From positions 1 through 39,560 of the IMG/VR virus record IMGVR_UViG_3300035698_007137: a DNA stretch of 39,560 bases; one strand, given 5' to 3'. The stretch comes from a virus. The notes below the pieces were generated by a model that ran no database searches, was not told the DNA's origin, and saw only the letters and a list, made by a program, of their open reading frames with translations. Below, piece by piece: positions 1 through 39,560 of the stretch. The first letter of the stretch is position 1; every line of letters begins with the position of its first letter. A program made the position numbers and the translations under genes.

Positions 1-1
1 T

Positions 2-129
2 GAGATAGTGGCGGAACTGGTAGACGCTATGATGAAAAACGAAGTACAAGTTTTTTTAAAAAACCTAAATAAAAAAGTATTAGCGTACTTAATAAAATAG
101 GGTTGTTGGTTCGAATCCAACCTATCTGA
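2..129 (+). tRNA. tRNA-Leu-like element with anticodon arm replaced by a short ORF
   Basis: The ends fold like a tRNA. Bases 3-8 pair with 122-127 (AGATAG/CTATCT), with a G-G mismatch at the terminal pair 2/128. The D arm (11-27) has GCG/CGC and the conserved GGTAGA loop typical of tRNA-Leu. The T arm (105-121) is a perfect GTTGG-TTCGAAT-CCAAC. CCA is not encoded. Between D arm and T arm lie 77 nt instead of about 40, and no 5-bp anticodon stem can be formed next to the D arm. That interval holds ATGATG at 29-34 and an open frame of 23 codons stopping with TAG at 98-100, plus a possible variable-arm hairpin AAGTA/TACTT at 75-90. It could be a decayed tRNA, a tRNA with an unusual insertion, or a tRNA-like regulatory RNA. 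It is not a standard tmRNA, because it keeps a normal D arm. Confidence 0.55.
29..100 (+). other. 23-codon ORF inside the tRNA-like element
   Basis: An in-frame ATG-ATG start directly after the D stem opens a reading frame beginning MMKNEVQV and ending LAYLIK before TAG, four bases ahead of the T stem. The peptide would be basic and partly hydrophobic. In AT-rich DNA a 23-codon frame can occur by chance; what is notable is that it fills almost exactly the space of the anticodon and variable arms. No ribosome-binding site is visible, and the ATG lies in what would be structured RNA. Coding status is unproven. Confidence 0.25.
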
Positions 130-184
130 CAAAAATTCCACAGAAAGTACTCGTTCTGTAAAATAAGTGCTAACGTTAAAATAT

Positions 185-385
185 ATGCGAAGTATGAAAG
201 AAGATAAGAACAAACTTGAACCAATGCTACGGGCCTTTAAAGCAGGACACATAACACTTGAATTTGCAGTAGATTTCATATTGCGTATATATAGTGTTAG
301 CAAACGTTTTAATTACAATAGTTTTTGGATAGGAGTTAGTGTTGGTGTATGGATAAGTCTAATAATATTATGGTGGAAACTTTAA
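185..385 (+). CDS. Small single-span membrane protein (cassette gene)
   Basis: 66 residues from ATG 185 (194 is an alternative start). An upstream GTG at 167 lies in a repeat core site and is unlikely to be used. The N-terminal half is charged (MRSMKEDKNKLEPML). The C-terminal 20 residues are strongly hydrophobic and end in a tryptophan-rich LIILWWKL, consistent with one membrane helix. A GCTAACG core lies just before it (169-175) and a GCTAAC/GTTAGC palindrome follows at 391-434, so it sits like a mobile gene cassette. I do not recognise a functional family. Small membrane proteins of this layout are common cargo in Bacteroidota mobile DNA, so the function stays open. Confidence 0.6.
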   Translation: MRSMKEDKNKLEPMLRAFKAGHITLEFAVDFILRIYSVSKRFNYNSFWIGVSVGVWISLIILWWKL

Positions 386-390
386 TGTTT

Positions 391-434
391 GCTAACGTTT
401 TGTGTATGAGCAGTAACCCTCACAGAAGTTAGCA
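391..434 (+). repeat. Short attC-like palindrome (GCTAACG...GTTAGCA)
   Basis: Terminal inverted repeats GCTAAC (391-396) and GTTAGC (428-433) bracket an inner region where TGAG can pair with CTCA. The right end GTTAGCA fits GTTRRR but ends in A rather than the canonical Y. At 44 nt it is shorter than most attC sites. Its left half (TGTTTGCTAACG...GTGTATGA...GCAG) recurs at 7660-7690, and a shorter GCTAACG occurs at 169-175, so it belongs to a repeated family in this window. Whether it is a recombination site is inference. Confidence 0.45.
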
Positions 435-472
435 AATAGAAACAAAATTAATAATAAATAACTTTAGAAATT

Positions 473-697
473 ATGACAACACTGAAAATAGTAAACTTGA
501 TGATGCGTTCATCTGACACGAACCCTTATATTGGGAAATTATCAAAGAAAGACAATGTATTGACAGCAATAGAACTTGCTAAACTATGTAAAGACTTTGC
601 AGATAAAGGACAAACTGATGAAGCAATGGGTATTGAAAGCAGCCAATGGGTAGAAGTAATAAGCAGATTAGATAGCAAGAGCCTTAATTGTGCCTAA
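473..697 (+). CDS. Hypothetical small protein (cassette gene)
   Basis: 74 residues from ATG 473. It is a soluble, mixed-charge protein with no signal peptide, membrane segment or recognisable motif. The stop codon TAA (695-697) is embedded in the left core (CCTAACG) of the downstream attC-like element, a placement frequent in integron gene cassettes. It is flanked by the short palindrome at 391-434 upstream and the 130-bp element downstream, so gene plus palindrome forms a cassette-like unit of about 390 bp. Function unknown. Confidence 0.55.
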   Translation: MTTLKIVNLMMRSSDTNPYIGKLSKKDNVLTAIELAKLCKDFADKGQTDEAMGIESSQWVEVISRLDSKSLNCA

Positions 698-825
698 CGG
701 TTTGCCACTTTGCGTAGTGGCAGATTTTGAAAACAAAACTTTTAATTTAGCAATAAACTTAAATAGAATTACAAATCTTGAAGTTACCACCGAAACTGCA
801 ATTACGCAAAATGGTTGTTAGGTGC
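692..825 (+). repeat. attC-like element, long form, copy 1
   Basis: Outer cores CCTAACG (693-699) and GTTAGGT (817-823) are complementary and fit the integron attC pattern RYYYAAC/GTTRRRY. Inside, TTTGCGTA pairs with TACGCAAA and CAG pairs with CTG, giving a long imperfect hairpin of about 130 nt, comparable in size to Vibrio VCR-type attC sites. Landmarks such as AGTGGC(A/G)GATTT, TTTAGCA and CACCGAA are shared with the copy at 1045-1178. No integron integrase is present in the window, so recombination activity is inferred from shape only. Confidence 0.6.
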
Positions 826-850
826 AGTGCTTCTCACAAACTTTAAAGAT

Positions 851-1039
851 ATGGTTACTCAAGGAGAAATAGAAAGAATGATAAAAAGTTTGCAGTCATA
901 TATTGACGATTTGCACGAAACAAGAAAAGATACAATGGAAAAATACGGTGGACTAACTACCGAAGCAAATCAAGATTTTGATTCCGAACTCACTATTTTG
1001 GCTAGTCAGATTAAAATTTTGGAATGGGTACTATCTTAG
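851..1039 (+). CDS. Hypothetical small coiled-coil-like protein (cassette gene)
   Basis: 62 residues from ATG 851. The frame is open further upstream to a TTG at 815, but that lies within the attC-like element and is not a likely start. The protein is highly charged with heptad-like spacing (GEIERMIKSLQSYIDDLHE, then SQIKILEWVLS at the end), suggesting two amphipathic helices. It stops 5 bp before the next attC-like element, so gene plus element again forms a cassette-like unit of about 355 bp (817-1171). No functional family recognised. Confidence 0.55.
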   Translation: MVTQGEIERMIKSLQSYIDDLHETRKDTMEKYGGLTTEANQDFDSELTILASQIKILEWVLS

Positions 1040-1044
1040 GATTG

Positions 1045-1178
1045 CACCTAACGTTTTGCAACTTGGCGAAGTGGCGGATTTAGAAGCAGAAAGTTTCAGT
1101 TTAGCACAGAACTTTATTAGAAAGCTAAAACTTGATTTAAACACCGAACCCGCCATTTTGCCAAATTGCTGTTGTGCG
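1045..1178 (+). repeat. attC-like element, long form, copy 2
   Basis: Left core CCTAACG (1047-1053) and right core GTTGTGC (1171-1177) bracket an imperfect hairpin: GCAA/TTGC, TTGGC/GCCAA and TGGCGG/CCGCCA pair in order from outside to inside. The interior shares many blocks with the copy at 692-825. The right core differs from a perfect complement of the left core (GTTGTGC instead of GTTAGGT), as is usual in attC arrays where the right core comes from the cassette's own leading end. It abuts the 3' end of the reverse-strand BRO gene. Confidence 0.6.
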
Positions 1179-1188
1179 TTCGGCTTTT

Positions 1189-1947
1189 TTACATTCCAAG
1201 TAGTTTTGGTAAATAATCTAATGCTACTGGGTCACGTTCTTTGAAATAATTTTGTGCGTTTTCAGGTATCCAATGGTCATCAATGAATTTGATAAAAATT
1301 GGTAAAAGGTCGTTTTTGTATTGTCTTGCTTCTACCTCCATACCATTAGTAAATCTATGGTTATACATTTTGAAGTCATTGGCAAAATCAGGATGATTAT
1401 TCCTTAAATATTTAGCAAATAGAAGTCCAACACTCACGTCTGGTCTTATTTCTTTTCCTGTAAAAGCCTTATTTGGTATTTGATAACCTAAGTTTTCAAA
1501 TTTTCCATAAAGCCTTACAAAAAGCTCGCTAATTACAGAAAAGTAACCTTTATCTGTTCTGTCCCAATTGTCATTAAAACGAACAACAAAGTTTGGTGTT
1601 TCAAGTCTGTTAATTCCGTAACTACCTGTTTTTCTGATAGCGGGGATAACTTCTTTAGTGACCCATTTTCTAAAACGTTTTGCTGATGGTTTACTACTTT
1701 TGAAAATTAAAGCATAAAGTCCGCTTTCAGAAATAAGGTTTACTTTTCTGTTTTGACCTGATATCGGTAATACCGATGTTTGCTTTTCATCATCGTCAAG
1801 CCTTGATACTGCGTCACTTGCGTTTTTAATGTCAAGTAAATTGCAAACTTCGCTAGCTATGAACCAAACTTCTCCGTCAATTTCAATTGTCGTTAGGTTG
1901 TCTAAATGTTCTTCGTCTTCTTGATATTTAAAAATCTGTAACTGCAT
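1189..1947 (-). CDS. BRO-N family phage regulator (antirepressor-like)
   Basis: 252 residues from ATG 1945-1947 on the - strand. Residues about 1-110 are a BRO-N domain: IDGEVWFIASEVCNLLDI, then LISESGLYALIF, then KRFRKWVTKEVIPAIRKTG, the classic signature of this DNA-binding domain of phage antirepressors and BRO proteins. Residues about 115-250 form a separate conserved-looking C-terminal domain containing FNDNWDRTDKGYF and YLPKLLGM, possibly a P63C-type domain (less sure). These proteins usually regulate lysis-lysogeny or early transcription. It is inverted relative to all neighbours and lies between inverted GTTGTGCG/CGCACAAC repeats (1171-1178, 1995-2002), suggesting insertion as a unit. 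No TAnnTTTG box is evident upstream. Confidence 0.8.
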   Translation of the reverse strand: MQLQIFKYQEDEEHLDNLTTIEIDGEVWFIASEVCNLLDIKNASDAVSRLDDDEKQTSVLPISGQNRKVNLISESGLYALIFKSSKPSAKRFRKWVTKEVIPAIRKTGSYGINRLETPNFVVRFNDNWDRTDKGYFSVISELFVRLYGKFENLGYQIPNKAFTGKEIRPDVSVGLLFAKYLRNNHPDFANDFKMYNHRFTNGMEVEARQYKNDLLPIFIKFIDDHWIPENAQNYFKERDPVALDYLPKLLGM

Positions 1948-2010
1948 AAAATTATTTTAAGTTATTATTTATCTGTATCGGTTTTTTAAGCTGACGCACA
2001 ACTAGCAGAT

Positions 2011-2032
2011 AGACGCATAAACTTGCGTTTTT
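2011..2032 (+). terminator. Possible intrinsic terminator
   Basis: ACGCA (2013-2017) and TGCGT (2024-2028) form a short hairpin, extendable by two G-T/A-T pairs, followed by T residues to 2032. It stands between the inverted BRO unit and the start of the early operon. Short stem, so low confidence. Confidence 0.3.
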
Positions 2033-2054
2033 AACAAAATTTTAAAAAACAATA

Positions 2055-2501
2055 ATGAAAGCACCAAACAAAATTGAACTCACTACCTGGATTAAAAACG
2101 GAAAGTTTACCACTAACCTAGAAATAATTAAAGGCTTCTGCAACGCATGGGACAACTGCTTAATTCACATTACTTTTCACAAAAAATCAAACTCAAAAAG
2201 CAACAAACAACTAGGGTATTACTTTCCGGTTATAGTCCCCATAATGCAAAACTGCATTAAAGAAGAATGGCAAGAAATATGGACTAAACAAGAAACTCAC
2301 GAGTTCCTATTGTCAAACTTCAATTACGAAGAGCTTGTAAATGAAGAAACAGGACAAATCCTGCGTAAAGTAAGAAGATCAAGTGCAAACAACACCAAAG
2401 AACAAGAAGCGTACCACGAAAAATGTAGGCAGTTTATCCTAGAGTACTTTAACGTTGTGGTTCCTTTGCCAAAAAAACAAGTCAAAATCACTTTTGAATG
2501 A
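2055..2501 (+). CDS. NinB/YbcN-like phage recombination-associated protein (tentative)
   Basis: 148 residues. It has the layout of small phage NinB/YbcN-like proteins: an N-terminal strand region, a SNKQLGYYFPVIVPIM block resembling the S-x-x-Q-x-x-Y-Y motif, a W...ETHEFLL helix, a VRRSS element, and a C-terminal FILEYFNVVVPLPKK matching the usual (A)-x-E-x-F-x-x-x-x-P-x-P ending. In lambda, NinB (Orf) helps RecBCD-independent recombination and binds ssDNA-SSB. It is the first gene of the + strand early cluster and overlaps the next gene (ATGA). The assignment rests on pattern recall only; a different small DNA-binding protein is possible. Confidence 0.45.
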   Translation: MKAPNKIELTTWIKNGKFTTNLEIIKGFCNAWDNCLIHITFHKKSNSKSNKQLGYYFPVIVPIMQNCIKEEWQEIWTKQETHEFLLSNFNYEELVNEETGQILRKVRRSSANNTKEQEAYHEKCRQFILEYFNVVVPLPKKQVKITFE

Positions 2502-2719
2502 ACGAGGATATAGAAAGTCACATCACTTTATCAAAAAAGCAAAAGTTTTGGGTTGTAGCTTCTCTTACGCTGGCAAACACATGGTTTGTTTTCAGAAGCA
2601 AAGGTGATGAAGTAAAGCTTTACAAGGAAGGCGGTATAATGCTAGGAACTAGTAAGTTAACTGTTGAAGAGAATAATTTTTTTAAGAACTATCTAATAAC
2701 AGATAATTTACTACTATAA
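2498..2719 (+). CDS. Hypothetical protein
   Basis: 73 residues, starting within an ATGA overlap with the upstream NinB-like gene, implying translational coupling. The sequence has a middle hydrophobic stretch (WVVASLTLANTWFVF), too short and polar to call a membrane helix with confidence, followed by a KLYKEGGIM turn and a charged tail. No recognised family. Confidence 0.5.
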   Translation: MNEDIESHITLSKKQKFWVVASLTLANTWFVFRSKGDEVKLYKEGGIMLGTSKLTVEENNFFKNYLITDNLLL

Positions 2720-2747
2720 AGACTTATATTTACTTAATAGCCACTTA

Positions 2748-2948
2748 ATGGTCTTTAAAATTCAAGAAATCATGGGAAATTTAAAAATCCGTCAAAAGTA
2801 CTTCATGTACAAAAAAAGAAGTAATCTTGTAAGAAAATCACTAGATTATTCAAAAAAAGTTATAAGCCTGAAAAATGTTATTAAAGCTCAAGGCGCTTTG
2901 ACAAAATATAATGAACGAGTTTTTTTAGCAAAGTACATATCAAACTAA
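2748..2948 (+). CDS. Hypothetical small basic protein
   Basis: 66 residues from ATG 2748, or 58 from the in-frame ATG 2772 (MGNLKIRQKYFM). Very lysine/arginine-rich with predicted helices, which may indicate nucleic-acid contact. Located in the co-directional early cluster, 11 bp before the next gene. No family recognised. Confidence 0.45.
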   Translation: MVFKIQEIMGNLKIRQKYFMYKKRSNLVRKSLDYSKKVISLKNVIKAQGALTKYNERVFLAKYISN

Positions 2949-2959
2949 TCTTAAACAAA

Positions 2960-3343
2960 ATGAAAAAAATAAAAGCAAATAATTACGTTAAGCAACTGCA
3001 AAACGGCACCGCACAAGAGCAAACGCAAAGAGTATATGACCTTATTTATAGCGGAGAGGGTTACAACCCCATTTATAGCGTAGAGGGTTACGACATTGAA
3101 AGATTGAGTTTAACGCTTAAATATACGTATAATCAATTAATGCCAATCTTAAAGAAACTTAAAAACTTAGGAGTTGTTTACGTGACGAATAAAGATGCAA
3201 GTTTTGACGTTCCACGCTACGCAATAGAAACACGACCAGAGGTTATATTATCAGTTCGCAAGAAGATACACGGTATCAAAGTGCAAAAATGGATTGACAA
3301 AGGCATAAAACTAGGGATAGACTTTGATATTAAAGGGCTATGA
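2960..3343 (+). CDS. Hypothetical protein, possible winged-helix fold, with internal tandem duplication
   Basis: 127 residues. The central part (LSLTLKYTYNQLMPILKKL followed by LGVVYVTNK) reads like a helix-turn-helix plus beta-wing, so a winged-helix DNA-binding role is possible. Residues around 29-46 contain two successive nine-residue copies, IYSGEGYNP and IYSVEGYDI, encoded by a 27-bp tandem repeat (3044-3070 and 3071-3097), a recent in-frame duplication. The C-terminus is basic (KKIHGIKVQKWIDKG). It overlaps the next gene by an ATGA junction at 3340. Confidence 0.5.
   Translation: MKKIKANNYVKQLQNGTAQEQTQRVYDLIYSGEGYNPIYSVEGYDIERLSLTLKYTYNQLMPILKKLKNLGVVYVTNKDASFDVPRYAIETRPEVILSVRKKIHGIKVQKWIDKGIKLGIDFDIKGL
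3044..3097 (+). repeat. 27-bp tandem duplication, two copies
   Basis: Copies at 3044-3070 and 3071-3097 both begin ATTTATAGCG and contain GAGGGTTAC. They keep the reading frame and add nine residues to the protein encoded at 2960-3343. Confidence 0.75.
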
Positions 3344-3762
3344 AAAATGAAACACCAACATTAGAAGAAGTACAGGAATATTTTAAGAACGCAGCAGAGG
3401 GTATAAGTCTTGCTGGTAATTCGTTTAAAGAGTTTGGTAATATAGAAAAAAGACAAAACCGTTATTTATGCATTAATAAAAAAGGTGAGGTTCGGCTTCT
3501 TTGGCGTGACGGCAAATACGCTGAAATTACCAAAACAAAAGCCGATATAAAACAAAAAAGACTAAGCAAGTATCACGTAGACTGCAACGGTCAAATGATT
3601 GACGTATACGATGTTTTAAAAGCGTTTAACGTGGTTAATCCTGCAACCCAACACGCTATAAAGAAACTACTCAAAGGCGGTGAGAGAGGGTATAAAGACG
3701 TTAACAAAGATTATAACGAAGCAATCGAAAGTATTAAAAGAGCGATTAAATTAAACGAGTAA
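3340..3762 (+). CDS. Hypothetical phage early protein
   Basis: 140 residues, starting in an ATGA overlap with the upstream gene. Residues about 1-80 have a mixed composition with an RYLCINKKGEVRLLW strand pair. The C-terminal 60 residues include DVYDVLKAF, NPATQHAIKKLLKGG and EAIESIKRAIKL, a layout reminiscent of DUF3310-type or related phage nucleotide-metabolism accessory domains where a small helical module ends in an xxEAIxxIxRAI helix. The similarity is weak and I would not assign a function. It is the last gene before the promoter and structured leader at 3768-3915. Confidence 0.5.
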   Translation: MKNETPTLEEVQEYFKNAAEGISLAGNSFKEFGNIEKRQNRYLCINKKGEVRLLWRDGKYAEITKTKADIKQKRLSKYHVDCNGQMIDVYDVLKAFNVVNPATQHAIKKLLKGGERGYKDVNKDYNEAIESIKRAIKLNE

Positions 3763-3767
3763 AAGTA

Positions 3768-3797
3768 TTGTTTATCTAACAAATAGTATTAAATTTG
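3768..3797 (+). promoter_or_regulatory. Bacteroidota-type promoter
   Basis: TAAATTTG (3790-3797) matches the -7 box TAnnTTTG. TTG at 3768-3770 lies 19 bp upstream as a candidate -33 element. Predicted transcription would begin just ahead of the structured leader. Confidence 0.5.
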
Positions 3798-3802
3798 TAA
3801 AC

Positions 3803-3893
3803 GGTTACGGCTTCACACCATAGTAACTTAAAGATTTCATAAAAATCCGATAATGACAAAAGACGTGAAGCCCTTTTTGATTTATCGGATTTT
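3803..3893 (+). promoter_or_regulatory. Structured leader RNA: two hairpins with complementary loops (kissing-loop candidate)
   Basis: Hairpin 1 pairs GTTAC (3804-3808) with GTAAC (3823-3827) around a 14-nt loop beginning GGCTTCAC (3809-3816). Hairpin 2 pairs AAAATCCGATAA (3842-3853) with TTATCGGATTTT (3882-3893), 12 perfect pairs, around a 28-nt loop containing GTGAAGCC (3865-3872). The two loop segments are perfectly complementary over 8 nt, so the hairpins can form a kissing or pseudoknotted structure. The element sits between the TAnnTTTG promoter and the ATG at 3916. A cis-regulatory leader (attenuator-like, or ligand/protein binding) or a small RNA are both possible. Confidence 0.55.
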
Positions 3894-3915
3894 ACATTTA
3901 AAAAAACTAGATACT

Positions 3916-4212
3916 ATGGACTTCAAAGGAACAAAGGGTGATTGGAAAATTACAAAAACAGAGGGATTAAGAATATGTATAAACGAGAATAGTATCGATG
4001 TCTGGTGGGGTTTAAGCAATCCTACTGAAACAAAAGAACAGGCTATAGCCAACGCAAAACTTATAATAGCAGCACCCGATTTATTGGAAGCATTGATTTT
4101 AGTTAAAAATGAGCTGTATATGGCTATTGAGTGTATTAACGGCACCCCGACCGCAAAATTATCTACAAATATAGCCGCGGCAGAAAAAGCCATTAACAAG
4201 GCATTAAACTAA
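3916..4212 (+). CDS. Small phage protein of the 'NAKLIAAAPDLLEAL' family
   Basis: 98 residues from ATG 3916 (MDFKGTKGDWKI). An upstream in-frame ATG at 3853 would place coding sequence inside the perfect hairpin, so 3916 is preferred; homologous phage proteins also start close to a G-x-W-x-I motif. The core ANAKLIIAAPDLLEAL is the hallmark of a very widespread small phage protein family found in early regions, with no established biochemical role. The C-terminus (AAAEKAINKAL) is a short helix. It follows the structured leader, which may control its expression, and lies directly upstream of the replication initiator. Confidence 0.65.
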   Translation: MDFKGTKGDWKITKTEGLRICINENSIDVWWGLSNPTETKEQAIANAKLIIAAPDLLEALILVKNELYMAIECINGTPTAKLSTNIAAAEKAINKALN

Positions 4213-4218
4213 CCCAGC

Positions 4219-5058
4219 ATGAACGTAAAAGATACAGGATGGATTAAAATACACCGTAACCTTTTGCAATGGGAATGGTATGATGATTTAAACGTTCGTG
4301 TTTTGTTTCTTCATTTACTTTTAACAGTGAATTATGAGGACAAAAAATGGCGAGGTTTATCCATTAAAAAAGGAAGTAGAATAACAGGTCGTGAACAACT
4401 TTCTAGTGAAACTGGAATAAGTGTAAGAAATGTAAGAACAGCTATCAAAAAACTAGAAATGACCAAGGAACTGACCATCAAAAAAGACCCGAAAGGCTCA
4501 ATGTTTACCGTAGTTAATTGGTCAAAGTATCAATCAAGCGACCAGCAAAACGACCATCATACCGACCAGACACCGACCAGCGAGCGACCAGCGACCGACC
4601 AGCAAGTGACCACAACTAAAGAAACTAAAGAATATAAAGAAGATAATAGTATTATGCCAAAACCTTCGGTTTCGGACAAGATTGACTTTTCTAAGCTTTT
4701 AGAGTTCTTCAATAAAACTACAGGTAAAAAATCTAGGGTAGTTAATAAAAAAACCAAAGAACAATTTAAAGCCAGGTTAAAAGAGGGTTATACAAAACAA
4801 GATATAAAAGAAGCGATTATGAATTGTTATACTGACTCGTTTCACAAAGAAACAAACCATAAACACCTAACCCTAGAATTTATAGGCAGAGCAGACAAGC
4901 TAGATAAATACTCTCAAAGAGAAAATATTGGTAAAAACGTAGCAACAACCGGTAGGTTTGCAGGGCTTCCTGTAGGGCATAAAGACGGAACAAGATTTAT
5001 TGATTACATAAGCGATGAAGGTCAAGCTGTTTGGAAAAACACAAAAGACATGCTATGA
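4219..5058 (+). CDS. Phage replication initiator / replisome organiser with Phg_2220_C domain
   Basis: 279 residues. The N-terminal part (about 1-100) is a winged-helix domain typical of phage replication proteins: WIKIHRNLLQWEWYDD, then GSRITGREQLSSETGISVRNVRTAIKKL. A hydrophilic linker (about 107-150, rich in D, Q, T) follows. Residues about 160-230 fit the conserved phage C-terminal domain (Phg_2220_C): FFNKTTGKKSR, ARLKEGYTKQDIKEAI, LTLEFIGRADKLDKY. Such proteins bind the origin and recruit the helicase, like lambda O. The linker-coding DNA carries seven phased GACCAG iterons, the arrangement seen in lambda O/ori. It overlaps the helicase gene at an ATGA junction, fitting initiator-helicase pairing. 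Confidence 0.8.
   Translation: MNVKDTGWIKIHRNLLQWEWYDDLNVRVLFLHLLLTVNYEDKKWRGLSIKKGSRITGREQLSSETGISVRNVRTAIKKLEMTKELTIKKDPKGSMFTVVNWSKYQSSDQQNDHHTDQTPTSERPATDQQVTTTKETKEYKEDNSIMPKPSVSDKIDFSKLLEFFNKTTGKKSRVVNKKTKEQFKARLKEGYTKQDIKEAIMNCYTDSFHKETNHKHLTLEFIGRADKLDKYSQRENIGKNVATTGRFAGLPVGHKDGTRFIDYISDEGQAVWKNTKDML
4540..4613 (+). repeat. Seven helically phased GACCAG(C) iterons, candidate replication origin
   Basis: GACCAG or near copies start at 4540, 4552 (GACCAT), 4564, 4575, 4586, 4597 and 4608 (GACCAC), spaced 12, 12, 11, 11, 11 and 11 bp, about one per helical turn. They lie within the replication initiator gene. An AT-rich run (about 4613-4660, AACTAAAG...AATATAAAG) follows and could be the unwinding element. 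The arrangement parallels the lambda origin inside gene O. Function as origin is inferred. Confidence 0.7.
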
Positions 5059-6092
5059 TTTTACCGCTAATAGAATTTAAAAAAGACGGAATAGTTGAGG
5101 AACTGCCTGATGAAATAATAAGCCAACCAGTAGACGAAAAAAAATGGCTTGATATGGTTTTCGCAAACAAGGTGCCGCAAGGCTATAAACTAGGCAGTTT
5201 TGATTTTGACATACACTTTAGGCTAAAAGAACAAACGCTAGTAGGTATTTTCGGAATGGACAATGTAGGCAAAACAACGTTCTATCTGTTTTTGATTGTA
5301 TGCTACGCTAAGAAGCACGATTTAAAATTCTTGATACTAGCTAAGGAAAATCAGTGTGCAAGCGTTAGACAGTCGATTATAGAGCTCTACGTGGGTAGAT
5401 TTGCACACCAAGCAAACGAGTTAGAGAAAAAAGAAGCTCTTGAGTTTGCTTACAAGCAATTTGACATTGTAAAATTAGACGTTGATATTAACAAAGATAA
5501 TTTCTTTCAGGCTATGGATAAAGCCTACGATAAAAAACATTACTTTGCTTGTTTTATAGACCCTTACAACGCGGTGCAGCATGAGCAAACGCCTAAAAGC
5601 AATTATGAGTTCCTAGACGCACTTAGGAAGTACCAGACAAAGCGTAACACTAGTTTCCACATAAGCATGCACATAAGCACGGAAAAGGCTAGAAACTACG
5701 TGTATTCGGCAAAGGACACATTAACAAACTTTAGCGGTGTAGCGGTTAACGTTAGCGGTCAAAATAAAGTTCCTAGAAAAAACCATGTTGAAGGTGGTCA
5801 GCCTATAGCAAATAAACTAGATGATATCATGTGCATACACCGTATTCTAAAAATTGACGACCTTAAAAATTACACGCTGGTATCTATCGAAAAAGTAAAA
5901 GAAACTAGAACAGGTGGCACTACAACATATGAAAAGCCTTTAATGTTTTGCAAGGAATATGGCTTTATATCCTTTTTTGACGAGTCTTTAAAAAACCCGC
6001 TCAAAGAAATAGAAACAGAAACAGTAGAGCCTAAAAAACTACCATTGCTTAACCCTAGTCAGGCATTTGATACTGGCGAATTAGAATTTTAA
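5055..6092 (+). CDS. DnaB/Twinkle-like replicative helicase ATPase (RecA fold)
   Basis: 345 residues from ATG 5055, which overlaps the initiator stop as ATGA; an upstream ATG at 5031 is in frame but less likely. Walker A is GMDNVGKTT at about residues 66-74, Walker B is YFACFIDPYN near 163, a HISMHI histidine motif lies near 201, and GGQPIANKLDDIMCIHR near 247 resembles the late motif of DnaB/Twinkle helicases. There is no primase domain. It probably unwinds the phage origin after loading by the upstream initiator, with the host supplying polymerase and primase. A RepA-type hexameric ATPase or helicase loader is the main alternative. Confidence 0.7.
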   Translation: MILPLIEFKKDGIVEELPDEIISQPVDEKKWLDMVFANKVPQGYKLGSFDFDIHFRLKEQTLVGIFGMDNVGKTTFYLFLIVCYAKKHDLKFLILAKENQCASVRQSIIELYVGRFAHQANELEKKEALEFAYKQFDIVKLDVDINKDNFFQAMDKAYDKKHYFACFIDPYNAVQHEQTPKSNYEFLDALRKYQTKRNTSFHISMHISTEKARNYVYSAKDTLTNFSGVAVNVSGQNKVPRKNHVEGGQPIANKLDDIMCIHRILKIDDLKNYTLVSIEKVKETRTGGTTTYEKPLMFCKEYGFISFFDESLKNPLKEIETETVEPKKLPLLNPSQAFDTGELEF

Positions 6093-6094
6093 AT

Positions 6095-6535
6095 ATGAGA
6101 ACAAGAGATGCCATATACAGTATAAGCAAGCGGTTTTCAAAAGGCAAAGCATTTTACCCTAACGAAAACGATGCAAAAGCACTAAACACTATTATACAAA
6201 TTTACAATAGGCAGCAGCAAGAAATAAATTTTTCGCAAGAACCGTTCGCAAAAATCTATCTCTTTCTTTATAAAAATCTAGTTATGAAAAAAATATACGA
6301 CGACGACCAGTATCAAATATCGCAAGTTTTAAGAGATGTTTTGAACGTTCCTATTTCTCACCACATAGCAAATATAAAGTTTGAAATGGAAAACTTAAGA
6401 ATAAGTAAAGAGGTCGCAAAAGAAAAGGTTAACCCTGAATCTATTTTATCGATAGACATAGACCAAGGTAGAATAAACAGCTTTTTAATTGCTCAGATAA
6501 ATGATGTTTTAACCGAATACGAACAAACACAATAA
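6095..6535 (+). CDS. Hypothetical protein downstream of helicase
   Basis: 146 residues, starting 2 bp after the helicase stop. Largely helical and charged (ISKRFSKGKAFYPNENDAK, then a middle FAKIYLFLYKNLVMKK helix). No catalytic motif. Its position directly behind the initiator-helicase pair suggests a replication accessory role such as a loader or modulator, but nothing in the sequence proves this. Confidence 0.5.
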   Translation: MRTRDAIYSISKRFSKGKAFYPNENDAKALNTIIQIYNRQQQEINFSQEPFAKIYLFLYKNLVMKKIYDDDQYQISQVLRDVLNVPISHHIANIKFEMENLRISKEVAKEKVNPESILSIDIDQGRINSFLIAQINDVLTEYEQTQ

Positions 6536-6552
6536 CACTTAACACAAACACA

Positions 6553-6828
6553 ATGATTACACAAAAAGAATACTTAAAAGCCTTAAATACAATTAAATCT
6601 TATCACAAGCAATCAAACTTATCTAATATAGAGCTTCTTCGTGAAAAATTAAGCCCTAACCTAAACAGAAATGACTTTATAAAATATGAAAGTGGTTCAA
6701 CTAGCAAGTACCTTACAGAAGGTAATAAATACCGCTTAACCTGCGAGCCCTACAAAAATAGAGTTTGTATAATAAACGATGGAGGTAAAAGAATGAATAC
6801 TAATGTCCTGTATTTTAAAAATGCCTAA
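6553..6828 (+). CDS. Hypothetical small protein
   Basis: 91 residues. Basic N-terminal helix (YLKALNTIKSYHKQSNLS) followed by a short strand-rich part with YRLTCEPYKNRVCIINDGG. Two cysteines but no metal-binding pattern. It is the last gene of the replication transcript before the promoter-containing gap at 6829-6911. No family recognised. Confidence 0.45.
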   Translation: MITQKEYLKALNTIKSYHKQSNLSNIELLREKLSPNLNRNDFIKYESGSTSKYLTEGNKYRLTCEPYKNRVCIINDGGKRMNTNVLYFKNA

Positions 6829-6842
6829 TTGTGCATAAAGTA

Positions 6843-6870
6843 TTGAGTATAAATAGTAAAATTATTTTTG
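6843..6870 (+). promoter_or_regulatory. Bacteroidota-type promoter
   Basis: TATTTTTG (6863-6870) fits TAnnTTTG, with TTG at 6843-6845 placed 17 bp upstream. It would drive the small-protein, XRE-regulator and zinc-ribbon genes that follow. Confidence 0.5.
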
Positions 6871-6911
6871 AGCGTTGGAAATTAAATGCTTTAAACTAAA
6901 TAAATATAAAA

Positions 6912-7121
6912 ATGAAAAAAAAAGAATCACAAGAAGAAAAAGCATACACCTGCAAAAAAACCCTAAAAATGAAAGGCGTTAAAACCTACGCGTTTTTACT
7001 AGGAACAAAGTACAAAGAAGCACCAGGAACAGAAAGCTCTAAATACAAAACACTTGTTGACGAGCAAAAACAAAACCACGAAATTACCTTTTCTTTTTTT
7101 AAAACCCATTTTCTACAATGA
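6912..7121 (+). CDS. Hypothetical small basic protein
   Basis: 69 residues, lysine-rich N-terminus (MKKKESQEEKAYTCKKTLK). The C-terminus ends FFKTHFLQ and overlaps the next gene's start as ATGA at 7118, so it is translationally coupled to the XRE regulator. It could be a small partner of that regulator, but no family is recognised. Confidence 0.45.
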   Translation: MKKKESQEEKAYTCKKTLKMKGVKTYAFLLGTKYKEAPGTESSKYKTLVDEQKQNHEITFSFFKTHFLQ

Positions 7122-7456
7122 ACGTTGGCGCTGTAATAAGAAGACTTAGGAAAGAAAAAGGCGACACTCTTGCTCAAATGGCTAAACAAATAAACTGCGA
7201 CTTGCCGTATCTTTCAAGACTAGAAAACAACAAAAGCGACTTTAGCAAGTCAAAATACTTAGAAGAGGTTTGCAAATACTTTAAGGTTCCTTTGCCTATA
7301 ATTTATATGCAATCATTAGAAATTACAGACGCACCAAAAGAAAACAGAGAAGAAGTTAGAGTAGTCCTAGAGCATTTAAACCAAACATATATGAGACTAT
7401 TTACTCATAAAGAGGAAACTAAGCCGCAAAACAAACCTAAAAGAAGATCAAGTTAA
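7118..7456 (+). CDS. XRE-family helix-turn-helix transcriptional regulator
   Basis: 112 residues. Residues about 4-60 are a Cro/C1-type HTH: IRRLRKEKGDTLAQMAKQI, then LPYLSRLENNKS, with the usual second-helix and recognition-helix spacing, followed by LEEVCKYFKVPL. The rest is a helical segment with a basic tail (KPKRRSS). Such proteins repress or activate early phage promoters. The TATTTTTG promoter at 6863-6870 and the short co-transcribed gene upstream may form its autoregulated unit. Confidence 0.8.
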   Translation: MNVGAVIRRLRKEKGDTLAQMAKQINCDLPYLSRLENNKSDFSKSKYLEEVCKYFKVPLPIIYMQSLEITDAPKENREEVRVVLEHLNQTYMRLFTHKEETKPQNKPKRRSS

Positions 7457-7473
7457 CTAAAAAAACAGAAACC

Positions 7474-7668
7474 ATGGCAAAAAGAAAATACACAAAAATG
7501 GGTGAAAATGCAGTAGCCTATGAATGCACAAAACAAAAATGCAAATGGCAAGGTCTTGATGAAGACAAAGTCAGAAAAAGAATAAATGAGCACCAAGAAG
7601 AGCACGTTTGCCCGAATTGTGGTAATTCTGAATTTTTTGGACTACTTCGTTTCGAAACTGTTTGCTAA
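7474..7668 (+). CDS. Small zinc-ribbon protein
   Basis: 64 residues. Two cysteine pairs, CTKQKC and CPNC, separated by about 25 residues with intervening histidines, suggest a treble-clef or zinc-ribbon fold binding one zinc. The stop codon lies within the GCTAACG core (7664-7670) of a palindromic element, and the last residues (GLLRFETVC) may therefore have been created by insertion of that element. It follows the XRE gene by 17 bp. A nucleic-acid-binding role is plausible but not demonstrated. Confidence 0.55.
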   Translation: MAKRKYTKMGENAVAYECTKQKCKWQGLDEDKVRKRINEHQEEHVCPNCGNSEFFGLLRFETVC

Positions 7669-7738
7669 CGCTATTGTGTATGATATGCAGCATGCTAACA
7701 ATACGCATGTCGCTACCATACAAAACACAAAACAATTA
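7660..7738 (+). repeat. attC-like palindrome, degenerate copy
   Basis: Left core GCTAACG (7664-7670) is followed by TTGTGTATGA...GCAG, matching the element at 388-434. TGTATG pairs with CATACA, and GCATG with CATGC-like bases inside, to give a long imperfect hairpin. A clear right GTTRRRY core is missing, so it looks like a truncated or diverged copy. It lies between the zinc-ribbon gene and the next gene. Confidence 0.45.
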
Positions 7739-7756
7739 ACACCTAACAAAGACACA

Positions 7757-8359
7757 ATGAAAATAACAGAAAAGCAAATTAAAGATTACCACGCACAAAC
7801 TGAGCGCAGCTTACAGCGTGAAATAGAAAAAGACTACCCAGAGGTATTTAAAGTAGACTTGTGGGATAAATGGTTAGTTGATGATACCCACCCTGAATGG
7901 ATGGGTTTTTATAAAAAAGAAAACAACCGCCTTACAGGTTTAAATCACAATGGATTATGGTTTGATACAGAAATTTTGGTAAACCCCAACAATGACGCGA
8001 GAAACAAACCAGCAATTCACGAGCAAATCCTCGAAAAGCTATCTAAAGAAGCAGTAAAGCGTGGGTATAAAGAGGGTAATCATAAATGTTTGAGTGGAAT
8101 TACAATAGCAGGCAAAAAAACAGGGTTTGAATATTACTTGGATACTAATAACTTATACTTTAATAGAAACCGCATCTTTAACAAGGGTACATGGGCTGCG
8201 ATAGTAGAGCCTGTATACGAGTGGCAGTATGTATACAGGTCTCATTCAGATGCTTACCAAGTTAGCAAGGGTTTTTATACAAGCAAAAAAGATTTTAATA
8301 CTCGAAAAAGCATGATTGCTATATGCAAGGTAAAAGAATCTAAAAGATTAAGAAGATAA
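7757..8359 (+). CDS. Hypothetical protein
   Basis: 200 residues from ATG 7757. The open frame extends upstream to 7586, but that part crosses the zinc-ribbon gene and the palindrome, so 7757 is chosen; the leader before it (TTAACAC...CACAATGA) resembles that of the gene at 6553. The protein is mixed alpha/beta and rich in aromatic residues (WDKWLVDDTHPEWMGFYKK, NGLWFDTE, FEYYLDTNNLYFNRN), with a basic C-terminus (KVKESKRLRR). No catalytic signature. Last gene of the early cluster. Confidence 0.55.
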   Translation: MKITEKQIKDYHAQTERSLQREIEKDYPEVFKVDLWDKWLVDDTHPEWMGFYKKENNRLTGLNHNGLWFDTEILVNPNNDARNKPAIHEQILEKLSKEAVKRGYKEGNHKCLSGITIAGKKTGFEYYLDTNNLYFNRNRIFNKGTWAAIVEPVYEWQYVYRSHSDAYQVSKGFYTSKKDFNTRKSMIAICKVKESKRLRR

Positions 8360-8381
8360 CCCCAACCGCTATTTAATTCTC

Positions 8382-8389
8382 TACCTTTG
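8382..8389 (+). promoter_or_regulatory. Bacteroidota-type promoter -7 box
   Basis: TACCTTTG matches TAnnTTTG exactly and lies about 29 bp before the small ORF at 8418. No clear -33 TTG is seen. Confidence 0.4.
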
Positions 8390-8417
8390 AATTTCAAATA
8401 TTGTTTAACTTAAAAAC

Positions 8418-8483
8418 ATGAAAATGAAATACAAACCCAAAGCAAAGCCTAAAACAACAGGCTCAAAGCCTAGAAAAAGGTAA
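8418..8483 (+). CDS. 21-residue lysine-rich peptide
   Basis: ATG at 8418 encodes MKMKYKPKAKPKTTGSKPRK plus a final R before TAA at 8481-8483. It is extremely basic and proline-rich, like short nucleic-acid-binding or ribosomal-like peptides. It has its own TAnnTTTG box upstream and a hairpin terminator directly downstream (8496-8524), so it could be a self-contained tiny gene. Coding status is inferred from composition and flanking signals; a small RNA spanning the same interval is the alternative. Confidence 0.4.
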   Translation: MKMKYKPKAKPKTTGSKPRKR

Positions 8484-8492
8484 TCAAACTCT

Positions 8493-8524
8493 AAAACCCA
8501 CCTTAACTAATTTTAAAGGTGGGT
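8493..8524. terminator. Bidirectional intrinsic terminator
   Basis: ACCCACCTT (8496-8504) pairs with AAGGTGGGT (8516-8524) around an 11-nt loop. On the - strand the stem is followed by TTTT, serving the convergent gene at 8528-8998. On the + strand it ends the transcript of the 21-residue peptide. Confidence 0.65.
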
Positions 8525-8527
8525 AGT

Positions 8528-8998
8528 TTACTTGAAGTAATCTGTAATAACGCTTTTAACAACACTATCGTCAGACATTGTTATTTTCCTGTTCATGTTA
8601 ATCCACTTCTCTTTATCATTAAAAAGCTGCAAATAGTCTGTAACAACTTTAAAACCCTTTTCAGATAACTTGTACAAATCTTTGTCTCTAAAGCTGTAGT
8701 CTTTTTGTGCAAAACCCATCTTTATTATGTTGTCAAGAAGAAACCAACCGCTAGGAACGTCTATTTTTTTACCAAACACAACTAATTCATCTAAATATAA
8801 AATCGCAAGTATCTCATCATAATTAAGAAGGGTGCTACTACTTAGTGTTTCTAAAACAAGTAGTGTGTAAGAAAAGTCACTAAGAGCTGCAGTACAAACA
8901 ACTTCTTTAGCTTTAATAACCTCTACTTTTTTAATTACAGAAATATCAACTTCTACTACATTGTTTCCGTCAAAAGCTAAAAGACCTATGTTTTTCAT
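8528..8998 (-). CDS. Hypothetical protein, possible winged-helix C-terminus
   Basis: 156 residues. The first half is rich in valine, isoleucine and leucine with strand-like pattern (VVEVDISVIKKVEVIKAKEVV). The second half, WFLLDNIIKMGFAQKDYSF followed by LYKLSEKGFKVVTDYLQLF, has the look of a winged-helix (MarR/PadR-like) fold where a K-L-S/T-x-x-G motif starts the wing. It is transcribed divergently from the late (virion) genes, with 85 bp between the two starts, a typical place for a regulator of that switch. Family not recognised; regulatory role is inference from position. Confidence 0.5.
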   Translation of the reverse strand: MKNIGLLAFDGNNVVEVDISVIKKVEVIKAKEVVCTAALSDFSYTLLVLETLSSSTLLNYDEILAILYLDELVVFGKKIDVPSGWFLLDNIIKMGFAQKDYSFRDKDLYKLSEKGFKVVTDYLQLFNDKEKWINMNRKITMSDDSVVKSVITDYFK

Positions 8999-9082
8999 CT
9001 GGTAAATTTAGCGATTACCATTCTAACAACACTTATTCATTTATGTTTATTAAAATTGTATCATCTAATAAAAACAAAAGTA

Positions 9083-10309
9083 ATGGACGTTACAACAGAA
9101 CAAAATTCAGGAAAAGCCGTATTTCAACGAAGCGCGCAAGCAGACCCGCTATTTAATAAGCAGGAACAATTGAAAAAACAGGAATCTATTAATCAGAAAA
9201 CTACGCAAGAAAAAATTATTGAAGTAGCAGAAATCGCTGAACCAGTTAAAAAAACAGAAGAGCCAAAGGAAACTAAAAGCGACCCTGTTAAAGAGGATGT
9301 GAAACCTGAAACCGAAGTAAAAAGCGTAGATACGGATATAAAAGAAGGTTTTGAACCACTTGAAATGTCTTTTGATAATAAAGCTGTAGAGCCAATAAAT
9401 TCAGATGCAACTAAGGAAACTGAAATTGCTGTAACTGAAACCATGGTTAAAGAGTTTTTAAAGTCAAAAGGAATCGAGTTCGATAAACTAGAAGACTTAT
9501 CCAAAAAAGAATCTTTGTCAGAATCTGTACAAAAGTTCAAAGAGTTTGAAGAACAAACCGGTAGAAGTATTCAAGACTATCTTAACACTCAAAAAGATTG
9601 GGCGAAAGAAAATCCAGCAAATACCTTACGAGAGTTCTTAAAGTATGATCAGCCAAATTATTCAGACGAAGACGTGGCAGAACAAATCAAACTATGGACA
9701 GTATCAGAAGATGATCAAGACGAGTTATCGCAAAAAGAATTATCCGAGAAAAAGCTTGAAAGTAAAAGACAATACAATAAAGCTTTAGACTTCATGCAGA
9801 AAAAATCAAAGGAATTTGCTACTCCGCTGGTAAACAATGCACAACCGCAGACAGAAGAGGACATCGCAAAAGCATACGAGCCTTACTGGAACAAAAGAGA
9901 TAAGTCGCTTCAATCATTCAATGAAGTAACAATGAAGTTGGGTGGTCAGGAAATTTCGATTGCCGTAACACAAGAAGACAAAGCTTTAATAGCAAGAAAA
10001 ACGCAGTCGCAAGAATCTACCTTTGAACCATATATCTTAGATAATGCTAAGGAAGGTGATGTTAGAATTAACACAGACAGCCTAATTTCTAATGAAGCCT
10101 GGTCGATACCTCAGATAAGAAATCGTTTCATATCTGAACTAGCCAAACAAGTCCAATCTATAAGTATAGAGCAATTCTCTAAACAAAATAGAAATGTAAC
10201 ACTGGGAGGCAACAAAAAGGCAGACTCAAATCCTTTATCTAAAGCCGGATTAACCGTTGTTTCTAAAAACGGTGGCCAAGAAAGAAGAATTGGAAAACCA
10301 ATATTTTAA
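9083..10309 (+). CDS. Putative capsid scaffold / head assembly protein
   Basis: 408 residues from ATG 9083; the frame extends to a TTG at 9056 that overlaps a promoter-like box and is not used here. The N-terminal 110 residues are acidic and low complexity (repeated E, K, P, V). The middle is helical and charged (LSQKELSEKKLESKRQYNK), and the C-terminus ends in basic residues (RRIGKPIF). An acidic coiled-coil protein immediately upstream of the major capsid gene is the standard position and shape of a scaffold. No protease motif was seen. No family recognised by sequence, so the call rests on context and composition. Confidence 0.5.
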   Translation: MDVTTEQNSGKAVFQRSAQADPLFNKQEQLKKQESINQKTTQEKIIEVAEIAEPVKKTEEPKETKSDPVKEDVKPETEVKSVDTDIKEGFEPLEMSFDNKAVEPINSDATKETEIAVTETMVKEFLKSKGIEFDKLEDLSKKESLSESVQKFKEFEEQTGRSIQDYLNTQKDWAKENPANTLREFLKYDQPNYSDEDVAEQIKLWTVSEDDQDELSQKELSEKKLESKRQYNKALDFMQKKSKEFATPLVNNAQPQTEEDIAKAYEPYWNKRDKSLQSFNEVTMKLGGQEISIAVTQEDKALIARKTQSQESTFEPYILDNAKEGDVRINTDSLISNEAWSIPQIRNRFISELAKQVQSISIEQFSKQNRNVTLGGNKKADSNPLSKAGLTVVSKNGGQERRIGKPIF

Positions 10310-10329
10310 CCTTAAAAAAAAAATTTATC

Positions 10330-11736
10330 ATGGCCGGAACAGCCCCATTAAATCCAAACAATAATACAAGTCCTGTATTATTAAACCAGTCCAGCTACAG
10401 AACGCCTGTAGAGATGGCTGCATTACAAGCAGAAAGAGGTGGTTTACCTAAAGAATCACTAGATGTAGTAAGAGTTCATTGTTTAGATATGATGAAAGAC
10501 AACCTTATTGTGTTTTTCGACCTCTTTCAGATGGACTTTACATTCAGAACTGACTATGTTACATTCATAGAACACGAAACTTTTGACTTCGTTATAGACG
10601 ACGACGGTGCAGTATCACGCGAATTAAACGTATTTACAATAGACCCTACAGAAATACAAGGCTACGAGGTTGGAGAAGACTACTTCTTTTTCCGAGTAAA
10701 CGATGCCGTTGCTGTTTACGACAATCTAGGTGTTCGTGAAATGGGTGTTATAACCGCTATTGACAAAGCAAACAACACGTTTACAGCAGTAAGCCGTCTT
10801 GGTTCTACATGGTCTGTAGCAACTACTAACTTAACGGTTGACGTTACAGGCAGCGATTTTGATAAAGGCTCCTGCGGGCCCGCAGGATTACTAGAGAGAC
10901 GCAAGATTAAAACTCAGAACATTAAGTTTATGAACATTAAAGATGCAATGGAAGTATCTGGTTCTTTAAACCAATACCAATATTGTTTTGACGGTTCAGA
11001 AGAAATATTATGGTACGACGATAATCAAATTAAGCTAGACAAGCGTTTATATGCTAAAATAGCTAAGTCTCTTCTTATAGAAACTGAATCTGTTGTAGGT
11101 TCTGGTGCTTACGCTGCAGGAAAATATGGTACAAAAGCTTTGTTTGCTCAAATCCAGTCAGACGGCTTTAACCAAGTTGGATACATAAGCACGCTTGCTG
11201 ACCTAGAAGGCATTACCGATTACTATGACAGTATAGGTATGCCAGACATGGAATTTACTATTCACTGTTTTAACAACACGCAGTATCGTAAAATGGAAGT
11301 TATCGCAAGTCTTTTAGCTGGAACCCTTAATATTGATATGGGTCACGATGTAACAAATTCTAACGATAATATGGCTGCTTATGGTTTCCGTGCAATTCAA
11401 AAAGACGGGCATACTTTCTACTTCAACAAAATACGTTTGACAGAAGGAAACGGTGCTTTTTCTAAGAACAGAGTTGCAGAAACAATGCCACACGGTATTA
11501 TAATTCCTATGGGAACTGTTGAGACAGAAATAAATGGAAAAACAGAGCAGGTTCCTTATGTTTTTACAGCATACCAAGAGCTAGACCTCATGTTAGGTAA
11601 AGTAAGAACGTTTGTAACAGGTGGACTTGCGCCAACACCTACAAACGATTGTGAGAAATACAGCATAACCAAGTCGGCAAATGTCGCTATTGGTGTTCCT
11701 TGTCCAGAGGCACTATGTATAATCACACCTGCCTAA
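10330..11736 (+). CDS. Major capsid protein (putative, HK97-like fold expected)
   Basis: 468 residues, following the scaffold-like gene by 20 bp. The layout fits a podoviral/crAss-like capsid protein: N-terminal arm with Q-rich region, an acidic stretch (FVIDDDGAVSRELNVF), a long helix-rich middle and a C-terminal VFTAYQELDLMLGKVRTFVTGG strand-helix element. Size is within the 350-500 range of such proteins. Its terminator at 11769-11798 isolates it as the end of a highly expressed head transcript. The coding DNA holds an 18-bp GC-rich perfect palindrome (10870-10887). Assignment is by position, size and resemblance, not by a diagnostic motif. Confidence 0.65.
   Translation: MAGTAPLNPNNNTSPVLLNQSSYRTPVEMAALQAERGGLPKESLDVVRVHCLDMMKDNLIVFFDLFQMDFTFRTDYVTFIEHETFDFVIDDDGAVSRELNVFTIDPTEIQGYEVGEDYFFFRVNDAVAVYDNLGVREMGVITAIDKANNTFTAVSRLGSTWSVATTNLTVDVTGSDFDKGSCGPAGLLERRKIKTQNIKFMNIKDAMEVSGSLNQYQYCFDGSEEILWYDDNQIKLDKRLYAKIAKSLLIETESVVGSGAYAAGKYGTKALFAQIQSDGFNQVGYISTLADLEGITDYYDSIGMPDMEFTIHCFNNTQYRKMEVIASLLAGTLNIDMGHDVTNSNDNMAAYGFRAIQKDGHTFYFNKIRLTEGNGAFSKNRVAETMPHGIIIPMGTVETEINGKTEQVPYVFTAYQELDLMLGKVRTFVTGGLAPTPTNDCEKYSITKSANVAIGVPCPEALCIITPA
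10870..10887. repeat. 18-bp perfect GC-rich palindrome
   Basis: TCCTGCGGGCCCGCAGGA is perfectly self-complementary and strikingly GC-rich compared with the surrounding AT-rich DNA. It lies in the capsid gene, encoding S-C-G-P-A-G. It could be a protein-binding site or simply an unusual codon run. Confidence 0.6.
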
Positions 11737-11768
11737 ACTTTTTATCGATTTAATTAGCCAAGGAAAGA

Positions 11769-11798
11769 CCCCTGTTATGTAGTTAGCAGGGGTTTTTT
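11769..11798 (+). terminator. Intrinsic terminator after capsid gene
   Basis: CCCCTG (11769-11774) and CAGGGG (11787-11792) form a stem with a 12-nt loop, followed by six T residues. Confidence 0.75.
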
Positions 11799-11863
11799 AA
11801 TTTGCAAAAAGTAAAACCAATTTGCTATTACCATATTAAGGTCAAAAGAACGTTTGCTATGCA

Positions 11864-11871
11864 TATATTTG
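11864..11871 (+). promoter_or_regulatory. Bacteroidota-type -7 box (possible small-RNA promoter)
   Basis: TATATTTG fits TAnnTTTG. It lies 41 bp upstream of the terminator at 11912-11942, so transcription from it would give an RNA of roughly 65 nt. No convincing -33 element was found. Confidence 0.35.
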
Positions 11872-11911
11872 AATCAAGAAGTCCATTCTTTTTAGATTAA
11901 TTGTTAGCATT

Positions 11912-11942
11912 AAACCCAACTATTTTATATGTTGGGTTTTTT
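11912..11942 (+). terminator. Intrinsic terminator
   Basis: AAACCCAAC (11912-11920) pairs with GTTGGGTTT (11931-11939), with T residues to 11942. It is the second terminator in this gap and lies immediately before a TAnnTTTG box. Confidence 0.7.
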
Positions 11943-11944
11943 GC

Positions 11945-11952
11945 TATATTTG
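11945..11952 (+). promoter_or_regulatory. Bacteroidota-type -7 box
   Basis: TATATTTG (11945-11952) lies directly after the terminator and 33 bp before the ATG at 11985, well placed to start the post-capsid transcript. Confidence 0.45.
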
Positions 11953-11984
11953 TACCTTAACTAACATAATCTAAATTTAATCGA

Positions 11985-12761
11985 ATGAGCCAAAAAATAT
12001 ATGTAACTCTAAGTAAGAAAAGAGCAGTAAATGTCCCACAAAACGTTCCAATAACCGAGACTGTAGAAACCTCACAAGGACAAGGCAAGCCTAGAAAAGA
12101 ACAAAAACTACGTAGAATAATACGCTATGTAGAACATCTGGACACAATCTATGTTGACGAACAAAACAAGATAGACCCAAAAGCTGTTCAAACAAACATG
12201 GCATTAAACAAAGGGATTTTAAAGGTAAATGAAGACAACCACGTTCTAATAAAGTACATGGAAGCATTACCTCACAACAAATCTAATGGCGGCACCTTGT
12301 TTAAAGAATTGATAGTAGATGAAGAAGATAAGTTTGAACTAGAAAGATACAAGCGCATTACCGCAGCTAATGACGTACTTTCTAAAGCAGAAGAAAAAAC
12401 ACTAAGAGCAATAGGCTTAGAGTTTATAGGTAGCAGCGCCATAGGCAAAACACCGACTAAAATAACGCTTCTTATCAGACCTAGAATAGAAGAAGATAAA
12501 GACAATTTCATAGAAAGATTTATGAGATTTTCTAAGTCCGAGCTTATCGAGGAGAAGCTTATTATCGCAATAGCCCTTCACAATAACATCATAAAAATCG
12601 ACAACGGCAAAAACATTAAATGGGCGATTGACTCACAAGAAACAATTTTTTCAGGTTCACAAGCAGGAAGCGTAATCGAGGAACTAGCGAGTTGGTTTAA
12701 AATGGATAACGAAGGAAAAACAACCCTTGCGTCAGTAGCAAAAAAAATAAAAAATCTCTAA
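11985..12761 (+). CDS. Hypothetical virion-region protein
   Basis: 258 residues. The N-terminus is basic with a Q/G/K-rich linker (TSQGQGKPRKEQKLRR). Later come IRYVEHLDTIYVDEQN and a helical C-terminal half (FIERFMRFSKSELIEEKLI, then a closing lysine-rich tail). The protein reads like a small structural or assembly factor sitting between capsid and head-tail adaptors. No family was recognised. It is separated from the next gene by 10 bp and transcribed from the box at 11945-11952. Confidence 0.55.
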   Translation: MSQKIYVTLSKKRAVNVPQNVPITETVETSQGQGKPRKEQKLRRIIRYVEHLDTIYVDEQNKIDPKAVQTNMALNKGILKVNEDNHVLIKYMEALPHNKSNGGTLFKELIVDEEDKFELERYKRITAANDVLSKAEEKTLRAIGLEFIGSSAIGKTPTKITLLIRPRIEEDKDNFIERFMRFSKSELIEEKLIIAIALHNNIIKIDNGKNIKWAIDSQETIFSGSQAGSVIEELASWFKMDNEGKTTLASVAKKIKNL

Positions 12762-12771
12762 AAACAATTCC

Positions 12772-13143
12772 ATGAGCAAAGTAAAAGAAGTGCTTAAGCA
12801 GTCAGACGGCAGAAGCATAATAGTATTAGAAAATGGCGAAAGAAAACAAGCTTCAAGAGCTAGATTAGCCATGCACCCTGTTAAACCAGGCGACGAATAT
12901 GAAAAGCTAGAGTATGACGTTGTTGAAAGCGACAGAACTGTTAAACCTAAAGAGGTAGCTAAAAAAGATAATGAAGAACAAAGTCTTTTGGAAACGGCTG
13001 AGAAAGTTCTTGCTATCGACAAAAAAGACAATTACATTGAGTTTTTTGCTGCAAACGGGATAGACGACTCAGAAGCTACAAAAAACAGCATCAGACGAGA
13101 CCTTTTACAAAAATGGATTAAAAACAACACCATATTTACTTAA
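12772..13143 (+). CDS. Hypothetical virion-region protein
   Basis: 123 residues. The N-terminal 50 residues are strand-rich (GRSIIVLENGERKQASRARL) and could form a small beta-barrel. The C-terminal part is acidic then helical (LLQKWIKNNTIFT). Located between the capsid block and the adaptor genes, ended by a strong terminator at 13185-13219. Possibly a head decoration or completion protein; the sequence alone does not decide. Confidence 0.5.
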   Translation: MSKVKEVLKQSDGRSIIVLENGERKQASRARLAMHPVKPGDEYEKLEYDVVESDRTVKPKEVAKKDNEEQSLLETAEKVLAIDKKDNYIEFFAANGIDDSEATKNSIRRDLLQKWIKNNTIFT

Positions 13144-13184
13144 AAGCAGTATTTTCGGTTCTCATAAGAATAGGTTTTAAAGTT

Positions 13185-13219
13185 AAAAGCCCTTTGCTAG
13201 TTAAGTAAAGGGCTTTTTT
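13185..13219 (+). terminator. Intrinsic terminator
   Basis: AAAAGCCCTTT (13185-13195) pairs with AAAGGGCTTTT (13207-13217), followed by T residues. It closes the 11985-13143 transcript. Confidence 0.8.
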
Positions 13220-13257
13220 GTTTACCATTTGCAAAGATTTTTAAATTGATATTTTGT

Positions 13258-13265
13258 TATCTTTG
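13258..13265 (+). promoter_or_regulatory. Bacteroidota-type -7 box
   Basis: TATCTTTG fits TAnnTTTG and lies 17 bp before the ATG at 13282. TTTG at 13228-13231 is 26 bp upstream, somewhat far for a -33 element. Confidence 0.45.
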
Positions 13266-13281
13266 AATTAAATATCTACAA

Positions 13282-13992
13282 ATGCTAATTGACGAAATAT
13301 ACAAGTTGGTTCAAGCCTTGCTTAATAAAGACCAACTAGGTTATTTAAGCCCTATGCAGTATAACCTGTATCTAAACAACGCCTTAAGAAAAGTTTACAA
13401 CAATTATTCTACCGAAATAAAAACAGCAATAAGAAAATCAAATACTCACTTAGAAGGTAAAAATTTCGCGAAGTACTCAGAAAAAGTAAGGCAACTCTTA
13501 GAGTATTATTCTTTTGTCAGAATTATATCAGCAAATTCAGGATTGGCACCACTACCAGTTGACATTGAATGGATTTCAGATGTGTTTACTTTAGCAACAG
13601 AAACAAGCCCTATTAACAGAATTGAAAAAGTGCCTTATTCCGTATTAATGGACTTGCAAAGAAACATATACGCAGCACCTAATGAATGCAGCCCTAAGTG
13701 TTCTAAAATTGGCACAAACCTAGAGGTACTACCAGCAACAATCACAGAGTTTAAAATACATTACTTACGTAAGTTTAAGCCCGCTAAATGGACTTTTGAA
13801 GTAGTGTTAAACAAGCCTATGTTTGATCCAACCGCAAACGACTTTCAAGAAATTGACATGCCGGAAACATCGAAGGACGAAATAGTCTCTTTGGTTTTTG
13901 AAATGGCAGCAATAGGAATTAGAGAATTACAGTTAGCTCAACTAGCTAATCAAGAACAGCAAACCGATACGCAAGAACAAAACATAGACTAA
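13282..13992 (+). CDS. Putative head-tail connector / ring protein
   Basis: 236 residues. It begins with helices (MLIDEIYKLVQALLNKDQLGYLSP), has a middle strand region around the LAPLPVDIEWISDVF motif, and ends with a helix and a Q-rich tail (QQTDTQEQNID). The order adaptor, adaptor, very large tail protein, ejection proteins matches podoviral (T7-type and crAss-like) late operons, where proteins of about this size form rings under the portal. It overlaps the next gene as TAATG. Identity comes from context, with moderate resemblance to Bacteroidota podovirus connectors. Confidence 0.45.
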   Translation: MLIDEIYKLVQALLNKDQLGYLSPMQYNLYLNNALRKVYNNYSTEIKTAIRKSNTHLEGKNFAKYSEKVRQLLEYYSFVRIISANSGLAPLPVDIEWISDVFTLATETSPINRIEKVPYSVLMDLQRNIYAAPNECSPKCSKIGTNLEVLPATITEFKIHYLRKFKPAKWTFEVVLNKPMFDPTANDFQEIDMPETSKDEIVSLVFEMAAIGIRELQLAQLANQEQQTDTQEQNID

Positions 13993-14816
13993 TGGCAACT
14001 ACAAATGATATTACTTACTATGAAGACCCAGAAAAGTGGGGCAAAGCTAAATTTGTTTCTCTTAAAAACATTATAGACAATATATCTTTACTAGCAGAAG
14101 ACGATAGTTACTTTAAAAACACGCCTGAATATATCTTAGAAACATATGGTAAAATGGCCATAAAAGAATTTAACGTAGATGTTTTGTCTAAGAAAAAAGC
14201 CATATCCATAACGGTTCCACCAAACTTAACCTTTCCGTTTCCGAGATTTATGACTGACTGGTTTAGAATATCTGTTTTAAACGAGTGTAACAGCCTAACA
14301 CCATTAAGAGTAAACAACAACCCTACAATAGAAGATTACTTGCAAGACAACGAGGCAGAGCTTCTGTATGATTGTGATGGCAATATATTACAAGGCGACT
14401 CTTTTAACGCAGAGGTTGGTCACTGTAGGGTTCAAATAGACTGCCCTTTAATACCCAATAGTTGTGCAGACTCAGCAAACTATTCAGAAAGCTTTGTAAA
14501 AGAAAACCTAGAAGGAGGCTATTTTGAGTTCAGTCCTGATTTAGACGATAAAATAGTGGTTATAGAATTTGTAACAGCAGGACTAGATGAAGTAAAAGCT
14601 TGTGATATAAAAGTTCATCACAACATGGAAAGAGCTGTTGAGTTTTATATAAAATACTACAGCTTACAAGGAAAAAGAAACGTTCCTCTTAATGAAGTTT
14701 TGTTCCATGAAAAAGAAAAAAAGAAATACTTTAAAAGAGCAATGAGACTTCTAGGAAGTAAAATAACCAAGGAGGAAATATTAGAAATAATAGGAACTCG
14801 ATATTCAGGAATTTAA
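13992..14816 (+). CDS. Putative tail adaptor protein (T7 gp11 / crAss ring-like)
   Basis: 274 residues, TAATG-coupled to the upstream gene. Strand-rich middle with NFxxP-like stretch (PPNLTFPFPRFMTDWFRI) and an acidic loop (DCDGNILQGD). The C-terminal helices, VEFYIKYYSLQGKRNVPL then KKKYFKRAMRLL, resemble the ending of podoviral and crAss-like adaptors in which a helix pair with (Y/F)-x-R-A-x-R packs against the portal. Directly followed (2 bp) by the giant tail tube/stabilisation gene. Placement and C-terminal pattern support the call; no enzymatic motif. Confidence 0.5.
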   Translation: MATTNDITYYEDPEKWGKAKFVSLKNIIDNISLLAEDDSYFKNTPEYILETYGKMAIKEFNVDVLSKKKAISITVPPNLTFPFPRFMTDWFRISVLNECNSLTPLRVNNNPTIEDYLQDNEAELLYDCDGNILQGDSFNAEVGHCRVQIDCPLIPNSCADSANYSESFVKENLEGGYFEFSPDLDDKIVVIEFVTAGLDEVKACDIKVHHNMERAVEFYIKYYSLQGKRNVPLNEVLFHEKEKKKYFKRAMRLLGSKITKEEILEIIGTRYSGI

Positions 14817-14818
14817 TA

Positions 14819-17800
14819 ATGGCAAAGTTAACATCAGTATTTAATAATGGAGTTATGGATAAAGACTTAGATAGGTCTCTAATCCCTAACGGAAACTATA
14901 GACACGCTGAAAACCTTAGATTTCATATTAATGACGGTAGAGATGGTATAGCAACAAACATCAAAGGAAGTTTACTGGTAAGTGACGTAGTATCAAACCA
15001 AGTCTTTAAATGCGTTTCGGCTTATTTTGACGAAGACAAAAACGTTGTTTATTATTTTCTAGCAAGCCCAAACAGAGTTTCCTCAAAAATAGTAGAGTAT
15101 AATATTATAACCGCAGTAACAACGGTAATAATAGAAGACAATCAAAGTATTTTAAGGTTTAATCACAATGGCTACATAACTGGTGTAAACGAAATTAATG
15201 GACTTCTTTTGTTTTCTGAATGGACTAACAATCCTAGAAGAGTAAACATAGAAAGAGCAAAGCAATACGGGTTAAACGGTTTTACCGAAGACGATATAAT
15301 GGTAGCGGTAATACCACCGCACCAAAAATTAAGAATATCATTACAAGACACCATAGGCACAAATGGACAAGAAAACTATATAGCTGAAAAAATGATTTCA
15401 TTTTCTTTTAGGTTTAAATACCTCGATGATGAATACAGCGCATTGGCACCATTTACAAACTTCGCTTTTGAGCCTAAAGCGTTTGATTACAATTATGCCG
15501 AACAGTCTAACCAATCCATGGTAAACAAGTTTAACCAGGTTAAAATAGATTTCTTTACCGGAAACGAACGCGTTGTAGAAATTCAATTAATATTTAAGGA
15601 AAGTGAAAACAATTCTGAATGGATAATAGACGATTTTAATAAAGCCCAACTAGACTATCAGAATAACACAATAGAAACTTTCCTTTTTGATAACTCAAAA
15701 GTTTACAGAGCATTACCAGATAATGTTTTAAGGTCATACTTTGATAATGTACCAAGAGAGGTTAAAGCGCAAACAATAATTGAAGGCAGGTTGCTTTACG
15801 CTAACTACAAAGAGCAGTATGACTTAAAAAACATATTAGGCAATGATATAGCAATGGACTACAAGCTAATACTAGAAAGCCTTGACAATACCATAGATGT
15901 TCTCGAAGACGAGTTAGATGCAGACGGAAACACTACAGGTAATCAAAGAACTGTTCAGCAACCTAGCCTAGTGCCTAAAAGAACCGCTAAATCAAATAGA
16001 GGACTGCAGGTCGGTATAGTCTACCTAGATGAACACGGCAGGTCAACAACTGTTCTCGTAAGCAAAACAAACACTCTTTTTGTTCCTGTAAGCGCAAGCA
16101 CTAAAGAAAACAGAATAAAAGTAGAGCTAAATCACGAGCCACCTTACTGGGCTAAATACTATAGGTTTTTTATAACGCAAGATCAAAAACAATACGACCA
16201 AGTATTACCTACTTTATTTTTTCAAGAAGGTGTTTTTAGATACATAAGAATAGAGCAGTCAGACATTGATAAGTTTAAAAAAGGTGACTACATAATAGTT
16301 AAAGCAGACGGAAGCGGCATTCTGGAAACACTACAAAAAATAAAAATTCTAGAGTTTGAAAGAAAAAACAAAGACTTTCTTTCAGATGAAAATGGTGGAC
16401 AACCTAGCGGTTGGTACATGAAAATATCGACTATTGGTTCAGATGTCGTTTTTGATGAAACAAACTATACTTTTTTAGAAAACAAACACTATAATGAAAC
16501 AGGCAGTGATGGTTCGCCTTTTATGATAACAAATAACGAACTTGATTTTTTTGAAATTAATTACAACGGAATAGGCACGGGTTCATTAACACCAACAGTA
16601 ACTTTTACAGCAGGAGAAGATTTAAGATATTACATAGAAATAACCGATATTATAAGTGTTCCTAATCAATTTAGGTGGCAGTCACAAGAAACAAATGGTA
16701 ACACAAGCAACTGGACAACACTAGACACTAGTACCAGCAATGTTGTTTTAGACGCTGACGTTTCTGTTTCTTTTGCTTCAACAGACTTAAACACCTTAAC
16801 AGATAGATGGCTTATAAAAAAGAATATAGGGTTTATCACTAACGGTAGAAATAGGTCTTACGCAATTATGCCTGTACTTACAGAAATAACAGCAGGTACA
16901 ACTATAACGCTAAAATACTTTTCCGCAAGAGAACAAAGCCCAGCTTCACAATCTTTTTCAATAACACAAACAGCTAATAGAAATTACAGAAACTTTGAAG
17001 AATGGTTTTATGGCGATGAAATATACTCATTAATAGAGTTGTCTCCAGGATTTAATTTTACTAATCAAAAAATTTGGATAAGAAAAGGCAATGTAAGCAA
17101 CTTTAATCCACAAAACTCTAGGGCTTTTAACAACATCTCTATTTCAGAAACAGGAACCACCTACACCCTTATAATTGAATCAGAAGGCGAGAAAAACCAA
17201 ACAAGAGAGATTTACTCAGACGTTTTCACAGAGGTTAGGAAATTAGAGAATCTACCTATATTTGAAACAGAAGGTACAGACCAAGTTCCTAACATTTATT
17301 ATGAAATTGGTAAAACATATCAAATACAATCCAACAATCATTCACACATAACGTCTGAATATGAAACAGATATAAGTAACACATTAGGCGATATTTCACA
17401 GTCATTTCCACTACAACCATTAACAGTTACACTAGATTGGTTTAGCGCATGGTCTTATGGCAACGGTGTAGAAAGCTATAAAATTAGAGACGAGTTCAAT
17501 CAAGTAGGTTTAGATGTCGGCATAAGAACGTTAAGCACAATAAAAGAAGCTTACAAAGAAATAACCAGAATAGCAGATATTACGTGGAGCGACCTTTATA
17601 ACGACGACTCTAGTTTTAACGGACTTAATTGGTTTAATCTTTCTAACGCTAACTTTATACTGCTAGATATAGAAAACGGCAGCATACAACGCATAGACAA
17701 TGACAACGGAAACTTGCTTTGCCTACAAGAAAGCGCAATAGGAACACTGCCATACAACAAAGAAGTAATCTTTTCAGCAACGGGCGAGTCCGTAATAAGC

Positions 17801-18790
17801 GTTGCTAACAACGTCTTAGACGCTAGAAGCTGGCGGTCTTATGCCGATGGGGAACATGGTATATCGAAAAACCCAGAAAGTTATGTTAAAAGAGAAGGTA
17901 GAAAATACTTTACAGATCAGCAAAGAGGAAACATAATACAAGTAGGAAACGATGGTCTAACAACTATTAACCAATTCGGACTAGAGTATGAAACCTCAAA
18001 TATAATGGCGCAAAACAAAACAGCAAGTCTTGTCGCTGCATATGATTTTAAGCATAAAGAATACGTGGTTTATATTCCTAGTCAAAACAAATGTCTGGCA
18101 TATAAACCTACTCGTAATGGGTTTCCAAATTACTTCTTGTTTGAACCCGATTTTATGATTAATGCAAACAATGAGTTTTACGCATGGAAAAATGGAATCA
18201 TGCATAAAATGAACACAACTTCTGTTTACAATAATTTTTTTGGACAACAAAGCCTTAGTAAAATTAAGTTTTTTGAAAACGCAGAACCTACAACTAAAAA
18301 AACATGGAAAAACATAGCCCTTCAAAGCAATAAGCCATGGAGCGCAGCTCTACAAACAAACCTTACTTCAAACCAAATATTAGAAAGCGATTTTTACAAG
18401 TTTGAGGACTATTTCCATGCTGCAATAAGAGGTAACACAAACTCAAATACAGAGTCAAACAGCACATACGGTATAGGTAGATACCAAATATTTAACGGAA
18501 CAATAAACGCAACCGCCGGACTACCTTCAACCATGAGTATAGGCGATACTTTGTTTAGTGCTTCTCTAATTTTTGCCGCTGTAGTAATAACAGATATTCA
18601 AAGCGGAGTTATAACAACAAGTAATTTATTGCTTAACACCGTTGAAAGCTTTTTAATGTACAGTAAAAATCAAACTATTGACGGGCAAAGCATTAGAGGG
18701 GATATATTAGAGGTAGAGCTAACATACCAAGGCAATGAGTTTGTAGAATTAAGAGCAGTTGACTTTGAGGTTGCGCAATCCAACTATTAA
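14819..18790 (+). CDS. Large tail tube / stabilisation protein (T7 gp12- or crAss-stabilisation-like)
   Basis: 1323 residues. The N-terminus has the hallmark of this group, a G-(V/M)-(M/N)-D-K-D-L-D...L-(I/V/Y)-P-N-G-x-Y-R-x-A-x-N-(L/V)-R pattern: FNNGVMDKDLDRSLIPNG then NYRHAENLRFHINDGRDG. The body is beta-rich throughout with many aromatic and Asn/Thr residues, and shows repeated propeller-like strands (GRSTTVLVSKTNTLF, IIQVGNDGLTT, KEYVVYIPSQNK). Such proteins form the distal tail tube/nozzle hub. Ends at a strong terminator (18855-18887). No enzymatic domain is visible, though the large size leaves room for one. Confidence 0.65.
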   Translation: MAKLTSVFNNGVMDKDLDRSLIPNGNYRHAENLRFHINDGRDGIATNIKGSLLVSDVVSNQVFKCVSAYFDEDKNVVYYFLASPNRVSSKIVEYNIITAVTTVIIEDNQSILRFNHNGYITGVNEINGLLLFSEWTNNPRRVNIERAKQYGLNGFTEDDIMVAVIPPHQKLRISLQDTIGTNGQENYIAEKMISFSFRFKYLDDEYSALAPFTNFAFEPKAFDYNYAEQSNQSMVNKFNQVKIDFFTGNERVVEIQLIFKESENNSEWIIDDFNKAQLDYQNNTIETFLFDNSKVYRALPDNVLRSYFDNVPREVKAQTIIEGRLLYANYKEQYDLKNILGNDIAMDYKLILESLDNTIDVLEDELDADGNTTGNQRTVQQPSLVPKRTAKSNRGLQVGIVYLDEHGRSTTVLVSKTNTLFVPVSASTKENRIKVELNHEPPYWAKYYRFFITQDQKQYDQVLPTLFFQEGVFRYIRIEQSDIDKFKKGDYIIVKADGSGILETLQKIKILEFERKNKDFLSDENGGQPSGWYMKISTIGSDVVFDETNYTFLENKHYNETGSDGSPFMITNNELDFFEINYNGIGTGSLTPTVTFTAGEDLRYYIEITDIISVPNQFRWQSQETNGNTSNWTTLDTSTSNVVLDADVSVSFASTDLNTLTDRWLIKKNIGFITNGRNRSYAIMPVLTEITAGTTITLKYFSAREQSPASQSFSITQTANRNYRNFEEWFYGDEIYSLIELSPGFNFTNQKIWIRKGNVSNFNPQNSRAFNNISISETGTTYTLIIESEGEKNQTREIYSDVFTEVRKLENLPIFETEGTDQVPNIYYEIGKTYQIQSNNHSHITSEYETDISNTLGDISQSFPLQPLTVTLDWFSAWSYGNGVESYKIRDEFNQVGLDVGIRTLSTIKEAYKEITRIADITWSDLYNDDSSFNGLNWFNLSNANFILLDIENGSIQRIDNDNGNLLCLQESAIGTLPYNKEVIFSATGESVISVANNVLDARSWRSYADGEHGISKNPESYVKREGRKYFTDQQRGNIIQVGNDGLTTINQFGLEYETSNIMAQNKTASLVAAYDFKHKEYVVYIPSQNKCLAYKPTRNGFPNYFLFEPDFMINANNEFYAWKNGIMHKMNTTSVYNNFFGQQSLSKIKFFENAEPTTKKTWKNIALQSNKPWSAALQTNLTSNQILESDFYKFEDYFHAAIRGNTNSNTESNSTYGIGRYQIFNGTINATAGLPSTMSIGDTLFSASLIFAAVVITDIQSGVITTSNLLLNTVESFLMYSKNQTIDGQSIRGDILEVELTYQGNEFVELRAVDFEVAQSNY

Positions 18791-18854
18791 ATATATATTT
18801 GCATTCATACTTTTAGTTTTGTCATTTTGGTTTTTGGCATTTGTTTATTTTCTT

Positions 18855-18887
18855 AAAACGCTGCGATTTATTTTGCAGCGTTTTTTT
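18855..18887 (+). terminator. Intrinsic terminator
   Basis: AAAACGCTGC (18855-18864) pairs perfectly with GCAGCGTTTT (18875-18884), with T residues to 18887. Confidence 0.85.
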
Positions 18888-18925
18888 GTTTTACCCATTA
18901 ACTAAAATAAACAACTTTATTTACG

Positions 18926-18933
18926 TATTTTTG
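18926..18933 (+). promoter_or_regulatory. Bacteroidota-type -7 box
   Basis: TATTTTTG fits TAnnTTTG and is 18 bp before the ATG at 18951, starting the ejection-protein transcript. No clear -33 TTG. Confidence 0.4.
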
Positions 18934-18950
18934 ATTAAAATATAAACGTT

Positions 18951-19613
18951 ATGCCAGTACCTTTTGCAGCAATATCAGCAGGGATAGGATTAGTTACTAG
19001 TGGGGTCGGTTTCTTTCAAGCTCAAAAACAAGAGAGAGACGCTGCCCGTGCGCTCAATGCCTTTAGAAGACAAGAGCTCGTAAATCCAGCTAGAGACATA
19101 CAAATATCCACCTTAAAAGCAGACCAACAAACTGATGCTAACTTGTCGTCCATGGCTACTAGTGTTGATGCTATACAACGCACAGGCGCGAGAGGCGTTA
19201 TAGGGGCAGTTCCTCGATTGTCAGAAAACAACATAATGGTGCAAAACCAAATATCACAAGATATAGCAGACCAAGAAATTAGAAGAGAATTTGCTATTGC
19301 AGATGGGGAAGAGAGAATAAGAGGAATACGCGAAGCAAGAGAAACAAACGCAATACTAGGTTTAGGACAGCAAGCGCAAGTTGGTAGAGAAAATGCGGCA
19401 AATTCATTAAACAGTTTTGCTTCATCATTATTAGCATTTAGCGATACACCTAGAAAAAACGAAGCTTTTGGACTAAACAACACAAATAATGTAGACCCAA
19501 TAACGGGAACTTTAGGCATTAACAATCTTGCTTCTGGTTTTGTTAATCAAAATTTTCGTCAATCGGAAAACCCACTAGTCGCTTTTAGAAGAAATAATAA
19601 TATCGGTCAATAA
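18951..19613 (+). CDS. Putative internal virion / ejection protein (T7 gp14-like)
   Basis: 220 residues. A hydrophobic, glycine/alanine-rich N-terminus (AAISAGIGLVTSGVGFFQA) is followed by a long alanine/glutamine/arginine-rich helical body (RDAARALNAFRRQEL, EIRREFAIADGEERIRGIR). This layout, a hydrophobic start plus a coiled-coil body, is typical of the smallest podoviral ejection protein, which inserts in the host outer membrane during DNA entry. The two following genes have the order and sizes of the other ejection proteins. Coupled to the next gene by TAATG. Confidence 0.6.
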   Translation: MPVPFAAISAGIGLVTSGVGFFQAQKQERDAARALNAFRRQELVNPARDIQISTLKADQQTDANLSSMATSVDAIQRTGARGVIGAVPRLSENNIMVQNQISQDIADQEIRREFAIADGEERIRGIREARETNAILGLGQQAQVGRENAANSLNSFASSLLAFSDTPRKNEAFGLNNTNNVDPITGTLGINNLASGFVNQNFRQSENPLVAFRRNNNIGQ

Positions 19614-21166
19614 TGGAACAACCAACAGTATTTGGAACCGCAGCCCAACAACTTAGAGCAAACCCTATAAACAACATAGGCAGCATTGTTGAGGAAAACA
19701 TAAGGTATTGGAACGCAGTAGACACAGAGGAAGAGGCGCAACGTAAAGCAGCAGAGCTTAGACGAGCAGAGTTTACTTACAAGCAGTCAAAAGACAAGCA
19801 AGATGCAATACTAAAAGTGGTAGATGCATTAAAAGTTCCAGAAAGCAGCGGTTTTTTTGACTACCAAGTAGGTGGCGCCATTAAGGCAAGGCAAGAAAAA
19901 CTAGGGGCAGCAGCTCAAAAAACTAGTCAAGGTTCAGGTGATATAATAGGTTTGTCAATACTAGGTAAAAAACTAGAAGAAGAAATAAAGATACTATCAA
20001 ACTTGAACAATGCAAGTCAAGTAACAGCGGAAAGACTTCAAGGAAAGCAACCTAACCCTGCTTTAGACAGAAAGGCAGTTGGTTTTTATGAAATGATAAC
20101 CAAGCACCTTCATTCTTTTGACAATGAAAAAGGTAAAATATTAGGCACAAACCCGCTTACGGGAGAAAATGTTGAATACTCTCTTGAGGAATTTAACAAG
20201 ACCATAAGAGAACTAGATTTCTCTCCTGTAACAAACTTTAACGCGCTTGCAAAAACAATAGCAACCAACATAGAACAAGCAAATTTAGACGGCAACATAT
20301 CAGTAACAGACGACAATAGAGCAACAGCTTTTAATGATGCATTAAACGCCATGTCTAACACTAGAACAGCTAAAGAGTATGCTTTCTTTATCAATTATAA
20401 AAATAGCGCAAACAATCCAAGTGTTTTAGACACTTTCGATACAATGAGCGTAGAAGAACTAGCAAAAACTAAAAACGAACTAGCAAAAGATTTTTCTGAA
20501 AACGATATTGAAAAGGCATTAAAAACAACAAGAAATACTTTAGACAACAGGCTAAACGAAGAAAGGATTAGAACCAGTAGAGAAAACAGAAACAAAGAAA
20601 CGTTAACTTATTCTCTTAAAACACAAGAAGACGGTAGCAAGCTAATTCAAACAAGATTTAAAGGAACAAACGTTAAGTTGGGCGCAAGAGATTCCGTGAT
20701 TGGTATAGGTGGAACTTTCTCAATACCTTCAAATAGTCAAAGAAACCCAGCAAACATATTAGCTACTGATGTAGTTCGTGCCGCTAACGGTCAGTTCTAC
20801 ATAGCAGGCTTACAAGAACGAGAAGTAAAAGGAAAACAGCTTTTTGAAAACGGGGTGCCTGTTTTTCAAGAAAAGTCAAGCTTTGTTACAGACAAGGACG
20901 GCATTATTAAAACAGACGCAAGAGGAAACAACATAGTAAAAGTTACAAAAGAGCCTGTATTTGAAACAAAAACCGTAAAGGAAGATGTTTTAATAACAGA
21001 CGATAGAGAGGTCTCAGGTGCTTTTTTAAACATGACAGACCCAAGAACAAATCTTAGGTTTACAAGCGATAATGTAGCAAGAGAATACTTTATAAATATA
21101 AGCAGAACAGCGCCAGCAACAAACCAAACACCAACAACACCAACAACACCAAAATTTAACGGTTAA
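19613..21166 (+). CDS. Putative internal virion / ejection protein (T7 gp15-like)
   Basis: 517 residues, TAATG-coupled to the gp14-like gene. Mostly helical, with an N-terminal VEENIRYWNAVDTEEEAQRKA and a central region rich in N, A and K. The C-terminal third is strand-rich (FYIAGLQEREVKGKQLF, VKVTKEPVFETKTVKEDVLIT) and finishes with a threonine/proline tail. It sits between the small and giant ejection proteins as in T7-like operons. No enzymatic motif recognised; assignment is by order, size and composition. Confidence 0.5.
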   Translation: MEQPTVFGTAAQQLRANPINNIGSIVEENIRYWNAVDTEEEAQRKAAELRRAEFTYKQSKDKQDAILKVVDALKVPESSGFFDYQVGGAIKARQEKLGAAAQKTSQGSGDIIGLSILGKKLEEEIKILSNLNNASQVTAERLQGKQPNPALDRKAVGFYEMITKHLHSFDNEKGKILGTNPLTGENVEYSLEEFNKTIRELDFSPVTNFNALAKTIATNIEQANLDGNISVTDDNRATAFNDALNAMSNTRTAKEYAFFINYKNSANNPSVLDTFDTMSVEELAKTKNELAKDFSENDIEKALKTTRNTLDNRLNEERIRTSRENRNKETLTYSLKTQEDGSKLIQTRFKGTNVKLGARDSVIGIGGTFSIPSNSQRNPANILATDVVRAANGQFYIAGLQEREVKGKQLFENGVPVFQEKSSFVTDKDGIIKTDARGNNIVKVTKEPVFETKTVKEDVLITDDREVSGAFLNMTDPRTNLRFTSDNVAREYFINISRTAPATNQTPTTPTTPKFNG

Positions 21167-21170
21167 GATA

Positions 21171-24100
21171 ATGCAAGACAACAACGATCCTATTAAAAGA
21201 AAAGAGTTATTTGATTATTTTAAATCAGAAAACCTTACTGATTTAGATTTTGATGCTTTTTCCGCTGCATACTCTTCACGAGAAAAAAGTGACGAAATAT
21301 ATGAATACCTATTATCAAGAAACCTAACGGAAATAGCTTCTAATGACTTTTACTTATCTTACTTTGGGGATGTAAAGCAAACACCAAATGTTTCAGAAAA
21401 CAACCAAGCTCGTAGACCTAAATCACAACAACCACAACTACCTGGTGTTTCAGTAAAAAAAAAAGACGGTACTTCCCTATCTTCAACTGCTACATCAGAA
21501 TTGGCAGCTACCAGTTTGGAATCTTCAATCTCAAAGGCCAGTGGGTTTTCGGATTTGCCAAAGCAAGCGCAAACTAAAAAATCGGCACCACTATCTTTTG
21601 AACAAGTTGATTTTGACCCAGACTTCTTAGAAGGTAAAGTTGCAGAAAAGTATAATCAAACTCTTTTAAACACAGACCAAGAAACTAAAAACAAATACTA
21701 CGAGTGGGCGGCTATAAGAAATTTAACCGGTTCAGACAGAAAAGAGGTTGCACTAAAAACAAAACCGCTAACAATAGAAAACTATAATGATACGCTAGGT
21801 TTTTTAGACTCTTTTACAATGAATCTAAAAACAAGTGTTACAAATGCTTTTTCTAGCGCAAAAGAAACCAAACGAGATACGCAGTCACAGTTGGACGAAC
21901 GCAATAAAGAACGTCAAGCAAAAGGCGCAAAAGAAGCTGTAGAAAAAGATATTCTACAAAAAAAATACAAGACATTTTTAGAAGGACTAAATAACCCAGA
22001 GCAACAAAAAAAAATAGAGCAGTTAGTTTTTCTCGAAGACGAAATTAATCAAAACACAATATTCAAGACAAACAAAAAGCTACCTGAAATTGAAAAGCAA
22101 ATAAATCAAATAGACATAAACCGTGTATCTTTATCTAAAGAGTATGAAAGACTAGAAAACAAACTAGCAACGACAAATTACGCAACAAAAGAAGAGCAGG
22201 TTGAGGATGTAAATGCTATAAACAGAACAGGCCAAGCAATAAATACTGAAATAAAAAACAGAAACAGAATAGCAAGCGAAGCAAAAGCCCAAATAGATGA
22301 GTCACTAGCTATAGAATCGTCAATAGGAAGTCTTAAGGATGAAGTATCTTTATTAAAGAAAAGCTATGAGTTTGGCGATAAAACAACAAACATGTTAGCT
22401 GCTGGAATTTCAGAAATAGGCTCTAATTTACTGTACTCAGCAGAAAGATTAAGCGCTTTAACAGATGTGTCAGGGGCAAATAATCTAAGTCCACAAGAAG
22501 TAGCTAGAAGACGACAAGCTAAGTTAAAGCAATTACAAAGCGAAGCCTTAAACAGAAGAGCTACTTTAAACACCTTTAGAGAAAACACGATACCACCAAG
22601 CGTTGAGCTAGAAAAAATAAGTTCTTTTGGCGATTTTGGTGAGTTTGCTTACGATGCTCTAATTCAAACAACGCCTACGCTTGCTCAACTGCTCATACCA
22701 AAAATAGGAATAGCCTCTTTTGCTGTGTCTCAACAAGCTAGTAATGAGCTAAACATAAGACAAAGAATAATAGAAAATAAGGTAGAGCTAGATGGTGTAA
22801 GCGAAAAACTAAACCTGGCAAATGTTCCATTAGAAGAAAAGTCTTCTTTATTAAAAAGAAAAGCCCAGTTAGAAGCTATAAAAGTACCGAATGAATTAGA
22901 GGTTTTTGGTGTTTCAGCAGGTCTTGTCGCAGTTGAACTAGGACTTATGCAGTTAGGTACTATACGCTTACTGGGTAACTTAAAAAGAGCAGCTATGACA
23001 GGCACTCAAACTGAATTAAAAACGGCTGTTTCAAGCTCGTTCTTAAAAAAGTTAGGTGTAGGAACTGTAGGGTACACTAAAGACGTTCTAGGTGAAGGCG
23101 TTGAGGAAGGTGGTATAACCTTAGCTACAAACTTAGCTGACATGCTTATTTTAGGGGAAAACTATAACCAAGACGGTTCCCAAAGAAACATAGCAGACGG
23201 AACTTTAAGCGCAACGGCCGGAGGTTTAATTGTTGGTGGTGTTCTTTCAGGAACTACGTCAGCGGTAGGATTTGCCGCTAGAGAAATAGCAGATAAAAAC
23301 GCAAGAACAACAATAGTAGCAAATACTATTGAATCAGAAGGCCTGCTTAATAACATAGACTTAATAAACCAAAGCCCGTTTAGAACACAGCAAGAAAAAT
23401 CTACAATTATTGAAGGCTACCAAAACAGGCTTACTGAGCTAAATAAGCAAAATGCTAAAATTATAAACACAACTTTTGATGCTTACGACAACATGCGTCC
23501 AGAAGACAAAAGAAGAGTTCTTGATATAAGCAACGAGTCCACAGCTATATCAATGACTATTTTTAGCTTATCTAAGAACATAGACAATGCAGCAATAGAA
23601 GACAGTATAGCAATAAACTCTTTAAATAAAAGGCAAACAGAACTAGAAAGCGAAAAAACAAACTTATTAAGAGCCTCGTCCCCTAGCCTAGAAATTACAG
23701 AAAACGGGAACACAATTAAACTAGACTCTAATAAAGAAATATTTGAGAAAATAGCAGATGATAATTTTATAGAAAGCTTTGCAAACGGATTAGTCAAAAT
23801 TGAGCTAAACAATAATGAAGAAGCTTTTGAACTACTTAACCAAAGAGTAGAAGAGTTTAATAGAACAAAAAATATAGTTCAACAAACAATAGCACAAGCG
23901 GTAAACACCAAAGACACTTTTTTCGACGAATTAGAAAACGAAGAAGACGCAATTACTAGGTTAAAAGAGCAAATCGATCCTGCAAAAAACAGAACAGAAG
24001 AGGTTAATAGAATAGCGCAAGAGCATACAGAAAGCTACGTAGCCTACCTAGAAGAAAACAATCAGCTAGACAAACTTCGAGACAGTAGTTTTGTGCAAAA

Positions 24101-27100
24101 CTTTCAAGACAACGTGCTTAATTCATTAACCGGTGTAATAGAAGTAGAGTCTAATCAATCACAAACACAAAAAGACGGTGTAAGAGTTGACACAGATGGC
24201 AACCCCATAAGTGAGCAAGAGTTTTTAAATCAAACAGGTAGAGACGGTTTAATAACAACTGCAAAAATAGAGTCTAAGGTACAAGAAATAAAGAACAGAA
24301 AATCTTTGACTAAGCAGCAAGCTATAAATCAAGCCACTGACGAACTAGGAGGAATGAATCCGCAACAGCTAAACGCTAGAGCAGAAGAAATACTAGCAAA
24401 TCAAGATTCAACACTTAAAAGCGAATCAGAAATATACAAGCAAGCAATAGACGAGTTAGCGCCTAGACCAGCACAAACAGAAAAAGCTAGAACACAGGCT
24501 CCTGCAAACACGCAAGTAAATGAAACAACACAGGCACAAAATACTATTGCTAATGCAAACGTTCAGCCTACAACTGAACAAAGTACACAACAAGAGCAAG
24601 ATAACGCAGTACAGCCCACCGTTGAGCCTACAACAAGTGCTGCAGCGGTTGAAGAATTAATAGAGGTTGACGAGTTTGATGTTATAATGAATGGCGAAGC
24701 TCAAAAAAGAAGGTTAACAGGAACATATACTAAAGACGGTGTGGTTTTCACAAGACAAAATAGTAACACTAAAAACCCTAAAGGAAGCTCAATCAAAATA
24801 AGGTTTGCCGATAATACGCAACAAGAAGTTCAATACCAATTAATAGAAGCTGAAAACCTGCAGCCTTCTCACCTTTCAGGAAACCGAAACCCTAACTTTT
24901 TTATAACAGAGGCACAACCTAAAAACAGAAGAGACCAAGCTTCTCAAAAGCAATCAGATAAAATAGCATCAGACCCTAACTTTGAAGAACTCGGAGGCAA
25001 CTCTCTTGCTTATAGCGGTGCGCCAGTAGTAAATGAAAGAGGTGAAGTTATTCAAGGAAACAACAGAAGTGAAGGTTTAAAAAAACATTATAATAGCGGA
25101 AGCTTAAAATATAAAAGTGACTTAGAAGCCAACGCAGAGCAGTTTGGGTTTACTAAGAACCAAGTCGCTGAAATGAAAAATCCAGTTCTCGTAAGGGTTG
25201 CTAATGTAAGTGATGCAAAATCTATAGAATTAGGTAATTTTGACGTTAAAGATATTGAAACAGGTGGTAAAAGAAGAATAGACCCCGTGGCCACATCTAG
25301 TAGGTTACCTAGAACTGTAAAACAAAAAATAACTGAAATTTTATTCCAAAACAACAACGACCAGACACTAAATAATTCCATAAGAGAAAATATTGATGCT
25401 GTTATAGGCGTTCTAAAAAACTACCTAAACGACGCGCAACTATCAACTTTAATAAATAAAAACGGAGACCCTAACCCAGAGGGAATTAAAGACATATCTG
25501 TTTTAATCGAGCATTTTCTTTTTGAAGACGGGGACAGCAACCTTCCAGAATTGTTTGAATCACTAAGCTTTAATGCTAAAGAAGGTATTTTAAAATCATT
25601 GCCAAAAATACTAACCTTACAGCCATCAAAAAGCATATTGAAAGAACTGCAAACTGCTATAATAATATACAACGAGTTTTCTAAAAGTGGTATAGCCAAC
25701 TTTAATGAATGGTTAAACCAAAGCGATGTTTTTAACGAAGGCCAAACCCCTTCAACAAAGTACGACCCTTTAGATTTAGCTGTAGCAAAAGTATTATTAG
25801 AATCAAAAAAGCAAGAACAAATAAGGTCGGTTTTTAATGAGTACGCAAGAATAGCAAATGGATCACCAGGAGATATGTTTACAGAAAGTTCTAGTCCTAA
25901 AACGAAAAAAGAAACAGTAAAAGAAATATTTAAAACAAACATACAAAATGAAAACACTAAAACAAATACAAGAACAAAAAATGCAGTGGATGAACCAAGC
26001 TCTAGAGACAGTGAAAGCAAAACAAAACCAAAAGCTGAAAAGCCCAATTCCAAAAAAATAAAAAACGTATTTAATCAAGATAATATAAAAGATGATTTAG
26101 ATTTTTTAGATGGTCTTAAGATAGATTTAAACGCGTCCTTTGCGACAATACCTTTTGCACCGCAAGTATGGAACGCCTTTATAGAGGCTTTAAAAATAGC
26201 AAGGCAAGCAGGAAACACAATACAAAAGTCAGTTGAAATCGCGCTAGACGAATTAAGGAAACTAGGCACTAGTAATTCTGAATTAAAAGCTATTGGAAAT
26301 TTTTTCTCTAAAAATGCTAACGTAAAAATAAACCTAGACTTTTTAGATAATAAAAAGTCAAATCAAGGCAATAAGACACAGACATTTGCAGAAAGAGTTT
26401 TAGAGTCCGAAAACACAAGTAATATTCTAAAGAAAAAATTAAGCAAATTAGATATAAATTACACCGAAGAAAACCAAGCCTTAGCAGAAGATAACGCTAA
26501 CCAAATAATAGCTGAAATAGGCATAGAGCAAGCTTATAAGTTTGCTAAAGAAGGTGTTATAAGAGGTGGTGCAAGAACTTACATTGAGATGAAGATGCAA
26601 GAAAACATGAACGAAAGACTTAACATTGCAATAGAAGAAAACGACAACGCTGCAATGGACGAAATATCTACTGAATTATCTGAAATCTATAAAAAATATG
26701 CAGACGAAAAAAGATTGACAGGGCAAGAAATCGCAATGTTAAACAGAATATACAAAAGGTCTTCTATTCAGTTTACTGTTGACTTTGTAAAGCAACAATG
26801 GCAACAAAAATTTGAAAGCGAAATACCGGCTGCTCTTGTAGCAAAACTAAAAAAACAAGAGCAAGTAATAAAGGATTTAGAAAAGGAAGTAAAAAAACTA
26901 GAAAAAGAAAGGGGAAATGAAAACGAAGCAACTTCATTTAAAAACATAAAACAAATTTACGACTCTAAAAGAAACCAGCCGTCACAAAGCTCTTTAAGAA
27001 AAGCTTCCAGAGCTTTAAGAAAGCATAAGTTCACATCAACCGTTAATGATTTAAGCACGTTACAATCCTCTCCGTTAGGGCTAGTTACAGCTATATTTGA

Positions 27101-29606
27101 TGGTGCAATAGAAACAATAGCAACTGCGTTAGACGCAGGCGCCACTTTAAGCGAAGCTGTAAACAAAGGCGTTAATGAAATTAAAAACACTGATTGGTAC
27201 AAGGGACTTTCAAAAGACTCACAAAATGTAGCTATCAATAAAATAAAATTAGACGTAGACAGTTTTCTTTCAGAAGAAATAGTTATTCCTACAACTGACG
27301 GAATTGAACAAGATGCAGTAAAAATACCGCCTCAATTACTATATGATTTAATAGCAACTGGAATAGACAATATAGGTGACTTAACAAGAGCCGTTCAAGA
27401 AATAATAAAAGAGGACTATCCAAACCTTACAGAACGAGAAGTAAGAGACGCTATAACAAAGTATGGAACTAAAATAAACGATACAAAAAGTGATATTGAA
27501 AAGATACTTTCCTCTTTAAAAATAGACGGAAATCAATTATCAAAACTAGAAGATTTAGGGGAAGGAAAAAGACCTTTAAAGAGAAGTAATGGTGTTAAAT
27601 ATACAAAAGAACAATCTCAAAAAATAAGAGAAATACAAAGGCTTCTTAGAAAGTTACCTATAGATGATAGTGCAGATACAGAGTCGCACTATAAGTCAGC
27701 TTTAGAGTCTTACAAAACAAGATTATCTAACCGTTTAGAAGAGCTTAAGAAAGCAGTAAAGAATAGCGAAATAATTAAAAACGAAAAAAGCAGCTTAACT
27801 TTAGATGATGATGCAAAAAATTTAAAAGAAGAAGTTGCGCGAGTTCAAAAAGAATATGATATAATGTTTTCTGAAACTGATGAAGCTTTTCAGGCTAGAG
27901 TTAATCAAGTCTTAACAAGAAAAAAAACAAGACTCAACAACCTTTTGGAAATGATCGAGTTTTTAAATATTGAACAAAAAGAACAACCAAAAAGTAGACC
28001 TGAAAAGGTTTTTTCTAAAGAAATATCTGATACAGACGAAAAAATAAAGCAAGCGCAACAAGAATATTCTGAAATATTAGAAGACATGGGTATTGCGGAA
28101 TCCAAGAGAGTTGAAAGAGCTTTAGCCTACATTAACACAAGAATTAACAATTATCAAGAAAGACTTAGAAAAAAAGATTTTGCAAAAAGCAAACCAAGAC
28201 CTCTTGTATCAGACCCAATTATAGGTAAGGCAAAACAAAAGTTACTAGAAGCTAAAAACAGATTCCAAGAAGAACTAGAAAAAGAAGAAAGAAAAAACAG
28301 AACAAAATTTCAAAAAGCATATGACTTTTTATTTGAGCTATGGAACATACCAAAAGGAACGCTTGCTTCTTTTGACTTCTCAGCTATGTTTAGACAAGGT
28401 ATAATGCTAGGTTCTTCAAACCCAAGAGAATATGCTAGAGCAACTAAAGTAATGCACAAGGCTATTTCGGAAGACTACTATAATGAGTTTGTTGCTAAAA
28501 TAGAAAACTCAAAGTATTTTCCACTGATGATGGAATCACTTTTAGAAATAACAGATACAAGCGGAAAAATAAACAAATCAGAAGAGTATTTTATAAGCAA
28601 CCTGACTAAAACAAAAATAAAAATAGCAGGTAAAAATGTCAATTTTGTCGGAATAGGACTAGAGGTTTCTGAAAGAGCATACTCTTCTTTTTTAAACAGC
28701 CTAAGAGCCGATGTTTTTATAAAAGGTGTTGATATTCTTGAAATACAAGGACAAAGCCCTGCAACAAACCCAAAAGCATATAAAGATTTAGCTAAAGTAA
28801 TAAACTATGCCACAGGAAGAGGTAAACTTACAAAAGACGATAACGTCAACAAACTTCTTAATGCCGTGTTCTTTTCACCAAGAATGATAACTGGAATGTT
28901 CGGATTATTAACTATGGCCTCTAATCCTACAACCACTAAATATGCTAGAACTCAAGCTTTAAAATCTTTAGCTACTTTCGTAGGCTACCAAGGTTTAATA
29001 AAACTACTTTTAGGTTCCGCTTTTGGTTTAATAAACTCTTTATTTATTGATGAAGAAGACAAGGAAGAAGTGGTTTTGCTTAATCTAGACCCTAGAGAAA
29101 CTGACTTTAATAAAATAAAAATAGGAAACACAAGATATGACACCTCAGCAGGTTGGGGTGTTGCCTTAAGAACGGCTGCAAGATTTATTACATCCGAAAA
29201 ATCTTCAAACGGAGTAGTAACAAGTTTAAACGAGGGGTTTAAATCTAATTCTTTTGATGAAGTAACTAACTTTTTTAAAAATAAATTAAGCCCTTCGGCT
29301 AGATTTTTGTATAATTACAAAGCAGACAATCACCCAACAGACATATATAAAACCCGAGAAGAAGCAACAACATATGATTACGTTCAGGCATTATTCGTTC
29401 CTTTAACAATATCAAGCACAATGGAAGATGTTTCAAATTCTATGGATAACAAACAAGGTTCTACGGTAGCTAAAACAACGTTTAACTTTATTCTTAACAC
29501 TTACGGAATAAACTCTATGACTTACGGGGAAAAATTGCCTAGCCTAAAAAGCAATCAAATGTCACCGCCTAAACTACCTACGCTTAAATCACCACCTAAA
29601 CCTTAA
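21171..29606 (+). CDS. Giant polyvalent ejection protein with DdrB-like ParB domain
   Basis: 2811 residues, the largest gene here and third in the ejection block. N-terminal 900 residues are helical with two hydrophobic glycine-rich segments (near 580, GVSAGLVAVELGLMQLG, and near 680, AGGLIVGGVLSGTTSAVG). A Q/T/P-rich linker (about 1090-1165) precedes a DdrB-like ParB-superfamily domain at about 1225-1330: LQPSHLSGNRNP, QPKNRRDQASQKQSDKIA, GAPVVNERGEVIQGNNRSEG. More helical and coiled-coil regions follow (near 1895). The C-terminal 430 residues (FDFSAMFRQGIMLGSSNP, then VFFSPRMITGMFG and a hydrophobic segment near 2600) resemble a domain repeatedly found at the end of phage polyvalent proteins. 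Such proteins are packaged and injected ahead of DNA. A gp16-like channel role plus DNA-modifying or anti-defence activity is inferred. Confidence 0.65.
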   Translation: MQDNNDPIKRKELFDYFKSENLTDLDFDAFSAAYSSREKSDEIYEYLLSRNLTEIASNDFYLSYFGDVKQTPNVSENNQARRPKSQQPQLPGVSVKKKDGTSLSSTATSELAATSLESSISKASGFSDLPKQAQTKKSAPLSFEQVDFDPDFLEGKVAEKYNQTLLNTDQETKNKYYEWAAIRNLTGSDRKEVALKTKPLTIENYNDTLGFLDSFTMNLKTSVTNAFSSAKETKRDTQSQLDERNKERQAKGAKEAVEKDILQKKYKTFLEGLNNPEQQKKIEQLVFLEDEINQNTIFKTNKKLPEIEKQINQIDINRVSLSKEYERLENKLATTNYATKEEQVEDVNAINRTGQAINTEIKNRNRIASEAKAQIDESLAIESSIGSLKDEVSLLKKSYEFGDKTTNMLAAGISEIGSNLLYSAERLSALTDVSGANNLSPQEVARRRQAKLKQLQSEALNRRATLNTFRENTIPPSVELEKISSFGDFGEFAYDALIQTTPTLAQLLIPKIGIASFAVSQQASNELNIRQRIIENKVELDGVSEKLNLANVPLEEKSSLLKRKAQLEAIKVPNELEVFGVSAGLVAVELGLMQLGTIRLLGNLKRAAMTGTQTELKTAVSSSFLKKLGVGTVGYTKDVLGEGVEEGGITLATNLADMLILGENYNQDGSQRNIADGTLSATAGGLIVGGVLSGTTSAVGFAAREIADKNARTTIVANTIESEGLLNNIDLINQSPFRTQQEKSTIIEGYQNRLTELNKQNAKIINTTFDAYDNMRPEDKRRVLDISNESTAISMTIFSLSKNIDNAAIEDSIAINSLNKRQTELESEKTNLLRASSPSLEITENGNTIKLDSNKEIFEKIADDNFIESFANGLVKIELNNNEEAFELLNQRVEEFNRTKNIVQQTIAQAVNTKDTFFDELENEEDAITRLKEQIDPAKNRTEEVNRIAQEHTESYVAYLEENNQLDKLRDSSFVQNFQDNVLNSLTGVIEVESNQSQTQKDGVRVDTDGNPISEQEFLNQTGRDGLITTAKIESKVQEIKNRKSLTKQQAINQATDELGGMNPQQLNARAEEILANQDSTLKSESEIYKQAIDELAPRPAQTEKARTQAPANTQVNETTQAQNTIANANVQPTTEQSTQQEQDNAVQPTVEPTTSAAAVEELIEVDEFDVIMNGEAQKRRLTGTYTKDGVVFTRQNSNTKNPKGSSIKIRFADNTQQEVQYQLIEAENLQPSHLSGNRNPNFFITEAQPKNRRDQASQKQSDKIASDPNFEELGGNSLAYSGAPVVNERGEVIQGNNRSEGLKKHYNSGSLKYKSDLEANAEQFGFTKNQVAEMKNPVLVRVANVSDAKSIELGNFDVKDIETGGKRRIDPVATSSRLPRTVKQKITEILFQNNNDQTLNNSIRENIDAVIGVLKNYLNDAQLSTLINKNGDPNPEGIKDISVLIEHFLFEDGDSNLPELFESLSFNAKEGILKSLPKILTLQPSKSILKELQTAIIIYNEFSKSGIANFNEWLNQSDVFNEGQTPSTKYDPLDLAVAKVLLESKKQEQIRSVFNEYARIANGSPGDMFTESSSPKTKKETVKEIFKTNIQNENTKTNTRTKNAVDEPSSRDSESKTKPKAEKPNSKKIKNVFNQDNIKDDLDFLDGLKIDLNASFATIPFAPQVWNAFIEALKIARQAGNTIQKSVEIALDELRKLGTSNSELKAIGNFFSKNANVKINLDFLDNKKSNQGNKTQTFAERVLESENTSNILKKKLSKLDINYTEENQALAEDNANQIIAEIGIEQAYKFAKEGVIRGGARTYIEMKMQENMNERLNIAIEENDNAAMDEISTELSEIYKKYADEKRLTGQEIAMLNRIYKRSSIQFTVDFVKQQWQQKFESEIPAALVAKLKKQEQVIKDLEKEVKKLEKERGNENEATSFKNIKQIYDSKRNQPSQSSLRKASRALRKHKFTSTVNDLSTLQSSPLGLVTAIFDGAIETIATALDAGATLSEAVNKGVNEIKNTDWYKGLSKDSQNVAINKIKLDVDSFLSEEIVIPTTDGIEQDAVKIPPQLLYDLIATGIDNIGDLTRAVQEIIKEDYPNLTEREVRDAITKYGTKINDTKSDIEKILSSLKIDGNQLSKLEDLGEGKRPLKRSNGVKYTKEQSQKIREIQRLLRKLPIDDSADTESHYKSALESYKTRLSNRLEELKKAVKNSEIIKNEKSSLTLDDDAKNLKEEVARVQKEYDIMFSETDEAFQARVNQVLTRKKTRLNNLLEMIEFLNIEQKEQPKSRPEKVFSKEISDTDEKIKQAQQEYSEILEDMGIAESKRVERALAYINTRINNYQERLRKKDFAKSKPRPLVSDPIIGKAKQKLLEAKNRFQEELEKEERKNRTKFQKAYDFLFELWNIPKGTLASFDFSAMFRQGIMLGSSNPREYARATKVMHKAISEDYYNEFVAKIENSKYFPLMMESLLEITDTSGKINKSEEYFISNLTKTKIKIAGKNVNFVGIGLEVSERAYSSFLNSLRADVFIKGVDILEIQGQSPATNPKAYKDLAKVINYATGRGKLTKDDNVNKLLNAVFFSPRMITGMFGLLTMASNPTTTKYARTQALKSLATFVGYQGLIKLLLGSAFGLINSLFIDEEDKEEVVLLNLDPRETDFNKIKIGNTRYDTSAGWGVALRTAARFITSEKSSNGVVTSLNEGFKSNSFDEVTNFFKNKLSPSARFLYNYKADNHPTDIYKTREEATTYDYVQALFVPLTISSTMEDVSNSMDNKQGSTVAKTTFNFILNTYGINSMTYGEKLPSLKSNQMSPPKLPTLKSPPKP

Positions 29607-29610
29607 AAGA

Positions 29611-29928
29611 ATGGACACTCTTATAACAAAACAAATTACAACCATAGAAAAGCACATAGAAGCTCTATACAGCAGCTATGAGAAAATGATTGATATTCTC
29701 AACAAAGAAATGGATAGCACAGAAGATGAAGAAGGTAAAGTTTCTGTTTCGCTAAAAGATAGCCAGGTAAAAAACTTTGCTGACGGAATAAACAAGGCCG
29801 CTGAAACCGCTGACAACTTGCTGCAGAGAATACAAGAGAAAGAAACCCAGCTACAAAAAATAAAGTACCCTAACAAAAAAGAAGAAAAAACAGCAGACGA
29901 CAACCACCTAAATAAGAGACTTAAGTAA
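29611..29928 (+). CDS. Small coiled-coil protein upstream of large terminase (possible TerS)
   Basis: 105 residues. Nearly continuous helix potential with heptads (TKQITTIEKHIEALYSSYEK and AAETADNLLQRIQEKETQL) and a charged tail. It starts 4 bp after the giant gene and overlaps the large terminase by TAATG, the place where a small terminase often lies. No helix-turn-helix is obvious, so a packaging accessory or chaperone is an alternative. Confidence 0.45.
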   Translation: MDTLITKQITTIEKHIEALYSSYEKMIDILNKEMDSTEDEEGKVSVSLKDSQVKNFADGINKAAETADNLLQRIQEKETQLQKIKYPNKKEEKTADDNHLNKRLK

Positions 29929-32258
29929 TGGACAAAAGCTACAGAGGAAGAATAAGTGAAAAGCTTAACCCATACGACATAGTGCCTAAAAAAGACTATG
30001 ACAAAGCAAACAAAGAGAAGTCATGGGAATTTAGAGATTATCCAGAGTACGATATAAACTTTATTTGCATAAGTAAGGACGGAACACTGGGCGATATATT
30101 CAAGGTTGGCGATTTATACATTGGGCTACCTAGCGAAAAAATAGACGGTCTCATAAATAAAGCAGACAACAACGGGGTAGTAGATAAAAAACCGTGGGTT
30201 AAAGAAGTAATAAATAAAAACAAAAAACCAAAGTACGCAAAATGGCAAAGAAATACCGAACACCTAAAAGATTTTGAAGACGTTTGGTTTAGTTACAAAG
30301 CTAGAATGAACAAAGAAAAAGCAGGTATTAAACGCCAGCAGGTAAGAAATCAGTTTATTTTAGAAAGAAACAACTTACTAAGAAAAAACAGCGAGTTTGT
30401 AGACAGTGAATTTGATAAAAGAGAGCATGGTATATTTGTTAAAATAGATGAAGACACCCACTACATAACAGGCTCTAACTGGATGTTTTTACAGCACTAC
30501 TATCTTACAGAAAGCGATATGTACCCTAGCTTTAGAATGGTGCAAACAGAGGTTCATTGGCACTGGGAAGCTTGCGTTGCAGACAGACGTTCATGGGGCG
30601 AAATAAGAGGTAAAGGGCGAAGATCATTTTGGTCTGTAGAAGCAGCCTCAATAGCTCTTGATATGTTTAGTTCAGTAAAGTACGCAGAAATTCCAATAGT
30701 TTCAGAAAGAAAAGATTTAGCAGAAAAGTTGTTTAGCGGTAAAATAGTTAAGTCATGGGAATATTTTCCTATTTACTTTAAACCTCTTATAGAACTACCT
30801 AATGACGAGCCTAAGTCTGTTTTATCAATCAATCACGAAACAGAGCGCAGAGAAAGCGGAAACATATCCTTCTATCCTACAAAAGAAACTGCATACGATA
30901 GTACTAAGGTAAAGCCTTTCTCTATTAACGATGAAATAGGAAAATGGGAAGAGTGTTCGCTTATCGCGTATCTATCAAGACATGAAAAATGTCACACGCA
31001 AGGCGGTGGAAAAGCAAAGTTTGGTAGCACCGCAGGGGAATATTTTAAAGGTGGCGGACTAGAATTTGAGGTAGAATTTAAAAACGCAAACGCTAAAGAA
31101 AGAAACAAGTTAACCGGTAGAACAGCAAACGGGTTAATCTCTTTTTTTATAGACTATTGTTACACAATGACAACGCCAAAAGAATTTTTTGACGAGTGGG
31201 GATATTCAGTTGTATTTGACCCAAAAGAACCTATTATTAGTCAAAACAACGAAATCTTAGAGTTTGGGGCAGAGTCCTATTGGAACGCTACTCACGAGCA
31301 ATTAAAAGCTATTGGTCAAAAGAAAGCAATTAACGGATTTTTAAGAGACAGCCCTAGAACAATACAACACATGTTTCGTAACGAAGGTGGAAAAAACAAT
31401 GACTTTGATATTGAAAACTTAAATAATCATGCTGACTTCTTAGACTCGATTACCGACTATGACATGAAACAAATAGTCTTTACAGGTAATCTAGCTTTTC
31501 AAGGCGAAAAGTTTAATAGCAATGTAGAGTGGCAGCCTCACCCTAGAGGTAAATTTAAAACAACGTGGATTCCACCAAAAGAGTTACAAAACCAATCAAG
31601 CATTAGAGAGTTTCACGGGCAAAAATTAAGAATGCCTGATAATAATAATATAGGCGCTTTGGGTGTAGACAGCTATGATATATCTCAAACAGCAGACGGT
31701 AAAGGCTCTGACGGAACAATAAGCGGCCTCACAAAAACAAATATGGCAGGTGCGCCTAACAGATCATTTTTCTTAGAGTATTGTGAACGGCCAGACAAAG
31801 TTGAGTTTTTCTATGATGATGTAATAATGGCTTGTCAGTTTTTTGGAATGTTTGCTTTAGTCGAGCAAAACAAACCAAAACTTTGTGAGTACATGACGGC
31901 AAACGGCTATAGAGGTTATTCTATGACAAACCCAACTAAAAAATGGAAAGATGCTTCACCTTTTGACAAAGACCATGGCGGTATAGCTTCATCAAAACAA
32001 GGAAACAATGACCAAGCAAGTCTCTTAAAAGACTACATATTTGACAACATAGGCGTGAACCTAGAAACCGAATGTAAAGTTTACTCTAAAAAAAGAATAC
32101 AAGAGTGGATAGATTTTAATGTTAATAAACGCAAAAACTTTGACCTTGCAGTAGCAGACCAATTAGCTTTGCTTGCTTGTCAATACATGGCTAACCAAAG
32201 AAAAACAGTAAGCATAGGACAAAACACAGGCATGTCTTTAATGGTTTTTGAAGCATAG
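29928..32258 (+). CDS. terL: Terminase large subunit (packaging ATPase-nuclease)
   Basis: 776 residues. ATPase: a degenerate Walker A around residues 225-236 (RGKGRRSFWS, lacking the usual GKS/T) and Walker B with catalytic pair SINDEIGKWE near 331-340. RNase-H-like nuclease: GALGVDSYD near 578 gives the first metal-binding aspartate, and FDLAVADQLAL near 737 supplies a late one. The SFFIDYCY and FxYDDVIMACQFF segments fit the TerL core. Length exceeds a typical 450-600-residue TerL because of an N-terminal extension of about 150 residues, as in crAss-like phages. TerL translocates DNA through the portal encoded by the next gene and cuts concatemers. Confidence 0.75.
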   Translation: MDKSYRGRISEKLNPYDIVPKKDYDKANKEKSWEFRDYPEYDINFICISKDGTLGDIFKVGDLYIGLPSEKIDGLINKADNNGVVDKKPWVKEVINKNKKPKYAKWQRNTEHLKDFEDVWFSYKARMNKEKAGIKRQQVRNQFILERNNLLRKNSEFVDSEFDKREHGIFVKIDEDTHYITGSNWMFLQHYYLTESDMYPSFRMVQTEVHWHWEACVADRRSWGEIRGKGRRSFWSVEAASIALDMFSSVKYAEIPIVSERKDLAEKLFSGKIVKSWEYFPIYFKPLIELPNDEPKSVLSINHETERRESGNISFYPTKETAYDSTKVKPFSINDEIGKWEECSLIAYLSRHEKCHTQGGGKAKFGSTAGEYFKGGGLEFEVEFKNANAKERNKLTGRTANGLISFFIDYCYTMTTPKEFFDEWGYSVVFDPKEPIISQNNEILEFGAESYWNATHEQLKAIGQKKAINGFLRDSPRTIQHMFRNEGGKNNDFDIENLNNHADFLDSITDYDMKQIVFTGNLAFQGEKFNSNVEWQPHPRGKFKTTWIPPKELQNQSSIREFHGQKLRMPDNNNIGALGVDSYDISQTADGKGSDGTISGLTKTNMAGAPNRSFFLEYCERPDKVEFFYDDVIMACQFFGMFALVEQNKPKLCEYMTANGYRGYSMTNPTKKWKDASPFDKDHGGIASSKQGNNDQASLLKDYIFDNIGVNLETECKVYSKKRIQEWIDFNVNKRKNFDLAVADQLALLACQYMANQRKTVSIGQNTGMSLMVFEA

Positions 32259-32298
32259 CACATTACCTAGAACAAGTATAAGATAGAATTATTTTTAT

Positions 32299-32306
32299 TA
32301 TTTTTG
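32299..32306 (+). promoter_or_regulatory. Bacteroidota-type -7 box
   Basis: TATTTTTG fits TAnnTTTG and lies 18 bp before the portal ATG at 32325. It decides that the in-frame TTG at 32304, which falls inside this box, is not the start. Confidence 0.4.
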
Positions 32307-32324
32307 AATTTACACAAAAAACAA

Positions 32325-34757
32325 ATGTCAAACTCTTTATCTAGTAATAACTTTCCCGATGATAACCTTAATAATAAGGAAAAACTAGACTTATCATTTG
32401 GTGCCGATGTAGGTAAAGCTATATGCGGGCAATGGTATAATAACTCAGCTATAAGCCACAGAAGAACTTGGGTTAGAAAAATGAGGGAATATTCTCGTGG
32501 CGAACAAACCACCGACTACCGAATAATAATTGAGGGAAAGAATTACAAAAAAGACGTTAAGACCCATAAGATAGAGTACGACAAGTTGTTGCGTGTTATG
32601 CCTACTTTTAAGGATATAGTTATTAATCCTATTGACGAAAGTTTATTTGTGCCAAAAGCAGAAAGCATAGATGCGACTAGCATAGACGAAAAGAAAAACT
32701 ACTTTGACAAACTAGAAAAAGCATTTTACACAAAAGATGTAATGGCACAAGCTAGTGCCGCAAGTGGGATAAACTTAACAGACCCAAACACGCCTCAAAC
32801 ACAACAAGAACTTACTGTTAGAAAGCTAGAGTATAAGCCCATGATTGAGCTAGCGCAAGAGCTATCAATAACAGAAGTTATGAAACATCAAGAGTTTGAA
32901 ATAATAAAAGATAGGGTAGATGAAGATTTGTTTGACCTAGGACTTGGTGTCGCCAGACATTATACAGACAAATCAGAAGGTATTATCTTTAAGTATGTTG
33001 ATCCTTACAATTTTATTCACAGTACTTTTGAATATGAAGATGCTAGAGACTTAAGGTATGCTGGTGTGTGGAACAAAGGGACTCTTGCAGAACTAGAAAA
33101 AGAATGTGGTGGACTAAGCGAAGCTACTAAAAGTGCAATAATACAGACCGCAAAAAACAACTCAGATAAAAAGCAACACGGAAACGGATTTAGCAACGGA
33201 CAAGTAAATTCAGAAGACGATGAAAGACTTTACGAGTGGGTTTCTTTTGCTTACAAAACGTCCTTAAAAAGAGTTTATAAAAAGCAAAGAACAAACAAAG
33301 CTACTACTCTTACAGATAGAACAAATGATGAAGGAGAAAGCTCAGAGTACAAGCCTACTAATGCAAGTAAGAGAATGGAAATACCCTATAACATTTGGTT
33401 TGAGGGAATATATGTTCCTGATGCAGAAAAATGTGTTAGCTGGAAATTAATAGAAAATCAGATAGACGAAGGGGTTAACAACGCTATGTGTCCATTTATA
33501 CTCTACGCACCAAAAGTAAAAAGACTTTCAGAAACAGGAAACGTAAGGTTTGATTCTATGACCGCAAGAGCAATTCCTATAATAGACGACATAGAGCTTG
33601 ATTGGCTCAAATTTGGGCAGTTAAAAAGAGAGCTAAGACCTAATACAGTTGAAATAGATACAGACGCTTTAAACGAGGTTATGTTAGGTTCTGAAAAAGT
33701 AAGCCCACAAGATTTACTTAATATGTTTTTTGGTCGTGGACTTCTTTTAAAAAGAGGTACAAATGACGACGGAGAGGCAATGACCCGAGCTATTACAGAA
33801 AACAGCGGTGGAATAAATAACTCTAGCCTAGCTTTTTTAGAAAATCAATTAGCTACCGGACTAAGTAGACTAAGACAAGTTTTAGGAATAAACGAAATAC
33901 GGGACGGTAGCGCAAACACAAACGCTAGAACGGCTGCCTCTATTCAAAAAATACTAGCAGCAAGCTCTAATAACGCAACAAACCACATAGTTAAAGGAAG
34001 TTTTGCCATATCTCTAAAGTTTGCGTCAGCAGCTTCATTAAGGCTTATTGACGTATTGTCTACGCCTGAATTGTCAGACATGTACATTAACATAATAGGA
34101 AGAGAAAACGTACAAATATTATCGCTTATCAAACAAATACCTATGCGTAGGTTTGGTATTTACTTTGACTTTAAACCAGATGATGAGGATAGAAAAACAT
34201 TTGAGCAAGCATTAGTAGAAGCCTATAGTAAAGGAGAACTTAACGCTGCACAGTATTTAAAGGCAAGAGCAATTAAAAACGTTAAAAACGCTGTTAAATA
34301 CATGGAAATAGTGATTGAAGAAAACACCGCTAGAAAGGAAGCTCAATCAATTAAAACCATAGAAGCACAAGCCGAAGCTAACTCTAAAACAGCCGTTTTT
34401 TCAGAACAAGCAAAGCAACAAACTGAAACGGTTAAGTTTGAGTCAGAAAGCACTATATTAAGACTTAAATACTCACTTGACAATGAGTCGGCAAGACTAA
34501 AAGCTTTGTCTGAAAACGCTTTGGCGCAAGAAGAGCATATTAGAAAAATGGAAAGGTTGCAGTTAGAGAAAGACGTTCTTTCAGATAAGATAATTTATCA
34601 AGAAGAAATGAAAAACAAGCGCGAAGACCAAAGAACAAGTAATCAATCTAAATTAATTGACAAAAGAAAATTTGACAAAGAGCCTACTTTTGGACAGTTA
34701 ATAGAAGACATATTTGCTAATAGTCAATTACCAACGCAAGAACAAAAAGCGATATAA
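32325..34757 (+). CDS. Portal protein (crAss-like / podoviral)
   Basis: 810 residues from ATG 32325. The N-terminal third carries YNNSAISHRRTWVRKMREY and EYDKLLRVMPTFKDIVINPI, followed by a FKYVDPYNFIHS element in the wing/clip region. The centre has a PIIDDIELDWLKFGQLKRE helix-turn typical of portal stem/clip. The C-terminus (about 690-810) is a long charged coiled-coil crown (ETVKFESESTILRLKYSL). Adjacent to TerL as in most tailed phages; sequence style resembles crAss-like portals of about 750-850 residues. The dodecameric portal serves as the DNA channel and the head-to-tail vertex. Confidence 0.7.
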   Translation: MSNSLSSNNFPDDNLNNKEKLDLSFGADVGKAICGQWYNNSAISHRRTWVRKMREYSRGEQTTDYRIIIEGKNYKKDVKTHKIEYDKLLRVMPTFKDIVINPIDESLFVPKAESIDATSIDEKKNYFDKLEKAFYTKDVMAQASAASGINLTDPNTPQTQQELTVRKLEYKPMIELAQELSITEVMKHQEFEIIKDRVDEDLFDLGLGVARHYTDKSEGIIFKYVDPYNFIHSTFEYEDARDLRYAGVWNKGTLAELEKECGGLSEATKSAIIQTAKNNSDKKQHGNGFSNGQVNSEDDERLYEWVSFAYKTSLKRVYKKQRTNKATTLTDRTNDEGESSEYKPTNASKRMEIPYNIWFEGIYVPDAEKCVSWKLIENQIDEGVNNAMCPFILYAPKVKRLSETGNVRFDSMTARAIPIIDDIELDWLKFGQLKRELRPNTVEIDTDALNEVMLGSEKVSPQDLLNMFFGRGLLLKRGTNDDGEAMTRAITENSGGINNSSLAFLENQLATGLSRLRQVLGINEIRDGSANTNARTAASIQKILAASSNNATNHIVKGSFAISLKFASAASLRLIDVLSTPELSDMYINIIGRENVQILSLIKQIPMRRFGIYFDFKPDDEDRKTFEQALVEAYSKGELNAAQYLKARAIKNVKNAVKYMEIVIEENTARKEAQSIKTIEAQAEANSKTAVFSEQAKQQTETVKFESESTILRLKYSLDNESARLKALSENALAQEEHIRKMERLQLEKDVLSDKIIYQEEMKNKREDQRTSNQSKLIDKRKFDKEPTFGQLIEDIFANSQLPTQEQKAI

Positions 34758-34788
34758 TATTGTTATTTTTACGATATAACTACAGGCA

Positions 34789-35805
34789 ATGGCTAAGATT
34801 AAAAACATATTAAGATACCCGCAAGACGTTAAAATAACGGAAAATGACTACGTTATAGGAACTAATGCAGACTCTAATAAAGTAACAAAAAACTTTAAAG
34901 TAGGCGACCTTTTAGATTTTTTTGAAACACGTTCTAATATTATAGGTCAAAACAATGTTTTTGTAGAAAAGCAGTATGAAGGTAATGGCGGTTTTCTGTT
35001 TGAAAAAGTTTCAGAGGCGGTAAATAGTAACACCGCTTTTACAGTAGCCGCAACAGAACTTTACATAGTCTCAAACGCATATATTGTCTACCCTAGCATA
35101 GGTACGTTTTACTTTAAAACAGACTACTACCTTTTTAAACGTGGAAAAGGAACCTACGGGCTAGGACAAACACTAACTATTGAAGAAGATTTTTTCTTTT
35201 TGAGAACTACCGAGGGTAAAAGTTTTGTGCAAATAGGCAACTTAGACCCGACTATAGAAACTATTGTTTACACAAGTCTAACAAACCCCGTTGAAGCTGT
35301 AAACACGTCTGCTGAAACATACAGCATACAATTAAATAGAGACACGTTTTTTATAATAAAATCAACATCTCAAACAGTACCTGTACCAAATATAGTTTAC
35401 AGGTTTGTCGGTTCGGCTGGAACATATGGTTTTGGTGGAACGCTAACCGTTGAAGAGGATTTTTTACTTATAGAAGACCAGTCACAAACAAGCACAACAA
35501 ATGCTATAAATGCAGTTAGTGTTCTCTTTCAGCCTTTAGAGTTTCTTTCGGGAACTAACGTTCAAGAAGCCATAGAGTCACTGTACACTCTTGTATTAGA
35601 AGGTAGTGCAGAAAACAATATATCAAGAGTAATCTATGTCACAGACGGAGACTTAACAAGTTACACAGGAACATTAGAGGAAAAAATAGCAAAACATATA
35701 AATAGTTTGAACTATGACAAGAAGTCAACAGACTCTGATATATGGGTAGAGTACACAGAAAACACTGGAATATTCAGTCAAGAATTTAACGAAATATTTT
35801 CATAA
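34789..35805 (+). CDS. Tail appendage/anchor protein with internal repeat
   Basis: 338 residues. The N-terminal 45 residues, with [20 protein letters not shown] and [11 protein letters not shown], match an anchor sequence common at the start of Bacteroidota phage tail fibre proteins. The body has two similar beta-rich modules, seen in [19 protein letters not shown] and [20 protein letters not shown] helical stretch ([14 protein letters not shown]) lies near the C-terminus. It opens the host-recognition module right after the portal gene, about 30 bp away, with a near-consensus TATTTTTA box between. Virion-attached role is inferred. Confidence 0.55.
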
Positions 35806-35806
35806 A

Positions 35807-36595
35807 ATGAGCACACAAAGAGACCAAGTACTATTAGAAGTACAGACAGCAATAACTGCGCAAACCCAAGTAAACGGAATTACACCTGCAATACTAGGTC
35901 AAATAATAGCAGATGCAATAAGTTTAATAAATCTATCAGTTGTAAATGACTTTATTGTAGTCAACAATATTGTGATATCTTCTTCTAAAGGGGTTAACAT
36001 ACCACAAGGAATTACGGGCATTGGTGATTATGCTTTTTCTGACAACCAGCTGACAAGTTTAACCATACCTAACTCAGTTACAAGTATTGGTCAAAATGCT
36101 TTTTTCGGCAACCAACTGACAAGCGTAACCATACCTAACTCAGTTACAAGTATTGGTCAAAATGCTTTTTCCAGTAATCAACTGACAAATGTAATCATAC
36201 CAAGTTCAGTTACAAGTATCGGTAATTCCGCTTTTTTCGGCAACCAGCTGACAAATGTAATCATACCAAGTTCAGTTACAAGTATCGGTGTTGCTGTTTT
36301 TCAAAATAACCAACTGACAAGCGTAACCATACCTAACTCAGTTACAAGTATCGGTAATTCCGCTTTTTCCAGTAATCAACTGACAAATGTAATCATACCA
36401 AGTTCAGTTACAAGTATTGGTCAAAATGCTTTTTTCAATAACCAGCTGACAAGTTTAACCATACCTAACTCAGTTACAAGTATTGGTCAAAATGCTTTTT
36501 TCGGCAACCAACTCACTACGGTAGAAATATCAGCAACATGCACATTCGCAGTTAATTCATTTGATAGTGGCGTAACAATTACAAGAAGACCGTAA
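35807..36595 (+). CDS. BspA-type leucine-rich-repeat tail protein (receptor-binding candidate)
   Basis: 262 residues. A short helical N-terminus ([31 protein letters not shown]) is followed by eight 22-residue repeats (residues about 68-245) of the type [20 protein letters not shown], the LRR_5/BspA signature also found in bacterial surface adhesins. No signal peptide. Coupled by TAATG to the next gene. A likely function is receptor binding on the host surface; the repeats would form a curved beta solenoid. The repeat DNA is nearly identical between units, which favours recombination-driven variation. Confidence 0.7.
36012..36539 (+). repeat. 66-bp tandem repeats (8 units) encoding LRR_5
   Basis: Units share GTTACAAGTAT, AATGCTTTTT and CAACTGACAA blocks. 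Adjacent units mix variant segments (GGCAACC or AGTAATC, and AAGCGTAACC or AAATGTAATC), a mosaic pattern typical of unequal exchange or gene conversion. Confidence 0.8.
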
Positions 36596-38979
36596 TGAAA
36601 AAGCAATACAGAATAATAAACAAAGGCAAAGGTGTACTGGGCATCACCAAAGACAACTTGCAAGAAGTAGGTAATGAAGCTGTATTGAGCCCATCATTAT
36701 ACCTAGGCACGTTCGCGACATTAAACGCCTTAAACACCGCACACCCAACACCTGCAAATGGCACGTATGCCTTTAGCACCGACCGCACAACGCGGTGGAA
36801 TAGAATAGAGGGACAATGGCAAATCGAAAGCCTAGGCAACGCAGAAAGCGCACCGCAAGAGCTGTACCAAAACATAAATGAATTAATTAATGCACAAGCT
36901 ACACAGTCAGGCGACACCTTGTATTATGTAGGTGATGCAACGCAAGACCCAGCGGTTGTGGCTCGCGGTACAACTGACGCTTACTACATTTATTCGGGGC
37001 AAGCAAACGGGGTTTTAAGTGACTATATGTTGCAACCTACAGATGCTTTTGCACCTGTGGTTTTAGATGCAGGTCAAAACATCACTATTGTAAATGACGT
37101 TGTAGACGTTAAAATACCACCTTTTGAAATTGTTAGTGCTATTTTAGGTACTACTGGTTTATTTCCACAAAACCTTACTATAGATTCATTAGGTAATATT
37201 TACACAACAAATTTTGACGCAAATAACGTAACTAAAATAACCCCTGCTGGTGTATCTAGTATTCTAGGAACTACAGGTTCACGTCCAACAGGCATTGCCA
37301 TAGATTTACAAGGTAATATTTACACTGCAAACCAATTTTCAAACAATGTAACTAAAATAACACCTGCTGGCGTATCAACAATTCTAGCAACTACAGGTTC
37401 ACAACCAAGAAGTATTGCAATAGATTTACAGGGTAACATTTATACTGCAAACTCTGTTTCAAACAACGTAACTAAAATAACACCTGCTGGTGTGTCTACT
37501 ATTCTAGGAACTACCGCAACAAGTCCATTTGATATTGTTATAGATTCATCGGGCAATATTTACACTGCCAACGCTAGTTCAAACAACGTAACCAAAATAA
37601 CCCCTGCTGGTGTGTCCACTATTCTAGGAACTACAGGTTCAAGTCCATACGGCATTGCAATAGATTCACAAAGCAACATTTATACTGCAAATGCTGACTC
37701 AGAAAATGTAACTAAGATAACACCTGCTGGTGTATCTACTATTCTAGGTACTACAGGTTTATTTCCATATGGCATTGCAATAGACTTACAAGGTAATATT
37801 TACACCGCAAATGCTGACTCAGACAATGTAACCAAAATAACACCTGCTGGTGTATCGACTATTCTAGGAACTACAGGTTCACAGCCATTTAATATTGCTA
37901 TAGATTCACAAAACAATATTTATACAGTAAATGCGGGTTCAAACAACGTAACTAAAATAGGAAAAGACACTAGAAGAAATCTAGCAATAAACGACGCTGG
38001 TAATATTGTAAGAACTGATTTACCAGAAGAGATAGACACATTCCCAACCACTTACACGCCCACAGGAACTGTTACAGACAGGCTTGTAAACTACGGCAAT
38101 GGTACAAATAATAACAACCGTAGCGACGCGTACACGCTGTTTAAAAACGGAATGCAAAAGTTCTTTACGGCTGCATTAAGCACTATTACAAACGCTGTTA
38201 AAGGCTCTGTAGTGCTAGACGAAAACGCAAGGTTGCACATACACGACGGCACCGCGTTTAAAGAGGTTGCGTTTAGTGATGAAGTAAAAAGTTTAAAAAA
38301 TGACATCGTAAAAGGCGCGAGTTACTTTAATGATTTTGACGGAAATATAATTAACTCACTAAACGACGGTAATTTTATTTATACAGGCGTCAATGGTGGT
38401 ACAATAAGCCAAACCCTTGACGCAGCATTTGACGAGGATGATGTTTTAAGTTTGAGATGCTCAAGCGCAATTAATTCAGCTGCTTATTTTCATAACTCTA
38501 ATGGTACTACTGTCAGTTTTAAAAACGTAGAACACCGAGCTAAAGTAAGAGTAAAAGATTTAGCAACAGCAGCAGATAAATTCTTGTTTATGTTTGGAAG
38601 GGCAAACAACCCGACAATTATGAGCTCATTTAGTTGTTATGGCTTCATTTACGATAAAGCAGGCGACTATTTAGGAACAGCAAGCGACAATTGGCTCGCT
38701 GTTACCAGAAATTTCGGAGATTCAACAATAGTCGACACTGGTATTCCTGTAATTGATTCAGTTTATGTGAGATTGATGATAAGATTTACACCTACAAGCA
38801 TAGCATATTTCTTTAACGGCGTTTTAGTTGCTACAATCACAACCAATATTGTCTTAGGATTTTCGCGCGATTTAATGGCAATTCAAAAAACGGCAGCGGG
38901 GACAATTAGTCAAGAGGTATTAGTTGACTACTACGCAAGAACGCAAACGAAAATAACACCTAGAATATATGACAACTAG
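36595..38979 (+). CDS. Tail fibre/appendage protein with seven-blade NHL-type propeller
   Basis: 794 residues. N-terminal 90 residues have a phage-appendage style (LYLGTFATLNALN, NGTYAFSTDRTTRWNR). Residues about 182-461 are seven consecutive 40-residue NHL-like repeats with the core G-x-I-x-I-D-x-x-G-N-I-Y-T-A-N...N-V-T-K-I-T-P-A-G-V-S-T-I-L-G, expected to fold as a seven-bladed beta propeller. A following KNGMQKFF/IHDGTAFKEVAF segment links to a C-terminal beta-rich domain (FNDFDGNIINSL to SQEVLVDYYA), possibly a concanavalin-like lectin fold. The combination of propeller plus lectin-like domain suggests carbohydrate or receptor recognition. It overlaps the next gene by 11 nt. Confidence 0.65.
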   Translation: MKKQYRIINKGKGVLGITKDNLQEVGNEAVLSPSLYLGTFATLNALNTAHPTPANGTYAFSTDRTTRWNRIEGQWQIESLGNAESAPQELYQNINELINAQATQSGDTLYYVGDATQDPAVVARGTTDAYYIYSGQANGVLSDYMLQPTDAFAPVVLDAGQNITIVNDVVDVKIPPFEIVSAILGTTGLFPQNLTIDSLGNIYTTNFDANNVTKITPAGVSSILGTTGSRPTGIAIDLQGNIYTANQFSNNVTKITPAGVSTILATTGSQPRSIAIDLQGNIYTANSVSNNVTKITPAGVSTILGTTATSPFDIVIDSSGNIYTANASSNNVTKITPAGVSTILGTTGSSPYGIAIDSQSNIYTANADSENVTKITPAGVSTILGTTGLFPYGIAIDLQGNIYTANADSDNVTKITPAGVSTILGTTGSQPFNIAIDSQNNIYTVNAGSNNVTKIGKDTRRNLAINDAGNIVRTDLPEEIDTFPTTYTPTGTVTDRLVNYGNGTNNNNRSDAYTLFKNGMQKFFTAALSTITNAVKGSVVLDENARLHIHDGTAFKEVAFSDEVKSLKNDIVKGASYFNDFDGNIINSLNDGNFIYTGVNGGTISQTLDAAFDEDDVLSLRCSSAINSAAYFHNSNGTTVSFKNVEHRAKVRVKDLATAADKFLFMFGRANNPTIMSSFSCYGFIYDKAGDYLGTASDNWLAVTRNFGDSTIVDTGIPVIDSVYVRLMIRFTPTSIAYFFNGVLVATITTNIVLGFSRDLMAIQKTAAGTISQEVLVDYYARTQTKITPRIYDN
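37141..37980 (+). repeat. Seven 120-bp tandem repeats encoding NHL blades
   Basis: Seven in-frame units of 120 bp, each beginning ATTTTAGG or ATTCTAG(G/C) with ACTAC and carrying GGTAATATTTA(C/T)AC-type and CCTGCTGGTGT cores. Units differ mostly in the segment after ACTACAGG and in the variable residues before AATGTAAC. Confidence 0.85.
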
Positions 38980-39319
38980 ATACAAGCAAACAATAGGCAA
39001 CACTACGCACATAAGCGAGGTTAAGCCCAAAACAGGAACGTTCGAGACAATCACTTTATCAGATCCACCAGTAGAAGTGCCTAGCACGGTAACGGCAATA
39101 CAGTTTCTTGCACAGCTATCATTTGAGGGTATAGCGCAATCGCAAATACTTGCAGTTATAGACACGCTGCCAGAGCCTACCAAGACACTGGCACGGGTAA
39201 GCTTCCTTAGAGCCGGAACCTTTGACCGCAGCAACGCGCTCATGTCTTTAGTTGGTCAAGCTTTCGGCAAATCCGAGTTAGAGATGGATGAAGTTTTTAT
39301 AAAAGCCAACAAATTATAA
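38969..39319 (+). CDS. Small tail-associated protein
   Basis: 116 residues, overlapping the propeller gene by 11 nt. Strand-rich N-terminus (KPKTGTFETITLSD) and a helical second half (AIQFLAQLSFEGIAQSQIL to FGKSELEMDEVFIKANKL), a pattern shared by small phage proteins encoded right behind tail fibre genes. It may be a fibre chaperone or a minor structural protein. TAATG-coupled to the next gene. Confidence 0.5.
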   Translation: MTTRYKQTIGNTTHISEVKPKTGTFETITLSDPPVEVPSTVTAIQFLAQLSFEGIAQSQILAVIDTLPEPTKTLARVSFLRAGTFDRSNALMSLVGQAFGKSELEMDEVFIKANKL

Positions 39320-39560
39320 TGAAAAAAATAAGCATAGGCGGCTTTACAAATCGTGAAGCCTATAAAAAGCAGCCGTTTTGGTTGCTCAAAAATGAGCCTG
39401 AGACCTTGCATAAGCACGAGCAAAATTTATTGGATGGAATGCGTCATACAGGGTGCGATATTGCTGCTCTCTATGCATTCTCAATATCTTTTAATTACTT
39501 TGTCGAAAACCCAACGCAATACGACGGTGCAAGTGGCGATGTAGAGCTGCACAAAGTACA
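39319..39560 (+). CDS. Partial gene, cut by the right edge
   Basis: ATG at 39319 opens a frame that stays open to the window end (about 80 residues, beginning MKKISIGGFTNREAYKK). TAATG overlap with the upstream gene supports the start. It contains FWLLKNEPETLHKHEQNLLD and YAFSISFNYFVENPTQY. No domain was recognised and no signal peptide is obvious; as the next gene after the tail module it could be a further structural or a lysis gene, undecided. Confidence 0.5.
   Translation, partial: MKKISIGGFTNREAYKKQPFWLLKNEPETLHKHEQNLLDGMRHTGCDIAALYAFSISFNYFVENPTQYDGASGDVELHKV

Follow-up and report, generated by a model that had tools for sequence, protein, structure and literature searches.

The window, which here means the whole analysed stretch of 39,560 bases, is a virus record. 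Its large terminase shares 58% identity with the one from Tenacibaculum phage Gundel_1 and otherwise matches mainly Cellulophaga and Flavobacterium phages, and this affiliation with phages of Flavobacteriaceae bears out the Bacteroidota phage named in the original prediction, which was made from the sequence without database searches. The replication locus contains the following features:

4219 to 5058, plus strand: initiator (replisome organizer) gene, 279 amino acids, with a winged helix, a disordered linker and a small C-terminal domain
4252 to 4533, plus strand: winged-helix DNA-binding (wHTH) domain, residues 12-105 (AlphaFold2, pLDDT 94-98 over most of it)
4390 to 4392, plus strand: codon of Arg58, which lies at the N-terminal end of helix 58-65 and covaries with base 4 of the iteron
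4426 to 4428, plus strand: codon of Arg70, which is the second residue in recognition helix 69-81 and covaries with bases 1-2 of the iteron
4539 to 4612, plus strand: iteron array, with CGACCA at 4539, 4551, 4563, 4574, 4585 and 4596 and TGACCA at 4607
4613 to 4652, plus strand: AT-rich stretch with tandem 9-bp repeats (AACTAAAGA), 8 of 40 bases G or C; candidate unwinding element
4687 to 4923, plus strand: C-terminal domain, TIGR02220/Phg_2220_C-like, 49% identical to the domain of phage FCL-2
5055 to 6092, plus strand: RecA-fold hexameric-type helicase of T7 gp4/Twinkle/DnaB/G40P type, without a primase domain (PHROG 18375, E 3.5e-15)

Several other features were observed in the window. An RNA hairpin at 3842-3893, with a 12-bp stem (z -3.6 against shuffles), lies just upstream of ATG 3916, the likely true start of the gene before the initiator, and is possibly a terminator or attenuator. 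A BRO-N antirepressor is encoded at 1189-1947 on the minus strand, and its later part matches PHROG 6287, ‘BstA abortive infection system, replication inhibitor’ (8e-18). The structural region includes one ORF of 2811 codons (21171-29606). At 35807-38979, a BspA-type leucine-rich-repeat gene with 66-bp DNA repeats is followed by an NHL/Vgb beta-propeller gene with 120-bp repeats; these repeat-rich genes are of surface type and adjoin the structural module. Searches of the window for Rfam families and tRNA genes found none.

The best family match of the initiator is PHROG 2514, ‘DnaD-like helicase loader’ (E 2e-30), which is also matched by all 63 aligned relatives. Weaker matches are to Phage_rep_org_N and to O-like PHROGs (PHROG 345 at 8e-11), and the weak Pfam matches to PF09681 and PF09524 fall under the curated cut-offs. 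Profiles and the structural model agree on an architecture of a winged helix and a C-terminal DnaD/Phg_2220-like domain. In Foldseek searches the wHTH model matches wHTH DNA binders, replisome organizers and a lambdoid O protein, that of ECP1, with a TM of 0.85 by target length over 81 columns. Searches of the PDB gave no significant match with the wHTH sequence and no match under E 1e-3 with its fold. In the AlphaFold2 model, Arg58 and Arg70 each lie at the beginning of one of the two HTH helices. The linker, at about residues 109-150, is rich in polar residues and is disordered in the model (pLDDT about 50), and the array lies within it, in the part of the gene where the iterons had been placed before.

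The array consists of seven copies of GACCA on the plus strand, at 4540, 4552, 4564, 4575, 4586, 4597 and 4608, and the steps between successive copies are 12, 12, 11, 11, 11 and 11 bp. The 11-12 bp spacing and helical phasing of the original prediction are thus found in the window, while its seven copies of GACCAG are correct for the first five letters: the full GACCAG is present five times, and the other two copies are GACCAT and GACCAC. The iterons are short direct repeats without dyad symmetry. CGACCAG is found nine times in the window, five of them in the array, against 1.1 expected and a maximum of four in 100 shuffles. Neither strand of the window holds a second array, and the next best place scores 12 in the chained-repeat search, against 20 for the array. 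Three outlying copies of GACCA were seen in the wHTH-coding DNA, two on the plus strand (4461 and 4473, 12 bp apart) and one on the minus strand (4519), which are possibly accessory sites or chance occurrences. The GC skew, a check named together with the original prediction, has no clear turning point across the window.

The peptide encoded over the array, DQQNDHHTDQTPTSERPATDQQVTTT, is non-repetitive because steps of 11 bp run through all three reading frames. Since 11 is not a multiple of three, a non-repetitive peptide over a repetitive DNA argues by itself for selection at the DNA level. A disordered and polar-rich linker could in principle give repeats as a by-product of low complexity, and replication slippage can also produce tandem arrays, but the peptide is not periodic and the array is lost on recoding: the maximum score among 2000 synonymous recodings of the linker peptide was 15, and among 2000 codon shuffles 13, against the 20 of the array. 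Slippage and low-complexity peptide are ruled out by these two nulls, and this explanation is given virtually no probability; it is also contradicted by the comparison of relatives and by the hold-out test described below.

The array is directly followed by AT-rich DNA (4613-4652), as had been predicted, and the adjacent gene encodes the DnaB/Twinkle-like helicase, an assignment that is upheld by PHROG, profile and fold matches. The profile match to Twinkle is 1.8e-6, and Foldseek matches are T7 gp4D (7e-13) and SPP1 G40P (TM 0.74 by target length). The Walker A motif is GMDNVGKTT, and its GK is invariant across 29 relatives; the helicase of Cellulophaga phi18:3 could not be aligned with that of the window.

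Relatives of the initiator were collected by scans of viral and genome contigs, which gave at least 160 relatives in a first set and then at least 146 further loci; a scan of viral contigs with a single protein query gave one locus. The array threshold is passed by 198 of the 207 non-redundant relatives of both sets, and most of the remaining nine have degenerate copies by eye. Nearly all of the 198 arrays have 4-10 copies. The first, promoter-proximal step is longer (12 bp) in 123 of them than the later steps, which are mostly of 11 bp. The 40 bp right after the array have a G+C content 12-13 points below that of the gene (mean over the arrays of the 198 relatives). In 15 of 20 sampled relatives the downstream neighbours are helicases or helicase loaders, and they are of several kinds, which means that the initiator module occurs together with different helicase supplies. 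Among host-genome contigs, those with an array represent about a dozen named phyla, predominantly Bacillota and Bacteroidota, and some of the bins may be erroneous. One possible case of this is L161, an initiator with an AACAA-type array whose contig was binned under the archaeon Methanosphaera.

The period of the array can also be measured directly on the genes. Base identity at lag 11, taken over the 100 bp that follow the wHTH in 133 non-redundant genes of the first set, reaches 0.507, whereas synonymous recodings give 0.398 (z 35), and there are further peaks at lags 22 and 33; for the wHTH of these genes the value is 0.314, and for their C-terminal part 0.289. Motif letters differ widely among relatives (AACCAAC, GACCAAC, AACAAAC, GGCAAGC, GACAGGC and others), and a period of about 11 is also present in families with unrelated motifs, which is difficult to reconcile with slippage or low complexity. 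The motif changes among phages and the phasing stays, therefore DNA, and not peptide, is under selection. The comparison that had been proposed as a check, looking for iterons that persist while the encoded linker residues change, has accordingly a positive outcome in about 200 relatives. The linker peptide would then be largely a passenger, with its residues set by the DNA.

The family iteron reads roughly A-N-Y-R-R-C-M-A-N-C-A. When all wHTH columns were compared with all iteron positions, two of the 104 wHTH columns stood out. Column 66, which is residue 70 of the window protein, tracks bases 1-2 (Gln with AA, Arg with GA, Lys with GG), and column 54, residue 58 of the window protein, tracks base 4 (Arg with C; Leu, Ile, Val, Tyr or Phe with A). 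With Arg70 and Arg58, the initiator of the window is therefore predicted to have GACC, which is the window's own repeat. Both codons are located well upstream of the array, so the relationship does not come from coding overlap. Weak signals at other columns, such as that of wing residue 92 with bases -2 and +7, are not claimed.

The rule was fixed on the first set and applied to a hold-out of 72 later initiators, none of which exceeded 75% identity to a training gene over the stretch compared. The iteron register was assigned by a PSSM built from the training arrays only, without protein information. Single bases were right in 67 of 68 cases for base 1, 65 of 67 for base 2 and 64 of 69 for base 4, and all three bases were exact in 60 of 68. 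Random re-pairing gave a mean of 15.4 and a maximum of 30 of 68 exact triplets in 10,000 re-pairings. Copying the motif from the most similar training wHTH gave 33 of 68, against the 60 of the code, and in the 35 cases where this nearest-relative copy was wrong the code was right in 30.

Path-disjoint pairs were counted on a tree of the 198 genes built without the two code columns. Concordant pairs were 43 of 45 for base 1 with residue 70, 19 of 24 for base 2 with residue 70, and 20 of 28 for base 4 with residue 58, with no opposite pair in any of the three comparisons. Crossed pairings were near random on this tree, and no other column came close. Well-supported branches alone leave six pairs for base 1, about five of them concordant and none opposite, which are too few for significance. 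In eight named phages with about 28-35% identity, inspected by eye, base 4 fits in seven of eight and base 1 in four of four. Bacillus phage Pookie, a culturable relative with Leu at the position of residue 58 and Gln at that of residue 70, has AACA, which is what the code predicts. Shared ancestry as the cause of the code is ruled out by the path-disjoint pairs, the crossed controls and the nearest-neighbour comparison. Iteron letters that track two distant residues of the DNA-binding domain also stand against an origin of the repeats by slippage or linker composition.

Because two residues predict the letters of the repeats, the initiator appears to read its own gene, that is, to recognise the repeats of the array within it, as judged from the covariation with its hold-out and nearest-neighbour control. 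It is highly likely that a large initiator family, with members in genomes or bins from about a dozen phyla, follows a two-residue code for the 11-bp iterons in the initiator's own gene, in which bases 1-2 are specified by residue 70 and base 4 by residue 58. The origin would then be readable from the protein and the protein from the origin, and a stretch of protein would be written by DNA selection. The two-residue code was not found in the open-access literature that was searched, a result that does not prove its novelty.

Several phage origins are known inside initiator genes and can be compared with the array. ORF13 of TP901-1 and ORF16 of Tuc2009 bind direct repeats within their own genes, which serve as phage origins (PMC8965321), and the record of Tuc2009 is annotated with ‘contains origin of replication’. 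These proteins of lactococcal P335 phages (Rep2009 in Tuc2009) have a DnaD-like annotation, as the window initiator has, although their N-terminal domains do not match the wHTH profile of the window family; inspection of TP901-1 by eye showed no regular 11-bp repeats. In r1t, ORF11, which has been described as homologous to Rep2009, contains GGAACC at steps of 11 bp. In SPP1, the oriL repeats bound by gp38 are direct repeats located in gene 38, next to an AT-rich unwinding element, and the origin design and the helicase hand-over have been reconstituted in vitro (PMC6316719). The likeness to SPP1 follows the published description; SPP1 differs in having a second origin, oriR, and separate genes for a loader and a DnaB-type helicase. 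ORF20 of 80alpha has been proposed to carry an origin in the same way (PMC5499656). The gene for gp20 of this Staphylococcus phage, an initiator gene, has an annotated putative rep_origin inside it, with repeats and then AT-rich ACTAATAATAAT DNA, but its wHTH is another one and its repeats are not of the 11-bp RRCM type. Flavobacterium phage FCL-2 gp54 (L012, 1578-2294) shares the C-terminal domain and has a linker that is also repetitive. Its N-terminal domain is different and its linker repeats are of another kind, partly inverted (CTCGGAAA/TCCGA), which would be expected if iterons moved together with the DNA-binding domain.

The original prediction had described the locus as a copy of the lambda O/ori design. 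The location in the middle of the initiator gene and the AT-rich neighbour after the iterons are indeed those of ori-lambda, and the wHTH fold is related to that of a lambdoid O protein. The phasing is not: lambda has annotated iterons of 18 bp at 20-24-bp steps, and O proteins bind as dimers (PMC7466680), in contrast to the short, non-palindromic direct repeats of the window at 11-12 bp. Lambda also has a separate loader, P, and uses the host DnaB. A strict O-type origin, with O-like dimers on dyad iterons, would account for the position in the gene, the AT-rich DNA, the common fold and the weaker O-like PHROG matches, but besides the iterons it is opposed by the family assignment, since DnaD-like PHROG 2514 is a far better match than O-like PHROG 345 and the wHTH profile (A1) has no match to lambda O; it is very improbable. 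As the type of iteron differs, ‘lambda-like’ is true of what the origin works like and not of its membership, and the assignment to the DnaD-like group of PHROG 2514 makes TP901-1, Tuc2009 and SPP1 closer models than lambda. By its sequence, the initiator of the window is very probably a new member of the TP901-1/Tuc2009/SPP1 kind of origin-containing replisome organizers, with direct repeats next to AT-rich DNA inside the gene.

The array is very probably a theta-type replication origin inside its own initiator gene, of the kind of TP901-1, Tuc2009 and SPP1, with the winged helix binding the repeats. The N-terminal winged helix would bind the short direct repeats, probably with one domain per repeat, and with steps of 11-12 bp the initiators would stand in a row along a single face of the DNA, as the spacing suggests. 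G-A at bases 1-2 would be selected by Arg70 of the recognition helix, and C at base 4 by Arg58, with which the preceding helix begins; both contacts are inferred from covariation, which strongly supports them. The row of initiators may melt the AT-rich DNA just downstream (4613-4652), and the C-terminal domain, by comparison with known relatives, may hand over the helicase, which is the product of the next gene.

The code shows recognition, and not what binding does. The array could also be an operator, with the initiator acting as a roadblock or autoregulator on its own gene and the true origin elsewhere, and its position deep within a transcribed gene is compatible with such a role. Against this reading, AT-rich DNA follows the array in fixed order and at a fixed distance across the family, helicase or loader genes are usually next, and the window has no other array. 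Moreover, the origins of TP901-1, Tuc2009 and SPP1 lie in the same place in the gene, in relatives of the same design, and for such related systems, which share the layout, origin function is proven. An operator in place of an origin is thus improbable, although origin and regulatory roles of the array could coexist.

Origins inside initiator genes are textbook knowledge, but they were worked out one phage at a time. What the comparison reveals is a single conserved layout, made of a wHTH, iterons at 12-then-11-bp steps, AT-rich DNA and usually a helicase or loader gene, in which the letters of the iterons are changeable, and it gives a rule that links two amino acids to three bases. If this is confirmed at the bench, origins of unculturable phages could be located from sequence, and the rule would predict which phages or satellites cross-use origins, as well as resistance by origin decoys of the Per type. 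The family would also be a clean case of a protein sequence shaped by selection at the DNA level.
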